Shown one piece after another: positions 1 to 64,000 of a stretch of 64,000 nt of DNA (position 1 is its first letter; every line of letters begins with the position of its first letter). The DNA comes from Pseudobdellovibrionaceae bacterium (GTDB taxonomy: Bacteria; Bdellovibrionota; Bdellovibrionia; Bdellovibrionales; UBA1609), in NCBI GenBank assembly GCA_018663505.1, contig JABJQG010000058.1, forward strand, positions 1-64,000, written 5' to 3'. Made by a program: the position numbers and the translations under genes. The notes below the pieces were generated by a model. It was not told where the DNA came from. It saw only the letters and a program-made list of their open reading frames with translations, and did no database searches.

Positions 1-117
1 AAACAAATGGGCTCGGCAAGACTAGAAATGATTGCAGGGCCTAAAAAAGCTAAAAGAAAGTCATACAAGGACCGATACTGCCAATATCTAGACTGGGTGG
101 ATAAAAAGGCGAGCTAG
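1..117 (+). CDS. C-terminal end of an unidentified protein (partial)
   Basis: An open frame enters from the left edge and ends at a TAG at 115-117, giving 38 residues that finish in DWVDKKAS. The fragment is rich in Lys and Arg (GPKKAKRKSYKDRY), as in the tail of a nucleic-acid-binding protein or transposase. That resemblance is only compositional and no family is recognised. The rest of the gene lies outside the window. Confidence 0.45.
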   Translation, partial: KQMGSARLEMIAGPKKAKRKSYKDRYCQYLDWVDKKAS

Positions 118-240
118 TGTCATCGATGTTCCCGTATTACTCAACTAATTAGTGGAAAGCTATTTAGTGCGGGAATCTGCTTTATAGGGTTCCTGCCCTT
201 TACTATGCGATGCATTTGAATTTAAAAAATTTTTTGCAAA

Positions 241-266
241 CAACAGTTCGAATACCTTGACTGTTG
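241..266 (-). terminator. Candidate terminator after tRNA-Leu
   Basis: Read on the minus strand, a 7-bp stem (CAACAGT / ACTGTTG) begins within the tRNA CCA end and is followed by a short T-rich tract and an A/T run. It lies where a terminator for the tRNA transcript is expected. The stem is short, the loop is long (12 nt) and the U-tract is imperfect, so the call is tentative. Confidence 0.35.
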
Positions 267-351
267 GTGCGCCAGAAAGGACTTGAACCTTCACTCCCTT
301 ACGGGAACTGATCCCTCAAACCAGCCTGTCTACCAATTTCAGCACTGGCGC
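265..351 (-). tRNA. tRNA-Leu (anticodon GAG)
   Basis: The minus strand folds as a class II tRNA of 87 nt. The acceptor arms GCGCCAG and CTGGCGC pair over 7 bp, the discriminator is A, and CCA is genomically encoded. The D-arm carries AATTGGTAGAC. The anticodon stem CTGGT/ATCAG holds loop TTGAGGG, giving anticodon GAG, and a long variable arm (TTCCCGTAAGGGA) precedes the T-arm GGTTCAAGTCC. Long variable arm plus GAG identifies a leucine tRNA reading CUC/CUU. Confidence 0.95.
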
Positions 352-623
352 ACATATCATATTTTCAATTCTACCCTTTATGAGGAAGTATATTTATAAT
401 ACAAATTCACAAAAGATTCTAGTGTGAAATAAAGATCTTGCATCTCAACATCCCTACTTTTAAAAAACCAAGTAAACGGTACTTTTGTTCGTAATTTCAA
501 TAGCTTAAAGGTTAGTTACTGTAGTTTTGGCCTTTAGTTAAGCCTTCTCTACCATTGCTGCACTCATCAACACAATATAGCCACTACATTTACTCCTACA
601 AATAATTATTGTATAACTAGCTT

Positions 624-1550
624 ATGGAAAAAATTGCTGCCATAGATATTGGATCCAACGCTGTTCGCTTAACTACTGCAGACTTAATTTCTTCTGACAA
701 TATTCTCATAGATAAAAAAATACGCATCCCCATTAGATTAGGAAGCGAAGCTTTTAGTAAAAATCAAACTTACTCTAAAGAATTTATTAAATATGCTCAG
801 TTTGCATTTATAGAAATTAACAAAACTCTGAAACAACTAAATATATCTCGCTGCAGAACTGTAGCAACAAGTGCAATGCGAGATGCAAAAAATTCTAAAG
901 ATCTTAAGAAAGCTATACACGAGTCCTCAGGTATAAAAATTAATACAATTTCTGGTGATTTAGAGGCTCAATTAATTTTAAAAGCCATTCAAAATAGTGA
1001 TCTTTATGACAAAAAATATGACTATCTACTGTTTGATTTAGGTGGTGGTTCTTTAGAACTTTCCTTGTTGATCAAAGGAGAAGTCAAAAGCTATGAGAGC
1101 ATAAATTTAGGTACTGTGCGAATGATGGAATATCATAAAAATAATGATGATTATAACCAATGGATAGAAGCTAAGTTTAAAAAAATTAACAACTTTATTA
1201 AAAAACAACTTATCAATAGTAAAAAATTTAGTGTACTTGGGACAGGCGGAAATTTCCGCCGGCTCATAAAATTAAAACAATTAGTGTTAGATAAAAAGTC
1301 GAATTCTGTAACACCCATTGAAATTCAAGAGATTTTAGTTACCTTAGAACAAACTTCGTATTTAGAACGCATACAACAGTTTGAACTTCGCCCAGACCGT
1401 GCAGATGTGATAATACCCGCCATCCAGGTGATATCTGGGGTTTTAGAAAATCTTCCTGTAAATAAAATTTTTGCTCCAAATGCTGGGTTAGGCCAAGGGG
1501 TCATTTTAGATATGTCTGATGGTAAATCAAAACTAGATCAAATTTTCTAA
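624..1550 (+). CDS. Ppx/GppA-family phosphatase
   Basis: This cytoplasmic enzyme of the ASKHA fold should hydrolyse inorganic polyphosphate and/or convert pppGpp to ppGpp. The 308 residues show the family's phosphate-1 motif (DIGSNAVRL, residues 8-16), the catalytic segment SGDLEA (110-115; usually SGxEEA, so one acidic residue is shifted), the phosphate-2 motif FDLGGGSLEL (137-146) and GTVRM (163-167). The length matches only the two-lobed catalytic core; the C-terminal HD-like domain of E. coli Ppx and GppA is absent. No clear Shine-Dalgarno precedes the ATG. The 3' end overlaps the convergent phosphatase gene by 18 bp. Exopolyphosphatase and pppGpp phosphatase activities cannot be told apart here. 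Confidence 0.88.
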   Translation: MEKIAAIDIGSNAVRLTTADLISSDNILIDKKIRIPIRLGSEAFSKNQTYSKEFIKYAQFAFIEINKTLKQLNISRCRTVATSAMRDAKNSKDLKKAIHESSGIKINTISGDLEAQLILKAIQNSDLYDKKYDYLLFDLGGGSLELSLLIKGEVKSYESINLGTVRMMEYHKNNDDYNQWIEAKFKKINNFIKKQLINSKKFSVLGTGGNFRRLIKLKQLVLDKKSNSVTPIEIQEILVTLEQTSYLERIQQFELRPDRADVIIPAIQVISGVLENLPVNKIFAPNAGLGQGVILDMSDGKSKLDQIF

Positions 1551-2060
1551 AACCCTAACCTTATCCGATTGAGCTAAAGCAGTGAGCTGTTTTTGATTCA
1601 TAAGCCACTGTAGCTCTCCCGTACCATTTTCGTATTGAATCGAGGCTATACTTCCTTTTTTAAACCTAATTCTCATATTTGAACTTTTAGAAACTAAGGA
1701 ACTGCAAAGTTGCCCCACACCTGGATAATGCCCCACAAAACATATCACATCATTTTCTTTATGTGAGGATAATATACGTTTTAAATCTTCTGTTTCAATT
1801 CCAGGATTTAGACTCTCAATAATTTTTGAATCCGACCCTTTGTAGCTACCATGCAGAATCTCCATAGTCTGAACAGCGCGTGTATAATAACTGGAGTACA
1901 CACAATCAACCTTACTAACTAATCGACTTAATCCCTTCACTGATTCTGCAAATCGATGAATTCCACGTTTAGTAAGAGGCCTCAATCCCTCTGCTTTACC
2001 CTCTCTCTTCCAATCATCATACTCCTCAGGATGAGCGTGCCTGACTATAAGAATTTCCAT
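1533..2060 (-). CDS. sixA: SixA-type histidine phosphatase
   Basis: A single-domain histidine phosphatase of 175 residues. The catalytic RHA motif is at residues 7-9 with nucleophile His8. The conserved YSSYYTRAVQT segment (55-65) and the second catalytic His111 in VGHYPGVG follow. In E. coli SixA removes phosphate from phosphohistidine on the nitrogen-PTS protein NPr. The small size and RHA rather than RHG motif fit SixA better than phosphoglycerate mutase. It starts directly next to the stop of the upstream oxygenase gene, so it is probably the last gene of an hpd-oxygenase-sixA transcript, and it converges on the Ppx/GppA gene. Confidence 0.8.
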   Translation of the reverse strand: MEILIVRHAHPEEYDDWKREGKAEGLRPLTKRGIHRFAESVKGLSRLVSKVDCVYSSYYTRAVQTMEILHGSYKGSDSKIIESLNPGIETEDLKRILSSHKENDVICFVGHYPGVGQLCSSLVSKSSNMRIRFKKGSIASIQYENGTGELQWLMNQKQLTALAQSDKVRVLENLI

Positions 2061-2804
2061 CTAGAGTCCTCTCGCAATCCACATTAGGCCAATTTTGTAT
2101 TCAGCTCCAGCAACCTTAAAGTCAGAAGAACAGTGAATCATGCTTCTATCCCAAATTGCCATGCTTCTTTTTTTCCATAAAAAAGGAGTGTGCACTGTAA
2201 AGCCTTTCATTATAGATCTTTTCATGGGAGTGTCTTCCCAGTACTTTAAAAATTCGATATTTGGCATGTCCACTTCACCCTTATATTCGTACACTCGGTT
2301 TATTGGCGAAAGATCTTTTTGAGGCGTGACAAGTTGAATAGATTTAGGATGAAAGCCAGACGAAAGGTAATGCCTCTGGTGCATAATCACAGTATAAACT
2401 TGTTTGTCTTCAGGGTAAAACTCAAGGGGAATAATACCTTGTTTTAACAATACCCCTTCTTCACCGTAGCCAGCGTCTGTATGTAAGGAGTATGGGTGAT
2501 AATTTTTATGGAAGGTAAAATCAATTTCAAAAGTACCTGGTAGTTCATCTTTAAGCTTATCTTTTAAAAAAGCGATGACTTCTTTTTGTACTTGGCCCCG
2601 GGGCATACTCATAATGTCCGACTGCGAACTATAAGCCTCTCTATTTCGATAATGCAAAGTACCTTTATCTTCATAGGACGCCTTCATTTGTGCCCTTAGA
2701 AAATCAAACTCCTCCATAGAAAAAAAGCCATCTTTAACCTCACACCCTGTTTCAAAGGATCTGATATGATCAAGACGACTTTGCTCTGCTTCAACTGAAG
2801 TCAC
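2061..2804 (-). CDS. Putative 2-oxoglutarate/Fe(II) oxygenase
   Basis: A 247-residue protein whose motifs fit a jelly-roll 2OG-Fe(II) dioxygenase. HTD at residues 108-110 would supply the HxD iron ligands, and His224 in DRSMIHCSSDF the distal ligand. A basic residue near 237 in YKIGLMW could bind 2-oxoglutarate. There is no signal peptide. The gene begins 3 bp after the HPPD stop and abuts sixA, so it is co-transcribed with tyrosine catabolism. A role in aromatic amino-acid derivative metabolism is suggested only by that position; the substrate is unknown. Confidence 0.6.
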   Translation of the reverse strand: MTSVEAEQSRLDHIRSFETGCEVKDGFFSMEEFDFLRAQMKASYEDKGTLHYRNREAYSSQSDIMSMPRGQVQKEVIAFLKDKLKDELPGTFEIDFTFHKNYHPYSLHTDAGYGEEGVLLKQGIIPLEFYPEDKQVYTVIMHQRHYLSSGFHPKSIQLVTPQKDLSPINRVYEYKGEVDMPNIEFLKYWEDTPMKRSIMKGFTVHTPFLWKKRSMAIWDRSMIHCSSDFKVAGAEYKIGLMWIARGL

Positions 2805-2807
2805 TGC

Positions 2808-3854
2808 TTATAAAACTCCGCGTTTTTCCTGATCTTTTTCGATAGATCTAAAAAGAGCACCAAAGTTGCCTTCACCAAAAGAATTATGGTTTTTTCTTTG
2901 AATGATTTCAATAAAAATAGGTCCCACTAAATTTTTAGTAAAAATTTGTAGTAAATACCCATCGTCATCACCGTCTACCAAAACATTATGATTACGAATG
3001 CGAGTTCTATCTTCAGTTACATTAGGTACACGATCAAATACTTCGCCATAGTACTCATCATCAATATCAAGAGTTTCAATTGAGGAGCCTTTCATTTGAT
3101 CTAGAGAATCTAAAATATCATCTGTGATAAAAGCTAAATGCTGAATACCAGCGCCTTTATATTCTCTTAAGTATTCATTGATCTGAGATTTATCTTCTGT
3201 ACCTTCATTTATAGGAATACAAAAAGATTTACATGGCGACTGCAGTGCGTAGGATATCAATCCTGTTTTCGCACCTTTAATATCAAAGTAACGAACCTCG
3301 GTGAAGCCAAATACATTTTTATAAAAATCAGCCCATGTTTGCATTGTGCCGTTTTCCACATTATTTGTAAGGTGATCAATAGCTAAAAAGCCTTTCCCCT
3401 TCACTATTTCTGGATTTTCAATGGCATCAAATTCCATCTCTGAATATAAATCTTTATCTTTATAATCATCAATAAAATAAACTAAACTATCTCCGATACC
3501 GTAAATGGCAGGAATTAATTGATTTTTGTATCTATAGTCACCTTGGTCTGTGGCAGGCTTTGCCCCTCGTTTAACTGCTTCATCAAAAGCTTGTTGAGCA
3601 TTTTTTACACGAAATCCCATGGAACAAATACTTGGGCCGTGGTCCTTTGAGAACTTCTCACCAAAAGAATTCCCCTCTTTGTTAATTAGAAAATGAATGT
3701 CATTTTGGTTATAATAATTAATATTTTTAGATGTATGTTTTTTTGTTTTAGAAAAACCAAAATCCTTAAAGATTGTTTCTAACATTTGTGGGTTTGGTGT
3801 TGCGTACTCTACAAATTCAATGCCTTCTAGGCCACAATAATTATTGTTATCCAT
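2808..3854 (-). CDS. hpd: 4-hydroxyphenylpyruvate dioxygenase
   Basis: HPPD converts 4-hydroxyphenylpyruvate to homogentisate in tyrosine breakdown. The 348-residue protein has two VOC domains. Iron ligands are His161 (AIDHLTNNV), His239 (IQHLAF) and Glu316 (GPIFIEIIQR). The C-terminal gate helix is typical (GEGNFGALFRSIE, ending EKRGVL), with His323/Asn324 where glycines are usual. The ATG is preceded by GGGAG at 8 nt. Homogentisate dioxygenase and the later enzymes are not in this window. The neighbour downstream is a 2OG oxygenase; HPPD itself needs no 2-oxoglutarate because its substrate carries the 2-oxoacid. Confidence 0.96.
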   Translation of the reverse strand: MDNNNYCGLEGIEFVEYATPNPQMLETIFKDFGFSKTKKHTSKNINYYNQNDIHFLINKEGNSFGEKFSKDHGPSICSMGFRVKNAQQAFDEAVKRGAKPATDQGDYRYKNQLIPAIYGIGDSLVYFIDDYKDKDLYSEMEFDAIENPEIVKGKGFLAIDHLTNNVENGTMQTWADFYKNVFGFTEVRYFDIKGAKTGLISYALQSPCKSFCIPINEGTEDKSQINEYLREYKGAGIQHLAFITDDILDSLDQMKGSSIETLDIDDEYYGEVFDRVPNVTEDRTRIRNHNVLVDGDDDGYLLQIFTKNLVGPIFIEIIQRKNHNSFGEGNFGALFRSIEKDQEKRGVL

Positions 3855-3967
3855 TACAATTCTCCCTGTTGTTATTAGTACTTAGTCAATTTCTATGTCC
3901 GAATCCCAACAGAGTCAACTGCTCTCAGTAACATTAACAGCATGTCTATTTTATCTATACGATATTA

Positions 3968-5784
3968 TTAGTCTTTCTTGCCTGTAAGTTCATGTTTCTT
4001 ACGCACATGTGGATCCAGCCAACGCGAACGAATTCTAATATTACTAGGTGTTACCTCAATAAGCTCTCTTTCAGAAATCCACTCTAACGATTCCTCTAAA
4101 GTCATATCTTTAATGGGCGCTAACTTAACCGCATCATCAGTTCCAGAAGCTCGAACATTAGAAAGTTTTTTCTCTCTGGTTACATTAACTTCTAATGTAA
4201 TCCCCTTGTTCACTTCGCCTATGACCATACCGCCATAAACCTCAACACCAGGACGAATGATTAAACGACCACGAGATTCTAAATTATTCAGAGAATACCC
4301 TGTGGCTTTACCTTTTCTATCAGAAAGCATTGCACCTGTAATTCGTGTAGGAATACTACCCTTAAACTCTTCATATCCTGCAAAATGTGAATTCAATAAG
4401 CCGGTACCTTTAGTATCTGTTAAAAACTCAGAACGGTATCCAATAAGACCTCGGGCAGGAATCAGGAATTCAACTCGAGTTCTACCAGATCCCTTATTGT
4501 CCATATTCATAAGAATACCTTTGCGCTCTCCTAATTTTTTAGTGACGGCACCAACGTAATTTTCGTCCACATCCACCACAACATCTTCCATAGGCTCTGT
4601 GAGATTACCTTTTTCGTCTTTTTTATAAATAACTTCAGGTTTTGAAATTAAAAACTCAAAACCTTCTCTACGCATTTGTTCAGCCAAAACAGCTAATTGA
4701 AGTTCACCACGGCCCATAACTTTCCAAGTATCAGGAGAATCAGTGTCCTCAACCCTTATGGAAACATTATAAAGCAGCTCTTTCTCTAAACGTTCTTTGA
4801 TCTTTCTACTAGTTACATTTTTTCCATCTAATCCGGCAAAAGGACCGTCATTGACCATAACCATTACACCCACAGAAGGCTCTTCAACCTCAATTCGAGG
4901 GAGAACCTCTCCGTTTTCAAGAGGAGTAAAACAGTCACCAATTGTCACGTCTTTCATTCCTGCTACCACACCAATATCACCAGCAGCTAACTCTTCAACA
5001 GCTACTTGGCTGGAGATATCAAAGGAATAAAGAGCTGTAACTCGCATTTTCTCAGGTTTTTCTAAGTGATGTAGCAGAACCTCATCACCAACTTTTAGCT
5101 TACCAGATCTTACACGACCAATTCCAAGACGACCCACAAAGCTATTGTAATCAATATTGGAAACTAACATCTGTAAATCAGACTCAATATTAGCTTCTGG
5201 AGCTGGCATTTTATTTTTAATCCAGTCAAAAAGAATTTTCATATTATCAGTTAAATTATCAGGGTCTTCTGTGGCAATCCCATCTTTAGCAATAGCATAT
5301 ATCACATCAAAGTCTGCCTGCTCTTCTGTAGCATCTAAATCAATAAATAGGTCAAAGACTTCATCTAGCACTTCATTGATTCGTGAATCTGAACGATCAA
5401 TTTTATTTATGCAAACAATGAGCTTTAAGTTTTTTTCTAATGCTCGTTTTAATACAAAACGTGTTTGTGGCAGTGGACCTTCACTAGCGTCTACCAATAA
5501 AATAGCGCCATCCACCATATCTAAAATACGCTCAACTTCTCCACCAAAATCACTATGGCCAGGGGTATCCACAATATTCACTTTTACGTCTTCATAGGTA
5601 TAAGAACAGTTTTTTGCCGCAATTGTAATTCCACGCTCTTTTTCTAACTCCATAGAATCCATCAGGCGATCTTCCATCTGTTTGTGCTCCTGAAAGGCAC
5701 CACTTTGTTGCAGCAAATGGTCAACTAATGTGGTTTTTCCATGATCCACGTGAGCAATAATAGCGATATTACGAATTTTTTCAT
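3968..5784 (-). CDS. typA: Ribosome-associated GTPase TypA/BipA, apparent 5' frameshift
   Basis: TypA/BipA is a translational GTPase that binds the ribosome and acts in 50S assembly and stress adaptation. The frame shows the P-loop AHVDHGKT, switch motif RGITI, DTPGHSDF, NKID, then the EF-G-like domains and the BipA C-terminal domain, ending at TAA 3968-3970. No ATG, GTG or TTG lies in frame upstream of the P-loop; the first in-frame candidate, GTG at 5749, would cut off the first beta strand and part of the P-loop. An ATG at 5784 with AGGG upstream gives a normal start (M-K-K-...-I-R-N-I-A-I-I-A-H-V-D-H-G) if the A6 run at 5776-5781 were A7. The gene is therefore a sequencing error, a real mutation or a slippage-dependent gene. 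Confidence 0.85.
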
Positions 5785-6253
5785 TTTTGGGCCCTATATA
5801 GGTTATTAGAAATTAAGTATTCCAACTTTTTAATGTCTTAAGGCCTAAATGTCCATCATCAAGTGCAAATTGTTAAAATTATTCATATTAATTGTAATTT
5901 TGAAACCAAAAACACGTTCTCAAACTGCAATTTTCTTATGTTCGATGCTCAGATTTTTCTGAATTTTAATACCTTGCAAAACCACAATAGCTAAACCGAT
6001 CAATTCTACTAACACATTCTCTCGAGAATTAGCTTAAGAACCTCAAACTTTCCAAATAACCTTGTATTATTAACTACTTAAGAGCCTGGCCAAACTCTTG
6101 CAATATAATTTGAGGAACAGCGATTAAGAGGTCTAGCTAATAATTAAAGTCACTCCTCGTGATTAATTAGCTCTACACACTAAATACCTGTTCATAACTT
6201 AATCGACTGTTAACAAATTGAAGCAACAGTTGATATCTAATAAGGAAATCAGC
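5785..6253. other. AT-rich intergenic region between divergent typA and hydrolase genes
   Basis: About 470 bp of AT-rich sequence with no convincing ORF, tRNA or strong hairpin. It must carry the promoters of typA (leftward) and of the secreted hydrolase (rightward), but no consensus pair of boxes stands out. A strong Shine-Dalgarno, TAAGGA at 6241-6246, belongs to the hydrolase. Confidence 0.5.
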
Positions 6254-7495
6254 ATGATTAAAAATCTCAGTATCATTTCAAAAGTACTATTAGTTACTTC
6301 TACTCTTTTAGTCTTCATTCTCTCAACCTCATGTAGTAAAGATAAAACAAATTCCCATGTAAGAGTTGAAAGCTGTACTGAATCAAAAATAAAAAAAGTG
6401 ACCTCTCAACTCAGTAGTGAGAATAAAAAAACATTTTCTTATACCTACAAACAAGTGTGCAATAATGCAAAAACTACAATAATTTATATACCTGGAGGCC
6501 CTGGTCAAGGATCTATAGATTCCTCTCAAATTAAATCTCTAAATGTAGCAAATGTTATTTATACTGACCCTCGTGGTGTTGGCAGAAACTTTAACTATTG
6601 GAAGTCCGATGTAGATGGAACTTATCTTACAACAAAAAACTTAGCTCTTGATATCATCAATGTGATTAAGAAAGAAAACTTATCAAACTACATTATCTAT
6701 GGTCATTCCTACGGAACCGTTCTGGCAACTGTACTTACCCACCTCATAGAAGCCAGAAAGGACCTCAATGATCCCCAGTCAATTGTGTTAGAGGGTACTT
6801 TAGGCAAAGCTTTGGTAGTCTCTGAGCAGAGAGATGCAGGCAACCGGTTAATTAAACACTTTGAAAGCACTAACGAGTTTTGTTTACATTGTAAATTGCA
6901 ACCCTATATCAGTAAATATAGTTCATCTGAAGTTGGCCATTTAGGCCAGACCCTTTTATCCGCTGGTGTAGACGCTGAAAATATATTTAAACACTTAGAA
7001 GAAAGTAACAAAATTAAAACTACCTTAAAGAAGAATTTAGAGTCAATTTTAGCTAAGGGAGGCTTAGATCTATATAACAAAGTCGCATGTAACGAACTTG
7101 ATCCTACTGGTTTCATATTAGATCATTATGAGGACAGAAAATATATTCAAGTCTCAGGTGGATCTTGCGAAAATATTGACATGAAGGACCCGTTCAACAG
7201 TAGGGATTTTCAAGTCCGGGCACCCATCTTTTATATTACAGGCACCCATGATATAAGTACACCTGCTAAGCAAGCCTTGCATCATTATCAGCAACAACCT
7301 TTCTCTCAGAAAACTTTTATATGTGTGCAAGGTGGAGGACACGAAGCTATGAGTTATAATATTCAAGGTTGCAGCAGAAATATTTTGAATAGTATTGTCC
7401 AAGACGATCATAAATCGCTAAAAAAATCACTCACCAATTGTAGATTAAAAACTGAAATTATTTCTCCTCAAGAGTGCATTAAATCTGCACCTTAA
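6254..7495 (+). CDS. Alpha/beta-hydrolase lipoprotein (TAP/proline iminopeptidase-like)
   Basis: A 413-residue protein starting at the ATG at 6254, chosen because TAAGGA lies 7 nt upstream and the protein then begins with a lipoprotein signal (hydrophobic core, lipobox STSC, Cys27). The oxyanion-hole HGGP-like motif reads PGGPGQG. The nucleophile elbow is GHSYG (Ser about 152), with an acid in TGTHDIS and the catalytic His in GGGHEAM. This order matches the tripeptidyl/prolyl aminopeptidase branch of alpha/beta hydrolases, often exported peptidases. Seven or more Cys in the mature part suggest disulfides and a periplasmic location. Substrate is unknown. It converges with the Fe-ADH gene. Confidence 0.75.
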   Translation: MIKNLSIISKVLLVTSTLLVFILSTSCSKDKTNSHVRVESCTESKIKKVTSQLSSENKKTFSYTYKQVCNNAKTTIIYIPGGPGQGSIDSSQIKSLNVANVIYTDPRGVGRNFNYWKSDVDGTYLTTKNLALDIINVIKKENLSNYIIYGHSYGTVLATVLTHLIEARKDLNDPQSIVLEGTLGKALVVSEQRDAGNRLIKHFESTNEFCLHCKLQPYISKYSSSEVGHLGQTLLSAGVDAENIFKHLEESNKIKTTLKKNLESILAKGGLDLYNKVACNELDPTGFILDHYEDRKYIQVSGGSCENIDMKDPFNSRDFQVRAPIFYITGTHDISTPAKQALHHYQQQPFSQKTFICVQGGGHEAMSYNIQGCSRNILNSIVQDDHKSLKKSLTNCRLKTEIISPQECIKSAP

Positions 7496-7531
7496 TCACA
7501 TAATCTTCATCAGTTGAAAATAGAAATTGAG

Positions 7532-8683
7532 TTACATTACTGAATTAAAAACCTGAACAAAATCGCCTTTATTTACTGGGATCATATTGGTTTGGTGACA
7601 TCCATCAAGTACAGCCTTATCTGATAGAACTTCAATGTTCTCTTTACTTACGCCATGGTTGGATAATCCAATTTTAATGCCTAGGGACTCCGTCCAATTA
7701 CGAATAGATTGTGATAGCTTGCCTTTGTCTAAAACATTGGACTCAAATAAAGAACTCACTTTTAGTAACCTGATTTTTTGATCTGTAGTTAAGGTGGAGT
7801 TTTCTAAAAACTCCACACATCCTGGCAAACATACAGCATTTGCTAAACCATGATGCAAACCACATTCTGATGACAGAGGATGGGCCATGGAGTGCACCAT
7901 ACCCAAACCTTTTTGAAAAGCTGTGGCACCCATACTTGCGGCCAACAACATTTTCCCTCTGGCCTCCAAATTTTTACCATCTTCTACAACTAGAGAAAGA
8001 TTCTTTAATACCAGATCCATAGCCTCAAGCGCTATGCCATCAGCCATGGGATGAAACCCTGGGGCAAAATAAGCTTCAATAGCATGTGTAAATGCATCCA
8101 CACCTGTGGCAGCTGTCATATGAGCAGGTAGATTCACTGTTAATGATGGCTCTAAAATAGCAAGTGTTGGCAACAATGTGGGATGAAAAATTACAGTTTT
8201 TAGCCCTGTATCTTTAACGATAATGACTCCCGCTCGTCCCACTTCACTGCCCGTTCCAGCTGTGGTTGGAACAGCAAATATGGGAGCTAATGGGTTTACT
8301 ATATATTTATCTCCACCTTTAGCATCATCAAATTTTGACAAGGGTCCTTCATGGGTCGCGGCTATTAATATAACTTTTGCTACATCCATTGGAGCGCCGC
8401 CACCAAGGGCTATGACGCAATCACATCTTTCTTGAGAGTATAACTTTGCACCTAATATCACATCTTCTTCTATAGGATTTGGGTGTACATCACTAAAAAC
8501 TGTAGCCACAAGCTGATGCTGTTCACATTCTTTTTTTAGGAAATCACCCATTCCAAGTTTAAGCAGAGTTTCATCTGTAACTATTAGTGGGCGATGCAAC
8601 CCCATCTTTTTAATTCTTCTCAAACCTTCAGAAAGTGATCCTTCACCAAATAAAATCGTTGTGGGAAAGTTATACTGAACCAT
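7532..8683 (-). CDS. Iron-containing alcohol dehydrogenase
   Basis: A group III (Fe-dependent) NAD(P) alcohol dehydrogenase of 383 residues. The nucleotide-binding GGGAPMDVAK (94-103) and PTTAGTGSEV (139-148) are intact, as are the metal ligands Asp196, His200, His264 and His278 (the last in GLHHGLANA). It is the last gene of a minus-strand operon behind a glutamine synthetase-like ligase and an aldehyde dehydrogenase, 15 bp after the ligase stop. The context suggests oxidation or reduction of a small alcohol or amino-alcohol derivative. The family is promiscuous, so the substrate cannot be read from sequence. Confidence 0.9.
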   Translation of the reverse strand: MVQYNFPTTILFGEGSLSEGLRRIKKMGLHRPLIVTDETLLKLGMGDFLKKECEQHQLVATVFSDVHPNPIEEDVILGAKLYSQERCDCVIALGGGAPMDVAKVILIAATHEGPLSKFDDAKGGDKYIVNPLAPIFAVPTTAGTGSEVGRAGVIIVKDTGLKTVIFHPTLLPTLAILEPSLTVNLPAHMTAATGVDAFTHAIEAYFAPGFHPMADGIALEAMDLVLKNLSLVVEDGKNLEARGKMLLAASMGATAFQKGLGMVHSMAHPLSSECGLHHGLANAVCLPGCVEFLENSTLTTDQKIRLLKVSSLFESNVLDKGKLSQSIRNWTESLGIKIGLSNHGVSKENIEVLSDKAVLDGCHQTNMIPVNKGDFVQVFNSVM

Positions 8684-8698
8684 AATTACTCCTATATA

Positions 8699-10072
8699 TT
8701 ATATAATTTCAAAATATCTTTTTAACTGCCAATCGGTAATGGCCTTTTCATGCTCCATGACTTCCCACTCTCGGGTAGACACGAAATGCTCCACAAATTC
8801 TTTTCCAAAAATTAGAGGGGCTTCTTTGGACTTGCGTAATTCATTAGTAGAATCCTTAAGGCAAGTTGTTAGTTGATACTTTGTATCTAAAAGATCTTGA
8901 ACATCATATGCATTGCCTTTTACAGGATCATCTAAAGTCAGTTTCTCCTCTATACCTAAAAGACCAGCCCCTATCATTGCCGCTCCTGCCAAATAAGGGT
9001 TGGCGTCAGCAGACCCCACTCTAAATTCCACACGTTGGGATTTTTCACTGCCAGGAATCACTCTTAAGGCTGTGGTTCTATTTTCAACCCCCCATGTGGA
9101 AGCTGTGGGTGCCCAGAAACCTTTAACTAATCGCGTGTAAGAATTGATTGTTGGTGCGGCTAAGGCTAAAAAAGATTTTAAGTATTTAATTTGGCCAGCC
9201 ACATAGTGATGCATTAGTGGACTCATGCCATTAGGGTCAGCTTTATCGTAAAATAAAGACTTCCCCGTTTTTAAATCAAATAAAGATTGATGAATATGAC
9301 CTGATTGGCCAGGGTAATCCAAATTCCAACGAGCCATAAAAGTGCTCATAAGGTCTCTTTTTTGAAAAAAAACTTTAGTAAACGTCTTAAACAAAGTGGC
9401 TTTATCTGCAGCATCCAATGCCGTGTCATATTCTAAAGCCGCTTCCCAAACTCCCGGGCCCGTTTCGCAATGCAAACCTTCCACTGGAATATTTAAAGAA
9501 GACATATAATCCATAAAATCATTAAATAAATCAGAATAGGTAGAAGTTCTAATTACCGAATAGCCAAACATTCCTGGAGTTAGGGGTGTTAAATTTTGAT
9601 AATTTTTTTCTCTCACTGTATGTGGCGTTTCATCAAAGAGAAAAAATTCATATTCAAATGCTAGGTTTACTCCATAGCCCATGGACTCTGCTTTTGCTAG
9701 TACCCGCTTCATCATATTTCTGGGGCAAACAGGGTGGTCATTTTTTCCGTCAGAGTTTACAAAATCGGCTAAGTAAAAAGCCACATTTTCGTCAGGTAAA
9801 ATTCGCTCAGAACTTATATCTAATTTATATAAAGCATCTGGGTACGCCGTATGCCAACCCGTAAATTTAACAGGGTTTTCATAGAGGGTATCGTTAACAT
9901 CCCATCCAAATACGCAGTCACAAAAGCCACCACCTTCTTTAAATAAAGATTCAAATTTTTTTAGAGATACATATTTACCTCGTAATACGCCATCGATATC
10001 TGTGATGGCTATTTTAATTTTATTAATGCCTTTATTATTATAATCTTTAATTTTTTCAGATATGTTCACCAA
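8699..10072 (-). CDS. Glutamine synthetase-family ligase (PuuA-like)
   Basis: A 457-residue ATP-dependent ligase of the glutamine synthetase fold. Family signatures include the N-terminal beta-grasp segment (TDIDGVLRGKYV, where biosynthetic GS uses a different motif), the metal site FEYEFFLF, HCETGPGVWE, GHIHQSL and a C-terminal RVEFRVGSADANPYLA. This variant resembles gamma-glutamylpolyamine and gamma-glutamylethanolamide synthetases more than GlnA: it lacks the adenylylation-loop tyrosine region and ends differently. It sits between ALDH and Fe-ADH genes. A likely role is gamma-glutamylation of an amine, protecting it for oxidation by its neighbours. That function is inference. Confidence 0.82.
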   Translation of the reverse strand: MVNISEKIKDYNNKGINKIKIAITDIDGVLRGKYVSLKKFESLFKEGGGFCDCVFGWDVNDTLYENPVKFTGWHTAYPDALYKLDISSERILPDENVAFYLADFVNSDGKNDHPVCPRNMMKRVLAKAESMGYGVNLAFEYEFFLFDETPHTVREKNYQNLTPLTPGMFGYSVIRTSTYSDLFNDFMDYMSSLNIPVEGLHCETGPGVWEAALEYDTALDAADKATLFKTFTKVFFQKRDLMSTFMARWNLDYPGQSGHIHQSLFDLKTGKSLFYDKADPNGMSPLMHHYVAGQIKYLKSFLALAAPTINSYTRLVKGFWAPTASTWGVENRTTALRVIPGSEKSQRVEFRVGSADANPYLAGAAMIGAGLLGIEEKLTLDDPVKGNAYDVQDLLDTKYQLTTCLKDSTNELRKSKEAPLIFGKEFVEHFVSTREWEVMEHEKAITDWQLKRYFEII

Positions 10073-10090
10073 AAATCCTTTGTTAATTAG

Positions 10091-11473
10091 CTAAATTTTA
10101 AGTTTAAAATGCTTCGCTTTTCTTCTCGTCACATTATAAAAGCCATAGCTTGAAAGGGCAGAACCACAACCACTGTCCTTTACACCTGTCCAAGGTAAAG
10201 CTGGGTCTAAATAATCACATCGGTTCATAAAAACAGTTCCGGTGTTCACTTCACTAAAAAATATTTCTGCGTTGGATTTACTGATAGTAAAAATAGAAGC
10301 CGTTAATCCGTACTTAGAATCATTTATAAAATCAATGGCTTGATTTAAGTCACCCACCATCATCACTGCCATAATGGGCCCAAAGTTTTCCTCTTGCATA
10401 ATCTCCATACTATGATCTGCATTTTTAATTAATGTGGGTTGAAAAAACACAGCATCATTAATTTTTTCTATTTGACCACCTAGAACCAGTTTAGCCCCTT
10501 TACTAAGGGCCTCCTGCACTTGTGAAGTCATTATATCAGCCGCTTTAGCCTGAGCTAAGGGACCCATAGATGTTGAACTTTCTTTAGGGTCTCCCAATTT
10601 ATAATTTTCAAGAAGTACTTTTGCTTTTTCAATAAAGTCTTTATAAACAGCCTCGTGCACATACACCCGTTCAATGCCGCAACAAGACTGCCCCGAGTTA
10701 AACATAGCCCCATCCACAATAGTTTCCACAGCCTGTTTTAAATCCACATTTTCATCCACATAGGCGGCATCTTTTCCACCAAGTTCCATGGCAGGCATCA
10801 TAAATCTATGACGTGTATGATTTAAAATACTCTGTCCACCAGGTACTGACCCTGTAAACACCACATGATCAATATTTAGTTTCTCAATAATCTCCCCAGT
10901 AGTTTCATGATCTACAACAACTTGTCTTATTAAGTTTTTATGGTCACCTAAATGAGAAAATGCTTTTTCAAAGTGTGCCCCTAACTTTGGAGTTAAACTG
11001 GAGTGTTTTAATAAAACTGTATTCCCTGCAATCAAAGCAGGAATCACAGAATTTACCGTAATTAATAAAGGGTAATTCCAAGCAGAAATTACAAAAATGG
11101 TACCAAGAGGCTCATGATGAATTTGCCTTTCAAAACCTTCTTTTTCTTCAATTTCATTGGGACATAATGTTTGTACTGCAATATCACAAAGGTAATTGGC
11201 CCTTTCAAAAAAACCATTAACTTCACCGTTGCACTGAGCTAAGGGACGTCCCATTTGTTCGCATATGTCTTGAGAAATTCTTTCACGATGCTCTTCGAAG
11301 TACTTAAGTCCTTCACGAACTAATAACAAACGCTCTTCAATATCTAAACTTTTCCATACCTGTTGTGAGGTATTCAGCTGGCCAATAATTTCTCCACATT
11401 CATCAAAATTTTGCTTATGAAATATTCCTGTTTCTCTATGAGAATAAGGATCTTTAGTTACTAATTCAGTCAT
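10091..11473 (-). CDS. NAD(P)-dependent aldehyde dehydrogenase
   Basis: A 460-residue ALDH-superfamily enzyme. The active-site motifs are complete: SAWNYP near 130, the cofactor loop FTGSVPGG (206-213), general base Glu230 in MELGGKD, and nucleophile Cys264 in NSGQSCCG; a second Cys follows directly. The reaction is oxidation of an aldehyde to its acid. It is the second gene of the operon, 14 bp after the flavoprotein gene and 18 bp before the ligase gene, which suggests that its substrate is a gamma-glutamyl aminoaldehyde or the aldehyde made by the Fe-ADH. Succinate-semialdehyde dehydrogenase-type specificity is an alternative. Confidence 0.9.
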   Translation of the reverse strand: MTELVTKDPYSHRETGIFHKQNFDECGEIIGQLNTSQQVWKSLDIEERLLLVREGLKYFEEHRERISQDICEQMGRPLAQCNGEVNGFFERANYLCDIAVQTLCPNEIEEKEGFERQIHHEPLGTIFVISAWNYPLLITVNSVIPALIAGNTVLLKHSSLTPKLGAHFEKAFSHLGDHKNLIRQVVVDHETTGEIIEKLNIDHVVFTGSVPGGQSILNHTRHRFMMPAMELGGKDAAYVDENVDLKQAVETIVDGAMFNSGQSCCGIERVYVHEAVYKDFIEKAKVLLENYKLGDPKESSTSMGPLAQAKAADIMTSQVQEALSKGAKLVLGGQIEKINDAVFFQPTLIKNADHSMEIMQEENFGPIMAVMMVGDLNQAIDFINDSKYGLTASIFTISKSNAEIFFSEVNTGTVFMNRCDYLDPALPWTGVKDSGCGSALSSYGFYNVTRRKAKHFKLKI

Positions 11474-11487
11474 AAAATTACCTTTCT

Positions 11488-12909
11488 TTATCTAACTGCT
11501 ACTGGGGGATCATCACATCTAAAAATTTCTAAACTACTTGGCTTGTCTTCTGCCTTAGCAGCTAACTCTCTAAAGGCCGCTCGTAACCCTTCCTCTAAAA
11601 CAGGATGATAAAATGGCATAGAAAGTACATCAAACACTGTTAACTGTAAATTCACAACCCAAGCTAACAGATGCGCTAAATGTTCGCCACCAGGTGTAAT
11701 TAGTTCTGCACCCAAAAGCAAACCATTTTTTGAATCAGCATAAACACGAAGGACTCCTTTTTCTTGACCCATCACTATTGTACGTCCAAAGCCTCTAAAG
11801 GAATTTTCGCCTGTTATAAACTCAACTCCGCTGGAGCTCAATTCTTTAAATGTTTTTCCAACATAGGCGATGTTTGGGTCACAAAAGACAATACCCATGG
11901 GTTCTCTACGACGAAAACACTGTGTCTCTGGTCTTACAGAATTATAACCTGCGATTCTTCCTTCATCGGAAGCTTCATGTAAAACTGGCCTCTGGGCATT
12001 TACATCACCAGCAAAATAAATATTTGTTTTAGGAATTTGAAAAGTCTTCAAATCAAAAGAAGGAAGCCCTCGCTCATTAAGTTCCACACCAATATTCTCT
12101 AAACCCAGTCCTTTTAACGTAGGTGCACGACCCATTGTTAAAAATGCTTTTTCAACTTTCCATATTTTATCCCCAGACTTAACCACAAGAAGACCAGCTT
12201 CTTCACCAATAATCTCTGCACCGTCATAACTCACCTCAAACTCTTCTTCTATAAGCTGATTGGCTTCAGCCAAAACTACTGGATCAGTTATGCCACCGAT
12301 GGTTTTCCCCACATTGATTCCAATAATTTTTACACCTAATCGACTCAGTGCCTGACCCAACTCTAAACCTATAACTCCCAAACCAATAACAGCAATAGTT
12401 TTAGGTAGAGTTTCTAGTTCGAAAAAGTCGTCTGTATTAATAAAATAATTTTTATAGGACTCCCAACTTCGTGGCAAAATTGGGCGAGAACCTGTGGCAA
12501 TAACTATACTTTTTACTTTGATTTTCTCGTCACCAAGATCCAAGGTATTCTCATCAATAAAGGTGGCTCGTTTAGTAATTAACTTTTCCTCTTTCCAAGA
12601 GGTCATACCTCTCAGTACACCACCCACAAAACGGTCACGTAGTTTTCTTACATGAGCCATTACTTTTTTATGATCAACGCTTAGGTGTTCGCCACCACAA
12701 ATACCCTGATGTTCAAAACCATGTCTGTGATGAAATTCATTGGCAACATGTATTAAAACTTTTGAAGGCATACAACCAACTCTGGCACACACTGTTCCTA
12801 GTGGGCCATCATCTATCACACAATAATTTTGAGTTTTTTTAACAACTTCTTTTCTTGCAGACAGTCCCGCAGAACCGGCTCCAATAATGGCAACATCAAA
12901 CTCTCGCAC
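11488..12909 (-). CDS. Dihydrolipoamide dehydrogenase-type flavoprotein disulfide reductase
   Basis: A 473-residue pyridine nucleotide-disulfide oxidoreductase with FAD motif IIGAGSAG (8-15), redox-active disulfide Cys41/Cys46 in CARVGCMPSK, NAD motif GLGVIGLELG and the C-terminal catalytic dyad in YHPVLEEG. The usual lipoamide dehydrogenase signature is GGxCxNxGCxPSK; here TVCARVGC differs, so it belongs to the LpdA-like/mercuric-reductase-like branch, not to a classical E3. No lipoyl or E1/E2 genes are nearby. It leads the operon with the ALDH, ligase and ADH genes, so it may recycle a cofactor or thiol for them. The physiological substrate is unknown. Confidence 0.82.
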   Translation of the reverse strand: MREFDVAIIGAGSAGLSARKEVVKKTQNYCVIDDGPLGTVCARVGCMPSKVLIHVANEFHHRHGFEHQGICGGEHLSVDHKKVMAHVRKLRDRFVGGVLRGMTSWKEEKLITKRATFIDENTLDLGDEKIKVKSIVIATGSRPILPRSWESYKNYFINTDDFFELETLPKTIAVIGLGVIGLELGQALSRLGVKIIGINVGKTIGGITDPVVLAEANQLIEEEFEVSYDGAEIIGEEAGLLVVKSGDKIWKVEKAFLTMGRAPTLKGLGLENIGVELNERGLPSFDLKTFQIPKTNIYFAGDVNAQRPVLHEASDEGRIAGYNSVRPETQCFRRREPMGIVFCDPNIAYVGKTFKELSSSGVEFITGENSFRGFGRTIVMGQEKGVLRVYADSKNGLLLGAELITPGGEHLAHLLAWVVNLQLTVFDVLSMPFYHPVLEEGLRAAFRELAAKAEDKPSSLEIFRCDDPPVAVR

Positions 12910-13014
12910 TTAAATCTCCTTTAACTTAACAAAAACAAAATCAATTTATTTCGTATTTAACTTTAATACAGATTTACCAAGGTTAAAAGCCATTACGGTA
13001 GGGATTATTGGCTA

Positions 13015-13042
13015 TAGATATTAGTCCACATACTAATATCTA
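13015..13042. promoter_or_regulatory. Palindromic operator candidate upstream of the flavoprotein operon
   Basis: Arms TAGATATTAGT (13015-13025) and ACTAATATCTA (13032-13042) are perfect inverted repeats of 11 bp around the spacer CCACAT. The centre lies about 120 bp upstream of both divergent starts (12909 and 13159). A smaller palindrome GTCT-GT-AGAC follows at 13055-13064. The size and symmetry suit binding of a dimeric regulator; no U-tract accompanies it, so a terminator is unlikely. No regulator gene is adjacent. Confidence 0.5.
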
Positions 13043-13158
13043 CCCAACAACTAGGTCTGTAGACTTTAGTATTGGATACAACCAAATATAGTTCAAAATA
13101 TGGACCACCCCTTGTGATTAAAACTAAAATATTTCCATAAAAAACCGATATTTATGCT

Positions 13159-14361
13159 ATGAATATACTCATTGTCAGCCAAATGTTTTACCCCGAATCA
13201 TTCAAGATTAATGATCTCGCCTTCCAATTGAAAAAAAAAGGACATACGGTCACAGTACTTACCGGAAAACCTAATTATCCAAAAGGTGATTTTTTTCCAG
13301 GCTATTCATTCTTTAAACCTAATCGTGAGAGCATTCATGATATTGATGTGATTAGAGTTCCTCTATATCCAAGAAAAAATGGAAGATTTCATCATCTTAT
13401 TTTAAATTATTTAAGCTTCGTTTTCTTCGCAACAATAATTGGCTTACCCAAAGTTCTTTTTAAAAAGTATGACATCGTCTTTTCCTGGGGAACCTCGCCT
13501 ATCCTAATGGCAATACCAGGAATTTTTGCAGCAAAACTAAAGCGAAAACCACACTATGTTTGGGTTCAAGATTTATGGCCTGAAACCTTATCAGCAGTGG
13601 GAGCCACTAAAAACCCACTACTTCTTAATATTGTGGGCCTAGTGGTTAAATGGATTTATAAAAACTCGTATAAAATCCTTATTCAATCTCAGTTCTTTAA
13701 AAGTAGTATTCTTAAATGGGGCGGTAAAGAAGAACAGATTATGTACTACCCTAACTGGGCTGAAGAGATTTTCGAAAAAGACAAATCAAAACCACAATCA
13801 CAGACCCAGGATTTTAAAATACTCTTCGCTGGAAATGTGGGCATTGCCCAAAACATGGGACTTATTGTGGACACGGCTCGACTTATCACTCATGAAAAAA
13901 TTGTTTTTCATATTTATGGCGAAGGCAGTTCTAAAAAATGGCTCGGTGAACAAATTATTAAATATAACCTTCAAAACAAGATAGTTCTTCATGCAAGATT
14001 ACCTGTTGAAGATATGCCTCAACTTTACAGACAACATGACGCTCTATTTGTTTCATTAAAAAAAGAGCCGGCATTCGAGAAGGTACTACCTGCTAAAGTA
14101 CAAACTTATCTCACTTCCGGAGTACCCATTATTGCTTCTGGAGAAGGAGAGCTAAATAGAGTAATTACAGCTTCTGGAGCTGGGTTTTGTGCACCGCCAG
14201 AAGATGCTAATGAGAATTTTGAATCCATTCTTAAACTTTACAAGCTTACGGCTGAACAAAGAATATCTATGGGTATCAAAGGTCAGGAATTTTATAATAA
14301 ATATTTCACAAGAGAGCATTTAATTAATCAACTTGAAGACAATTTTAAAAAGGCAGCATAA
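13159..14361 (+). CDS. Glycosyltransferase family 4, WbuB-like
   Basis: A 400-residue GT-B fold transferase that starts MNILIVSQMFYPE and ends in a GT4 donor-site domain (AGNVGIAQNMG near 220; a C-terminal E-x7-E-like region with GVPIIASGEGE). The N-terminal pattern (SFKINDLAFQLKKKGHTVTV) is typical of WbuB/FnlD-type transferases that add L-FucNAc to lipid-linked oligosaccharide at the cytoplasmic face. The next three genes make UDP-L-FucNAc, which supports this acceptor/donor role. The gene overlaps capF by one base (TAATG). Confidence 0.8.
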   Translation: MNILIVSQMFYPESFKINDLAFQLKKKGHTVTVLTGKPNYPKGDFFPGYSFFKPNRESIHDIDVIRVPLYPRKNGRFHHLILNYLSFVFFATIIGLPKVLFKKYDIVFSWGTSPILMAIPGIFAAKLKRKPHYVWVQDLWPETLSAVGATKNPLLLNIVGLVVKWIYKNSYKILIQSQFFKSSILKWGGKEEQIMYYPNWAEEIFEKDKSKPQSQTQDFKILFAGNVGIAQNMGLIVDTARLITHEKIVFHIYGEGSSKKWLGEQIIKYNLQNKIVLHARLPVEDMPQLYRQHDALFVSLKKEPAFEKVLPAKVQTYLTSGVPIIASGEGELNRVITASGAGFCAPPEDANENFESILKLYKLTAEQRISMGIKGQEFYNKYFTREHLINQLEDNFKKAA

Positions 14362-15467
14362 TGAAAGTTTTAATTACAGGAGCCAGTGGGTTTATTGGCA
14401 AAAACTTAAAAGTACATTTAACTGAGCTCAAAGACATTGAGGTTTTTACTTTTACACGTGAGCAATCGCTCTCGGATCTACCTGACCTCATCAATAATAT
14501 GGATTTTGTTTTTCACCTAGCTGGTGTTAACCGGCCAGAAACGGTAGATCAATTTAAAACAGGCAATATTGACCTCACCTTAGCTATCTGTGACGCTATT
14601 GAAGCCAGTGATAATAAAATTCCCATGATTTTTAGTTCGTCTATTCAGGCAACAAAAGATAACCCTTATGGCCACAGTAAGCTTGCAGCCGAGCAGGAGT
14701 TGTTAAAGTTCTCTGAGAAAAATGGAAGCCCTGTGTATATTTTTCGTTTGCCCAATGTTTTTGGTAAATGGTGTAAACCAAATTATAACTCTGTTGTAGC
14801 TACATTCTGTAACAACATGGTTAATGATATTCCCATAGAAATTCATGACAGATCCACCAAACTGAAACTGGTTTATATTGATGATGTGATTCGCCAGCTT
14901 ATCTCCGTTCTCCATGCTCCTAAGAATAAAGACGCTTATTGCCATATTGATCCGGTTTATGAAATTTCTCTGGGTAAATTAGCTGATAAAATTAGTTCTT
15001 ATAAAAATAGTAGAGATACCTTAATTACAGAAAAAGTGGGAGTTGGCATAGACCGCGCATTACATTCAACGTACTTAAGCTATATACAGCCTAATAACTT
15101 TTCGTATCCTTTAGTGAAGCATGGGGATCAAAGAGGTGTTTTTGTGGAAATGCTAAAAACAAAGGACTCTGGACAAATATCATTTTTTACAGCCCATCCA
15201 GGCATTACCCGTGGTGGGCATTATCATCATAGTAAAACAGAAAAGTTTCTGGTGATTAAGGGAGAAGCGTTATTTAAATTTAAAAATATTTTAAATAATG
15301 AATCTTACGAATTAAAAACCACTGGTAACGATCCGGAAATTGTAGAAACCGTTCCCGGCTGGACCCATGACATTACAAATACAGGAAATGAGGAAATGTT
15401 AGTTATGCTATGGGCTAACGAAATTTTTGACAAAGACCTTCCTGACACCTACGCATGTCCACTATAA
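14361..15467 (+). CDS. capF: UDP-2-acetamido-2,6-dideoxy-hexulose reductase/epimerase CapF
   Basis: CapF (WbjC/FnlB) acts second in UDP-L-FucNAc synthesis: 3-epimerisation and NADPH reduction of the 4-keto sugar from CapE, giving UDP-N-acetyl-L-talosamine. The 368 residues show an N-terminal SDR domain (GASGFIGKN, residues 7-15; the S-x(n)-YGHSK catalytic segment) and a C-terminal cupin domain from about residue 245 with metal-site histidines in GGHYHHSKTEKF. The two-domain SDR plus cupin layout is diagnostic. It is coupled to the transferase upstream by TAATG and precedes capG by 11 bp. Confidence 0.92.
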   Translation: MKVLITGASGFIGKNLKVHLTELKDIEVFTFTREQSLSDLPDLINNMDFVFHLAGVNRPETVDQFKTGNIDLTLAICDAIEASDNKIPMIFSSSIQATKDNPYGHSKLAAEQELLKFSEKNGSPVYIFRLPNVFGKWCKPNYNSVVATFCNNMVNDIPIEIHDRSTKLKLVYIDDVIRQLISVLHAPKNKDAYCHIDPVYEISLGKLADKISSYKNSRDTLITEKVGVGIDRALHSTYLSYIQPNNFSYPLVKHGDQRGVFVEMLKTKDSGQISFFTAHPGITRGGHYHHSKTEKFLVIKGEALFKFKNILNNESYELKTTGNDPEIVETVPGWTHDITNTGNEEMLVMLWANEIFDKDLPDTYACPL

Positions 15468-15478
15468 GGAAACACAAG

Positions 15479-16609
15479 ATGAAAAAATTAAAAGTGATGA
15501 CAGTTATTGGTACCCGCCCCGAAATCATTCGTTTATCTAAAGTCATAGCAAAACTGGATGACCATTGTGAACACATTTTAGTACACACAGGCCAAAACTA
15601 TGATTACGAACTCAATGAAATATTTTTTAATGACTTAGGTATTCGTAAACCGGATCACTTTTTAAATGTTGCGGGGAAAAGTAGTGCAGAAACCATAGGT
15701 AATGTCATCACATCTGTGGATAAAGTGTTAGCAGAGGTTAATCCAGAAGCCCTATTAGTACTTGGTGATACCAATAGCTGTATGTCAATTTTACCTGCTA
15801 AACGCAGAAAGATCCCCACATTCCATATGGAAGCTGGTAATCGATGTTTTGATCAACGAGTGCCCGAAGAAATTAACCGTAAACTGGTAGATCATATGGC
15901 TGATATAAACTTAACCTATAGTGCCATTGCTAGAGAATACCTACTTCGCGAGGGTTTACCTGCAGATATGATTATTAAAACTGGAAGTCCAATGTTTGAA
16001 GTTTTAAAATCATACAGCAAAGACATTGAAGCTTCTGATGTCTTAGAAAAGCTTAAAATAAAAAAGCACAATTACTTTATAGTCAGCGTCCATCGAGAAG
16101 AAAATATTGATTCGGACAAAAACTTTCTCAACTTAGTTGAAACTCTAAATTCAGTTGCAGAGCTTTATAAACTACCTATTATTGTGTCAACACACCCCCG
16201 TACACAAAAACGTATTGACGCCATGAAAGTGAGCTTTAATCCACTGATCCAATTGTTAAAACCAATGAGCTTTAGCGACTACAATAAACTGCAATTATCA
16301 TCCAAAGCCACACTCTCAGACAGTGGTACTATTAATGAAGAATCTTCAATTATGAATTTTCCGGCATTAAATCTACGTGAAGCTCATGAACGACCAGAGG
16401 GAATGGAAGAGGCTGCCGTAATGATGGTGGGTTTAAAATCAGAAAGAGTGTTGCAAGGATTATCTATTCTAGAAACACAACCCAGAGACGAACTGAGAGT
16501 GCTTAACGAAGTTAAAGACTATTCTGTGCCCAATGTTTCAGATAAAATTGTACGAATCATTCACAGCTATACAGATTATGTGAATAGAGTGGTTTGGAAA
16601 AAGTATTAA
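15479..16609 (+). CDS. capG: UDP-N-acetylglucosamine 2-epimerase-family enzyme CapG/WecB
   Basis: A non-hydrolysing UDP-HexNAc 2-epimerase of 376 residues with the N-terminal GTRPEIIRL and later LGDTNSC, HMEAGNRCFD, SVHREEN and DSGTINEE signatures. Next to capF and capE it most probably performs the last step to UDP-L-FucNAc (2-epimerisation of UDP-L-TalNAc) and not UDP-ManNAc formation. The ATG at 15479 is chosen because AAGGA sits 8 nt upstream and the residues from MKKLKV match the family N-terminus; an upstream ATG at 15455 lies inside capF. About 230 bp separate it from capE. Confidence 0.9.
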   Translation: MKKLKVMTVIGTRPEIIRLSKVIAKLDDHCEHILVHTGQNYDYELNEIFFNDLGIRKPDHFLNVAGKSSAETIGNVITSVDKVLAEVNPEALLVLGDTNSCMSILPAKRRKIPTFHMEAGNRCFDQRVPEEINRKLVDHMADINLTYSAIAREYLLREGLPADMIIKTGSPMFEVLKSYSKDIEASDVLEKLKIKKHNYFIVSVHREENIDSDKNFLNLVETLNSVAELYKLPIIVSTHPRTQKRIDAMKVSFNPLIQLLKPMSFSDYNKLQLSSKATLSDSGTINEESSIMNFPALNLREAHERPEGMEEAAVMMVGLKSERVLQGLSILETQPRDELRVLNEVKDYSVPNVSDKIVRIIHSYTDYVNRVVWKKY

Positions 16610-16838
16610 TTATTTTAATTTGGTATTTTTGTAGTTAAATTGCTTCTATTGCTTTATAAAACATCATTTATTACCAATGGTACAAACTCCACTTCCGTCT
16701 AGTTTCGAATCTCATTCATCTCCACCAAAAGCACTTATTATCTCACAGAAACTAGACTCATTTGTAGACCTAGCTCACCGATAAGTCAGTATATAACAGT
16801 ATTTCATTAAATCGTGGAAATGGCTTGAGGGAGATAAG

Positions 16839-17906
16839 ATGATTTTAAAAGATAAGGTAATCCTAGTTACCGGTGGAACAGGATCTATGGGTAAAACTTT
16901 TGTAAAAAGAGTTTTGTCAGGCGCACACGGTTTACCTAAAAAGGTTATTGTTTTTTCAAGAGATGAAGCCAAACAACATTATATGCGCCTTAGCTATATG
17001 CAGAAAAAAAATACAACTGATGAAGTCATATTTCATAATTTTAACAAGATCCTTGAATTTAGAATTGGCGATGTGAAAAACTATCGTGATGTGTGCAGTG
17101 CAATTAAAGGTGTAGATATAGTGATAAATGCCGCAGCACTAAAACAAGTTCCCACTTGCGAATACTTTCCAGGACAAGCTGTTGCCACAAACTGTGTGGG
17201 TGTGGAAAACATTGTTAACGCCATTCGTGAAAATGAATATGGAGTCGAAACAGTGGTTGGTGTGAGCACAGACAAAGCATGTAAACCAGTGAACGTCATG
17301 GGAATGACCAAAGCCATACAAGAAAGAATATTTACTGCAGCTAATATACTTTGCCCAGAAACACGTTTTGTATGTGTGAGATACGGTAATGTTTTAGCCT
17401 CAAGAGGATCAGTGATTCCACTATTCCATGATCAAATTAAAGCTGGTGGACCGTTAACCATTACTGATGAAAATATGACTCGCTTTCTCATAAGCCTGGA
17501 AGATGCTGTAGACACAGTACTCGCCGCAATAGAGCATGCAAAACGTGGTGAAACATTCATTCCCATAGCGGCAGCAGCCAATATGGTAAATGTAGCAAAA
17601 GCCCTTATAGGCGATCGCGATGTGGAAATCAAAGTCACTGGAATCAGACCCGGCGAAAAGCTTTATGAATCTCTTATTTCAGAAGAAGAAGCCACAAGAA
17701 CTTACCGAACCGATTATGGATATTACTCTATCCAACCCATGTTACCAGAAATTTTAAAAACCATGAAACCACAGGATCTAATTGGTGAATACTCCTCAGA
17801 AGGAGACATTCTCGATCTAAAAGGAACGGTGAAACTATTAGAGGATAACAACCTCATGGTAGATGAGAGCATAGTCTTTGATGATATCAATGAAATGATT
17901 GGATAA
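16839..17906 (+). CDS. capE: UDP-GlcNAc 4,6-dehydratase/5-epimerase CapE
   Basis: An SDR enzyme of 355 residues of the FlaA1/WbjB/CapE soluble type. Cofactor motif VTGGTGSMGKT (10-20) is followed by the ALKQVP segment and VSTDKACKPVN, where the family has an M-x3-K catalytic site in place of YxxxK (MGMTKA). It removes water from UDP-GlcNAc with C5 inversion, the first step to UDP-L-FucNAc. It lacks the N-terminal membrane domain of the large FlaA1 homologues. The start has GAGG about 10 nt upstream. A 200-bp convergent gap with a repeat separates it from the BY-kinase gene. Confidence 0.92.
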   Translation: MILKDKVILVTGGTGSMGKTFVKRVLSGAHGLPKKVIVFSRDEAKQHYMRLSYMQKKNTTDEVIFHNFNKILEFRIGDVKNYRDVCSAIKGVDIVINAAALKQVPTCEYFPGQAVATNCVGVENIVNAIRENEYGVETVVGVSTDKACKPVNVMGMTKAIQERIFTAANILCPETRFVCVRYGNVLASRGSVIPLFHDQIKAGGPLTITDENMTRFLISLEDAVDTVLAAIEHAKRGETFIPIAAAANMVNVAKALIGDRDVEIKVTGIRPGEKLYESLISEEEATRTYRTDYGYYSIQPMLPEILKTMKPQDLIGEYSSEGDILDLKGTVKLLEDNNLMVDESIVFDDINEMIG

Positions 17907-18001
17907 TTTTCACAGATTACATCACCTAATATTTAACCAAAAAAACCTCAATAAAAAATTAATCTGAAGTATTGATTTTGTCGTACCATATGGAGTAATG
18001 G

Positions 18002-18070
18002 CCAGTATTCTATATTATAGGGATAACCAGTATTCTAAATTGTCATCCAGAGCGAAGCGAAGGATGACAA
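18002..18070. repeat. Direct repeat and REP-like palindrome between capE and the BY-kinase
   Basis: CCAGTATTCTA occurs twice (18002-18012 and 18028-18038). It is followed by a palindrome with arms TTGTCATCC (18040-18048) and GGATGACAA (18062-18070) around AGAGCGAAGCGAA. Palindromes of the form GTCATCC-n-GGATGAC with a GAGCGAAGCGAAG core recur in many bacterial genomes as intergenic repeats. It lies between two convergent genes, so it may also stop transcription from both sides. Confidence 0.65.
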
Positions 18071-18111
18071 ACTTTGATAAGTACCATTAGCCTAAAAAAT
18101 AATTTTTAGTA

Positions 18112-20349
18112 CTAAGCAACCCTCTTCTTCTTCTCTGTGATGAATGGAATGTTAATATCATCATATGTAAAGTTCAAGACTCCTACGATTGGTCCTCTGA
18201 ACGTTTGGGTAATTCGATCATAATTATCTTCAATATCAGCCACTATAGTTTGTCTTTGATTGGAGACAAACATAATTCCGTCAGAATATTGAGTGGCTAT
18301 TAGCCCTTCCAGGTACTCACTTAGTGGTGGTGTATCAATAAAAATAACATCATACCGTTCTTTGAGGTCATGTATAAAATTGCGAAAGCCTATGCCTTCA
18401 AGATATTCACAGCCATTTTTTGTGAGAGCTGGTGTATCAATCACATCTAAATATTCATTTTCTGTTCTTAGTCTAAATTCAACTCGATTATCATCACTGA
18501 TGTAATCAAATTGTTTATCTTGGCGTAAATTCTTAAAGTATCTTGCTGCACTTGGCTCTTCAAAATCAATATCAACAATTACTGTTCTAAACTTGGAAGA
18601 AGATAAGCCATATGCTAAGTTTGCTGTCATGAAGGATTTTCCCTCATTTGTATTTACACTGACTGAGGTAATGACCTTACCGTAGCCTTCATTTCTAGCT
18701 ACATGAAGATCAAAACACCTTTCTAAATTAAAACGTGCATATCGAATAGCATGTGCTTCATATGATTCTGGGATTTCCTTTAATACAATCAGTTCCTTGG
18801 ATTGTTTAATAGAAATTATTTTTTGCTTTGTAGCCCATTTACTAAATGGAACTTCACCAATCACATGAATACCTATTTTTTCTAAATCATCTTTACTTCT
18901 AACAGTGGGGATTAAAAGATAATAAAGCAGTAAAATAATAAAACCAATGGTACCCCCGCCAATAAATGACAAAAAGTACTTTTTAATCATGCTTAATCCC
19001 GATGGGAACAAGGGTAACTCTGAATTTGAAAAGATCACTAAATCATTTATCTGCCCAGCTCGTCTGATTTGTGTTTCTTGAAGCTTTCTTTGAAGTTCTT
19101 TATACAGGATGATCATGATATCCACTTGTCTTTTTAAGAAGCTAATATCTTGCATAATCACAGGTAAGGTTTCAAAATCTTTACTACTTATGTTGATATC
19201 TTCTTTTAAGGAAGAGAGAACGCCTGCCTTTTCTGTAATCTCTCTAGATAACTTAAAAGAGTTCTTTTCTAGGCTGGTATAATATTCCCAAGGGCTCATT
19301 GATGAGGGCACCTCATTATTGTCCAAGCTATTAAAGCCACTTCTGATTTTACTTAAAATAACATTGATTTCCTTTTTGCTATGGATATCACTAGCTATTT
19401 CTCTGCTCAATATCTGTGACTCTTTTTCAAATCTCAAAATATCTAATCGTTTATGTAGCTGATTTAAATATAAGTACGATACTCTTTTTTTAGATAGCAT
19501 TTTCATTCTAAGATCCGCCATCTCAAATTTTAAAATATCTAAATACTTTTTACTAGAATCAAACTCAATCTGGGCTTTTCTCAATACGTTCAAACGTTGC
19601 AGATGCTGGGCATTAATGGTCTTCTGAGCTTGTTCTACTGACAGTATTTTATTTTCACTCTGCACCTTTGCTAGGCTAACTTCAAGGTGTGTTAAACGTT
19701 GTTTGGTTTGATTGAGTTGGCCATTTAAAAATTCTTCTACAGAAATCAACTTTTTAACCAAGTTTTTAAAATTTAAACCTATAAGAGTATATGATGCAAT
19801 ATCCACAATGGCTGAAGAAAATTTTGCAGTAGGAGTAAGGCTATTCAAAGTGATGTGATACCTATCAAGATCAGTTGTCAGATACAAATAGCTCATTAAC
19901 TCATTGGCACCTTCTAATTTGTTATTGAGTTTGCTCCCAAGCATTACTCTTACTATTCTTCTTTTCTCCTCTACGTCTTGTAGGTCTTTTGTTAAATCAG
20001 ATTTAACCATAACCTCATCGTATAGGGCTTCCATAAATAAATTAGAATTAAATACTTGTTCCGAAATGTATAATTTATTCTCTTTATCTTTAGACTGGTT
20101 AAATACATCAAACATGGATCCCATGCCCGATGATCCTTCCATTGTTTCGCCAATATTAATTTCAACAGTTGCTTTATATTTTGGTTTTTTTATAAAAAAT
20201 CCCCAAATCCCCATTAATGCAGGTAAAGCAAATACAAAAATTAAAAAGATATATCTATGTGTGAAAATATATTTGGACATCTCATGAAAATTAATTTCCA
20301 TGACACTTGAAGATTGATTATTAGATGTATTAGTTCCTCTACTGTCCAT
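18112..20349 (-). CDS. Wzc/Wzz-type polysaccharide co-polymerase with BY-kinase-like domain
   Basis: A 745-residue inner-membrane protein that should control chain length and export of the polysaccharide. A Wzz domain begins with a membrane segment near residues 30-55, a long periplasmic coiled-coil region (about 180-430) follows, then a second membrane segment near 455-475 and a cytoplasmic kinase-like domain. In that domain the Walker A' motif VIVDIDFEEP and Walker B IFIDTPPL are clear, but the P-loop reads SVNTNEGKSF, without the usual glycines, and the C-terminus has no tyrosine cluster. Nucleotide binding may persist; autophosphorylation in the Wzc manner is doubtful. It is the last gene of the minus-strand half of the locus. 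Confidence 0.82.
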   Translation of the reverse strand: MDSRGTNTSNNQSSSVMEINFHEMSKYIFTHRYIFLIFVFALPALMGIWGFFIKKPKYKATVEINIGETMEGSSGMGSMFDVFNQSKDKENKLYISEQVFNSNLFMEALYDEVMVKSDLTKDLQDVEEKRRIVRVMLGSKLNNKLEGANELMSYLYLTTDLDRYHITLNSLTPTAKFSSAIVDIASYTLIGLNFKNLVKKLISVEEFLNGQLNQTKQRLTHLEVSLAKVQSENKILSVEQAQKTINAQHLQRLNVLRKAQIEFDSSKKYLDILKFEMADLRMKMLSKKRVSYLYLNQLHKRLDILRFEKESQILSREIASDIHSKKEINVILSKIRSGFNSLDNNEVPSSMSPWEYYTSLEKNSFKLSREITEKAGVLSSLKEDINISSKDFETLPVIMQDISFLKRQVDIMIILYKELQRKLQETQIRRAGQINDLVIFSNSELPLFPSGLSMIKKYFLSFIGGGTIGFIILLLYYLLIPTVRSKDDLEKIGIHVIGEVPFSKWATKQKIISIKQSKELIVLKEIPESYEAHAIRYARFNLERCFDLHVARNEGYGKVITSVSVNTNEGKSFMTANLAYGLSSSKFRTVIVDIDFEEPSAARYFKNLRQDKQFDYISDDNRVEFRLRTENEYLDVIDTPALTKNGCEYLEGIGFRNFIHDLKERYDVIFIDTPPLSEYLEGLIATQYSDGIMFVSNQRQTIVADIEDNYDRITQTFRGPIVGVLNFTYDDINIPFITEKKKRVA

Positions 20350-20408
20350 TAGCTAACCTATCGGAAGTAGAACACTTTTTTTTAAATTGTGGAGAACTTT
20401 ACAGACCT

Positions 20409-21734
20409 TTATTCCTGACCTGAAGTCCAGGGAATTGTGGAGACCTTAGTCTTTCTGCGAGATATAATTAGAGATAATGTTTTTGAAGTTATAATTCCGG
20501 CAATTGTAGCTATTGCAGCACCAGTTGCACCCAAGCTGGGTACTAAAATGAAACCACAAATAATATTAACAATTACAGCAAAAGTTGTAATTTTCTGTAA
20601 AGACTTCTCATGACCTCCCATTAATAACAATAGATCCGCTGAACCCGTAAACACATGGTAGGCCTGGCCTAAAGTCAATATGACCAGGGTTACAGCTCCT
20701 GCTTTAAACTCAGGGCCATAAATAGATAAAATATATGAAGGAAAAATTAAATAAAGAAGAATCAAAGGCAGTGCACTTAACACCATTATTTTAGTTCCTA
20801 ACTGAGCTAATTTTTCTGTTTTCAAATAATTTCCTTTTTCTAATTGGGCAAATTTGTGACCCAAGAAACTATTTGTGGCTACTAAAACAAAACTGATTAA
20901 TAAAGATAAGCGAACCGCGGCACTAAATACACCCACATCCTTTGGTGAGTGGTATAGCCCCATAATAAATGTTTCCGCTAATCCAGACGCCATCCCCATT
21001 AAGGTAATCCATAATGTTGGCAAAGATACTTTTAAAATTTCAGACAAACTCAATAAAGGGTTTTTCTGAGTACTACCTTGCTGACTTGCTGTTACCTTAA
21101 ACCAAAAAAACAAGCCAATGAGTACTGACGTCACACAGGAGGCAAAATAGGAATAAATAGCACCTTGTGTCTCTAGTCCATAATGTAAAAATATTGAAAA
21201 ATATAAAATATTAAAAATGGGTAAAAAAGTAGCTTGAACTAAATTTGCGTAAAGTATTTTTTTAATACCCCTAAGACCTTCGGCAATAATATTTAATACC
21301 GAAAATGGTAGAATACTCAATGACATCCATCTTAGTGGTTCAATTAAGCTTTCATTATTTAATATCTCTCTACAAAGCCAAGGACTTAAAACAAAAATAA
21401 CACCAACAATAATTAAACTAAAAGACGTGCCCAACAGTATAGTTTTTTGAAAATTATTTTTTAACTGTCTATAGTCATTTTTTAAAAAGCTAATGGATGT
21501 AAACCGCACTAGTGTTAAATCCAATCCTGCTCGACCAAGCACTGAACCTGCCACCGATGTGGATAGAGCTAACATATATACACCAGACCCTTCTGCGCCT
21601 AAAGTTCTGCCCAAGTAAACCGTAAACAGGAACTGACCTACAGCACCCAATGATCTCGCTAAAAATGCTCCAACTGTACTGGAGAGCAGGTCCCAAGAGT
21701 CATTGTTAAAGCGACTTTTTATTTTTCCTATCAA
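20409..21734 (-). CDS. Polysaccharide flippase (Wzx/MATE-like)
   Basis: A 441-residue polytopic membrane protein with about 12-14 hydrophobic segments and the MOP-superfamily polysaccharide-transporter look: an early GRTLGAEGSGVYML segment and a late LGATGAAIATI repeat. It would move undecaprenyl-linked repeat units across the inner membrane. It is 15 bp from the transferase gene upstream and 59 bp from the BY-kinase gene downstream, as expected for a Wzx/Wzy-type assembly operon. No obvious Wzy polymerase lies in the window. Confidence 0.82.
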   Translation of the reverse strand: MIGKIKSRFNNDSWDLLSSTVGAFLARSLGAVGQFLFTVYLGRTLGAEGSGVYMLALSTSVAGSVLGRAGLDLTLVRFTSISFLKNDYRQLKNNFQKTILLGTSFSLIIVGVIFVLSPWLCREILNNESLIEPLRWMSLSILPFSVLNIIAEGLRGIKKILYANLVQATFLPIFNILYFSIFLHYGLETQGAIYSYFASCVTSVLIGLFFWFKVTASQQGSTQKNPLLSLSEILKVSLPTLWITLMGMASGLAETFIMGLYHSPKDVGVFSAAVRLSLLISFVLVATNSFLGHKFAQLEKGNYLKTEKLAQLGTKIMVLSALPLILLYLIFPSYILSIYGPEFKAGAVTLVILTLGQAYHVFTGSADLLLLMGGHEKSLQKITTFAVIVNIICGFILVPSLGATGAAIATIAGIITSKTLSLIISRRKTKVSTIPWTSGQE

Positions 21735-21749
21735 AAAATTCCTCTCAAT

Positions 21750-22964
21750 TTAAGATTTGCTCAAAAGCGCATCATAAATTTTTGCCATTTTATTCGCATT
21801 ATTTAGAATATTAAAATTTTTCTCAGCTAATCTGTACGCCAGCTCACCCATTCGCTCAACCTCCAGTGGGTTATTATAAAAATGAAGGATTCCCTTAAAT
21901 AAAGCATCAGGGTCTTTAGAAGGTATACAAATAGCTGTTTCGTTAGCTATGACACTATCACTTTTTGGATTAGAAATGGCTATAATGCTGGCTTTCTTCA
22001 TTAAGGCCGCCTCAAATACTGGCCTACCTGGCGCATCCAAATGAGAGGGAAAGCATAGGACATCAATATTTTTAAACAAATCTGTGGTGTTGGATAAAAA
22101 ACCAAGTAAATGTACATGCTCTCCTAATTTATGCTTTTTAATATAATCACGGATCTCTTTCTCCATATCATGTGCTAATCCCAGTTTTTTTAATACATAT
22201 GCCTTAGCGCCCTTCAATTGCCTGGGATTTTTTCCCACTATAAAAAAGTTAATATCAAGATCCTGATCAACTGCCATTTTTGCAGCCTTTAACAGCTCCA
22301 TAATTCCTTTTAAGGGGATCAATCCACCAACTATGGCTAGGTTAAGTTTTCTTTTACCAAAAAGGTGTGAAAACTGAGAAGCCTCACCCTTAACTAAGCT
22401 AGAGTCTGGGTTGAACCCATTATGAATGACTTGTGATGATATACCATTGGGTAAAGAAGCCTTCACTGTTTCGTCAATGGAGATCACTTGATCTACATAC
22501 TTGTGAATTAAATAGACTAAAAATTGAGAACGAAGTGGAGTCTTTTCTGGAGCATGCAAACACCTCACGTGCATCACTAAAGGCTTTCGAAACAGAATCT
22601 TCGCAATAATTCCAGCAAAAATAGGTGTAATGTCATTAATATGTATAATCTGGATATCTTTCCAATTTCTGCGAGCCTTTAACAGGCCAAAAATAGTATG
22701 AATTAAATAATAAAACTCTCTCAATAATATTAACCAACGAAAACTTCTGTAGTAACCAATGTTCGTATTATCAAATTGTACAATCCCTGGCACAGAGATA
22801 ACCTTGGCGCCTGCCTTTTTAAAAAAATCGCAAACATGCCCTCGCTGAGTTAAAATATAAGGGCTAACATCATCCTTAGAGAATGCTAATAAAAGTTCTG
22901 TGAGGCTTCTAGAGGAACCACCAAAACTACCGCAAGAATGAATGTATAGAACAGATTTTGACAT
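21750..22964 (-). CDS. Glycosyltransferase family 4
   Basis: A 404-residue GT-B transferase. The N-terminus (YIHSCGSFGGSSRSLTEL) has the glycine-rich acceptor-side loop typical of GT4. The central NLAIVGGLIPLKGI and C-terminal SHLDAPGRPVFEAALM segments form the nucleotide-sugar site, including the E-x7-E-like motif. It probably adds a sugar to the lipid-linked repeat unit at the cytoplasmic membrane face. Donor and acceptor cannot be predicted. It lies between the flippase and the initiating transferase genes. Confidence 0.85.
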   Translation of the reverse strand: MSKSVLYIHSCGSFGGSSRSLTELLLAFSKDDVSPYILTQRGHVCDFFKKAGAKVISVPGIVQFDNTNIGYYRSFRWLILLREFYYLIHTIFGLLKARRNWKDIQIIHINDITPIFAGIIAKILFRKPLVMHVRCLHAPEKTPLRSQFLVYLIHKYVDQVISIDETVKASLPNGISSQVIHNGFNPDSSLVKGEASQFSHLFGKRKLNLAIVGGLIPLKGIMELLKAAKMAVDQDLDINFFIVGKNPRQLKGAKAYVLKKLGLAHDMEKEIRDYIKKHKLGEHVHLLGFLSNTTDLFKNIDVLCFPSHLDAPGRPVFEAALMKKASIIAISNPKSDSVIANETAICIPSKDPDALFKGILHFYNNPLEVERMGELAYRLAEKNFNILNNANKMAKIYDALLSKS

Positions 22965-23001
22965 ATAAACTCCACCAATAAATAATACACTGTGATTATT
23001 G

Positions 23002-24468
23002 TTATGCCACTTTCTTTATTTCAGTTAGAGTATTATCAGCATCATCTAACAATCCAAACTTCTTTAAAAACATATCTCTTTTTAACTCACTAGAATAGAA
23101 AAACATCCCCCATGGAAGATCGCTATCATTTTTCTGCACCTTATGCTTTTGCAGAAATTTAAAATAACAAATGACAACCTCCGGATTTATTTCCTTTCTA
23201 ATCTCACCCTTAGGGCTTTCAATAATAATGACAGAGTAAGATCCAGCCATCTTCAATTCAGCATCTGAAAAATGTTTCTGTACAAATTTTGCAAAGTCCT
23301 GAACAAAACTCTGAACATCCTCTACACCACGTTGTTGAATTTCTTTATAATAAGGAAGTAAATCAAAAACTGTGGCCTGAAAAAAATCAGGATTAATATT
23401 TACTTTATCTTTTAAATTCATATATTTTTTCAATAAAGTCTGACTGAATGTAGATGTTTTATATGCCAATTTATATTCCACAAAATATATAGATCCTAGC
23501 AAGGTCAACAAACCAGCCATTGCTAAAAACAAGACCGAAGCAACTACCTCTTCTTTACTCACCTTGTGTAGAGTAACAGCTGTAACACCACAGTAAACTG
23601 TCACTCCTGAGAAAAGTAATAATATTTGATATATGCTCATATCTAATTTCTTTAGCTTATGATGTAAGTGATCATGATCTCCGCTAAATGGAGATGTTCT
23701 CGAAATAATTCTTCTAGAAATTGCCATGATAGCATCAATTTCCGGGAAGGCAAAAATAAACAGAGGGATAAAGATATTGCTCCAACTCCCCCCTAAAGAG
23801 GGTATAGTAGCAGCTGTGGTCGCTAAAAAGAAACCCAGAAAACTACTTCCAGCATCACCTAAGTAAATTTTTGCGGGAGGCCTATTATAAATTAAGAATC
23901 CAGCTATAGCTCCCATCAATGCAAGAAGAATGGTTGCCGTATCCGTACCCCAGAAAAAGAATGCTAAAAATCCTGCTGCTAAAAACGAGAAGCTGCCAGA
24001 CTCGCCATCCATACCATCAATCATATTTATGGCATTCACCATACCTAGTATCCAAAACCCTGTGAATCCAATGGTTAAAATACTATTTAAACCTAGGCTA
24101 TATAGAATCAGGCTTTCACTGGGTACTAAATAAAACCAAATGATCATACTAGAAATATGAGCTAGGGCTTTATATCTAGCTCTAAATTCAAATAAGTCAT
24201 CTAAAATTCCTGCAACCACTATTGGAAGTGCGGATAATAAAAAAATCAAAGGCATTTTTAATGAAAAAAGTGATGCCACAACAAGTAAGGACAGGTAAAT
24301 TGATATTCCACCCAATAGCGGAACAGAACTTTCCTCTTTTCTTCTAAAGCTTTTTTTTGATGTAAAATTAAATTTATGTCCAAATTTTATAAAAATTGGA
24401 ACAACCAAACTTACAATAAAAAACGTAGATAAAAAGCCCAGTATTGGCCAATAGTTACTTATATCCAT
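23002..24468 (-). CDS. WecA/TagO-type undecaprenyl-phosphate sugar-1-phosphate transferase with C-terminal extension
   Basis: A 488-residue polytopic enzyme that should start repeat-unit synthesis by moving a HexNAc-1-phosphate from UDP to undecaprenyl phosphate. WecA/MraY signatures are NMIDGMDG (Asp-rich, magnesium and catalysis), IYLGDAGSSFLG and the HIHH-like GDHDHLHHKL. The membrane core ends near residue 335. The remaining 150 or so residues form a soluble, charged extension without recognised domain (it includes FDLLPYYKEIQQRG and SYSVIIIESPKGE); WecA and TagO normally end near 350-370. The extension could be regulatory. Confidence 0.87.
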   Translation of the reverse strand: MDISNYWPILGFLSTFFIVSLVVPIFIKFGHKFNFTSKKSFRRKEESSVPLLGGISIYLSLLVVASLFSLKMPLIFLLSALPIVVAGILDDLFEFRARYKALAHISSMIIWFYLVPSESLILYSLGLNSILTIGFTGFWILGMVNAINMIDGMDGESGSFSFLAAGFLAFFFWGTDTATILLALMGAIAGFLIYNRPPAKIYLGDAGSSFLGFFLATTAATIPSLGGSWSNIFIPLFIFAFPEIDAIMAISRRIISRTSPFSGDHDHLHHKLKKLDMSIYQILLLFSGVTVYCGVTAVTLHKVSKEEVVASVLFLAMAGLLTLLGSIYFVEYKLAYKTSTFSQTLLKKYMNLKDKVNINPDFFQATVFDLLPYYKEIQQRGVEDVQSFVQDFAKFVQKHFSDAELKMAGSYSVIIIESPKGEIRKEINPEVVICYFKFLQKHKVQKNDSDLPWGMFFYSSELKRDMFLKKFGLLDDADNTLTEIKKVA

Positions 24469-24628
24469 ACATTATTCTTATCGAGTATTACATAACATTT
24501 ATTTAATGTTTATTTATGAAACAAAGATAAACCATCTGTATGTTTAACAGAAAGCTTCTTAGAATATTTTTTTCTCATAATAAGACAGAAGCCTTCCCCA
24601 TATATTCACAAATCCATGTCTCTCAACT

Positions 24629-25705
24629 TTACATTAATGTATTTTGCAAAATGCATTCAGAAGAGTAATTCACTTTATAATGTTTTTTCGCACCAATTTC
24701 AAATTTCTTGCGAAGGGAAGAGTCTTTTAAAATTAAATTCAGACTATCCGCTAAATCCATCCAATTTTTGGCACGAACCTGTAGACCCGTTTCTCCATGT
24801 ACATTAATACCATCAATACCTGTATTTAGTTTTGTTGAAACTAAAGATTTCCCAAAGCTCAGCCCCTCAAGCAGACTTAACCCAAAGGCCTCACTTTCTT
24901 CAATAGAGGGCAACACCACCACCTTAGTATTTTGATAAAACAACTTTAATTCACTGTCATTGATATCAGAATATATTTTAACTCTATCAAATAAGCTAAG
25001 CTCAGTGATTAATTCCAACAAAGATTTTTTTTCTGGGCCATCACCAATAATTGCTAAGCTAAAGTTTACATCTGACATTGCTTTAATTAAATACTTTAGT
25101 CCTTTGTATTTCACAAGTCGGCCCACAAAAACAATATCTGATATCTTAGCCTCAATACCCTCGCGAGCTAACTCATCTGATTTATTATTCAAAGACAGAT
25201 AACTTGCACTAAAGGGGGTTACCTTTTTAACTATATCAACGTTTTTTAAAATACCAGCTGAACTTTCAAGTAATTTTTCTGATGAAAATAAGACCACATC
25301 ATAGTTTTTTATACTCTGTCTTAATATATAATTATAAAGTCCTTGAATCCATTTGTGGCCAACATAATTTGCATGATAAAAAACAACTTTTTTACACTTT
25401 ACATTTCGATAAATTAACAATGCAATGGGATTTGGGATATGAATTTGTAATAAATCAGGCTTAAGATTTTCGATTTCTTTTTTTTTCCATAGGGTCATTG
25501 GCAATGAAAAAAAATGAAAAAATGTTGAAAACCTTGTTAGCTTAACCCCTTTTATGGTTTCAGCTGATGTAAACAAGGAATAACTAGAAACAAAACATGA
25601 CACTTGATGACCTTCATTCACTAAAGATTCACTAAGGCTTTGTACAACTCTTTCAATGCCCCCACGAACAGGGCTATAATACTTTCCTATTTGTACAACT
25701 TGCAT
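24629..25705 (-). CDS. Glycosyltransferase family 4
   Basis: A 358-residue GT-B transferase starting MQVVQIGKYYSPVRGGIERVV, the usual GT4 acceptor loop. The donor site includes VFVGRLVKYKGLKYL and a C-terminal SEAFGLSLLEGLSFGK with the E-x7-E motif, and a late GETGLQV. It is translated directly after the nucleotidyltransferase-like gene (1-bp gap) and precedes the WecA gene by 160 bp, so it belongs to the same locus. Sugar specificity is unknown. Confidence 0.87.
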   Translation of the reverse strand: MQVVQIGKYYSPVRGGIERVVQSLSESLVNEGHQVSCFVSSYSLFTSAETIKGVKLTRFSTFFHFFSLPMTLWKKKEIENLKPDLLQIHIPNPIALLIYRNVKCKKVVFYHANYVGHKWIQGLYNYILRQSIKNYDVVLFSSEKLLESSAGILKNVDIVKKVTPFSASYLSLNNKSDELAREGIEAKISDIVFVGRLVKYKGLKYLIKAMSDVNFSLAIIGDGPEKKSLLELITELSLFDRVKIYSDINDSELKLFYQNTKVVVLPSIEESEAFGLSLLEGLSFGKSLVSTKLNTGIDGINVHGETGLQVRAKNWMDLADSLNLILKDSSLRKKFEIGAKKHYKVNYSSECILQNTLM

Positions 25706-26617
25706 TTATCTACTCGCTATCCAGCCCACATTATAACTTAGGTTGTCCCTTAATCTATCTTTTAAAAGATTTTTAAGACATATAAATTTAAACTTCTGTG
25801 ATTTGGGATTGCTTAGAAAGCTCTCGGTAAATATTTTTTCAAACAGGTAGTTCAAATTTGGTGCTTCACCCAGCTGAATGTTAAATTTAAACTTATGTTT
25901 CAACAACCAAAGAACACTTTGCAGGCTATGAAACACCTGGTTTTCTATAGCCATAGCTTTAACAGCATCTAAATCAATATCTTCACAATAATTATCATAA
26001 TACAGAGCTATTTCATACAACCAGTGCAAACTAATATATGTATGTTGAAAGGCAAGATGTGTGCACAAGTGTAAAAACTCAAGATTGGTGTCCATTTTTG
26101 AAAAGCTTGTATATTTAGATAATTTTTCGCCCTTTAAAAATGACACTGATTGAGTCCAAAAAAGCTGAGTATGGACTTCTAAAACAATTTCTAAATTATT
26201 ATTCTTTTTTATAAATACTGTTTTAAAACTATTGGCTTTCCACTTTTTTTCAGATTGTTCTTTAAATCCTATTCTTTTTAATTTTTGTGACAATTCTAAT
26301 AAGTTTTTTTTGTGCACATAAACATCAATATCCGACATAAACCGTTCACCAATATTCTCATACAAACGTTTCCACAAGCTCGCTCCTTTTATAAGAAAAA
26401 TCTGGAAATCAACACTCAAATCCGTGTCTAATTCCATAAGAAACTGCTGGAGCTGGCTATTGCGATAGAAATTTTTCATCCAAAAACTTTTAAAATCTTG
26501 CTGATGCCACCTGGAATATAATAGACCCTCTAGGTGGTGACGTTTTACAAACTCCATATTTCCAAGCTGTGGGGTAATTAGTTCAAAAAAATGATCTTCA
26601 AATGTTCTAGCAAGCAT
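25706..26617 (-). CDS. Putative nucleotidyltransferase-family protein of the polysaccharide locus
   Basis: A 303-residue protein with the minimal nucleotidyltransferase signature: FLIKGASLWKRLYE followed by MSDIDVYVHKK, where SDIDV gives the paired catalytic carboxylates. A region rich in aromatic and His residues (LCTHLAFQHTYISLHWLYEI) follows. This matches the uncharacterised NTP_transf_5 type seen in polysaccharide loci, often beside glycosyltransferases. It leads the minus-strand operon. Function is unknown; it may modify a sugar or protein with a nucleotide. Confidence 0.6.
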   Translation of the reverse strand: MLARTFEDHFFELITPQLGNMEFVKRHHLEGLLYSRWHQQDFKSFWMKNFYRNSQLQQFLMELDTDLSVDFQIFLIKGASLWKRLYENIGERFMSDIDVYVHKKNLLELSQKLKRIGFKEQSEKKWKANSFKTVFIKKNNNLEIVLEVHTQLFWTQSVSFLKGEKLSKYTSFSKMDTNLEFLHLCTHLAFQHTYISLHWLYEIALYYDNYCEDIDLDAVKAMAIENQVFHSLQSVLWLLKHKFKFNIQLGEAPNLNYLFEKIFTESFLSNPKSQKFKFICLKNLLKDRLRDNLSYNVGWIASR

Positions 26618-26820
26618 TGGAAAATCATATCAACAAAGTGTTAAAAATCAAATAAATTCAGCACCTTAGTCCTGATAGGAGAAAATTCAGTCAAAACAAC
26701 ACTGAACTAAATCAGGTTTTAACCTACTGAAATCACAGAGTAAAACTTAGACTTGCCGGGCTCATCCCATTTATGATACTAAATCTTACGCACAATCAAA
26801 ATCGTCGGAGCGACTATTAT

Positions 26821-27279
26821 ATGCATTCATCCTTTTGGATAAAATTCTTTCTTGTAACTTTGTTTACCATTTCGGCAAACCCAGGAAAAATTGAATTTGT
26901 TTTTCAAGACATAAATTTAACTAAACAATTTACATGCACAACTGCAGATGACCCCTCCAGTGTAGATCCTCTTTCTGATCAGAAATTCGATGTACTGGCC
27001 ACCGACAACAATATAGAAAAACCCACAATAACCCAATACTCATATATAGACGAAGGCGTAACTCATAACCCTACTGTTTATTGTACTTTAGATAAAAAAC
27101 AACTCACCTATTCCTGTTCTCAAGATGAATACCGCCACTTTGTTATTAATTTAAAAGTTCAGTGGCATCCTCAAGGTGCAAATGCAAATAAGCAGGTGCA
27201 TTTTACAGGAAACTGGCTACGCGGCAAACTCTACCTCAAACCACAGCGCATATTCTGCCATCAAAATATTCAGTTATGA
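26821..27279 (+). CDS. Secreted protein of unknown function
   Basis: No family is recognised. The ATG at 26821 is preferred because CGGAG lies 10 nt upstream and the product then opens with a signal peptide (WIKFFLVTLFTISA); an ATG at 26773 would add 16 polar residues in front. The mature part of about 130 residues is rich in beta-type sequence and has five cysteines, suggesting disulfides in the periplasm. It ends by ATGA overlap with rnhA, so the two genes are translationally coupled although their roles look unrelated. Confidence 0.6.
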   Translation: MHSSFWIKFFLVTLFTISANPGKIEFVFQDINLTKQFTCTTADDPSSVDPLSDQKFDVLATDNNIEKPTITQYSYIDEGVTHNPTVYCTLDKKQLTYSCSQDEYRHFVINLKVQWHPQGANANKQVHFTGNWLRGKLYLKPQRIFCHQNIQL

Positions 27280-27719
27280 CTTTTGAACCTAAAACCCTTA
27301 GTTTTGGAAATCAAACGGACTGGCCAGAAGAAGTTATCATACATACTGATGGAGCTAGCAAAGGAAACCCCGGACCAGCATCCCTTGGCCTAACCGTATC
27401 TGATTTAAGTGATGCAGTGGTGTTTGAGTACGCAGAAAGCTTAGGCCATCAAACGAATAACTTTGCAGAGTACACAGCCGTAATCCGAGCTTTTGAATTT
27501 TGTGTAAAAAATAATGTGAAAAAAGTTATTTTAAAAAGTGACAGCCAACTACTGATTCGCCAACTCAATGGCCAGTACAAAGTAAAGTCAGCTGTAATCA
27601 TACCACTGTTTCAAAAATCAAAAGTTTTACTGAGCCAAATTAGCAAAAATGAGTTAGTTCATGTAAGACGCGAGTTTAATGTGCGCGCTGATGAACTTGC
27701 CAATCAGGTGTTATTATAA
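27276..27719 (+). CDS. rnhA: Ribonuclease HI family protein
   Basis: A 147-residue cytoplasmic RNase H fold that cuts RNA in RNA:DNA hybrids. The four carboxylates are visible: Asp25 (HTDGASKGNPGP), Glu65 (NNFAEYTAV), Asp89 (LKSDSQL) and Asp139 (RADELAN). It lacks the basic protrusion of E. coli RNase HI and resembles the short type with NFAEY and RxxNxxADELAN motifs. It starts within the stop of the secreted-protein gene and is followed, on the other strand, by the RNase P RNA. Confidence 0.9.
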   Translation: MTFEPKTLSFGNQTDWPEEVIIHTDGASKGNPGPASLGLTVSDLSDAVVFEYAESLGHQTNNFAEYTAVIRAFEFCVKNNVKKVILKSDSQLLIRQLNGQYKVKSAVIIPLFQKSKVLLSQISKNELVHVRREFNVRADELANQVLL

Positions 27720-27747
27720 GTCTTAATTAAATTTAAAAAAACGAGAA

Positions 27748-28107
27748 TAGGGACACACTATAAGCCGGATTCTGTCTATGATAAGTGCCTCGAAACACCT
27801 ACCAGAGGTCATCATTCATCTGAGATAAACATTACTGTTTACCTTATGCGGTTTACCCGAAAGCTTCGTACTGGCCGCACTCAAACGCTTTCCTATTTAA
27901 CCTTGCTTCACGCAGAGTTTAGCTGTTTTCACTCCAGCAGCTCCCTTTAAGTTTCCCGTTCCCAACCTAAAGATCAATGCCCTGGACATTCTTTCTGTTC
28001 CACTAGTCCTCACCTTGCGGCGGAGGGGAGTTACCCCTTACGTTGCCATATGAAGTCCGGACTTTCCTCCACGGCCGAAGCCACAGCGATAACCCGTGCA
28101 TCCCTAA
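27748..28107 (-). ncRNA. rnpB: RNase P RNA
   Basis: The catalytic RNA of ribonuclease P, read on the minus strand. The universally conserved core GTGGAGGAAAGTCCGGACT near the 5' end and ACAGAATCCGGCTTA near the 3' end are present. P1 is formed by TAGGGATGCAC (5') with GTGTGTCCCTA (3'), pairing over 11 positions with G-U wobbles, which sets the ends to about 28107 and 27748. The segment GGTAAACCGCATAAGGTAAAC is the typical P8/J-region sequence and the length (about 360 nt) suits a bacterial A-type RNA. A CTCG followed by seven T and an A/T-rich tract (27725-27744) acts as terminator. Confidence 0.96.
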
Positions 28108-28286
28108 GTATAGGCTTATAACATATATATAAGAGATATGGCTAATTTTATATGTATTCAAAGGTTCACAGTGAACTTTTTGGATACTGAGTTAACATAC
28201 TAAAATTATTGAAATTAACTCTCAATAGAGCAAGTGTCTACAGCTCTAGATATTTAGTATTTATACGGTTTGTGTAAAATTAGTTT

Positions 28287-29105
28287 CTAGTGCTTAAAGG
28301 CGTAAATTGAAGGCCAGTTTTTTCCTGTAATATAAAGAAGTCTATTTGATGAATCATAGGCAATACCATTTGCTACAAAATTCCAAAAGCTATCCTTTCC
28401 TTTAATTCCAGAGGTTGCATGATCCAATAATTCCTTCACATCTAATACCATCTCAACACATCCACTTCTTGGATTGATAGCAATAATTTCACTTGATCCA
28501 TAAATATTTGCATAAATTAGATTATTCACAAGCTCCAATTCATTAAGATTTCTTACAGGTTGATCACCTGCGAAAACATTTATTTTTGACTCTAGCTGCA
28601 TGTTTTCAGGGTTCAAAAATAAAAGCTCGGAACTTCCATTACTCATTATCAATTGATCCTTATGATGTGTTAAACCCCAGCCTTCGCCTTCATAATTTAA
28701 CTCTTGGTATTCATCTTTTTTCACATATATGGAGTTTGGATCATTCTCCATAGTGTAAACCAAAGCTTTTTCAGCTTTCCATGTTAGTTGAATTAATTTT
28801 CCATTTATTGATGCTAAGCCCTCTGCAAATAGGGATTTAGGTAGAGAGTGAATCATTTCAGAATTACCGTTTTCAACATCTACTTTATTTAATTGAGACT
28901 GTCCATACAAACCACTACTCTCATAAATTGAATTATTTAAAAATATTAATCCTTGAGTATATCTGCTTTCTTTCGGTATCACTTTCTCAGCATATCTCAA
29001 AGACAAACTACGAACCTTGATTTCAACATTTTTACAGGAACTCGCTTCTCCAGCTTGAATGCTCACCGAAATTAATAATAATAGGCTAATTGATATATTT
29101 TTCAC
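28287..29105 (-). CDS. Glutaminyl-peptide cyclotransferase (plant-type), secreted
   Basis: This enzyme cyclises N-terminal Gln to pyroglutamate. The 272-residue protein has a signal peptide (ISISLLLLISVSIQAG) and a five-bladed propeller signature of the zinc-independent plant/bacterial glutaminyl cyclase family: YTQGLIF, ESSGLYGQSQL, AEGLASI, QLTWK, YEGEGWGLT, LNELELVNN and a final ITGKNWPSIY. Glu in the GEGWGL segment is part of the active site in this family. Expected location is the periplasm. It is monocistronic, with 180 bp upstream of rnpB and 200 bp of quiet sequence in front. Confidence 0.87.
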   Translation of the reverse strand: MKNISISLLLLISVSIQAGEASSCKNVEIKVRSLSLRYAEKVIPKESRYTQGLIFLNNSIYESSGLYGQSQLNKVDVENGNSEMIHSLPKSLFAEGLASINGKLIQLTWKAEKALVYTMENDPNSIYVKKDEYQELNYEGEGWGLTHHKDQLIMSNGSSELLFLNPENMQLESKINVFAGDQPVRNLNELELVNNLIYANIYGSSEIIAINPRSGCVEMVLDVKELLDHATSGIKGKDSFWNFVANGIAYDSSNRLLYITGKNWPSIYAFKH

Positions 29106-29307
29106 TAATTCTTCCTTATGAGACCTGTTGTTTGGAGCAACTTTTAATCACAATATACCACAAGAAAGGTGTGTTTTTTTATAATGAATAGGCCAATGTA
29201 AAACTGACAATACCTGTATAAAAGTTGGACGACATTAGGTTTCTATTTCGCATGATTATACTTCGCAAAATTCATGAAAGAAGTAATTTTTTTGACTGTA
29301 CCTTATA

Positions 29308-30360
29308 TCACCCTTTCTTCTGAGCATAGACCACAAGTTCAATACCCTGCCTATCAGAAACTGACTGGCGCCAGCGAGTCCAATAGAGTGTTTTAAAATT
29401 TGGCTCTAAACGCTTACGGTATTCCCATTCGTTGCCACCATAGGGTGGTCCCTTGGGAAAGTAGCGAGTGAAAAAAACACCTAAAAAATGTCCACCTTCG
29501 GAAAGAAGCCCCTTCCAAACCTTTACTAAATCGTTGCGTCTTTGTGGAGATACGGCACAATAACAGGTGTGCTCAAAAACAAGATCAAAGCTCTCTTTGT
29601 AACTATCTGGAAGCTCAAAAATATCAGCTTTAACAAATTCTAAATTATTTATATGGCCATATTTTTCTTTAGCTTGGCGAAGAGCCTCGTCACTAAAATC
29701 CACAGCAGTGACTATATGTCCACGTTCTGCTAAGTAAGCGGCGTCGCATCCCGACCCTGAACCTAAAACTATAACTCTTAGCTTTGTTAGTTTTAATTGT
29801 GGTAACACACCTGTTAAAGCTGGTGTTGCTTCGTTGAGTTCCCATGGCGGAGTGGACTGAACATATCGATTGGTCCAAAAGTCGTCTGCGTTCACATCAG
29901 TTCTATCTACTAACCAATTTGGTGTTCTATATTTTTTATTTTTATAAATGATAAAGTCGTCATCAAACTCATCTAACAGATCAAATAATTGATTTTGTGC
30001 ATCCCCAGTAAGAACAAAAGGCACCCCTTTATGGGAAACTCCATGAAAGCGATCCCAATCATCTAAAAACAAATGATCTAAAGGCATTTCCATATGGAAC
30101 TCATAAGACATATGCATTATAATTTTTTGATTTTTTTCAGAAAGTGATAACACCACATAAGGGGCATCAAAAGCTTCCACTGTAAGCTCATCTCCTGAAA
30201 GAGACTCTGTGAAAAGGCGTGCACCTTGATCTGCCTGCATTTTTTCTAAATAAAACAAACCTTCTTCTGGGTTTTTTATGGGTCCTTGACTGTCGAGGAT
30301 AACTCCGTATTCGTTGATTTGAATGTACTTGTGGCCATCAGATTTTTGAATTTCACTCAT
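29308..30360 (-). CDS. SAM-dependent methyltransferase (TPMT-like) with N-terminal extension
   Basis: A 350-residue protein. Residues from about 160 carry a class I methyltransferase fold: FWTNRYVQSTPPW (the TPMT-family entry motif), VLGSGSGCDA (motif I), VTAVDFSDEA (motif II) and FDLVFEHTCYCAV. The TPMT family methylates thiols or halide/selenide ions. The first 150 residues are acidic and aromatic-rich and include a DUF-like module not seen in TPMT itself. The gene overlaps the stop of the small membrane-anchored protein by one base. Substrate unknown. Confidence 0.78.
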   Translation of the reverse strand: MSEIQKSDGHKYIQINEYGVILDSQGPIKNPEEGLFYLEKMQADQGARLFTESLSGDELTVEAFDAPYVVLSLSEKNQKIIMHMSYEFHMEMPLDHLFLDDWDRFHGVSHKGVPFVLTGDAQNQLFDLLDEFDDDFIIYKNKKYRTPNWLVDRTDVNADDFWTNRYVQSTPPWELNEATPALTGVLPQLKLTKLRVIVLGSGSGCDAAYLAERGHIVTAVDFSDEALRQAKEKYGHINNLEFVKADIFELPDSYKESFDLVFEHTCYCAVSPQRRNDLVKVWKGLLSEGGHFLGVFFTRYFPKGPPYGGNEWEYRKRLEPNFKTLYWTRWRQSVSDRQGIELVVYAQKKG

Positions 30361-30764
30361 TATTGTACAACTTGTGGAGCCACCACAATGGGTTGCTTAA
30401 ACTCTACATGGTTACTGGCCACATCTAAGCTTTCTAGATCCCAACTGTTTTTGGCTATATTAAGGCGTAAGTTTGCAAAACCAGCTATCTCAATCTTAGA
30501 TTCGCCCACAGTATTTGATAAATCTTCAAAAGAATAAGCAAAGGAAGCTTTAATCTGACTTTGATTTAAAGACTCCGTCCAAAATCTTTTAAAGCTAATA
30601 TTTTTAACATTAGGGAGTTGCGACTCGATGTAACCAGAAATAATATCTTTCAAATCCTTTTGAACTTGGACATGGGTGGTTTCACTCACTGCGCTGGGCG
30701 TGTCTATCACACACCAAGACCATGACAAAATAAGTACAAATATAATAATATTGATAAATCCCAT
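30360..30764 (-). CDS. Small membrane-anchored or exported protein, unknown
   Basis: No family recognised. The ATG at 30764 is chosen because GAGGAG stands 5 nt upstream and the product then opens with a hydrophobic segment (INIIIFVLILSWSWC). The remaining 110 residues look like an extracytoplasmic alpha/beta domain. It is co-transcribed with the methyltransferase (TAATG-type contact at 30360). Confidence 0.6.
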   Translation of the reverse strand: MGFINIIIFVLILSWSWCVIDTPSAVSETTHVQVQKDLKDIISGYIESQLPNVKNISFKRFWTESLNQSQIKASFAYSFEDLSNTVGESKIEIAGFANLRLNIAKNSWDLESLDVASNHVEFKQPIVVAPQVVQ

Positions 30765-30910
30765 TTTTCTCCTCAGTATTATTTGTAATTTACTCTGTTT
30801 TTCCCTAATTGAACACACCCTTAGGCCTCGCGTTATTTCTCCTAACATGAGTATGATTAAGCTTAGGAATTTATTTTATATAATTGAATAAAAACACTGC
30901 TGAAATATAT

Positions 30911-31426
30911 TTATTCTTCAACTACTTCCTCACAACTCTCTTCGCTGGGGATATTTTCATAAACTTCGGGAATAAATTCTTCAGCGTATGTGATATCCAA
31001 AAATCTCGATCCTATTTCTGTTTCTCCGTCAGAGAAAATAAATTGATAGTCGATCTCGTTAATCCCCTCATTAACCCTCATGGTAAAAAACGCATTGGCC
31101 ATATCCACTGTAAACTCAGTATGACCATAAACTGCACCTGCAGAAGCATTATTTGTCCGATTACCAAAGGAAGACCCCACAACAGTTTTTGCCGTATCTC
31201 TAGGAACTATCTCCACCCTTCTTTTTGGCGAGCTTACTGTCTCTACTTGATCTGACTCAATCTTACCATCGCAATTAAAGCGAATCACTCTTTGAGTTTT
31301 CCTAGTTAACTGAATGGGTTTGGGGTTTTCTTTCACTCCCACATCAGGTCCAATCTGTTCAGCATTGCAAGCTGCAAGAAGTGTTACGAAAAGGCTAAGA
31401 ACTATTGTATTTACTATTATTTTCAT
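30911..31426 (-). CDS. Putative lipoprotein
   Basis: A 171-residue protein with a clear lipoprotein signal: MKIIV, a hydrophobic stretch and lipobox LLAAC, so Cys19 or so is the acylated residue. The mature part is beta-rich with a second and third Cys that could pair and an acidic C-terminal tail (EESCEEVVEE). No domain is recognised. It follows the winged-helix regulator gene by 9 bp on the same strand, so it may be under that regulator. Confidence 0.65.
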   Translation of the reverse strand: MKIIVNTIVLSLFVTLLAACNAEQIGPDVGVKENPKPIQLTRKTQRVIRFNCDGKIESDQVETVSSPKRRVEIVPRDTAKTVVGSSFGNRTNNASAGAVYGHTEFTVDMANAFFTMRVNEGINEIDYQFIFSDGETEIGSRFLDITYAEEFIPEVYENIPSEESCEEVVEE

Positions 31427-31435
31427 TTTGATCTC

Positions 31436-31735
31436 CTATTTATTTATAAGTTGTTGGATGGTGATCAGGTAGTTTGAAAATTCCTTTTTTCCGAGAGGTG
31501 TCACCTGGTATGTGGTTTTAGTTTTCCTATCTATAATTTTTTTTGTTACTTTTACTAATTTTTCTTTCTCAAGGTTCCTTATATGTGATGAAGCATTACC
31601 TTTTGTCAGGCTTAAAGCCTCAATTAACATATTAAAACTCACTGCTTCTTCAGATGCGTTTAACAAAGCCATAATTGCTAACCTTGTACGATCCATCAAG
31701 AGTGGGTGAATATTAAAGAGTTCTTTAGGGTTCAT
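31436..31735 (-). CDS. Winged-helix transcriptional regulator
   Basis: A 99-residue DNA-binding protein. The pattern (HPLLMDRTRLAIMALL, then SFNMLIEALSLTKGNASSHIRNLEKEKLVKV, and KTKTTYQVTPLGKKEF) is that of the HTH_34/ArsR-like winged helix, with recognition helix around TKGNASSHIRNLE and a beta wing. No metal-binding cysteines are seen. It overlaps the membrane-protein gene by ATGA and precedes the lipoprotein gene. It probably represses its own operon; the effector may be sensed through the membrane protein. Confidence 0.85.
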   Translation of the reverse strand: MNPKELFNIHPLLMDRTRLAIMALLNASEEAVSFNMLIEALSLTKGNASSHIRNLEKEKLVKVTKKIIDRKTKTTYQVTPLGKKEFSNYLITIQQLINK

Positions 31736-32418
31736 TCATCAACCCTTTTCATTTTAAATAAATTCACTAAAGATAATAAATTCACAATAAAGAAAATGAC
31801 CAAGCTAATAAAGATGGTTTCCCAGCCCATATAAAACTGAACCCCTGCTGCCACAAAACATATTGCTGATAATAATAGTGAAGAACCATAAGGCAGAGTA
31901 AACACCCGGCCTTGTACAATTAAATCACCAACAAAAAGTAGAAGTAAGGATGGAATCCACTCCGGCTTTTGCAAAACCAATAAAAAGCTTACCATAACAA
32001 GTTTAATGGTAAGATCAGATAAATGGCCAATGTTCAGAAGGTATTTAAAATTTCTAGATAGAAAAGATTGGAAATCTTCTTGTGACTTTCGTGATCTTAT
32101 CCAAATAACTCCATATAAATTAAACAAGCAAAGGATCAAAATAATTGCGAGGACTACAATATTTGACTGCACAAATTCGGGGTCAGTTTTAATAACAGAG
32201 ATTTTCGAAGTAAAACTATAAGAAAAAAAGAGTTCATTAATAAAAGCCACAATACACATAACTAAAACGGCTACCTGTAGTGAAAGCTGAGCCTTAAAAG
32301 CGTGAGTTTCTATACTCTGTGATTTAACATCTTCTAGCGCTTTCATTGATCTTTTAATATAATTAATATCCAGTATAGCTCGTTCTAACTGGGATTCCTG
32401 CATCGTCTTGTTATCCAT
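31732..32418 (-). CDS. Polytopic membrane protein of unknown function
   Basis: A 228-residue protein with an N-terminal coiled-coil-like segment (about 1-40) and five or six hydrophobic segments (near 48-66, 88-108, 138-155, 160-175, 180-195, 200-215). No family is recognised. It is coupled by a 4-bp overlap to the winged-helix regulator gene. Membrane protein plus small HTH protein pairs often form a sensing unit, but nothing in this protein shows a ligand. Confidence 0.6.
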   Translation of the reverse strand: MDNKTMQESQLERAILDINYIKRSMKALEDVKSQSIETHAFKAQLSLQVAVLVMCIVAFINELFFSYSFTSKISVIKTDPEFVQSNIVVLAIILILCLFNLYGVIWIRSRKSQEDFQSFLSRNFKYLLNIGHLSDLTIKLVMVSFLLVLQKPEWIPSLLLLFVGDLIVQGRVFTLPYGSSLLLSAICFVAAGVQFYMGWETIFISLVIFFIVNLLSLVNLFKMKRVDE

Positions 32419-32650
32419 AATTAACCTCCGAATCTAGATATAAACACAGATCGGTTTGTATCGCAAACTAGTTTAGCATTTATGAAAAATATATACATGA
32501 CCATGTAAGTATATGAATTTATTTGTATTTATAGATATCAATTTGAGGCAGTGTTTCTCCGGCTGGACCTCTGTATTGGAATAAATGAAGATTTTTATCT
32601 TAGATTTAATTGAAGAAATCAAATTTCTGCCCAAAAATCAGCCTCCACAA

Positions 32651-32813
32651 ATACTAACTTCATGAAATCAAGAATTCCCCTTTTTATTTGCAATATTTAG
32701 CGCCAAAAGCGAGTTCGGATCGCAGCCCGAAGGGCGAGAACCGCATGTCTGAGCCTTTTGGTGTTAAATATTGCAAATAAAAAGGGGAATTCTTGCTTTC
32801 ATGAAGTTAGTAT
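32651..32813. repeat. Long inverted-repeat element with GCGAGTTC/GCATGTCTGAGC core
   Basis: Arms of 49 nt (32651-32699 and 32765-32813) are complementary except at one position. The loop holds a core shared with 61773-61837: GCGAGTTC, then a small GCCC-GAA-GGGC hairpin with CGAG, then GCATGTCTGAGC, bordered by CAAAAG/CTTTTG. The arms have no resemblance to those of the other copy. It starts 12 nt after the phosphoesterase stop, so it would also terminate that transcript. Confidence 0.88.
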
Positions 32814-32824
32814 GGATTTACCAA

Positions 32825-34036
32825 TCAACGCAATTGGCTGCGATGACTAAAGCTCATTCTTTTTTCAAGCACTGGAATTCCCTGACCATCATTAGGCGTA
32901 GTAAGCATCTGTACCTCAAGTTTATCCCCTTCAATAGTAATATAAGAGAATCCCCAAACCATACCTTTACTCCAAAGAGCCTTATATTGTGGGTAATTCA
33001 ATTCCTGATAACTTTGAAAGGGATGATGAACTGATCTTTGCCAAGCGGCGGCACCGCTCACAACGAAAGGCAATGGTTTACTGGCTGTACCAAGCTCCTT
33101 TGCGCAAGTATCAATGTTAATTTCTAATTCATGTTCATGACCAGCAATGTAAAGGTCAGAATACTTACACATCATAGGCATTAATAGTTGTCTTAAAGAC
33201 CTCGCTTGTTCGTACTTACTTCCACCTGCTGACCACAGCGTATGATGTCCATAAACAATTTTCCACTTAGCACTAGATGTTTTTAAAGAGCTTTCCAACC
33301 AATCCAGCTGTGTCTTGTCCTCATTGTTAGGTAGCTCCCACTGTTCTGGTTCATCATTTTCACATACTTTTTTTTCACTGCCGTCTGGGTTCAACTCATT
33401 TTCTTTAACTACTGTGCCGGCCAATAACAGGTTGGTGTCTATGACAAAAAATTCAACATCACCTTTAGTAAAACTATAATAGCCTGGAGCCTTCATTGTA
33501 AAAGCCGTTGTCATTTGTGAGCCAAACTCCAATTGCCGGTCTCTACCAATACGTGAGGTTTTCCAATCGTGATTACCTAAGGCGGCATACATTTTAAAAT
33601 CCTGCTGGATTTGAGCTAGCTTTAAATAAGGGTCAACCAGAACTTTCTGAAAACGAATCCGATCTTCTTCAATATCACCCGAAGCCCCATTAGGGTATAT
33701 GTTATCTCCCAACATCACAGCAAAATCACAACCATTAGTTTGACAATATTCCGTCATGGCATCAGCCACCGGCTGTGCCCCGCTAGCCTCAACTACGTGC
33801 TCCGTACCAGGTAGCGTATACATGGGCTGAACTTTAAATTCATTTTCTGGAAAATTTTTTGATAACCAACTCTCATATTCTTCGAGAATAAATTCTTCTT
33901 TATTTATAGGGTTATCTACAATTTTTTGCTTTAAATAATCATAGTGGTAGCCACCATCACCAAAAGCTACAAAAGAAACCTTTGCAAATGTAGACAGTGA
34001 ACATAAAACAAATAATAGAGCTAATAATTTAAGCAT
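32825..34036 (-). CDS. Secreted calcineurin-like phosphoesterase (acid phosphatase type)
   Basis: A 403-residue protein with signal peptide (LKLLALLFVLCSLSTFA). The binuclear metal motifs of calcineurin-like enzymes are in order: FVAFGDGG, MLGDNIYPNG, ALGNHDW, YGHHTLWS and AGHEHELE. The spacing and GDNIYPNG resemble purple/tartrate-resistant acid phosphatases. The expected role is periplasmic or extracellular phosphomonoester hydrolysis. It is monocistronic; a very long hairpin follows its stop by 12 nt. Confidence 0.87.
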   Translation of the reverse strand: MLKLLALLFVLCSLSTFAKVSFVAFGDGGYHYDYLKQKIVDNPINKEEFILEEYESWLSKNFPENEFKVQPMYTLPGTEHVVEASGAQPVADAMTEYCQTNGCDFAVMLGDNIYPNGASGDIEEDRIRFQKVLVDPYLKLAQIQQDFKMYAALGNHDWKTSRIGRDRQLEFGSQMTTAFTMKAPGYYSFTKGDVEFFVIDTNLLLAGTVVKENELNPDGSEKKVCENDEPEQWELPNNEDKTQLDWLESSLKTSSAKWKIVYGHHTLWSAGGSKYEQARSLRQLLMPMMCKYSDLYIAGHEHELEINIDTCAKELGTASKPLPFVVSGAAAWQRSVHHPFQSYQELNYPQYKALWSKGMVWGFSYITIEGDKLEVQMLTTPNDGQGIPVLEKRMSFSHRSQLR

Positions 34037-34339
34037 CTTCCTTCCCCCTTTATTAATAAACTCAACCTATCCATATAAAAAATTCAAAATAAGCACAAAA
34101 ATTAAATGAAAAATGGCCAAATTGAAATATTTTCACGATTTTGAGGTGAGAGCCTATGGGATTCTTGAAAAACTCTAATGGGAATAAAAGCCTCACAAGG
34201 CTCACTCATTGAGCACCGGCTTATGAATTCAGCGTTTCTCTTCCGCCCCCCGCCTTGTTTTTTTACCAATTGATTTGTAAAAAATACCTCTTATATATGC
34301 ATTACTAATGGGTTAAGAATTTTTATTTAAAGGAACATA
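34037..34339. other. Divergent intergenic region before the liu operon
   Basis: This gap must hold promoters for the phosphoesterase gene and for the leucine-degradation operon. It shows a small hairpin AGCCT-CACA-AGGCT (34190-34203), and directly overlapping it a 14-nt sequence AGGCTCACTCATTG (34198-34211) that recurs downstream of the operon at 39640-39653. AAAGGA at 34330-34335 is the Shine-Dalgarno of mccB. No regulator-binding site of the known Liu regulators is recognised. Confidence 0.45.
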
Positions 34340-35947
34340 ATGCCAACTTTAGAATCACAGGTCAGTACAGGGTCAGAGGATTTTCTTGCAAATAAAAAAA
34401 GCTTTGAAGCTCTTCTTGAAAACTATTATCAAGATCTCAATCGAGTAAAAATGGGCGGTGGCAAAGAAGCCACTGAACGTCATAAAAAAAGAAAAAAATT
34501 ACCTCCCAGAGAACGTATTGAACTTTTAATGGACCCGGGTACAGAATTTCTAGAATTTTCTCACTTTGCCGCAGAAGACATGTACGACAACCAAGCTCCA
34601 GCTGCAGGAGTGGTTACTGGCATGGCCTCCATCCATGGACAAGAATGTATTATTGTAGCCAACGATGCCACGGTTAAAGGGGGTACCTATTTTCCCATGA
34701 CCGTAAAAAAACATTTAAGGGCACAAGAAATTGCCCTAGAAAATAATTTACCTTGTATATACTTAGTGGATAGTGGCGGAGCATTTTTACCATTACAATC
34801 AGAAGTTTTTCCAGATAGAGATCATTTTGGACGCATATTCTATAATCAAGCTCGTATGTCGGCGCTGGGAATTTCGCAAATTTCTGTGGTTCTTGGGAGT
34901 TGCACAGCAGGCGGCGCTTATGTTCCTGCTATGAGTGACGAAAATATTATTGTAAAAGACAATGGAACTATTTTTTTAGGAGGCCCTCCATTAGTTAAAG
35001 CGGCCACAGGTGAAGAAGTCACCCCACAAGAACTGGGGGGAGCGCAGGTCCATTGTGAAATTAGCGGTGTTACGGATCATTTTGCTGAAAACGAAGAACA
35101 CGCTTTAGAAATCACCCGAGAAATTGTTTCTCATTTAAATATTAAAAAAACTTCAATATTAAAAACAAAAACTATTGAAGAACCTTTATATTCTTCTAAT
35201 GAAGTTTACGGAGTCATTCCAAAAGATACAAAAACCCCATTTGATGTTAAAGAAGTGATCGCTCGCATTGTTGATGGCAGTGAGCTCCATGAGTTTAAAG
35301 CCAACTATGCCACAACCGTTATTACAGGCTTTGCTCATATATTTGGATACCCAGTGGGCATAGTAGCAAACAACGGGGTTCTCTTTTCTAATTCAGCATT
35401 AAAGGCGGCACATTTTGTTGAGCTGTGCGACCAAAGAAATATCCCTTTAGTATTCTTACAAAACATCACCGGCTTTATGGTAGGAAAACAATACGAACAC
35501 GAAGGTATTGCGAAACACGGTGCCAAAATGGTTATGGCCGTGAGTAACACGCGGGTTCCCAAATTCACTGTGGTCATTGGTGGCTCATATGGGGCTGGCA
35601 ACTATGGTATGTGTGGACGTGCTTTTCAACCTCGCCAACTGTGGATGTGGCCTAACGCTAGAATTTCCGTAATGGGTGGCGAACAAGCAGCTAATGTACT
35701 GTGTACTGTTAAAAAAGATCAGCTGGCTAAAAAAGGACAATCTCTTTCTGCAGAAGATGAGCAAAAATTTAAACAACCAATTTTAGATAAATATGAAAAA
35801 GAGTCTTCTGCCTATTTTTCTAGTGCACGACTATGGGACGACGGAGTTATTGACCCTAAAGATACAAGAAAGGTACTGGCACTTGGCATTAGTGCCAGCC
35901 TAAATAAACAATGGGACGACAAATCTAAAGGCGTCTTTAGAATGTAG
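34340..35947 (+). CDS. mccB: Methylcrotonyl-CoA carboxylase carboxyltransferase subunit
   Basis: The beta subunit (535 residues) moves CO2 from biotin to 3-methylcrotonyl-CoA, giving 3-methylglutaconyl-CoA in leucine degradation. Two crotonase-fold halves carry the oxyanion glycines: [12 protein letters not shown] with [12 protein letters not shown], and [12 protein letters not shown] with [16 protein letters not shown]. These last features are specific for MCC and not for propionyl- or acetyl-CoA carboxylase. It is the first gene of the liu operon, with AAAGGA upstream. Confidence 0.95.
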
Positions 35948-35953
35948 GAATAT

Positions 35954-36718
35954 ATGGAATATATAAAAACAGAAGAAGAAAATTTATTTTTAAAAGTGAT
36001 TTTAAATCGCCCCGAAAAGCGAAATGCCTTTCACCCTCAGATGATTCAAGAAATTACAGAAGTTTTTAATGGGGCCTCCAAAAACGAAGAACTAAAAGGG
36101 ATTTTACTTTACGGTGAAGGTTCTAGTTTTTGTGCTGGTGCTGACCTCTCCTGGATGAAATCCATGGTGGATTACAGTCTAGAAGAAAACAGAGAGGACT
36201 CTAAAAAATTACATAATATGTTTGCAGCCATTGAAAGTTGTCCTCTACCAGTACTTTGTAAAGCTCACGGTCACGTTATGGGTGGAGCTCTTGGATTACT
36301 TGCGGCCTGTGATATTGTGGCCGTTGAAGAAAAAACTAAATTTGCTTTTTCAGAAGTTCAATTAGGTTTAGTACCAGCTGTTATTAGCCCATTTGTATTA
36401 AAAAAAATGAGTGCTGCTAAAGCAAGAGAATTTATGATTACAGGCGAGCGATTTGATGCCAGCGAAGCTATTTATTCTAACCTTGTGCATTTCTCTGGAG
36501 ATGAAGATGAAGTGAATGAGTTTCTAGTAAAGAAAATGGGCTGGATCCAAAAGGCCGAGCAAAAAGCCATTGCCGCCACTAAAAACTTATTGGATCAATT
36601 AATTATTGAAAAACAACCAGAACAAGTAAAAGAAATAACAACAAAGCTCATTGCCGAAAGACGTGTTTCGGATGAAGCCCAAGCAAGACTGAGATGGTTT
36701 TTAGATGCAAATAAATAA
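35954..36718 (+). CDS. liuC: Enoyl-CoA hydratase, probable methylglutaconyl-CoA hydratase
   Basis: A 254-residue crotonase. The CoA/oxyanion segments are NRPEKRNAF, SSFCAGADLSWM and AHGHVMGGALGLLAACD, and the catalytic Glu lies in FAFSEVQLGLVPAV. In the liu operon between the carboxylase subunits it most likely hydrates 3-methylglutaconyl-CoA to HMG-CoA. It starts 6 bp after mccB and overlaps the biotin carboxylase gene by 14 bp. Confidence 0.9.
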   Translation: MEYIKTEEENLFLKVILNRPEKRNAFHPQMIQEITEVFNGASKNEELKGILLYGEGSSFCAGADLSWMKSMVDYSLEENREDSKKLHNMFAAIESCPLPVLCKAHGHVMGGALGLLAACDIVAVEEKTKFAFSEVQLGLVPAVISPFVLKKMSAAKAREFMITGERFDASEAIYSNLVHFSGDEDEVNEFLVKKMGWIQKAEQKAIAATKNLLDQLIIEKQPEQVKEITTKLIAERRVSDEAQARLRWFLDANK

Positions 36719-38177
36719 AATTGCCATTGCTAATCGCGGTGAAGTTGCCGCCAGAATTATTTATGCCTGTCAAGAGCTGGGCATAGGGAGTGTGCTTTTA
36801 CACTCAGAATGTGACACCCAAACCCTAGCATACGAGCTTGCGGACGAAACTGTTTGTATCGGCGAATCCAATGTTAAAGACAGCTATTTAAATATTCCAG
36901 CTAATATTCAAGGAGCACTTTCTGTGGGAGCAGAAGCTATTCACCCTGGTTTTGGTTTTTTATCTGAAAATGCAGGCTTTGCTAAGGCGTGTAAGGATAA
37001 CAAACTTATTTTTATTGGCCCCTCCGCAGAGGCCATTGCTCTTTTTGGTGATAAAATTTCTGCAAAGAAACTGGTAGAGGACCTCGGTCACTCTACCATT
37101 CCTGGTTACCAAGGTGACAATCAGGAGGATGAATATTTATTAGAGCAAATTCCTAAAATTGGCTTACCAATTATGATAAAAGTGGCTGGTGGTGGTGGTG
37201 GCCGTGGGTTACGCATCGTACACAATATGGAAGATGCTAAAGAAGCTCTGGAATCTGCTAAACGTGAGGGTATTAATGCTTTTGCTTCTGACAAAGTCTT
37301 TTTAGAAAAGTATATGGACCATGCTAAACATATCGAAGTGCAAATTTTCTCTGACAGCCAAGGTAAGGTTTTCCATTTGCAAGAAAGAGAATGCACCATT
37401 CAACGACGTCACCAAAAAGTTGTGGAAGAGGCACCTAGCGCCCAGCTAGACTCGCAATTGAGAGACGAAATTTTATCTGCCGCTGTGAAGATTGCTGAAA
37501 AAGCAAATTATAAAGGGGCCGGTACTATTGAGTTTCTTGTGCAAGACAACGAATTTTATTTTTTAGAAATGAACACACGACTACAAGTTGAGCATCCCGT
37601 CACTGAGCTTTGCTTAGGTGTGGATTTAGTGAAAGCACAAATAAATACCGCGCAAAATAAACCTCTTTTTTGGGATCAAGAAGATTTGGTGGCTCGTGGG
37701 CATGCCATAGAATGTCGTATTTATGCAGAAGATGCTTTTAACAAGGGAATGCCTTCCACTGGTAAATTGGGTTACTGCTATTATCCCATGGGACCCGGAA
37801 GAAGATTTGAAATCGGTTTTCGTGAGGGTGACGAAATCACTTCTTTTTATGATTCTATGATCGCAAAAATTGTGACTTGGGATGAAAATCGCCCACGTGC
37901 CATTCAAAAAATGATACGCACTTTAAAAGATACAATTATCTTTGGTGTAAAAACTAATATTCCCTATTTACTAGAAATTGTAAACCACCCGGACTTTACC
38001 AGCGGAGAGATGACCACCCAGTTTATTGAAAAGTACTTTCCTAATGGGTTAGAGGATAGTGATTTGTCTAGCTTAGAAAAAAATGTTCTAAAACAAGCTT
38101 CGAGAAACTTAGCTGACGCCTCATCAGCCTCAACCCACATACCCTCTCCTTGGGAACACAGCTGGGAGGTTAGATAA
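36705..38177 (+). CDS. mccA: Biotin carboxylase subunit of methylcrotonyl-CoA carboxylase (no biotinyl domain)
   Basis: A 490-residue biotin carboxylase: N-terminal IANRGEVAARI, ATP-grasp loop KVAGGGGGRGLRIV, HIEVQIF, the ECTIQRRHQKVVEEAPS segment and NTRLQVEHPVTE. It makes carboxybiotin from bicarbonate and ATP. A normal MCC alpha subunit is about 650-670 residues and ends with the biotinyl domain; here the frame stops after the BC domain plus about 40 residues, and the biotinyl domain is encoded by the next gene, which starts at the overlapping TAATG. The linking BT domain seems absent. Confidence 0.93.
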   Translation: MQINKIAIANRGEVAARIIYACQELGIGSVLLHSECDTQTLAYELADETVCIGESNVKDSYLNIPANIQGALSVGAEAIHPGFGFLSENAGFAKACKDNKLIFIGPSAEAIALFGDKISAKKLVEDLGHSTIPGYQGDNQEDEYLLEQIPKIGLPIMIKVAGGGGGRGLRIVHNMEDAKEALESAKREGINAFASDKVFLEKYMDHAKHIEVQIFSDSQGKVFHLQERECTIQRRHQKVVEEAPSAQLDSQLRDEILSAAVKIAEKANYKGAGTIEFLVQDNEFYFLEMNTRLQVEHPVTELCLGVDLVKAQINTAQNKPLFWDQEDLVARGHAIECRIYAEDAFNKGMPSTGKLGYCYYPMGPGRRFEIGFREGDEITSFYDSMIAKIVTWDENRPRAIQKMIRTLKDTIIFGVKTNIPYLLEIVNHPDFTSGEMTTQFIEKYFPNGLEDSDLSSLEKNVLKQASRNLADASSASTHIPSPWEHSWEVR

Positions 38178-38563
38178 TGAAATTACTGACGTTAAATATT
38201 GACAATAAAGAAGTTAAGGTTAAAGCCCAAAAAATTAATGGCATCACGTGGGTTTATTATAACAGAAAGATTTTAAGCTTAGCTAATAAAAAAGCCTCAC
38301 ACGGAAGTACAGCCAGCGGATTACAAGATCCTTCTAAAATCTTGGCACCCATGCCCGGTGCTATTTTAAAAATTAGCACTAATGATGATCATCAATATTT
38401 AGCCGGGCATACACTCATTGTTATGGAGGCCATGAAAATGGAATACTCCTTAAAAGTAATTGCCAATGCTACTCTTACAAAACTCAATTGTGCGGTGGGA
38501 GATCAAGTGACTCAGGGGCAGGTGCTTGCCCAATTAGAACCCGAGGCTAGCCATGAAGATTAA
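38177..38563 (+). CDS. Biotinyl carrier protein of methylcrotonyl-CoA carboxylase
   Basis: A 128-residue protein whose C-terminal half is a biotinyl domain: LAPMPGAILKI, then the biotinylation site VMEAMKMEYSL with its Lys, and the closing GDQVTQGQVLAQLE. The first 50 residues resemble the start of the BT/linker part. It carries biotin between the separate biotin carboxylase and MccB. It is joined to the upstream gene by TAATG and overlaps the lyase gene by 11 bp. This is a true split and not a frameshift, because both halves have proper ends and start signals. Confidence 0.92.
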   Translation: MKLLTLNIDNKEVKVKAQKINGITWVYYNRKILSLANKKASHGSTASGLQDPSKILAPMPGAILKISTNDDHQYLAGHTLIVMEAMKMEYSLKVIANATLTKLNCAVGDQVTQGQVLAQLEPEASHED

Positions 38564-39467
38564 AATTATTGAGGTAGGCGCAAGAGATGGTCTACAAAAT
38601 GAGATGCAAGCTCTGTCCGTGAAAGACCGTTATGATTTTATCAAAAAACTTTGTGATTCTGGTTTAAAAATTATCGAAGCTGGCGCTTTTGTTTCCCCTA
38701 AATGGGTGCCACAAATGGATAACAGTAATAAAGTACTTACAAAGTTATTTAAAGATCAGACCTCAGGTAAAATTAATTCTAAAATTCAGTTCCCAATGCT
38801 TGTACCTAACATGAAGGGTTTTCAGCGGGCTATGGATTCTCAAACAAAAGAAATTGCCATCTTTGGAGCTTGCTCGGAATCTTTTTCACAAAAAAATATT
38901 AATTGCAGCATTAATCAGAGTTTTGGGCACTTTAAAGCTGTGATCAATGCTGCTAAAAAAAATAATGTGAAGGTCCGAGCTTATTTATCTGTAGCCTTTG
39001 GCTGCCCTTACGAAGGAAAAGTCTCAGAGCAAAGAGTTATTAAACTCACAGAAAAACTCATTCAATTAGGAGCCTATGAAGTTTCTATTGGCGACACCAT
39101 TGGTGTGGCCACCCCAAAACAAGTGCGTTCTTTAGTTAATAAATTAGGCTTAAAAATTCCCTTAAAAAAAGTGGCTATGCATTTTCATGACACTCGCGGA
39201 ACTGCCTTAGCTAATGTGCTGGCTAGTTTAGATTTAGGTATACATACTTTTGACTCTAGCCTTGGTGGGCTTGGTGGCTGCCCTTACGCTAAAGGGGCCT
39301 CTGGTAACCTTGCCACAGAGGATTTAGTTTATATGCTTGAGGGCATGGGCCACAAAACGGGTGTAGATATTTCAAAACTTATCAAAATTAACAAATGGAT
39401 CGAAAATAAAGTAGGGCATCAGCTTCCCTCTCATGTTGGGAAAACAGAGAGCTCTTTGTACAAATAG
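38553..39467 (+). CDS. mvaB: Hydroxymethylglutaryl-CoA lyase
   Basis: A 304-residue TIM-barrel lyase that splits HMG-CoA to acetoacetate and acetyl-CoA, the last step of leucine breakdown. Motifs: VGARDGLQNE, EAGAFVSPKWVPQM, SIGDTIGVATP, the metal ligands in HFHDTRGTALAN, and the catalytic-Cys loop GLGGCPYAKGASGNLATED. It ends the operon; an imperfect long hairpin begins about 23 nt later. Isovaleryl-CoA dehydrogenase is not in the window. Confidence 0.95.
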   Translation: MKIKIIEVGARDGLQNEMQALSVKDRYDFIKKLCDSGLKIIEAGAFVSPKWVPQMDNSNKVLTKLFKDQTSGKINSKIQFPMLVPNMKGFQRAMDSQTKEIAIFGACSESFSQKNINCSINQSFGHFKAVINAAKKNNVKVRAYLSVAFGCPYEGKVSEQRVIKLTEKLIQLGAYEVSIGDTIGVATPKQVRSLVNKLGLKIPLKKVAMHFHDTRGTALANVLASLDLGIHTFDSSLGGLGGCPYAKGASGNLATEDLVYMLEGMGHKTGVDISKLIKINKWIENKVGHQLPSHVGKTESSLYK

Positions 39468-39770
39468 CTTCAAATTCCAATTAGATTCAAGCCTTCCCAA
39501 TTTTATTGGACTCTTTAAAACGCTACGCGCCCTGAAAGGGTGAGGGCAGGAGCCCGAATTTTAACGAGTTAGAGCCAGGAAGGCTCACTTTTCATTTGAA
39601 ATACTTAGCACCACCTCACAAAAAACACCTAACTATAGCAGGCTCACTCATTGTAAATTCTCCAACAGGTTATTTATGTATCCTAATATTTAAGCAAATT
39701 ATGGTATATTGGTTAAGGTGATATTTACAGATAAAACTAATAAAATACTAACAATTACAGATGATTAACT
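39468..39770. other. Intergenic region with a decayed long hairpin after the liu operon
   Basis: An imperfect long stem spans 39490-39585: AGCCTTCC (39490-39497) pairs with GGAAGGCT (39578-39585), ACTCTTTAAAA (39510-39520) with TTTTAACGAGT (39559-39569, one mismatch), and an inner GCCCT/AGGGC hairpin (39529-39533/39543-39547). It probably ends liu transcription. Further on, AGGCTCACTCATTG (39640-39653) repeats a sequence found upstream of the operon. The rest is AT-rich promoter-like sequence. Confidence 0.6.
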
Positions 39771-40988
39771 ATGAAACTGCTGATTACCTTAACTAGTCTT
39801 TCCGTTCTATTTCTAGCATGGTCCATTCTTAGGTTGCTGGATTCCAGCGACTGCTTAGAAAGCAATAATATTCAGAACGTAGTGTATGCGGAAAAAAAAT
39901 TAGTAGAAACTTACTCTCAATGTAGCCACACCAGAATCTATGGATTTAAGACCATTCCCCCAGAATCCTTAGAACTAGTAAAACACGTTAGTCGCACCCT
40001 TGATGAGTTCGAGCATATTTATCTATCCACACTTTCTCAAATTGATGTGCTTCCGCAAACACTGATTATTTATAAAAATCTAAACAGCTATACTAATTTT
40101 TCAGATGAATATATCCATCTCTCCAGTGATTTCTTAACAGATCACAACTCACTTTTTTCAACCATATTAAAAGCGCGAATCATTCGTAACAATCCTGACT
40201 TGGCTTTTAACAAAGATATATTGAGCCTCACTTCTCAATTTTACAGATACCTTATTAAAGATCCACTTTTGAAAAAAGATATCAGCCTAAAGGCAAACAT
40301 AGTTATCAAATACTATATACAGCTGAGTGCTAATGATAAAATCCACTTTATTAAACAAATGAATGCATTTGTTTCACCAAACTCGGGTGTGTATCTTTTT
40401 TCAGAAAACTATAACGAACAGAATATTAAAAGTATAAAAAATGAAATGGAACGATTTTTAACCGCCGTTTATAACGGTCAACTGACCCAAAGTAAAAAAC
40501 AAAAATTGTACAGTAGTGTATTTAACCTCACTGCCCACTTGAAGCCTCACAAGTCAGCTGCAATCATTAGGACATTAAATCAAAAACAATTAAAAATAGC
40601 TACGAATAATAAACTTAAAAGTGAACACTTAATATATTTAAATTGTATGCCCCCAAGTTTAAACGATATTTTAAAACTAAAGCCTATTCATTTAAAGCCC
40701 TACTGGATAAAAAACTGTGGAGAAAAAGCCTTTCAAAAAGATTTTGACTTACTAACTCGCAGACCAGAACTTTTTTTAAAAAAATATAGCCAGCTAAAAT
40801 TTATTAAATTTCATATTCCATCTATTATTATCGCCAATAGGTATTACAAACTTAATTTAGATACACCTTTAAGCTCTGTTAAATTTGGCCAACAATTAAA
40901 ATGGGTTTCCTTTAAAGAAGATCAGGAACACCTGGCTCAAATACCTATCGCAAATATTGAGGCCATTACACACTTCCGTGGAATTTAG
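39771..40988 (+). CDS. Membrane-anchored or exported protein, unknown
   Basis: A 405-residue protein of no recognised family. It begins with an uncleaved or cleaved signal segment (LLITLTSLSVLFLAWSIL), so the bulk should be periplasmic. The remainder is helical and rich in Lys and Asn with a few cysteines (CLES, QCSHT, NCMPPS, KNCGEK). It lacks a HExxH or serine-hydrolase motif. The gene stands alone between a hairpin-marked terminator and a convergent small gene. Confidence 0.6.
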   Translation: MKLLITLTSLSVLFLAWSILRLLDSSDCLESNNIQNVVYAEKKLVETYSQCSHTRIYGFKTIPPESLELVKHVSRTLDEFEHIYLSTLSQIDVLPQTLIIYKNLNSYTNFSDEYIHLSSDFLTDHNSLFSTILKARIIRNNPDLAFNKDILSLTSQFYRYLIKDPLLKKDISLKANIVIKYYIQLSANDKIHFIKQMNAFVSPNSGVYLFSENYNEQNIKSIKNEMERFLTAVYNGQLTQSKKQKLYSSVFNLTAHLKPHKSAAIIRTLNQKQLKIATNNKLKSEHLIYLNCMPPSLNDILKLKPIHLKPYWIKNCGEKAFQKDFDLLTRRPELFLKKYSQLKFIKFHIPSIIIANRYYKLNLDTPLSSVKFGQQLKWVSFKEDQEHLAQIPIANIEAITHFRGI

Positions 40989-41162
40989 CTGAAATATTAT
41001 TGCTACTTACATATACTTTTGTAATAAATGGCCGTTTACTCATATTAGTTAAACCTAAGAACTTGAGTATTTTTTCATAAGCACTAATGCCCAAACTACA
41101 CGATGCATCTGAGTCTAAGTTACTATAAAATGCTTTTACAAATGTAATTTTTAATTCAAGAA

Positions 41163-41543
41163 TTAAGATGTCCAAAAATTATACTGAACTTTATACTCTT
41201 TCCCATATTGATTAATGATAATTTCACAACCACCAAAGTCCGTGTTTTCAGTCGCTATAATTTTTATCCAGTAATTCATAGTTTGAGTATTAACTTTATG
41301 AATATTTATAGACTCCAACTTACATTTAGATATGTTTTCAGAGTCAAAGGAAACCTTTGGTGACTTTCCCCAACTTAATTCGGCATCAATAATAAGTATT
41401 TCTCCAGAACCATCACTTAAAAAGTCCGCACTTGTTGTTTCCGCAGATACTTTTACAAAGCCAAAGTCTGCACCTTCTTGTACTTTAGTTGCCCATGTAT
41501 TTGAAAAATACAAAAACGATAGTATAATAAATAGCACTTTCAT
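41163..41543 (-). CDS. Small secreted protein, unknown
   Basis: A 126-residue protein with a clear signal peptide (MKVLFIILSFLYFSNTWAT). The mature part of about 107 residues is beta-rich with two cysteines (KCKLE, GGCEI) likely forming a disulfide. No family is recognised. The start is followed by no operon partner. A small hairpin GAGGC-AAC-GCCTC (41608-41620) lies 65 bp upstream. Confidence 0.55.
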   Translation of the reverse strand: MKVLFIILSFLYFSNTWATKVQEGADFGFVKVSAETTSADFLSDGSGEILIIDAELSWGKSPKVSFDSENISKCKLESINIHKVNTQTMNYWIKIIATENTDFGGCEIIINQYGKEYKVQYNFWTS

Positions 41544-41804
41544 ACTGTCCTCCCCCTCATTTGAATATTTGAAATATCTCGATTGTTATTTTTATACAAG
41601 ATCTTGTGAGGCAACGCCTCGAGTTATCAAAAACAAATCTCTAATATAAAAACTTTCCTGTAGAATCAGTGCTTACTCACAAAGAAAACACCTAAATTCA
41701 GATTAAATCACATTGCTGCAAACACTATTTGTTTCCTTTGACCATCATATAAAAAAAACACCAATTTGAAGTTTCCTGACAAGAGTCAGTTATTACAAGT
41801 TCTA

Positions 41805-42146
41805 TTACTGAGCTACATTATCATCATTCACAAACAATTGGTTGGGCTCGTAATGCATAGCTTCGTCTTCGGACATCTGTGCATAACAGGCTATTATTAC
41901 TTTATCGCCTTTTTGTACGTGTCTGGCTGCTGCTCCATTTAGGCAAATTTCTTTGTCTCCACCGTAGATGACATATGTTGTAAAGCGTGAGCCGCTATTA
42001 CAGTTATATATGTCCACTTGTTCATACTGTCTTAATTGGGCCATATCACATAGTTTTGGATCTATGGAAATTGACCCCTCGTAAGTTAAATCAGCGTCGG
42101 TTACAGTGGCACGGTGAATTTTTGATTTTAAAAGTGTTAGGTTCAT
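41805..42146 (-). CDS. panD: Aspartate 1-decarboxylase
   Basis: PanD makes beta-alanine for pantothenate. The 113-residue proenzyme has the self-processing site at Gly24-Ser25 (YEGSISID), which forms the pyruvoyl group, plus the active-site YVIYG and the NGAAARHVQKGDKVIIACYA segments. The C-terminal tail is slightly short. It is the last gene of the pantothenate operon, 52 bp after coaX. Confidence 0.95.
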   Translation of the reverse strand: MNLTLLKSKIHRATVTDADLTYEGSISIDPKLCDMAQLRQYEQVDIYNCNSGSRFTTYVIYGGDKEICLNGAAARHVQKGDKVIIACYAQMSEDEAMHYEPNQLFVNDDNVAQ

Positions 42147-42198
42147 TTTATTTTCCTTTTCTCTAGTTCAATTATTAAATTTAAAATTTTTTAGTTAT

Positions 42199-42969
42199 TT
42201 ACACGTTATTCATTAGGGCTAAATATAGGCCTTTTAAAACTAAGTCAGGTTCAATTTTATCAAAAACATTTTCCTGTTGAAACAAAGAAGCAAATCCACC
42301 TGTTGCAATAATCTTAGGTGCTTCCCCAGAAAATTCTTTGTGTTTAATCTGCTCAACGATTTCCTTTACCATCCCTAAATTTCCATAATACAAGCCTGAC
42401 TGGATACTTTCCACTGTAGAGCGTCCAACCACAGAATCTGGATTAATAATTTCAACTGAAGGCAGTCGAGATGTTTTAGTTTCCAAGGCCTGCATGGAAA
42501 TCTTAAGTCCAGCGTGAATAACACCACCAAGGTATTCTTTGTGCTTTGTTACTGCGCAAAAGGTTGTAGCTGTACCAAAATCTATCACAATTAGATTCTC
42601 ATTAGGATATAAGTGGGATGCCGATATGGCATTGGCAATTCTGTCAGCCCCTACTTCTAATGGGTTTCTATATTTTATTTTTAATCCTGTTTTAACACCC
42701 GCCTGTAATATAAAAGGAGATTTGCTAAAGTACTTTAGACAACTATTTCTAAGAGAGTGAATCACTTCTGGAACCACGGAACAAATGGATATTTGGTGAA
42801 TTTGTTCCGGTTCGATATTATTCTCTCTTAAAACTGATCTAAGAAATAAACCATACTCATCAGATGTTGATCCCGTTTTAGAGTTTTTTCTAAAGTGTAG
42901 CTTTATTTGATCATCTTCAAAAACTCCACCAAAAATTTGTGAGTTTCCAACATCTAAACATAAAATCAT
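42199..42969 (-). CDS. coaX: Type III pantothenate kinase
   Basis: CoaX phosphorylates pantothenate, the first step of CoA synthesis. The 256-residue ASKHA-fold enzyme shows [12 protein letters not shown] (phosphate 1), GADRIANA and [13 protein letters not shown] (phosphate 2), and ATGGFASL (adenosine). It overlaps panC by 4 bp (ATGA), so it is coupled to pantothenate synthesis. Confidence 0.94.
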
Positions 42970-43745
42970 TTTACTACCTCTCTTAAATTTATATTATCTA
43001 TTAACCTTACATTATTCATTTTAACCGCACCGTATCTGCGACTATTGCGATCTTCAATATAATCCACTTCAAATCCCTTATTTTCCAGTCTCAATTTTGT
43101 ATCTTTTGGATCACTGTGTAATTTGAGCTCTGTATAAAACTGTGGAGCTAAAATTTTATGTTTAGCCGTAAGCAAAGCATTACGCGAGCTTAAGGCCAAA
43201 CCATCTTTTTCTCTCACCGTTGGTACAGCTACAATTTTTGTTTTCATAAAAAATACAGATACCATCTCCCTAATGAGTGTGAGCTGTTGATAATCTTTTT
43301 CGCCAAAATAAGCTCTTTTAGATTCCGCAATATTTAACAATTTCATTACAACAGTTAAAACACCATCGAAATGTCCTGGACGGTTTTTGCCACAAAGCTC
43401 CTTACTAAAACTATTTTCACTCAATCTAAAGTTATAATCGTCCTTATAAAGAACATCATAGCTTGGTACAAGTAGATATATATCTGAAGAGAAAGTTTCC
43501 TCCAACAAAAGCATATCTTTATCTAGATTTGACGGATATTTATCTAAATCATTTTTATCGTTAAACTGTGTTGGGTTTACAAATATACTCACTAAGGTTA
43601 TTTGATTTTCTTCTTGCGACTTTTTGATTAAAGATAAGTGTCCCTTGTGTAAAGCTCCCATAGTTGGCACAAAACCAATGCTCCTATTCACATCAAAGCT
43701 ATTTCTTATTTCTATCCATTGCTGAATATTTACTTTTTTTACCAT
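42966..43745 (-). CDS. panC: Pantothenate synthetase
   Basis: PanC joins pantoate and beta-alanine with ATP. The HxGH signature lies in [15 protein letters not shown], and GEKDYQQL and ALSSRNA supply further active-site residues. Three ATGs compete: 43766, 43757 and 43745. The last is chosen since it puts VPTMG about 27 residues in, as in other PanC proteins, and avoids overlap with panB; no start has a strong Shine-Dalgarno. The C-terminal domain is slightly shorter than usual (259 residues versus about 280). Confidence 0.93.
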
Positions 43746-43749
43746 ACTC

Positions 43750-44538
43750 TCACTCATAACTTTCATTTATTGAGGGAAAGTCCCCCTGTTTTACTTCTTT
43801 ATTATACTCGTTAAGAGCTCCTAAAATTAAACTATGACCTTCTAAATATTTTTTTAAAAACTTAGGTTTAAACTCATTATCCACACCCAACATATCGTGC
43901 AATACTAAGACCTGACCATCTGTGCTTGGCCCAGCACCAATACCAATAGTTGGAATGGACAGCTCTTTGCCAATAACTTCTGAAACCCGATTTGGTACAG
44001 CCTCTAACACTAAGGAAAAACACCCGGCCTGCTCTAACTGTTTTGCCCCAGAGACAATCGCCGATGCGGAATCTTCTGTTTTTCCCTGAACCTTAAAGCC
44101 ACCCAGTTGATGAATAAATTGTGGTGTTAACCCCAGGTGTCCCATCACTGGAATCCCCGATTGAACCACATGCTCAACAATTTCAATATTTCCTGCAGCG
44201 CCTTCTAGCTTTATGGCATGAGCCCCTGCTTTCATTACTTTTTCTATGGCATTCATATTTTCTGTTAAAGACTTCCTATAAGATAGAAAAGGCATATCAC
44301 CAATGATAAACTTGTTTCCCACAGACTTAGCCACAGCTGAAATGTGCATGGCCATTGTGTCCACAGATACATTCACTGTGGAATTTTCTCCATACATGAC
44401 CATTGCTAAACTATCACCCACAAGAACACAGTCCATATCAGATTCTGCAATTATTTTTGCCGACCAGTTGTCATAACAGGTAATCATACTTATCTTCTGC
44501 TTTTCATTTTTCATTTTTTGAAAATCTAAAACATTCAT
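43750..44538 (-). CDS. panB: Ketopantoate hydroxymethyltransferase
   Basis: PanB adds a hydroxymethyl group from methylene-THF to 2-oxoisovalerate, giving ketopantoate. The 262 residues show ITCYDNWSA, the metal-binding DSLAMVMYG, DMPFLSY, KLEGA, GHLGLTPQ and GIGAGPSTDGQVLV. It follows panG by 1 bp, so ketopantoate formation and its reduction are encoded side by side. Confidence 0.95.
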   Translation of the reverse strand: MNVLDFQKMKNEKQKISMITCYDNWSAKIIAESDMDCVLVGDSLAMVMYGENSTVNVSVDTMAMHISAVAKSVGNKFIIGDMPFLSYRKSLTENMNAIEKVMKAGAHAIKLEGAAGNIEIVEHVVQSGIPVMGHLGLTPQFIHQLGGFKVQGKTEDSASAIVSGAKQLEQAGCFSLVLEAVPNRVSEVIGKELSIPTIGIGAGPSTDGQVLVLHDMLGVDNEFKPKFLKKYLEGHSLILGALNEYNKEVKQGDFPSINESYE

Positions 44539-44539
44539 T

Positions 44540-45325
44540 CTAATTAGTTTCCTTTGCTATATGTGCTTGATTAATCTGTTCATAAACTTGAAACATGGAG
44601 GTATACAGTTGAGCTAAACCAACTTTTTCTAATGCCTGTGTGTGCTTTTCTATGGTCGCAAGATCCTGACGTATAAAGGGACCGGTTAAGGTGCCTTTTG
44701 AATCTAATAAGTTATTCCTAAACACACGTTGCTTATACTCAGCCAACACATCCGGAGAAAGCTTCAAGCTACTTACGAACTCCTTCTCCACCGTAGCCCA
44801 TAAAATATTAGTAAAATTTCCACCTACCACACAGAGCGCGTGATAAAGAGCTTTCTTATTACTTTCCAAATAGTGAAATGGGTTAGAAAGCAGAGGGAAT
44901 ATTTTAGATAAACCAATTTCGTTCTCATTGACCTTACTGTCAAAAATAAAGGGTATTTTCTCGTAATCTTTTAAGTCATATAGCTCATAACTAAAACTCA
45001 TAAGCGGATGTGCGCCAATAATCTCACTATCATTTTTCTCACATAGCAGATTAGTAATACTTAAGGCTCCAGAGAAGTGCACAATAATTTTATGTTTATA
45101 GTTTTGTAGATGTTGGGAAATAAATTTTTCAATTTGATCATCAGAAATAGCCAGCAGAATATGTGAGGCCTCTTTAACGCTTGAGTTAAGCTGTTCAATG
45201 GAATGAGTGGATCGGCTCCAGGTTCTTAAAGACATGCCCTTACTTTTAAAGTAGTAAGCAAAGTGCTTTGCCAGCCGGCCCGAGCCAACTAGTAGGTAAG
45301 AAAAAGGTTCCTGTCTCACGATCAA
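44540..45325 (-). CDS. panG: Rossmann/DUF2520 protein, probable ketopantoate reductase PanG
   Basis: A 261-residue protein with an N-terminal Rossmann motif (LLVGSGRLAKHFAYYF, 11-26), a 6-phosphogluconate-dehydrogenase-like SDDQI segment, HFSGALS, GAHPLMSF and a helical DUF2520 domain (HALCVVGGNFTNILWA). Such proteins are distinct from PanE. In Francisella a protein of this type, PanG, replaces PanE as NADPH-dependent ketopantoate reductase. The location directly in front of panB, panC, coaX and panD, with no panE in the window, strongly supports the same role. The gene leads the operon. Confidence 0.8.
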   Translation of the reverse strand: MIVRQEPFSYLLVGSGRLAKHFAYYFKSKGMSLRTWSRSTHSIEQLNSSVKEASHILLAISDDQIEKFISQHLQNYKHKIIVHFSGALSITNLLCEKNDSEIIGAHPLMSFSYELYDLKDYEKIPFIFDSKVNENEIGLSKIFPLLSNPFHYLESNKKALYHALCVVGGNFTNILWATVEKEFVSSLKLSPDVLAEYKQRVFRNNLLDSKGTLTGPFIRQDLATIEKHTQALEKVGLAQLYTSMFQVYEQINQAHIAKETN

Positions 45326-45476
45326 GTCCTGGATAATCCATACGAGTTAAAAAAAGTCGCTGTTCTAAAATCAACGCTATGCTGTATTTATACGCATATA
45401 TTCACTAAGAAGTAAGCCTTAATGCACAGAGATATATTCAATTCATTATGATAATAAGCAATCCAATATCGCGCTC

Positions 45477-45551
45477 AGTCGCAAAAAGGTACGCCGATAC
45501 TTTCTGCGACCCAGTCAGTCGCAGAAAGTATCGGCGTACCTTTTTGCGACT
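45477..45551. repeat. Perfect 34-bp inverted repeat with 7-nt loop
   Basis: Arms 45477-45510 and 45518-45551 are perfectly complementary; each joins AGTCGCAAAAAGGTACG with CCGATACTTTCTGCGAC. The loop is CCAGTCA. It lies about 60 nt after the stop of the 5'-nucleotidase gene and 150 bp before panG, so it can separate the two transcripts. Arms are more GC-rich than the surroundings, and perfect identity suggests recent origin or gene conversion between arms. Confidence 0.9.
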
Positions 45552-45610
45552 CGGAGTCCTAATATTTATTGAGCCTAAATCCAAATACTTGTAGTAATGC
45601 TAGGGCTAGC

Positions 45611-46993
45611 CTACAGTTCATGAGCTAGTGGTCTTTTTGTGGAACGGAAGTAAGATCTTGGAGACATTTTAAGGAAATCCTTTAAGTCTGACATATAAAT
45701 ACAGGCGAAACGTTCCATTTGATGGGCAAAATAGCTTTCCTCTATCCCTGATCTGAAGGTCTCGCCCCAATATGGGTTAAAGAACTCCTGTTGCTTTCTG
45801 ATCAATGGAGACACTTCTTTGTCGATTTCCGCGACCTCCAACATGAGTTCGTCAAATCTAACTTTTAATTGATCATCATTAGAACTTATAAGTTCAGCAG
45901 AAAGCCTATTTAATGCCACCTCTAATGGATGTTTTTTATCCATGAGTTGCTCAATTTTTTCTACATAAGGTTCTGCTTTTTTAAAGCCTTCAATCTCTTT
46001 TGATAGCTCCTCAACTACTAAGGCTGTTCGCCAAGCACAGTTTTTCTTTAATAGAACCACATCTCCGTAAATATGATCACCAATATACAAGGTCTCGTCC
46101 GGCAAAAGATTTAAATCTGATGTAAGGGTTGTTTCACAGCCCGCCTGATAAACTTTACCCTTTTCAATTTTTCCTGATTTGTTTTCCATTTTACCGGTTT
46201 CAGGATCTATCTCTAAAAAGTTTAACTGATCTATAAAGAAACGAGGTTTTTGTGCAAACACAATTGTAAATTCAAACAGCTCTTGCCAGTTACTACAATG
46301 AGTTAGAAAAGGATTAATGGTGTAGTCTAATAATTTTTTTGTATAGTAGAACTCTGAATTAGTTAGTAAAAAAATCTTTTTTCCACTCTTAATATAATAC
46401 TCTAGGCCTTCAACTAATTCTTTGTCTTTAATAATATACTTTTCTAAATTCTCACAGACCACGGATTTAATAGATTCGTCCCTGTGAGCCGTATCTAACA
46501 CATAATTTAAATCCTCTGCAATTACAGCATAATCTGGCATTTCCTGAGGGAATTTGTGATCTTTAAGGTCCACCAATTGAGCAAATAGAGTGGCAAAAGC
46601 TATGGAGAATGTAGTGTCTATCACATCGTAATTTGGATCACTTAAATCAATATAAGTAGATCGATATATTTTTTTCTGCTTAGAAAAACTAATATTCTCC
46701 AAGCCGTGATAACTTACACGGATAGCGCCGTAACGGCTTACTTTTAATAAATTACCAAATTTTTTATCAAGCACAAGACCACGAATTGCTCGGTCGTACT
46801 GAAGTTCTAAATCTAAAATTTCTGATGGATAACCCTTAGTTTCCACAAGTTTTTCCAGCATTAGCGTATGTGCCAAACACTCAAAATTTTCACTATGATA
46901 CTTCACTAAAGTGTGGTCCATATCTAGACCAATATAATTAATTTTTTGTAAATTTAGTGTACGATTAACAAATACATTTGAGTCTTGTTTCAA
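45611..46993 (-). CDS. HAD-superfamily 5'-nucleotidase (cN-II-like)
   Basis: A 460-residue cytosolic purine 5'-nucleotidase homologue. The catalytic HAD motif DMDHTL is at residues 24-29, motif II is in LLTNSEFYY, and motif III/IV in LYIGDHIYGDVVLLKK. Family members dephosphorylate IMP/GMP. Length and the long cap region fit the bacterial cN-II-type family (5_nucleotid). It is followed by a perfect inverted repeat and preceded closely by the rhodanese gene (8 bp). Confidence 0.88.
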   Translation of the reverse strand: MKQDSNVFVNRTLNLQKINYIGLDMDHTLVKYHSENFECLAHTLMLEKLVETKGYPSEILDLELQYDRAIRGLVLDKKFGNLLKVSRYGAIRVSYHGLENISFSKQKKIYRSTYIDLSDPNYDVIDTTFSIAFATLFAQLVDLKDHKFPQEMPDYAVIAEDLNYVLDTAHRDESIKSVVCENLEKYIIKDKELVEGLEYYIKSGKKIFLLTNSEFYYTKKLLDYTINPFLTHCSNWQELFEFTIVFAQKPRFFIDQLNFLEIDPETGKMENKSGKIEKGKVYQAGCETTLTSDLNLLPDETLYIGDHIYGDVVLLKKNCAWRTALVVEELSKEIEGFKKAEPYVEKIEQLMDKKHPLEVALNRLSAELISSNDDQLKVRFDELMLEVAEIDKEVSPLIRKQQEFFNPYWGETFRSGIEESYFAHQMERFACIYMSDLKDFLKMSPRSYFRSTKRPLAHEL

Positions 46994-47001
46994 TATCTCT
47001 C

Positions 47002-47364
47002 CTACTTATCAGTTTCTAAACCAATTTGGTTCCAAAGCATCATTCCGCCCTTCATATTGTAGACCTCAGTGTAACCTTGAGAAACTGCAAATTCAGAGGC
47101 CTGTGCGGATCTTGCACCACTACGGCAAATAAAAACGATAGCTTTATTTTTTGGTAAAGTATTAAGTTCATTAGGTAGTCCCCCTAATGTCATCAATTGG
47201 CTTCCTGGGATGTGCCCAAGTTCTCCATGGTACTCATCTTTCCCACGAACATCAATAATCAATAGATCTTTTTTTAATTCTAAAACCTCATCTGGCGGAA
47301 CATCCTTAACTGATGGGTTATAGGGGTTAGGCATTGCATTTTTAAATTCAACAATCTGTGACAT
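47002..47364 (-). CDS. Single-domain rhodanese
   Basis: A 120-residue rhodanese (sulfurtransferase). The active-site loop CRSGARS begins with Cys80, and the conserved DVRGKDEY and HIPGSQLM precede it. The final NMKGGMMLWNQIG is typical. It is the probable first gene of the rhodanese-nucleotidase pair; its divergent neighbour is the helicase gene. Confidence 0.92.
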   Translation of the reverse strand: MSQIVEFKNAMPNPYNPSVKDVPPDEVLELKKDLLIIDVRGKDEYHGELGHIPGSQLMTLGGLPNELNTLPKNKAIVFICRSGARSAQASEFAVSQGYTEVYNMKGGMMLWNQIGLETDK

Positions 47365-47467
47365 TTATCTCTCTCCATGACATATTTGATTGATTTTCGT
47401 AATATACGATCATAACTCTACACTAGTGCAATTATCAAATCAAAATTTTTTAAATAAGGTCAAGTCT

Positions 47468-48721
47468 ATGGATACTCCACAACTCTCCGCTCAGCAAAAC
47501 CAAGCCCTGGAACTCATGCTTAAAGGTGAAAATATCTTTCTCACTGGTGAAGCTGGCTCTGGTAAAAGTTATGTCATTAGAGAGTTTATGAAGAAAAAAA
47601 ATAAAAAAGACTATCCAATTCTATCTAGTACCGGAATGTCAGCTGTACTCATTGGTGGACGGACCTTCCATAGCTTTTTTGGTCTAGGAATAATGGAAGG
47701 TGGATTGGAGAAAACTGTTCTGCGTGCCCTAAAAGATAAACGTGTGATTAAACGTTTACAAAAAGCTCATGGTATCATAATTGATGAAATTTCTATGCTT
47801 GACGGTACCACACTGGAAGCCGCTGAAATTATCACACAAAAAGCACGGGATTTTGAGCTACTGCCTTGGGGAGGCTTACAGATCATCGCAGTGGGTGATT
47901 TTTTACAACTACCCCCTATTAGCAAATCCTCAAGGAAAAAATGGGCTTTTCAACACCCTATTTGGAAATACTCTCGCTTACAAAATGTCATTCTAAATGA
48001 AAACCAAAGAACAAAAAATTCTGAATTTTTAGATATCCTAAGCACTGTACGTGAAGGAAAAACAAATCCTCCGGTTCAGAAGTTTCTTGATAGTAAAATC
48101 CCATCAACTGAAGATGCTATGGAAAATATGGAGGCCACATATCTCTATCCTCGACGCTTCCAAACAGATAAACATAATCAACAAAAGCTTAACGGAATAG
48201 ACTCTCCACTTATTACCTCTAAGTCCATCTATCTCGGACGAGATATCTTTATTCAAAAACTTAAAAAAGCAGCTCCTGTTCCTGAAGAAATTCACCTTAA
48301 AAAAGATGCTTATATTATGATACGTAAAAATGACCCAAAAGGAAGATGGGTCAATGGGTCTACTGGCATATTAAAAGAGATTCAAGATGGTGTTCTTGTG
48401 GTAGAGCTCCTCAATGGACGTGTGGCGGAAATAGAAAAAGCAACTTTTAGCATGCTTGATGCCGAAGGTAACGAAGTAGCCTCTGTTGTTAATTTCCCAG
48501 TAACTCTGGCATATGCAACCACGATCCATAAAGCACAAGGCATGACCATTGATCGTTTAGTTGTAAATCTTAAAAATCTTTGGGAGCCTGGGCAAGCCTA
48601 TGTTGCTCTTAGCCGTGTGAGAGATCCCAATCATCTTTTTATTCAAGACTGGACACCTGCCTCTATTAAAGCGGATCAACAAGTTGTAGATTTTTACAAT
48701 ACTATGAATGAGTTGGTTTAA
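47468..48721 (+). CDS. PIF1/RecD-like DNA helicase
   Basis: A 417-residue superfamily 1B helicase. Walker A GEAGSGKS, Walker B IIDEISML, GDFLQLPP (motif III), the ENQRT motif and the C-terminal VTLAYATTIHKAQGMT and YVALSRV segments are all present. PIF1-like enzymes unwind 5'-3' and resolve G-quadruplexes or forks. The ATG at 47468 is preferred because AAGG lies 8 nt upstream and MDTPQLSAQQNQAL matches the family start; an ATG at 47390 would add 26 residues. It converges on the GNAT gene across a repeat pair. Confidence 0.88.
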   Translation: MDTPQLSAQQNQALELMLKGENIFLTGEAGSGKSYVIREFMKKKNKKDYPILSSTGMSAVLIGGRTFHSFFGLGIMEGGLEKTVLRALKDKRVIKRLQKAHGIIIDEISMLDGTTLEAAEIITQKARDFELLPWGGLQIIAVGDFLQLPPISKSSRKKWAFQHPIWKYSRLQNVILNENQRTKNSEFLDILSTVREGKTNPPVQKFLDSKIPSTEDAMENMEATYLYPRRFQTDKHNQQKLNGIDSPLITSKSIYLGRDIFIQKLKKAAPVPEEIHLKKDAYIMIRKNDPKGRWVNGSTGILKEIQDGVLVVELLNGRVAEIEKATFSMLDAEGNEVASVVNFPVTLAYATTIHKAQGMTIDRLVVNLKNLWEPGQAYVALSRVRDPNHLFIQDWTPASIKADQQVVDFYNTMNELV

Positions 48722-48732
48722 AATTGTAGGTT

Positions 48733-48847
48733 TGTGAGTGGACAGCTTTGATTTGTGGATCTCCCATTGACACCTTTCCGTCCATGGGAAATCGGGCCTA
48801 TGGCGGCCCGAGCCCACCAATTCCCCCACGTCGTGTGGGGAAATCTA
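48733..48847 (-). repeat. Two-hairpin element, copy C
   Basis: Read on the minus strand: TAG, stem 1 arms ATTTCCCCACA and CGTGGGGGAAT around loop CGA (one T-G wobble), linker TGGTGGGC, stem 2 TCGGGCC/GGCCCGA around GCCATA, then CCCATGGACGGAAAGG and a tail ending in CACTCA. Plus-strand stem coordinates are 48820-48844 and 48792-48811. It faces copy D across 42 nt and lies between the convergent helicase and GNAT genes. Confidence 0.9.
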
Positions 48848-48889
48848 CTAAAAAAAAGATTCAGTTCTTCTCGGATATAAATTTATTTA

Positions 48890-48960
48890 TAGATCTAATG
48901 GCACGATGCCATTAGATTGCGGAGCTCGAGGCGGCAAGCCTCGATTGTCAGGATGCTCAG
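48890..48960 (+). repeat. Two-hairpin element, copy D
   Basis: TAG, stem 1 ATCTAATGGCA (48893-48903), loop CGA, TGCCATTAGAT (48907-48917), linker TGCGGAGC (48918-48925), stem 2 TCGAGGC/GCCTCGA (48926-48932/48938-48944) around GGCAA. Stem bases differ almost wholly from copies A-C yet pair perfectly. The loop and linker pattern are kept. The 3' tail found in A-C (CCCATGGA) is missing or strongly changed. Confidence 0.85.
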
Positions 48961-48982
48961 ATTTCTATTTGAGCCAAAAAAC

Positions 48983-49546
48983 TCACAAATACTTTATCAT
49001 TTCCACAGCTGTACAAACACAGGGCTTAACCTTACAGCCAGAACACAAGTAATCCACATGTGCCCAAAACAAAGGATGCACCTTAACCTCTGCAAACCCC
49101 ATTGCTTTTAAATACTGAGAAGAAGAGTTCCCCGGAGATTCTAGCCAACTATGTACTACCACAGCCTTAGTGTTCCGTTTCTTGAGCTCCTCAAGTGATT
49201 TTTCTGTAAGGGCTCTACCTACCCCTTTATTCTGATAAGCAGAATGAACAAACAAACTTTTAAAATAGGCCACCGATTCCACATCTGTAGACCATTTATT
49301 CATAGATAAAAATTTAGAATCAATATTTTCAGTGAGTTTTCCCGGCAACAAAGTAATGCGAATACCAACGATTTCTTCTTTTTGGTTTAAAGCCACAAAA
49401 GAAACCATACCCATACTATCTGTACTTAGTTTTAGCATTTTTCTAAAATCACTATCCACATAGTAATTCTGCCCGATAAATTTATCCGTAAACGCCTTTA
49501 ATTTATCCAAGGCAATTTCATTCATAGTGACAATTGTATAATTCAT
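48983..49546 (-). CDS. GNAT-family N-acetyltransferase with C-terminal Cys cluster
   Basis: A 187-residue acetyltransferase. The acetyl-CoA-binding motif A is VHSAYQNKGVGRALTEKSLEEL (Q/R-x2-G-x-G/A), with the preceding beta strand and the later SQYLKAMGFAEV typical of GNAT. The tail carries CSGCKVKPCVC, five positions of Cys in 11 residues that could bind a metal; this is unusual for GNAT. Substrate unknown. It is followed (on its 3' side) by the repeat pair C/D. Confidence 0.85.
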   Translation of the reverse strand: MNYTIVTMNEIALDKLKAFTDKFIGQNYYVDSDFRKMLKLSTDSMGMVSFVALNQKEEIVGIRITLLPGKLTENIDSKFLSMNKWSTDVESVAYFKSLFVHSAYQNKGVGRALTEKSLEELKKRNTKAVVVHSWLESPGNSSSQYLKAMGFAEVKVHPLFWAHVDYLCSGCKVKPCVCTAVEMIKYL

Positions 49547-49598
49547 AAGCTAATAGTATAATCAGTATTCTAATTAAGGTCTAACAAAAGGGTAGATT

Positions 49599-50711
49599 TT
49601 GTCATTATCACATGAACAGGCAATGCTCCTCGCCATTGAGGAAGGACAAAAAGGCTGGGGGTTCGTAAGCCCAAACCCTGCTGTTGGTTGTGTTATTTTG
49701 GACTCCAGCAATAACCTTCTGTCCAAAGGCTATCACAAAAAATTTGGTGGTCCACACGCAGAAATCAATGCTCTAAATGCAATTAAAAATAAATCCCTTT
49801 TAAAAGAAGCAACTGTTTACGTAACTCTAGAGCCCTGTGCCCATGAAGGTAAGACTCCATCTTGTGCCTTAGAACTTGTTAATTACCCTATAAAAAAAAT
49901 AATCTACGGCATAACAGATCCAAACCCTCTAGTCGCCGGAAAAGGTCATGAAATTCTTAGTAAAAGTAATATACAGACTCATTGCTTTTCTGATCTTTCA
50001 AATAGTGATTCTGTAAATGTCCTACTAGAAGAACTTTGTGAAACATTCTTATACAATATCAATCAAAAGAAAGCTTTTATTGCCCTTAAAGTTGCAACCA
50101 GTTTAGATGGAAAAATTGCCTTAGAAAATGGTGAAAGCCAATGGATAACCAATGAACACTCTAGGTATTATGTACATTTCCTAAGAGGTAAATACGACGC
50201 TATCATTGTCGGCCGTGGGACTCTAGAAAAAGACAACCCAAAATTAAATATTAGACATGAAAAATATGCCAATAAAGATATTAAAATTGTAATCTTAGAC
50301 CCTCAAGGGAGATCAGTGAATTTTTTGCCTCAGTCTAATATAAACAAGTTACATAATAAGAATAATATTTTTATAATTTGTGACAAAAAAATATCATCCA
50401 CAGACTTTAACACTATTTACTGTCCCATGGAAGGAAGCTCCTTTAACTTAGCTGCTTTACAAAAAATCCTATATGAAAACCATATATATTCAGCATTTGT
50501 TGAAGGTGGAAACTTTGTTTATTCCGAATTTCTTAAACAAAAAACCTTTAATACGCTGTATCACTTTACTGCACCAAAAATTTTAGGAGCAGGTCTTGGC
50601 TGGAGTGATTTATTAAAACTTAAGTCCTTAGATCAATCCATTTTGTTAAAAAAACAGTCCCAGATGGAATTTAAAGAAGATTCCCTCTCGACCTACGTAT
50701 TAAATCTATAA
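49599..50711 (+). CDS. ribD: Bifunctional pyrimidine deaminase/reductase RibD
   Basis: RibD performs the second and third steps of riboflavin synthesis. The N-terminal deaminase zinc site is HAE (residues 53-55) with PCAHEGKTPSC (Cys80 and Cys89). The C-terminal reductase domain has KVATSLDGKIAL, ITNEHSR, VGRGTLEKDNP and VEGGNFVYSEFL. The start is TTG at 49599 with AAGGG 6 nt upstream. No ribB, ribH or ribE follows, and no FMN riboswitch is seen in the 52-bp gap before it. Confidence 0.95.
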   Translation: MSLSHEQAMLLAIEEGQKGWGFVSPNPAVGCVILDSSNNLLSKGYHKKFGGPHAEINALNAIKNKSLLKEATVYVTLEPCAHEGKTPSCALELVNYPIKKIIYGITDPNPLVAGKGHEILSKSNIQTHCFSDLSNSDSVNVLLEELCETFLYNINQKKAFIALKVATSLDGKIALENGESQWITNEHSRYYVHFLRGKYDAIIVGRGTLEKDNPKLNIRHEKYANKDIKIVILDPQGRSVNFLPQSNINKLHNKNNIFIICDKKISSTDFNTIYCPMEGSSFNLAALQKILYENHIYSAFVEGGNFVYSEFLKQKTFNTLYHFTAPKILGAGLGWSDLLKLKSLDQSILLKKQSQMEFKEDSLSTYVLNL

Positions 50712-50792
50712 TTATCCAGCGGAAAGATTATTATTATTTCTGAGTTTCCCGATAAGAATTTATAGAAAATAATTAATGAGGGAACATTTATT

Positions 50793-51701
50793 TTGAGTAA
50801 TACTGCTAAGAAAAAACAAAATAAAACAGATTATTTGGAGTTACTTGATATTCCATTTAAGAATTTTATTAAAATCGTTCATGAGAATGATCTTAAAAAC
50901 GTTATCGTTAGCTTAGATCCAACCCAACCTATTTTAATAACTGATGGATCCTTAACTCAAGAAAATTTCACACTAGCTACTGAAAAAAATATTGATCACT
51001 CTATTAATGAAAATCGTTCAGATTTTTTAGATGAACTTCATTGTAGTGCAAAGTTAATTCAAAACCCTAAAGATTTTTTTAAAGACCCTGTAAAAGCTAT
51101 GTTTGACTCACATTCTAGCAAACAAGGCTCTGAATCCGAGCTTATATATAACCAAACATTCAACCAATCTAATATGAAACGATCAATGGCTAATGGAGTG
51201 GAAGCAGTGTTAACTCAAGCTCATTTTCCAAAATCAACAATTCGTATAGCTGTGAGTGTGCTAGATGAACTTTTTACTAACGCTATTTACAATGCTCCTT
51301 ATATGGACGATGAAAATTTAAGTAGCGGGGCTGAGAGATCCATCAATAATATAATTCTTCCTGAGGGTAAACATATTGAAATTTTCGTTGGAAAAAATGA
51401 TACTGATATTATCGTTGGCTGCCGTGACCCTTTTGGAAGCCTTAATATTGACTATATTAAGGAGAAAATTTTAAATTGTTATAAAGTTGGAGCATCAGAT
51501 GCTATGAATTTAACAACAGTTGGTGGTGCAGGAATTGGCACCTACTTACTTGTGGAAGCAAGTGCAACCTATATAGCAGCTGTAAATGAGGGCAAAGAGA
51601 CCATTGTGATGGCATCTCTACCCATTAAAATGAGTAATAAAAAAAGAAGTGAATATCCAAAAAACTACCATTTCATTAAATATAAAGAAGGGGACAAATA
51701 G
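50793..51701 (+). CDS. GHKL-type ATPase, possible serine kinase-like regulator
   Basis: A 302-residue protein. From about residue 150 it shows a GHKL ATP site: N-box DELFTNAIYNAP, a G1-like GCRDPFGSLNI and G2 GGAGIGTYLL. This resembles RsbW/anti-sigma kinases more than histidine kinases. No H-box is visible. The first 140 residues are not recognised. Start is TTG at 50793 with GAGGGA 10 nt upstream. It is followed within 1 bp by a STAS-like protein gene, the usual antagonist partner of such ATPases, and by a CheA-like kinase gene. Confidence 0.7.
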   Translation: MSNTAKKKQNKTDYLELLDIPFKNFIKIVHENDLKNVIVSLDPTQPILITDGSLTQENFTLATEKNIDHSINENRSDFLDELHCSAKLIQNPKDFFKDPVKAMFDSHSSKQGSESELIYNQTFNQSNMKRSMANGVEAVLTQAHFPKSTIRIAVSVLDELFTNAIYNAPYMDDENLSSGAERSINNIILPEGKHIEIFVGKNDTDIIVGCRDPFGSLNIDYIKEKILNCYKVGASDAMNLTTVGGAGIGTYLLVEASATYIAAVNEGKETIVMASLPIKMSNKKRSEYPKNYHFIKYKEGDK

Positions 51702-51702
51702 T

Positions 51703-52173
51703 ATGGGACAGCTTAACATCAATGTAGCCACCGCAGGTGACGAAATTACAATAAACGTCATGGGTCATATAGATGAAGACGCAGATTTCACATCTACAGA
51801 ATTAAAAGGCAGCAAGATTACTTTTGATTTAGAGAAAGTAGAAACTATTAATTCCTGTGGGATTAGAGAATGGATTAAGTGGATCAAATCCTCTCCAGAA
51901 GCCAGTAAAATTGTCTATAAAAATTGCCCCAAAGTAATTGTTGATCAAGTAAATATGGTAGCAGGATTCTTGCCAAACAATGGGTCTATTGAATCATTCT
52001 ATGTGCCATATTATTCAGAAGAATCTGGCGATGAAAAAATGATATTATTTAATCATGGTGTTGAATTTAACGGATCAAACATCACCCCCCCTGATGGCAT
52101 AAAAGATGATGATGGCGAAGAGATGGAAATGGATGTTATCGAAGCTAAATATTTCAAATTCTTACAGGGATAA
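51703..52173 (+). CDS. STAS-domain-like protein
   Basis: A 156-residue protein whose first 100 residues look like a STAS domain: GHIDEDADF, ITFDLEKVETINSCGIREWIKWI (the ETINSCG stretch stands at the position of the phosphorylated Ser loop of SpoIIAA-like proteins) and VIVDQVNMVAGF. The last 55 residues (YYSEESGDEK ... DDDGEEMEMDV ... KYFKFLQG) look like a zinc-ribbon tail that has lost its cysteines; that comparison is from memory. The ATG at 51703 fits after the stop of the ATPase gene. Likely partner of the ATPase. Confidence 0.65.
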   Translation: MGQLNINVATAGDEITINVMGHIDEDADFTSTELKGSKITFDLEKVETINSCGIREWIKWIKSSPEASKIVYKNCPKVIVDQVNMVAGFLPNNGSIESFYVPYYSEESGDEKMILFNHGVEFNGSNITPPDGIKDDDGEEMEMDVIEAKYFKFLQG

Positions 52174-52187
52174 GGGTAATATAGTTC

Positions 52188-54125
52188 ATGGATTACAGCG
52201 TATTTGACTCTTTACTTGATTCCGTTTTTATTATCAATAAAGAACGTGAAATCGTATACTGTAACCAAGCTGCAGCAACCTTAACTGGAACTTCAGTGCG
52301 AAGACTTACAAAAAGAAAACCAATTTATAATTTTATTCAATTTGACAATGAAACCTTATTTACCATGCCAAATGGAGAATGGGGCAAAGAAATGTCAACT
52401 GCGTTTACTGAAGTTGACTATAAAGCAGATGCCAAGGGTGGAAAAATTCAAATTTGTATTCAACCTGCTCAAGATGATCTCTGGACAGTTGTTTTACACG
52501 ATGTCACCCTCGAAGAAAGGTTGCACAGCAAGTATCACCTTCAACTGAAGGCAAAAGAAAATGTCATTAAAGAACTAGAGCTGGCAAAAGTTGAGTTAGA
52601 AAATTATTCAAAAAATCTAGAAAAAATGGTGGAAGAAAGAACTGCTGAATTAAATAAAGCTAACCTAAGCTTAAAAGCTATTATGGACAGCCTCGGACAG
52701 GGTTTTTTAATTTTTAACGAACAAGGCCTCTGTGGTGATATATATACTAAGGCTTGTGAATCTGTTTTAGAAATAATCCCTAAAGACAGAAATATTATTG
52801 ATGTTTTAAAAATTGTAGACAGTGAACGGGCTCAATACGAAATGTGGGTTCAGGCAATTTTCGCCGAGGCCCTGCCTTTTGATAGCCTCAAGGAGCTAGG
52901 TCCTGATGAATTTTATCATTCTCAAGGTAACTTTATCACTTTGGATTTCTACCCTATAAGAGATGAAAATAACAAAATTATAAATGTAGTTTTAGTGGCA
53001 ACGGATAAAACGCTAGAGCATGAAGCTAAAATTGCTATGGAAAAAGAAAAACAACATTCTAAAATGGTCCTAAAGCTAATCAAGAATAAAAAACAGTTTA
53101 AGGATTTTTTAGATCAGTGTATCATCCGTATTAAACATGTAGTTTCAGAGACAAAAGTTGGCCATCTCTCATTTAATAAAGATGATATTTTCAGAATGCT
53201 GCACACTATCGAAGGCGAAGCCGGAATTTTTGGCGCTGAGGACATCAGACAAGCCTCTCGCACACCTCAAGAATTGTTAAATAAAATGGATCATGAACCT
53301 GAAAATGCAAAAGCTGACATTTTTAAACAATTTTTGTCATCCGTGGAGATTCTTCAAAAAACATATGAAAATTTTCTTACAAAAAATGAAGAAACCTTCA
53401 ATACCATTGGTGTCACTAAAACTGAAAAGATAATTGAAGCAAAATATGATGACGCCCTAGAGTTTTTAACGAAACTCAATAATAGCTCTATTAGCTCTGA
53501 TACTAAGGAACAATTTAAAGATATTTTCTTGAAAGAAAGTGCTCAAAGCGTTCTTAGTATTTATAATGAACTCACGGCTTCTATAGCTGCAAAACAAGAT
53601 AAAATTATAACGCCTATTAAATTTACTGGAGACGACTTAAGAGTGGATACCAGTTATTTTAAACCTGTGTCCTCTACTTTAGTCCATGCATTTAGAAACA
53701 TTATTGATCATGGTATTGAAACTCCAGAAACTCGAGAAAACTCTAACAAACCCATACAAGCAACTATTGAAGTTCACTTTGAAAAACTAGACAATGGCTT
53801 TAACATGACCATTTCAGATGATGGAGCCGGTATTGACCCTGAAAAAATTCGAGCTAAACTGCTTGAAAAATGCCCAGAGCTCAAAAATAATAATAATTTA
53901 AATGATGATTCTTGGGTCATTCAACAAATATTCAACCCTGGCTTTAGTAGCAGAGATGAAGTGAGCGAATTCTCAGGAAGAGGCGTTGGAATGGACGCCA
54001 TTAAAACAGCAGTAGAAAGTCTTGGCGGAACCATTCATGCAAATTCAAAAATAGGCATTGGCACTGATATTCATATTTTTGTACCTTCACAAACAGACCT
54101 TAGCCCCTTTGCTAAATCTGCCTAA
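52188..54125 (+). CDS. CheA-like histidine kinase with two PAS domains and no CheW domain
   Basis: A 645-residue soluble protein. Order: PAS (about 1-110, SVFIINKEREIVYCN), coiled coil (115-165), second PAS (165-285, GQGFLIFNEQGLCGD), Hpt-like domain with MLHTIEGEAGIFG (His about 339), linker, and a CheA-type HATPase (490-640: HAFRNIIDHGIE, MTISDDGAGIDP, NPGFSSRDEVSEFSGRGVGMDAIK). A CheW-like P5 domain and receptor-coupling parts are absent, so it is not a classical chemotaxis kinase. It should transfer phosphate to the CheY-like protein encoded 35 bp downstream. Confidence 0.85.
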   Translation: MDYSVFDSLLDSVFIINKEREIVYCNQAAATLTGTSVRRLTKRKPIYNFIQFDNETLFTMPNGEWGKEMSTAFTEVDYKADAKGGKIQICIQPAQDDLWTVVLHDVTLEERLHSKYHLQLKAKENVIKELELAKVELENYSKNLEKMVEERTAELNKANLSLKAIMDSLGQGFLIFNEQGLCGDIYTKACESVLEIIPKDRNIIDVLKIVDSERAQYEMWVQAIFAEALPFDSLKELGPDEFYHSQGNFITLDFYPIRDENNKIINVVLVATDKTLEHEAKIAMEKEKQHSKMVLKLIKNKKQFKDFLDQCIIRIKHVVSETKVGHLSFNKDDIFRMLHTIEGEAGIFGAEDIRQASRTPQELLNKMDHEPENAKADIFKQFLSSVEILQKTYENFLTKNEETFNTIGVTKTEKIIEAKYDDALEFLTKLNNSSISSDTKEQFKDIFLKESAQSVLSIYNELTASIAAKQDKIITPIKFTGDDLRVDTSYFKPVSSTLVHAFRNIIDHGIETPETRENSNKPIQATIEVHFEKLDNGFNMTISDDGAGIDPEKIRAKLLEKCPELKNNNNLNDDSWVIQQIFNPGFSSRDEVSEFSGRGVGMDAIKTAVESLGGTIHANSKIGIGTDIHIFVPSQTDLSPFAKSA

Positions 54126-54160
54126 TTGATCTTTGAAAAAAGATTCGTTAAAATACTAGT

Positions 54161-54568
54161 ATGTTTCCAAAAAATACAAAAATTTTAGTTGTCGATGATT
54201 CCGCTCACATTAGACGGATGGTAGTGGACTGTCTCCACCAAATGGGATTTAGATCTTACAAAGAAGCGGAAGATGCTAACGAAGCCTTTGGCCTTTTAAA
54301 AGAAGCTTCGGATACACCCGAGCCCTTCACATTAATTCTGTCAGATTTAAATATGCCTGGCCCCTCTGGTCTGGATTTTTTAAAACAAGTGCGATCTCTG
54401 GAAAACTTTAAACATCTTCCCTTTCTGTTGGTAACAACCGAAAGTGAAAAGGCATCTGTTATTGAAGCAGCCATGTCTGGAGTCAGTAGCTACATAGTCA
54501 AACCCTTTGATGTTGGAACACTTTCTAAAAAAATGATTGAAGCATGGAAGAAACACAATCCCGAATAA
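54161..54568 (+). CDS. CheY-like single-domain response regulator
   Basis: A 135-residue receiver domain: VVDDSAHIRRM (acidic pair 12-13), phosphoacceptor Asp62 in LSDLNMPGPSG, Thr in LLVTTES and the Lys in YIVKPFD. No output domain. Its overall match (DDSAHIRRMV, NMPGPSGLDFL) is to CheY. It follows the CheA-like kinase and is joined to the large secreted-protein gene by TAATG. Confidence 0.92.
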   Translation: MFPKNTKILVVDDSAHIRRMVVDCLHQMGFRSYKEAEDANEAFGLLKEASDTPEPFTLILSDLNMPGPSGLDFLKQVRSLENFKHLPFLLVTTESEKASVIEAAMSGVSSYIVKPFDVGTLSKKMIEAWKKHNPE

Positions 54569-57444
54569 TGAAGTCTTATGCGGTTTTATTCATAATATTT
54601 ATCTTACTGTTTCAAAAAACTTCGGCTAGCACTCGTGATTCCAGCACCATTTGGAAAACCCTAAAAACAGAACACTTTGAAATCATTTATAACTCAAAGT
54701 TCCCCTCTGTTGCCCATGATTATGCGCAATATGCAGAAGCAGCTTATGAATTACTTATTCCCATATTTAAGGAAGCTCCCGAAACTACTATTGTTGTTAT
54801 TGATGATTCTACTGATGTGGCAAACGGCTGGACAAGAGTAAGTCCATATCCGTTAATTACTATTTTTCCAGTACTTCCAGTTAAAAACCCATCTTTAAGA
54901 GACTACCACACATGGGGCTTAAGCTTATTTATACATGAATACACTCACGTTCTTAATCTTTACCCAAGACATGGGTTCTATACTCCACTCAAGTATATTT
55001 TTGGTTCACTTTTTTATCCTAATCAATTTTTACCCTTATGGTACCAAGAAGGAATTGCTGTACACATGGAAACACAGCTCACTGACTTCGGTCGGCTGAG
55101 ATCCCCTTATTACAATTCAATAATCAGAGCCCTTGTTAAAGACGATCTATTTTCAAAAGATAGCATTGATAGAGCTAACGCAAGCGACATTCCAAGTTTC
55201 CCCCATGGGTCTCGTCCTTATTTTTATGGATCTCTTGTCTGGAATAAAATCGCCCAGTTAGATGTAACTGAGCCTGAATATTATTTAAACCAAAGATATG
55301 CACGTCGCATACCTTATTTAATAAACGCCCCCATCACAGATTTAACGCAAACAGATTTTGAAACTTTGTATAATGACTACAAAAGAAACCTAGATACCTT
55401 GGCACGCAAACAAATCAAAAAAATTAACGCAAATTCTGATACTAAAAAATTTTTCCACCCACAAAGTGGCCGTGTTTACCCTCTGAGCCCTAACGAAGAA
55501 TATTTAATCTATAATTACTCGGAACTCTATAAAAGCTCGAATCTTAGGCTCGTGAAAAAAAATGACTTTGATGAATTTAAAGCAAACGAATTTAAAACTC
55601 TCCCTGACATAAATCAAGCTCAAAACATAACTTGGTTTAAAGATTCAAATTCCTTTATTTATGAAAAAATTGATACCTACAAAAGGTATTACAATTACAA
55701 AGATCTATACCTATACAACATCAAAGATAAATCTAACCAACGCTTAACCTCTGGAGCACGAGCCCAAGATCCTACAATTTCTCCCGATCAAACCTCTGTG
55801 GCCTTTATTCAAAATCATTCCCAAGGTCACAAACTTGTTAAAATTAAGGTACCTGATAATAAAAAAAGTATTAAAAAAATAAATCCTTCAGAAATCACTG
55901 TAATATATGAAGCCCTTGGCAATTCACTAAGTCACCCGAAATACATACATAATAATAAAATTGCTCTCATTGAAAGAAAAGCCTATGGCAAGCAAGGAAT
56001 TAGTATTATTAATATTAACTCTAGAAAAAAAGAAAAAGAGATTCTGTTAAAATACTCTCCAATTACTTCTTTAGCGAAAACTAAATATGGATTTATTTTT
56101 GGCTCAACCGTCACTGGAACTTCTAACCTTTACTATTGTAATGATGACTTTAAATCTGTTAGAGCAATAACTAACACCGATACCTATACCTATAATGGAT
56201 CTATTGACCATAATACAAATACCTTATTTTTTGATCAAATGACTTCAAAAGGATTTAAAACTTTTAAAAAGAAAATTTTCCTAAAGAAAAGAACTCCTGC
56301 AGCCCCCAAAATTAAACCTCTTATTTATGTAGAAAAAAAACACGCCCCATTTAATGAATTACAAGAAATCAAAACTCAAGATGGCGGATACTCATCTACT
56401 TCCTATTTATTACCCAGATATATATTTCCATATATTTACTCCAATGGTAATAATCTTGTGTATCGTGTCTCTACATCAGCGACAGACCCTCTCAACAAGC
56501 AGTTCTATGCTGTGGCCCTAGAATTTGACAACGGCACTCAAAAAGAAAACTTTGAGTTCTCATATGCTAATCGCCATTTGCCTGTAGACCTGGGCTTCAC
56601 CACGGCCAGTAACTACTCCATACTAGCTAACAGTTCCAACCTTGTTAAAAGCAGTATCGCCCAAGGGTATATCTCTAGTTTTATCCCTGGTTTATCAAAT
56701 AAGTGGAGCTCTAGCCTTTCCCTAGGAGGAAATACACATACTCTGGTATCAAACGAAATTACTGAATCTGGAGCTACCCTAAGCTTTGGCTATTCCAATC
56801 TATCGTCATCCTCTGGGTTCCTTAAAAAGGGCAAATCCTTTTTTATTAAACAGTCTTACTACTCCCCAACGTCCGGCTATGCTGACTACTACAGAACTCA
56901 TGCTAACGGTGTTTACATTACAGATAAATTTCTTCCGCCCAACCACAGCCTTTTATCCATAGGTAACCTTATATACGCACCAAATGTGGAAATTAACGAA
57001 AGTATTTTTCTACTAGGATCTAAAACTCTAAATGGTAACTACTTTGCCAAGAATATATCTTCATCGGTTCTAGTACGAGGCTACCCTCTCTCATCTTTTA
57101 TTGGCCGAAATATGGGTGTTATAAATCTAGAGTATCAATTTCCTCTGAACCATATATATAAAGGAAATGGGACTCTGCCATTTTTCTCGAAAAGACTAAA
57201 AGGAGCCATTACTTTAGATAGTTTGCTTTTAGATGGAGTTTATGTAAATTATGACACTGCTAAGTACTCCTATGTAAAAAACAAATCATTTTCATCCATA
57301 GGCGCAGAAATAAAATTAGACACTCAGGTGGGGTATCACTTTCCTCTTACATTTCTATTAGGTGTTCACTATGGTTTTAATAAGTCCGCTGGCGGTCAAA
57401 GCCCTTACTTTACTCTAGGCTTCACTATACCCACTTTTTTATAA
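54568..57444 (+). CDS. Large secreted zinc-peptidase-like protein with propeller and barrel
   Basis: A 958-residue protein starting at ATG 54568 (overlapping the CheY stop). A signal peptide (YAVLFIIFILLFQKTSAS) is followed by a gluzincin-like domain with HEYTH at residues 123-127 and WYQEGIAVHMET carrying the third ligand Glu near 161. Middle residues (about 300-560) show WD/TolB-propeller-type repeats such as PLSPNEEYLIY and DPTISPDQTSVAFI. The last 300 residues are beta-strand-rich with a terminal aromatic (FTIPTFL), as in outer-membrane barrels. Prediction: an outer-membrane-anchored peptidase. Its co-translation with a response regulator is unusual. Confidence 0.75.
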   Translation: MKSYAVLFIIFILLFQKTSASTRDSSTIWKTLKTEHFEIIYNSKFPSVAHDYAQYAEAAYELLIPIFKEAPETTIVVIDDSTDVANGWTRVSPYPLITIFPVLPVKNPSLRDYHTWGLSLFIHEYTHVLNLYPRHGFYTPLKYIFGSLFYPNQFLPLWYQEGIAVHMETQLTDFGRLRSPYYNSIIRALVKDDLFSKDSIDRANASDIPSFPHGSRPYFYGSLVWNKIAQLDVTEPEYYLNQRYARRIPYLINAPITDLTQTDFETLYNDYKRNLDTLARKQIKKINANSDTKKFFHPQSGRVYPLSPNEEYLIYNYSELYKSSNLRLVKKNDFDEFKANEFKTLPDINQAQNITWFKDSNSFIYEKIDTYKRYYNYKDLYLYNIKDKSNQRLTSGARAQDPTISPDQTSVAFIQNHSQGHKLVKIKVPDNKKSIKKINPSEITVIYEALGNSLSHPKYIHNNKIALIERKAYGKQGISIININSRKKEKEILLKYSPITSLAKTKYGFIFGSTVTGTSNLYYCNDDFKSVRAITNTDTYTYNGSIDHNTNTLFFDQMTSKGFKTFKKKIFLKKRTPAAPKIKPLIYVEKKHAPFNELQEIKTQDGGYSSTSYLLPRYIFPYIYSNGNNLVYRVSTSATDPLNKQFYAVALEFDNGTQKENFEFSYANRHLPVDLGFTTASNYSILANSSNLVKSSIAQGYISSFIPGLSNKWSSSLSLGGNTHTLVSNEITESGATLSFGYSNLSSSSGFLKKGKSFFIKQSYYSPTSGYADYYRTHANGVYITDKFLPPNHSLLSIGNLIYAPNVEINESIFLLGSKTLNGNYFAKNISSSVLVRGYPLSSFIGRNMGVINLEYQFPLNHIYKGNGTLPFFSKRLKGAITLDSLLLDGVYVNYDTAKYSYVKNKSFSSIGAEIKLDTQVGYHFPLTFLLGVHYGFNKSAGGQSPYFTLGFTIPTFL

Positions 57445-57452
57445 ATACAGAC

Positions 57453-58298
57453 TTATCGGATGACTGTAAAACTCACACCTACTTCAGAAGCAAGTTCATC
57501 AAATACCTTTACGTTGGCAGAACCATCGTAGTCAGTACTACTTCCACCATTTGAATGGTATACAGACACAGACATTTTTTTGTTAATCTGATAGTTTAAA
57601 GATTGTGAAGCTTGGTAGAATAACTTCTCCGCCCCTTGATAAGTGTATGCTACCCCGTAGGCCATAGATGCTGATAAAGAGATATCATCTGTAAATCCAT
57701 AAGATAATCCTCCTGTAGGAGTTAAAGAGTACTTTATATTGGCTTGGTTATTTGAATCTCTAGTATATTTGTGGAAATTACTTTTTACGCCTAAACCTAA
57801 GCTTCCTGATAATTTAGTCCCTTTTATGCTGGAAAAGCTTATTCCTTGCCCAATAGCTACAGAAGTATACAAACCTCCATCTTCTCTGGAAACTTCATTT
57901 GTAGGTATATATGCAGAAACCGACGGGCGGTATAAAACACCTTTACTTAACTTTATAGATTTATATGAAAGCTTTACAGGAATGTTATTTACAGTGACAT
58001 CTGTATTATTCTTTAACTCATTAGAAATAGAAACATTAGATGAAACTTTAAATTTTTCAGATAAGGTATATGAAGGGAGAAAAGAAATACCTAAGCTTTG
58101 AGAAGCTGCATAAGAACTGTTTCTTAAAAGGTTTGTTGAAACATCAACAGAAGTGGCTACGTTTAATTTTTTAGCACTCTTACTCTCTTTGTTTTCCAAC
58201 TTTTCAATTATAGTGTTTGATTGTGCGAATGCTGAAGAAACAGCTAAAACGCTTACGGCTGATAATACGCCTATGAAACTCCCCCTTAATATTTTCAT
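57453..58298 (-). CDS. Outer-membrane beta-barrel-like protein
   Basis: A 281-residue protein with signal peptide (VLSAVSVLAVSSAFAQ). The mature part alternates hydrophobic and polar residues with many Ser, Tyr and Asn, ends in FTVIR and shows repeated hairpin-like strands (SLGLGVKSNFHKYT, SASMAYGVAYTYQG), all typical of barrels. No enzymatic motif. Its ATG is only 2 nt from a run of nine G that doubles as Shine-Dalgarno. It converges with the large secreted protein (8-bp gap). Confidence 0.75.
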   Translation of the reverse strand: MKILRGSFIGVLSAVSVLAVSSAFAQSNTIIEKLENKESKSAKKLNVATSVDVSTNLLRNSSYAASQSLGISFLPSYTLSEKFKVSSNVSISNELKNNTDVTVNNIPVKLSYKSIKLSKGVLYRPSVSAYIPTNEVSREDGGLYTSVAIGQGISFSSIKGTKLSGSLGLGVKSNFHKYTRDSNNQANIKYSLTPTGGLSYGFTDDISLSASMAYGVAYTYQGAEKLFYQASQSLNYQINKKMSVSVYHSNGGSSTDYDGSANVKVFDELASEVGVSFTVIR

Positions 58299-58300
58299 TT

Positions 58301-58309
58301 CCCCCCCCC
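58301..58309 (-). promoter_or_regulatory. Nine-G homopolymer at the ribosome binding site of the barrel gene
   Basis: On the minus strand G9 stands 2 nt before the ATG at 58298 and is the only purine-rich candidate ribosome binding site with close spacing. A second GGGGG (58321-58325) lies further up. Homopolymeric G runs of this length slip in replication and change translation or promoter spacing in phase-variable genes. Confidence 0.6.
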
Positions 58310-58535
58310 GAAAAATGTTCCCCCTTGGCGACGGCTTCCCCTAGAAGCTGACACCTATTCTATTATCAAGATACGTACCAACCCGTCAAACGTAAGTAAC
58401 TGTAATGACTATTGATTTTGGCAGACATAAGCAAATCTTATGGATAGGTAACTCTTTCAAACTACAGGCTTTTTTCAAGTTGATTAAAATTTAAAAGATT
58501 GCACTAACCCAAATGAGTATATTTTTAGGGTTAAA

Positions 58536-58745
58536 TTAATTTTCGGCCGTGTAAAGATTACAGTACTCATATGGGACCAGGGTCAGTTTGCCATCAATAA
58601 ACTTGGCCTTAAACCCGTTGAGAAGCGCTGCTTTTTGCTTTAGCAAGGCTTTTCCCGAGGCATACAATCTTTTGTATTTTGAATGAGTTGATTTGAGTGT
58701 AGGTGGTTTGAAGCCTGGTATTCCAATTGACACCTTTCCTTCCAT
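58536..58745 (-). CDS. Small ORF beginning inside repeat copy A
   Basis: A 69-codon frame that starts at the ATG in the CCCATGGA motif of the repeat and is basic (many Lys; MEGKVSIGIPGFKPP). It has no recognised family. The ATG is conserved in copies B and C (ATGGATGG, ATGGACGG), but frames there differ or are cut short by neighbouring genes. It may be a remnant of a gene carried by the element or simply a chance frame. Confidence 0.25.
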   Translation of the reverse strand: MEGKVSIGIPGFKPPTLKSTHSKYKRLYASGKALLKQKAALLNGFKAKFIDGKLTLVPYEYCNLYTAEN

Positions 58746-58808
58746 GGGAGATCAGGGGCTAGCCGCCCCTGAAACCCGCAATTCTTCAACATCGTGTTGA
58801 AGAATCTA
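58690..58808 (-). repeat. Two-hairpin element, copy A
   Basis: Minus strand: TAG, stem 1 ATTCTTCAACA/TGTTGAAGAAT around CGA (plus-strand 58781-58805), linker TGCGGGTT, stem 2 TCAGGGGC/GCCCCTGA around GGCTA (58752-58772), then CTCCCATGGAAGGAAAGG and a tail with ACTCA. Compared with copy B almost every stem-1 C/G pair is changed to A/T with pairing intact. It faces copy B across 41 nt. Confidence 0.9.
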
Positions 58809-58849
58809 AAGGTAGTTAGTTTTCTTCAAGTCATTATGGATTTTTCTTT

Positions 58850-58965
58850 TAGATTCCCCCACACGACGTGGGGGAATTGGTGGGTTCGGGCCGACTTTAG
58901 GCCCGATCTCCCATGGATGGAAAGGAACCAATTGGAACACCAAAAGCTCAAAGCCACCCACTCAA
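58850..58965 (+). repeat. Two-hairpin element, copy B
   Basis: TAG, stem 1 ATTCCCCCACA/CGTGGGGGAAT around CGA (58853-58877, one A-C pair at the loop), linker TGGTGGGT, stem 2 TCGGGCC/GGCCCGA (58886-58892/58900-58906) around GACTTTA, then CTCCCATGGATGGAAAGG and a tail ending CACTCA. Closest to copy C, 10 kb away. It ends about 30 bp before the stop of the PilZ gene. Confidence 0.9.
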
Positions 58966-58995
58966 AAATCAAAATTTTAATGAATTTTTATCTAT

Positions 58996-59388
58996 CTAAT
59001 ATTCAAACTCACCTGGATCAGGCAAGAGGTCTACCAGACACTCTCTCCAGTACTCTGGGACTTCCATTGAAAACTGGATAGCAATCTCAAATGTACCCTT
59101 ACCAAGATGCTTGGCTCTAGTAATATGACCATCTAGATCTAAATTCATTTGCGGTAAAAACAAAGCTACCGGACGGCCTATTAAAGTTTCCAAAGATAAT
59201 GTTACTTTTAAATCTCTCTGAACAATATTCCCTCTTTCAATCTGTACTAAGAAGCCACTTGGTGAGGCATCAATAATTACCCCAGTGTCTGCAATCATAT
59301 TATAATCATCAAGTGCCGTGAGTTCTGAGAATCTTACGCCTTCTATACTTTTTCTTTCTGCTATTCTTCTTTCCATTCTACTCACCAA
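58996..59388 (-). CDS. PilZ-domain protein
   Basis: A 130-residue protein with a PilZ c-di-GMP signature: an arginine-rich N-terminus (MERRIAERKSIEGVRF, R-x3-R) and D-A-S-x-x-G-F (IDASPSGFLV), followed by GHITRAKHLGKGTFEIAIQF. It should bind cyclic di-GMP and act by protein contact. Start is uncertain: TTG 59388, GTG 59385 and ATG 59376 are in frame after AAAAGGA. It is 100 bp downstream of nadA on the same strand. Confidence 0.82.
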   Translation of the reverse strand: MVSRMERRIAERKSIEGVRFSELTALDDYNMIADTGVIIDASPSGFLVQIERGNIVQRDLKVTLSLETLIGRPVALFLPQMNLDLDGHITRAKHLGKGTFEIAIQFSMEVPEYWRECLVDLLPDPGEFEY

Positions 59389-59489
59389 ATCCTTTTCATT
59401 TGCTATAAACTACTTTTCGGCATGACTAGACAAAAGATGAACTCTTTTTTTTCACTTCAAATATTTCAATAACTTAGTGGGAGTATTTC

Positions 59490-60473
59490 TCAATTTGAAA
59501 CAGAGATATCTTTTGGATGATCAACAAATTCATCTGGCCAAAATACCGGGCGATCATCAGTGATATCCATCATTCTTTTTAAGGGAACATAAGCTTTTAA
59601 CAAGTCATCACGCTTCAACTCTACAACAGGAGATAGGTTCTCTAAAGCTGATTTGATCTTCTCTAAAGTATTTAACTTCATATAGGGACAGTCTTGACAG
59701 CCACATCCTTCTTTACCAGGGGCCAATATAAACTCAGCCTCAGGTCTCTGCTTTTGCATCTGATGAAATATACCTGGCTCTGTGGCAACAATGAATTTCG
59801 TAAAACTTTGATCATTAACTTCTGACAACAATTTAGATGTAGAGCCAACAACATCAGCAAACTGTAAAACTGCAGGTTCACATTCTGGATGAGCAAGAAC
59901 TTTTGCTTCTGGGTGGCTTTGTTTAAGCTGAAATAATTTTTTTGCTGAAAACAAAATATGAACTTCACAAGCTCCATCCCACATTATCATTTCTCTATTT
60001 AATTTTTTTGCTAAATAGCCACCTAAATTTTTATCTGGGCCAAATAGTATGGGACGATCTTTTGGCATGGCCTTTACAATTTTTTCTGCATTAGATGAAG
60101 TGCAAATCACATCTGATATGCTCTTCACTGCCGCACTAGAGTTAATATAAGTCATGGCTAACCCTGTTGGGTGCTCTTTACGCCATTTTAAATAGGCATC
60201 ATAAGGAGAAGCTTCTACCAAAGAGCAGCCTGCTTGTGCATCTGGAACTAAAACAGTTTTATGTGGGGCCAGTACCTTTACACTTTCTGCCATAAAGTAA
60301 ACGCCAGCTAAAAGTAATACTGGGGCCTGAGAATCCCTACCAACCTGAGCTAAATGCAAGCTATCACCTACATAGTCAGCAATATCCTGTATGGCTCCAT
60401 CTTCATAATAGTGAGCCAGTATCACAGCATTTCTCTGTTTTTTTAACCTAAGTATTTCTTCTTGTATTCTCAT
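59490..60473 (-). CDS. nadA: Quinolinate synthase
   Basis: NadA condenses iminoaspartate and dihydroxyacetone phosphate to quinolinate for NAD synthesis. The 327 residues include AHYYEDGAIQDIAD, DAQAGCSL, INSSAAVK and the 4Fe-4S cysteines at positions 83, 169 (DGACEVH) and one of the C-terminal CGCQDCPYMK group, as in NadA of thermophiles. It follows mglA by 3 bp. nadB and nadC are not in the window. Confidence 0.95.
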   Translation of the reverse strand: MRIQEEILRLKKQRNAVILAHYYEDGAIQDIADYVGDSLHLAQVGRDSQAPVLLLAGVYFMAESVKVLAPHKTVLVPDAQAGCSLVEASPYDAYLKWRKEHPTGLAMTYINSSAAVKSISDVICTSSNAEKIVKAMPKDRPILFGPDKNLGGYLAKKLNREMIMWDGACEVHILFSAKKLFQLKQSHPEAKVLAHPECEPAVLQFADVVGSTSKLLSEVNDQSFTKFIVATEPGIFHQMQKQRPEAEFILAPGKEGCGCQDCPYMKLNTLEKIKSALENLSPVVELKRDDLLKAYVPLKRMMDITDDRPVFWPDEFVDHPKDISVSN

Positions 60474-60476
60474 AAC

Positions 60477-61070
60477 TTAATTAAAACTACCGCTTTTTAG
60501 GCTTGTAATAATTGATTTGGAAACGGTGTTTAGAGAGTCAAAAATGCCTTTTCCATTTTGTGCTTCTGTTTCAAAATCTGGAGCATTCCATTTATTTAAA
60601 GCAGTACGCATTTCCGAAATAGGCAGAGCTGTAGGCAGATCCCTTTTATTATACTGAAAAACTAAAGGCACTTCGCTAATATCCATTCCCTGTTGCTCTA
60701 AATTTTTTTCTAAATTCTTTAAAGACTGAATATTCTCTTCCATGCGTTCTTCTTGCGAATCTGCCACAAACACAATGCCATCTAGGCCTTTTAAAATTAA
60801 TTTACGACTAGTATCGTAGATCACTTGTCCAGGAACTGTGTATAAATGTAGCCTGGTGTTGTAACCGTGGATTTCACCTAGCTCTAAAGGTAAAAAATCA
60901 AAAAAAATAGTTCTCTCAATTTCTGTGGGCAAAGTAAATAAATCTGATTTCTCTGTATCTTGAGCCTTATGGTATATCCACTGCATAGAAGTGGTTTTTC
61001 CGCCCAAAGACGGTCCATAGTAAACAACCTTACAGTGCATCTCTTTTGTACTATTATTTATAACTGACAT
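60477..61070 (-). CDS. mglA: MglA-type small GTPase
   Basis: A 197-residue Ras-like GTPase that controls cell polarity, gliding or pilus placement in myxobacteria and Bdellovibrio. P-loop GPSLGGKT (19-26), the MglA-specific TVPGQ (78-82, where Ras has DTAGQ), and NKRD (141-144) are clear. The typical MglA stretch LPTEIERTIFFDFLPLELGEI is present. It starts within the recR stop region (1-bp overlap). MglB is not adjacent. Confidence 0.93.
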   Translation of the reverse strand: MSVINNSTKEMHCKVVYYGPSLGGKTTSMQWIYHKAQDTEKSDLFTLPTEIERTIFFDFLPLELGEIHGYNTRLHLYTVPGQVIYDTSRKLILKGLDGIVFVADSQEERMEENIQSLKNLEKNLEQQGMDISEVPLVFQYNKRDLPTALPISEMRTALNKWNAPDFETEAQNGKGIFDSLNTVSKSIITSLKSGSFN

Positions 61071-61690
61071 TATATATTTACCCTATTTTCTAAAGCTCGT
61101 CCTAAAGTGCGATGATCCACATAATCAATATCACCACCAACAGGCACACCATGAGCAATTCTTGTAACAGATACGCCCTTATCTTTTAACAGTTTAGCAA
61201 GATATAGTATAGTGGTGTCACCCTCTAAATCAGCATCAAGAGCAAAAATTAGCTCTTTAATCTCAGTTGCCTCACTCTGCCGGCTCAGTTCCACACGGCT
61301 CATAAGCTCATCAATTTTTAAATCCTTAGGCGAAATACCATCCAAAGGTGAAATCACACCATGTAAAACATGATATTGCCCTCGAAATATACCTGAATTC
61401 TCCATGGTAATAATATCCCAAGGATCCTCAACCACACAAAGCACATGTTTATCTCTATGGTCATCACTGCATACACGACACAACACACTACCTTCAGTAT
61501 AGGAGAAACATTGAGTGCACTGCCCAACATACTCTTTAACATCCACTAAAGACTGCGCCATATTTTCAACTATCTCGGTGGGACTTTTTAAAATATGATA
61601 AGCTAAACGGGTGGCCGTTTTATAACCAATCCCTGGTAATCTATTAAACTCGCTCACTAGGCGAGAAAAAGAAGGCATGTTTTCAATCAT
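61070..61690 (-). CDS. recR: Recombination protein RecR
   Basis: RecR (206 residues) acts with RecF/RecO to load RecA at gaps. Helix-hairpin-helix (RLPGIGYKTATRLAYH, 17-32), zinc-finger Cys58/61/71/74, then the Toprim domain (VVEDPWDIITMEN, ALDADLEGDTT) and the C-terminal VPVGGDIDYVDHRTLGRALENR. It follows ybaB in the conserved dnaX-ybaB-recR order, but a long hairpin lies between the two. Confidence 0.96.
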   Translation of the reverse strand: MIENMPSFSRLVSEFNRLPGIGYKTATRLAYHILKSPTEIVENMAQSLVDVKEYVGQCTQCFSYTEGSVLCRVCSDDHRDKHVLCVVEDPWDIITMENSGIFRGQYHVLHGVISPLDGISPKDLKIDELMSRVELSRQSEATEIKELIFALDADLEGDTTILYLAKLLKDKGVSVTRIAHGVPVGGDIDYVDHRTLGRALENRVNI

Positions 61691-61736
61691 AATTTATCTC
61701 TCTTCATTTCCTTATAAAGAATTTACAAACCAAAGA

Positions 61737-61873
61737 ATGTGTCTCTAAGGAGAGTCGGGGTTGAGATATCTAGCGCAAAAAGCGAGTTCAGCGCGGAGGC
61801 CAAAGGCCGAGCACTGCATGTCTGAGCATTTTTGTGTTAGATATCTCAACCCCGACTCTCCTTAGAGACACAT
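61737..61873. repeat. Long inverted-repeat element with GCGAGTTC/GCATGTCTGAGC core
   Basis: Arms 61737-61772 and 61838-61873 are perfectly complementary over 36 nt and go on inwards with G-T wobbles. The core reads GCGAGTTC, a small hairpin GGCC-AAA-GGCC with CGAG, then GCATGTCTGAGC, the same as at 32700-32764. The arms are unlike those of the other copy. It starts 17 nt after the ybaB stop, inside the dnaX-ybaB-recR-mglA-nadA series, and may reduce transcription of recR and later genes. Confidence 0.88.
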
Positions 61874-61890
61874 GGCTTCGGCGACTAACA

Positions 61891-62241
61891 CTAGAACATT
61901 CCTGGGATTCCAGCACCGCCAGTAATTTTACCCATTTCTTCGTCATTAGTTTCTTTGGCAACTTTTAAAGCTTCGTTGGTAGCACCTAAAATCATGTCTT
62001 GTAACATTTCAGCATCACCATCTTTCATAATTTCTTCATCAATTTCTACAGATTTAACAATATTATTTCCGGTAACAACTATTTTTACAGCACCTCCACC
62101 AGATGTGGCTTCAAATTCTTTTTCAGCAAGTTCTTCCTGAAGCTTTTTCATTTTATTTTGCATTTGGTTAGCTTGCTTCATAATTTGTTGCATGCCACCG
62201 CTGCCACCGCCGCCGCCAAAACTTTTTCCTCTGCCTTTCAT
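61891..62241 (-). CDS. ybaB: Nucleoid-associated protein YbaB/EbfC
   Basis: A 116-residue DNA-binding protein of the YbaB/EbfC family, usually a dimer. Signatures are QMQNKMKKLQEELAEKEFEATSGGGAVKI and the GxGIPGMF tail. The N-terminus has a Gly-rich run (SFGGGGGSGGM). It overlaps dnaX by ATGA, a common arrangement. Confidence 0.95.
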   Translation of the reverse strand: MKGRGKSFGGGGGSGGMQQIMKQANQMQNKMKKLQEELAEKEFEATSGGGAVKIVVTGNNIVKSVEIDEEIMKDGDAEMLQDMILGATNEALKVAKETNDEEMGKITGGAGIPGMF

Positions 62242-64000
62242 TTCATCTCCTTTATTGATTGTATCTCTGTCTTAAACATCTCTTGTGCTTGTATTATCAT
62301 GGGGTGCTCTTCCACCATCTTACGATTGTCATCAGCCTTTTCTTTAGCTTGAATTTCCGAAGACTGCTTTGGTGTTAAACTTTCAGTTTTTTTTTCACTA
62401 CCCATCTGAATATCAACACTATAACCAGGGCCCCAAAATGTAGTCATATAATTTACAAGTTTTTTCTGAAAATCCTCGTCACCAATACGCTTAAATAAAA
62501 ACTTAACTTTTGGGGGCACACCAATTTTTACATTACGACCGTCAATACCACGCAAATATGTATTTTCTAATTGCGCTCCAATAAGCCCATTTACATTTTT
62601 AATTCTTAAAACTAAATCGTGCCATCGAGCATCCGGTGAAGAATTTTCTGTAACTTTAGCAGCAGGTTTTTGATCTACAATTGCTGTGGCCTTTTCTCTT
62701 ACAGAATCACCTGAGTGATTTTCTTTAACCACTTCTCTAGGCTCAGCTGGGTGCTTTTTAGCTAGTTTCAATTCTTCAGTTCGGGGGTCCACAGACTGAG
62801 TTACCGGTCTTTGCCTGACCGTACGATCCATGGGTTTATTTTCCACGTTGCCATCAACCGATCTACTTGGTGCTGTTTTTTTTACATCAAAATTTTTCGT
62901 AGGCGCAACATTTGGAATTGTTTTGCTTGTAATATTTGTTTTTTCCGCTGGAGAGGAAAAATTTCTTGAAGGTTTAGGTGTAGGAGACCGTACAACTGGA
63001 GTCCTAGGCACCTGAGGCTGACTGCCCCCCACTCCTGCGTCTGAAGAGCCTTTAGCTAAAGCTAATAGATTTTCGATCCTTGGAGCTTGGCTCATTCTTA
63101 ACAGAAGCATTTCTAAAACGACCTGAGCATTTTCAGAACGAGAAATATCATTAGCGCCTTTTAAAGCCATATCAAAAAGTAAATGTATGTCCTCTTGAGT
63201 CAGGCTTGCAGAAAGGTCTATCAAGTACCGCACTTCTGATTCTGGTAAATCCACAATATCAAAACTTTTTTCACCACAAGCTTTAACCAAGAGAAAATTT
63301 CTAATTTCTTCTAAGAGTTCTTTAATAAATATTTTTGAATCCACACCCGAGGTATAAATTTTAGCAACAATCTCTAAAACCTTCTGCTGATCCCTGTGCA
63401 CAAAGGCATTGAGAAGCTCAGTCAGTAATACTCGATCTGTAAGTCCTAAGACATCCACAACCTTCTCTAAAGTCACCTCTTTACCACTAAATGTAATAAC
63501 CTGATCTAAAAGGGATTGGCTATCTCGCAAAGATCCATCCCCTTGGCGAGCCACCATCCATAAGGCTTCTTCCGAAATTTTCACTCCGTCAGCTTCAGAA
63601 ATTTCAGACAAGCGAGAGGCTATTAATTTAATAGGAATTCGACGAAAATCAAAACGCTGGCAACGTGATAAAATAGTATTTGGAATTTTTTGAACCTCAG
63701 TGGTAGCCATAATAAACACAACATGATCCGGCGGTTCCTCTAAGGTTTTTAATAAGGCATTAAAAGCACTAGTGGAAAGCATATGCACTTCATCAATAAT
63801 ATAAACCTTATGCTTTCCAAAAGAAGGCATATAGCCTACGCTCTCGCGCAGTTCACGAATGGACTCAACTCCGTTATTGGAAGCCCCATCAATTTCCATG
63901 ACATTCAAACTGCGGCCTCTAGAAATATCTTGGCATTCTGTACACTCATCACAAGGTATAAAATCTTTAGCATGAGGGCATCTTAGGGCTTTTGCTAAAA
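62238..64000 (-). CDS. dnaX: DNA polymerase III tau/gamma subunit (partial)
   Basis: The clamp-loader ATPase, cut at the right edge; the reading frame is open up to base 64000. The visible part begins in the zinc module (RCPHAKDFIPCDECTECQDI, as Cys-x(n)-CDEC-TEC), then EIDGASNNGVESIRE, DEVHMLST (Walker B), TTEVQKIPNTILSRCQ (sensor 1), and GDGSLRDSQSLLDQ (sensor 2). After the collar domain comes a 150-residue low-complexity linker rich in Pro, Lys and Thr, then a tau-like C-terminal domain. The N-terminal Walker A and start are outside the window. Confidence 0.95.
   Translation of the reverse strand, partial: LAKALRCPHAKDFIPCDECTECQDISRGRSLNVMEIDGASNNGVESIRELRESVGYMPSFGKHKVYIIDEVHMLSTSAFNALLKTLEEPPDHVVFIMATTEVQKIPNTILSRCQRFDFRRIPIKLIASRLSEISEADGVKISEEALWMVARQGDGSLRDSQSLLDQVITFSGKEVTLEKVVDVLGLTDRVLLTELLNAFVHRDQQKVLEIVAKIYTSGVDSKIFIKELLEEIRNFLLVKACGEKSFDIVDLPESEVRYLIDLSASLTQEDIHLLFDMALKGANDISRSENAQVVLEMLLLRMSQAPRIENLLALAKGSSDAGVGGSQPQVPRTPVVRSPTPKPSRNFSSPAEKTNITSKTIPNVAPTKNFDVKKTAPSRSVDGNVENKPMDRTVRQRPVTQSVDPRTEELKLAKKHPAEPREVVKENHSGDSVREKATAIVDQKPAAKVTENSSPDARWHDLVLRIKNVNGLIGAQLENTYLRGIDGRNVKIGVPPKVKFLFKRIGDEDFQKKLVNYMTTFWGPGYSVDIQMGSEKKTESLTPKQSSEIQAKEKADDNRKMVEEHPMIIQAQEMFKTEIQSIKEMK

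Follow-up and report, generated by a model that had tools for sequence, protein, structure and literature searches.

This stretch of DNA, the 64,000 nt of which are referred to here as the window, raises the question of what the inverted pair of hairpin units C and D might be. What kind of element is it, is it the fold or the primary sequence that has been maintained, and what could have carried it to the place where it now lies?

The doublet in the window and its repeat family

The element is about 270 nt in length (48722-48990), with outer limits given by the conserved tail end CACTCATAAACC/ACTCACAAA, and it fills the gap between two convergent open reading frames, one encoding a Pif1-like helicase that ends at 48721 and the other a GNAT acetyltransferase that ends at 48983. 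Direct reading of the sequence confirms the basic layout of an inverted pair of units in which, as the original prediction had it, C and D face each other across 42 nt, an AT-rich spacer at 48848-48889 with the TAG ends pointing inward. Each unit runs, again as predicted, from TAG through hairpin 1 with its CGA loop and an 8-nt G-rich linker to hairpin 2, beyond which there is a conserved tail, CTCCCATGGAYGGAAAG. Unit C (48761-48848, a covariance-model match of 94 bits) lies on the minus strand and is made up of the TAG tag (48845-48847), hairpin 1 (ATTTCCCCACA CGA CGTGGGGGAAT, 48820-48844), the linker TGGTGGGC (48812-48819), hairpin 2 (TCGGGCC GCCATA GGCCCGA, 48792-48811) and the tail TTTCCCATGGACGGAAAGG...CACTCACAAACC (48727-48791). 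Unit D (48889-48973, 78 bits) lies on the plus strand, with its TAG at 48890-48892, hairpin 1, also with the loop CGA, at 48893-48917, the linker TGCGGAGC at 48918-48925, hairpin 2 at 48926-48944 and a degenerate tail at 48945-48990, the ACTCA end of which overlaps the GNAT stop codon (48983-48985). This stop codon falls inside the conserved end of the tail, as if the end of the gene had been supplied by the element.

The two units are more alike than was first thought. The claim that D has almost no stem bases in common with C is overstated, since the two agree at 5 of 11 positions of the stem-1 arm and at 5 of 7 in the stem-2 arm, and the pairing, described as perfect, is not quite so in unit C because of an A-C mismatch adjoining the loop and one T-G pair. 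The folding energies of C and D nonetheless lie 3.9 and 4.2 standard deviations, respectively, below those of dinucleotide shuffles, and the pair folded as DNA gives z = -6.0.

A model search for further copies, which the original prediction had proposed, was productive. The covariance model R1, built from 73 units of the window's own genome, returns 118 unit matches in that genome with E-values, which are rough for such models, down to 4e-26 (4 of the 118 are weak), and homologues are found across the order; BLAST with the 301-nt C/D region gives 50 genome matches. There are about 57 dispersed inverted pairs, nearly all units being in head-facing pairs, and such a pair is present in 54 of the loci fetched. 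The spacer ranges from 40 to 62 nt with a median of 43 in the first 38 doublets, mostly 40-47, and the remaining loci include a few that depart from this in either direction. TAG is at least 90% conserved and is preceded by A or T in most units. The stems fall into three types, named here alpha, beta and gamma, and the doublets are almost always heterodimers that include gamma. The four copies of the original prediction, A to D, are two such doublets, at 58721-58937 and 48761-48973; in the former, unit A (58721-58809, minus strand) has beta-type stems and unit B (58849-58937, plus strand) gamma-type stems, both being covariance-model matches.

Units extend about 45-65 nt past hairpin 2, where CTCCCATGGAYGGAAAG is followed by a tail whose end lies near CACTCATAAACCCATA. 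In many copies the tails of the two partners are complementary to each other, so that a well-kept doublet takes the shape of a trunk, about 65 bp long, topped by four hairpins, with energies of about -150 to -188 kcal/mol. The trunk of A/B is kept, unlike that of C/D, which is decayed (-101 kcal/mol), and several copies either have decayed tails or are themselves interrupted by insertion sequences. An IS481-family insertion sequence (L032:54-1208, minus strand, with a 384-aa integrase) has entered one and the same position of the hairpin-2 loop in at least seven copies, with gamma hairpin 2 interrupted in L020, L025, L028, L032, L099, L104 and L106, and related insertion-sequence ends break hairpin 2 in L105, L108 and L109; assembly contigs end at these insertions. 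The families described as targeting REPs in PMC1525189 are IS3 and IS110, with IS481 going unmentioned. Elsewhere, the spacer of L096 (G000:C43, about 14621-14695) is expanded by a GAAA-type microsatellite, and L088 (about 1940-2060; G000:C4 near 5500) holds a single unit whose partner has kept its tail without either hairpin and is likely to be a deletion remnant.

How far is the fold maintained? In an alignment made without reference to structure, double-sided changes occur at 12 of the 19 stem pairs and 91.5% of cells pair. The covariation score is 0.582, compared with 0.208 after shuffling (none of 500 shuffles reaches 0.582) and at most 0.146 when partners are moved by 1-3 columns, although the independent events behind it are few because the stem types are few. 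Relatives from other genera contribute further stem types, and covariation is also seen across genomes in an alignment that leans towards the structure because it was fitted to it. The compensatory change in both stems that was originally proposed is thus borne out. The accompanying view that selection acts on the fold and not on the primary sequence is correct only in part, since the letters of the loop, linker and tail are conserved as well.

Distribution among relatives and Y1 transposase genes

R1 finds no match in the 46 further genomes of the family that were searched, all from other genera, and across the order it detects units in 7 of 141 genomes, including G082, G092, G101 and G117, which belong to other families, with head-facing pairs in G082. 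A second, order-wide covariance model (R2, from A2) raises this to 18 of 144 genomes, the window's own genome counted in. These counts are lower bounds, as the first-look filters of the genome search score only part of the candidates. Many of the relatives' units are 63-65 nt in length and consist of hairpin 1 and a few bases followed by CTCAYGGAYGGA, without hairpin 2. Since this simple form is common among relatives, the second hairpin appears to be an addition, and the two-hairpin unit would then be an enlargement of a simpler ancestral unit composed of hairpin 1 and the CTCAYGGAYGGA tail. Searches of phages, plasmids and viral contigs for the element gave nothing, and a strict pattern scan of an 84,980-species collection gave one match, in a Ferrovum bin, that the covariance model scored as chance. 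Against 4227 Rfam covariance models there was only a chance match below threshold, and a known RNA family was ruled out on the absence of any match above it.

In relatives the unit often adjoins Y1 (RAYT) genes of a type marked by the motif RPLS, mostly upstream and within a few hundred bases, so that the search for a Y1 transposase in carrier genomes, suggested in the original prediction, led to an association. A unit is present at 31 of 59 RPLS-type loci and at none of 18 loci with other Y1 genes (19 loci less L152, excluded as RPLS-type), a difference with a Fisher p of 2e-5 in which the loci are not independent, because paralogues within one genome are related. G028, from the window's own family, has the unit at 16 of 20 further RPLS-type loci, where the chance expectation is less than one locus in 20; G082 has it at 7 of 9, and thirteen other genomes together at 8 of 30. 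No unit was seen at roughly half of the RPLS-type RAYT loci that were examined. The link recurs in G028, G025, G117, G132 and G082, and in the last of these two RAYT groups that are only about 25% identical to each other carry near-identical units. In the RPLS-type RAYTs the HUH histidines are conserved and one tyrosine is almost invariant. As a separate observation, G028 (loci L242-L261, L221, L229 and L235) has 28 RPLS-type RAYT matches, most with their own unit upstream; its many transposase genes and the few dispersed copies found are the reverse of what is seen in the window's genome. An earlier impression that unit and Y1 gene are unconnected, gained when R1 was empty within the family even though Y1 genes are widespread there, was overturned by the order-level search and R2.

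The window's own genome has 10 Y1_Tnp matches, and the readable genes are mostly of MPRK type. No unit lies near the Y1 genes at the nine loci read, and a profile search for an RPLS-type RAYT in this genome returned only weak matches to Y1 genes that were already known. Several of its Y1 genes (L049-L056) are bounded by private inverted repeats, AAAAGGTACG.../AAAAGGTGCC..., that are unlike the element, and these genes look like TIR-flanked RAYTs. The resident Y1 genes were ruled out as mobilisers on account of both these repeats and the lack of a nearby unit at the nine loci. The assembly is 97% complete in 72 contigs, several of which end inside an element, so that an RPLS-type RAYT may sit in an assembly gap.

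Spread of the element and competing explanations

With these findings in hand, C/D is very probably a REP doublet of the REPIN type, a non-autonomous repeat. Because the units of relatives adjoin genes for single-strand-DNA transposases, it is taken as an enlarged version of a REP/REPIN rather than an element of a previously unknown kind. The position of the genes, together with the known biochemistry of TnpAREP (PMC8266576), suggests that a RAYT moves it. In such a scheme the doublet would be the replicating unit and would spread as single-stranded folded DNA that is cut and joined by the RAYT in trans, and the RAYT of the window's genome would have been lost, or would lie in an assembly gap, to leave an orphan family.

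What, then, of the possibility that the element is a structured RNA selected by the host, a bidirectional terminator or a protector of mRNA 3' ends, for which the RAYT link is merely historical? The copies are intergenic, and 41 of 45 have a gene 3' end on at least one side. When genes are called by a crude ORF method, 23 of 45 doublets are flanked by convergent genes and 4 of 45 by divergent ones. The corresponding background, taken from 364 kb of this genome, is 15-20% and 15-30%, respectively, such that convergent pairs are enriched. This placement would suit an RNA function, as would the great stability of the well-kept copies and the similar folding of both strands. Yet R1 draws a blank in the 46 other genomes of the family, so that this is not a host function conserved there; insertion sequences or decay of the tails have damaged several copies; and the units of relatives adjoin transposase genes, all of which makes this explanation rather improbable.

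A second possibility, that the element is a MITE of a DDE-type transposon whose paired tails are terminal inverted repeats for a conventional transposase, is very unlikely. It draws on the inverted terminal tails and their fairly conserved end CACTCATAAACCCATA, but among the 11 copies with definable ends no target-site duplication rises above the shuffled-partner control (4.18 versus 4.04 +/- 0.27), and relatives without long tails have nevertheless kept the hairpin unit beside Y1 genes. Finally, the idea that two hairpins came together by chance or through a local duplication had nothing counted in its favour, and it was ruled out for practical purposes by the 118 units and by the homologous units in further families of the order.

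For a REPIN-type doublet, the tails hold a further piece of information. They vary between copies, yet 11 of 38 tested copies pair best with their own partner within their class; the tail of unit B, for instance, pairs with that of unit A better than with that of any other copy of its class. The summed pairing energy of tails with their own partners also beats that of swapped partners, which match it in 0 of 20000 swaps for beta-gamma doublets and 42 of 20000 for alpha-gamma. The tracts that have changed together are long and diverge from the consensus. One tentative explanation, which we consider possible though not favoured, is that during copying of the folded single strand one arm serves as the template on which its partner is rewritten, a hairpin-templated arm conversion. 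If this is true, the matched arms would be a readable trace of REPIN replication rather than of selection on the fold, and they offer a route to testing how REPINs are copied.

Comparison with known REP systems

The BIMEs of E. coli are, beside the GTAG-tagged REP heterodimers, a natural case for comparison. In the original prediction the layout was likened to the BIME/REP pairs of RAYT systems, a likeness that is supported and to which the RAYT association in relatives can now be added, and it was also said that no known family matches. The latter stands only in part: published accounts of REP dimers (PMC3733652) and REPINs (PMC3116915) already include head-facing heterodimers whose stems vary, whose loops are short and whose spacer is conserved, at gene 3' ends, whereas the parts that appear new are a second hairpin, a long trunk and a 3' tag. 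A search of the open-access literature for REP repeats in connection with Bdellovibrio, a name that was a guess about the order, returned nothing relevant.

Among the systems in PMC3733652, the 'TIRYT' arrangement, where RAYT genes have unrelated TIRs, resembles several Y1 genes of the window's genome, the inverted repeats of which (GGTACG.../GGTGCC...) are distinct from the present element. The CGTC-tagged REPs of the same paper are alike, by description, in having a hairpin with an unpaired tag. They have no associated transposase, their stems are 8-9 bp, and the tag ends a short unit; here the tail, on its complementary strand, has the sequence TCCRTCC, which contains CGTC in only part of the copies. 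Closer are the GTAG-tagged REP tail-to-tail heterodimers (PMC3733652), which likewise have tags directed towards the spacer, partner stems that differ, a short loop and a conserved spacer, and which sit between unidirectional and convergent genes. The present units differ in that no unpaired GTAG is found at the 5' foot of the stem, TAG having a mixed first base before it, mostly A or T, and in the extra conserved 3' tag CTCAYGGAYGGA and the second hairpin.

The REPINs of Pseudomonas fluorescens SBW25 and others (PMC3116915) share inverted REP units with a short spacer, an extragenic location, compensatory changes, folding of the whole doublet and a RAYT gene near the units, which here applies to relatives. 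They differ in having a single short palindrome in place of a two-hairpin unit of about 90-125 nt; the present element also has an outer trunk of up to about 65 bp, and no cognate RAYT was found in its own genome. On the best reading this is a new family of REP/REPIN repeats in which a second hairpin has enlarged the unit, and its spread would be the work of a RAYT that this genome has since lost or that its assembly does not include. Covariance models trace the family across several families of a single bacterial order, and in relatives its cognate RAYT genes are recognised by position. It shows that a second hairpin and a long paired trunk can form part of a REP unit, and that a REP family can stand at more than 100 units in a genome where no cognate transposase is found.
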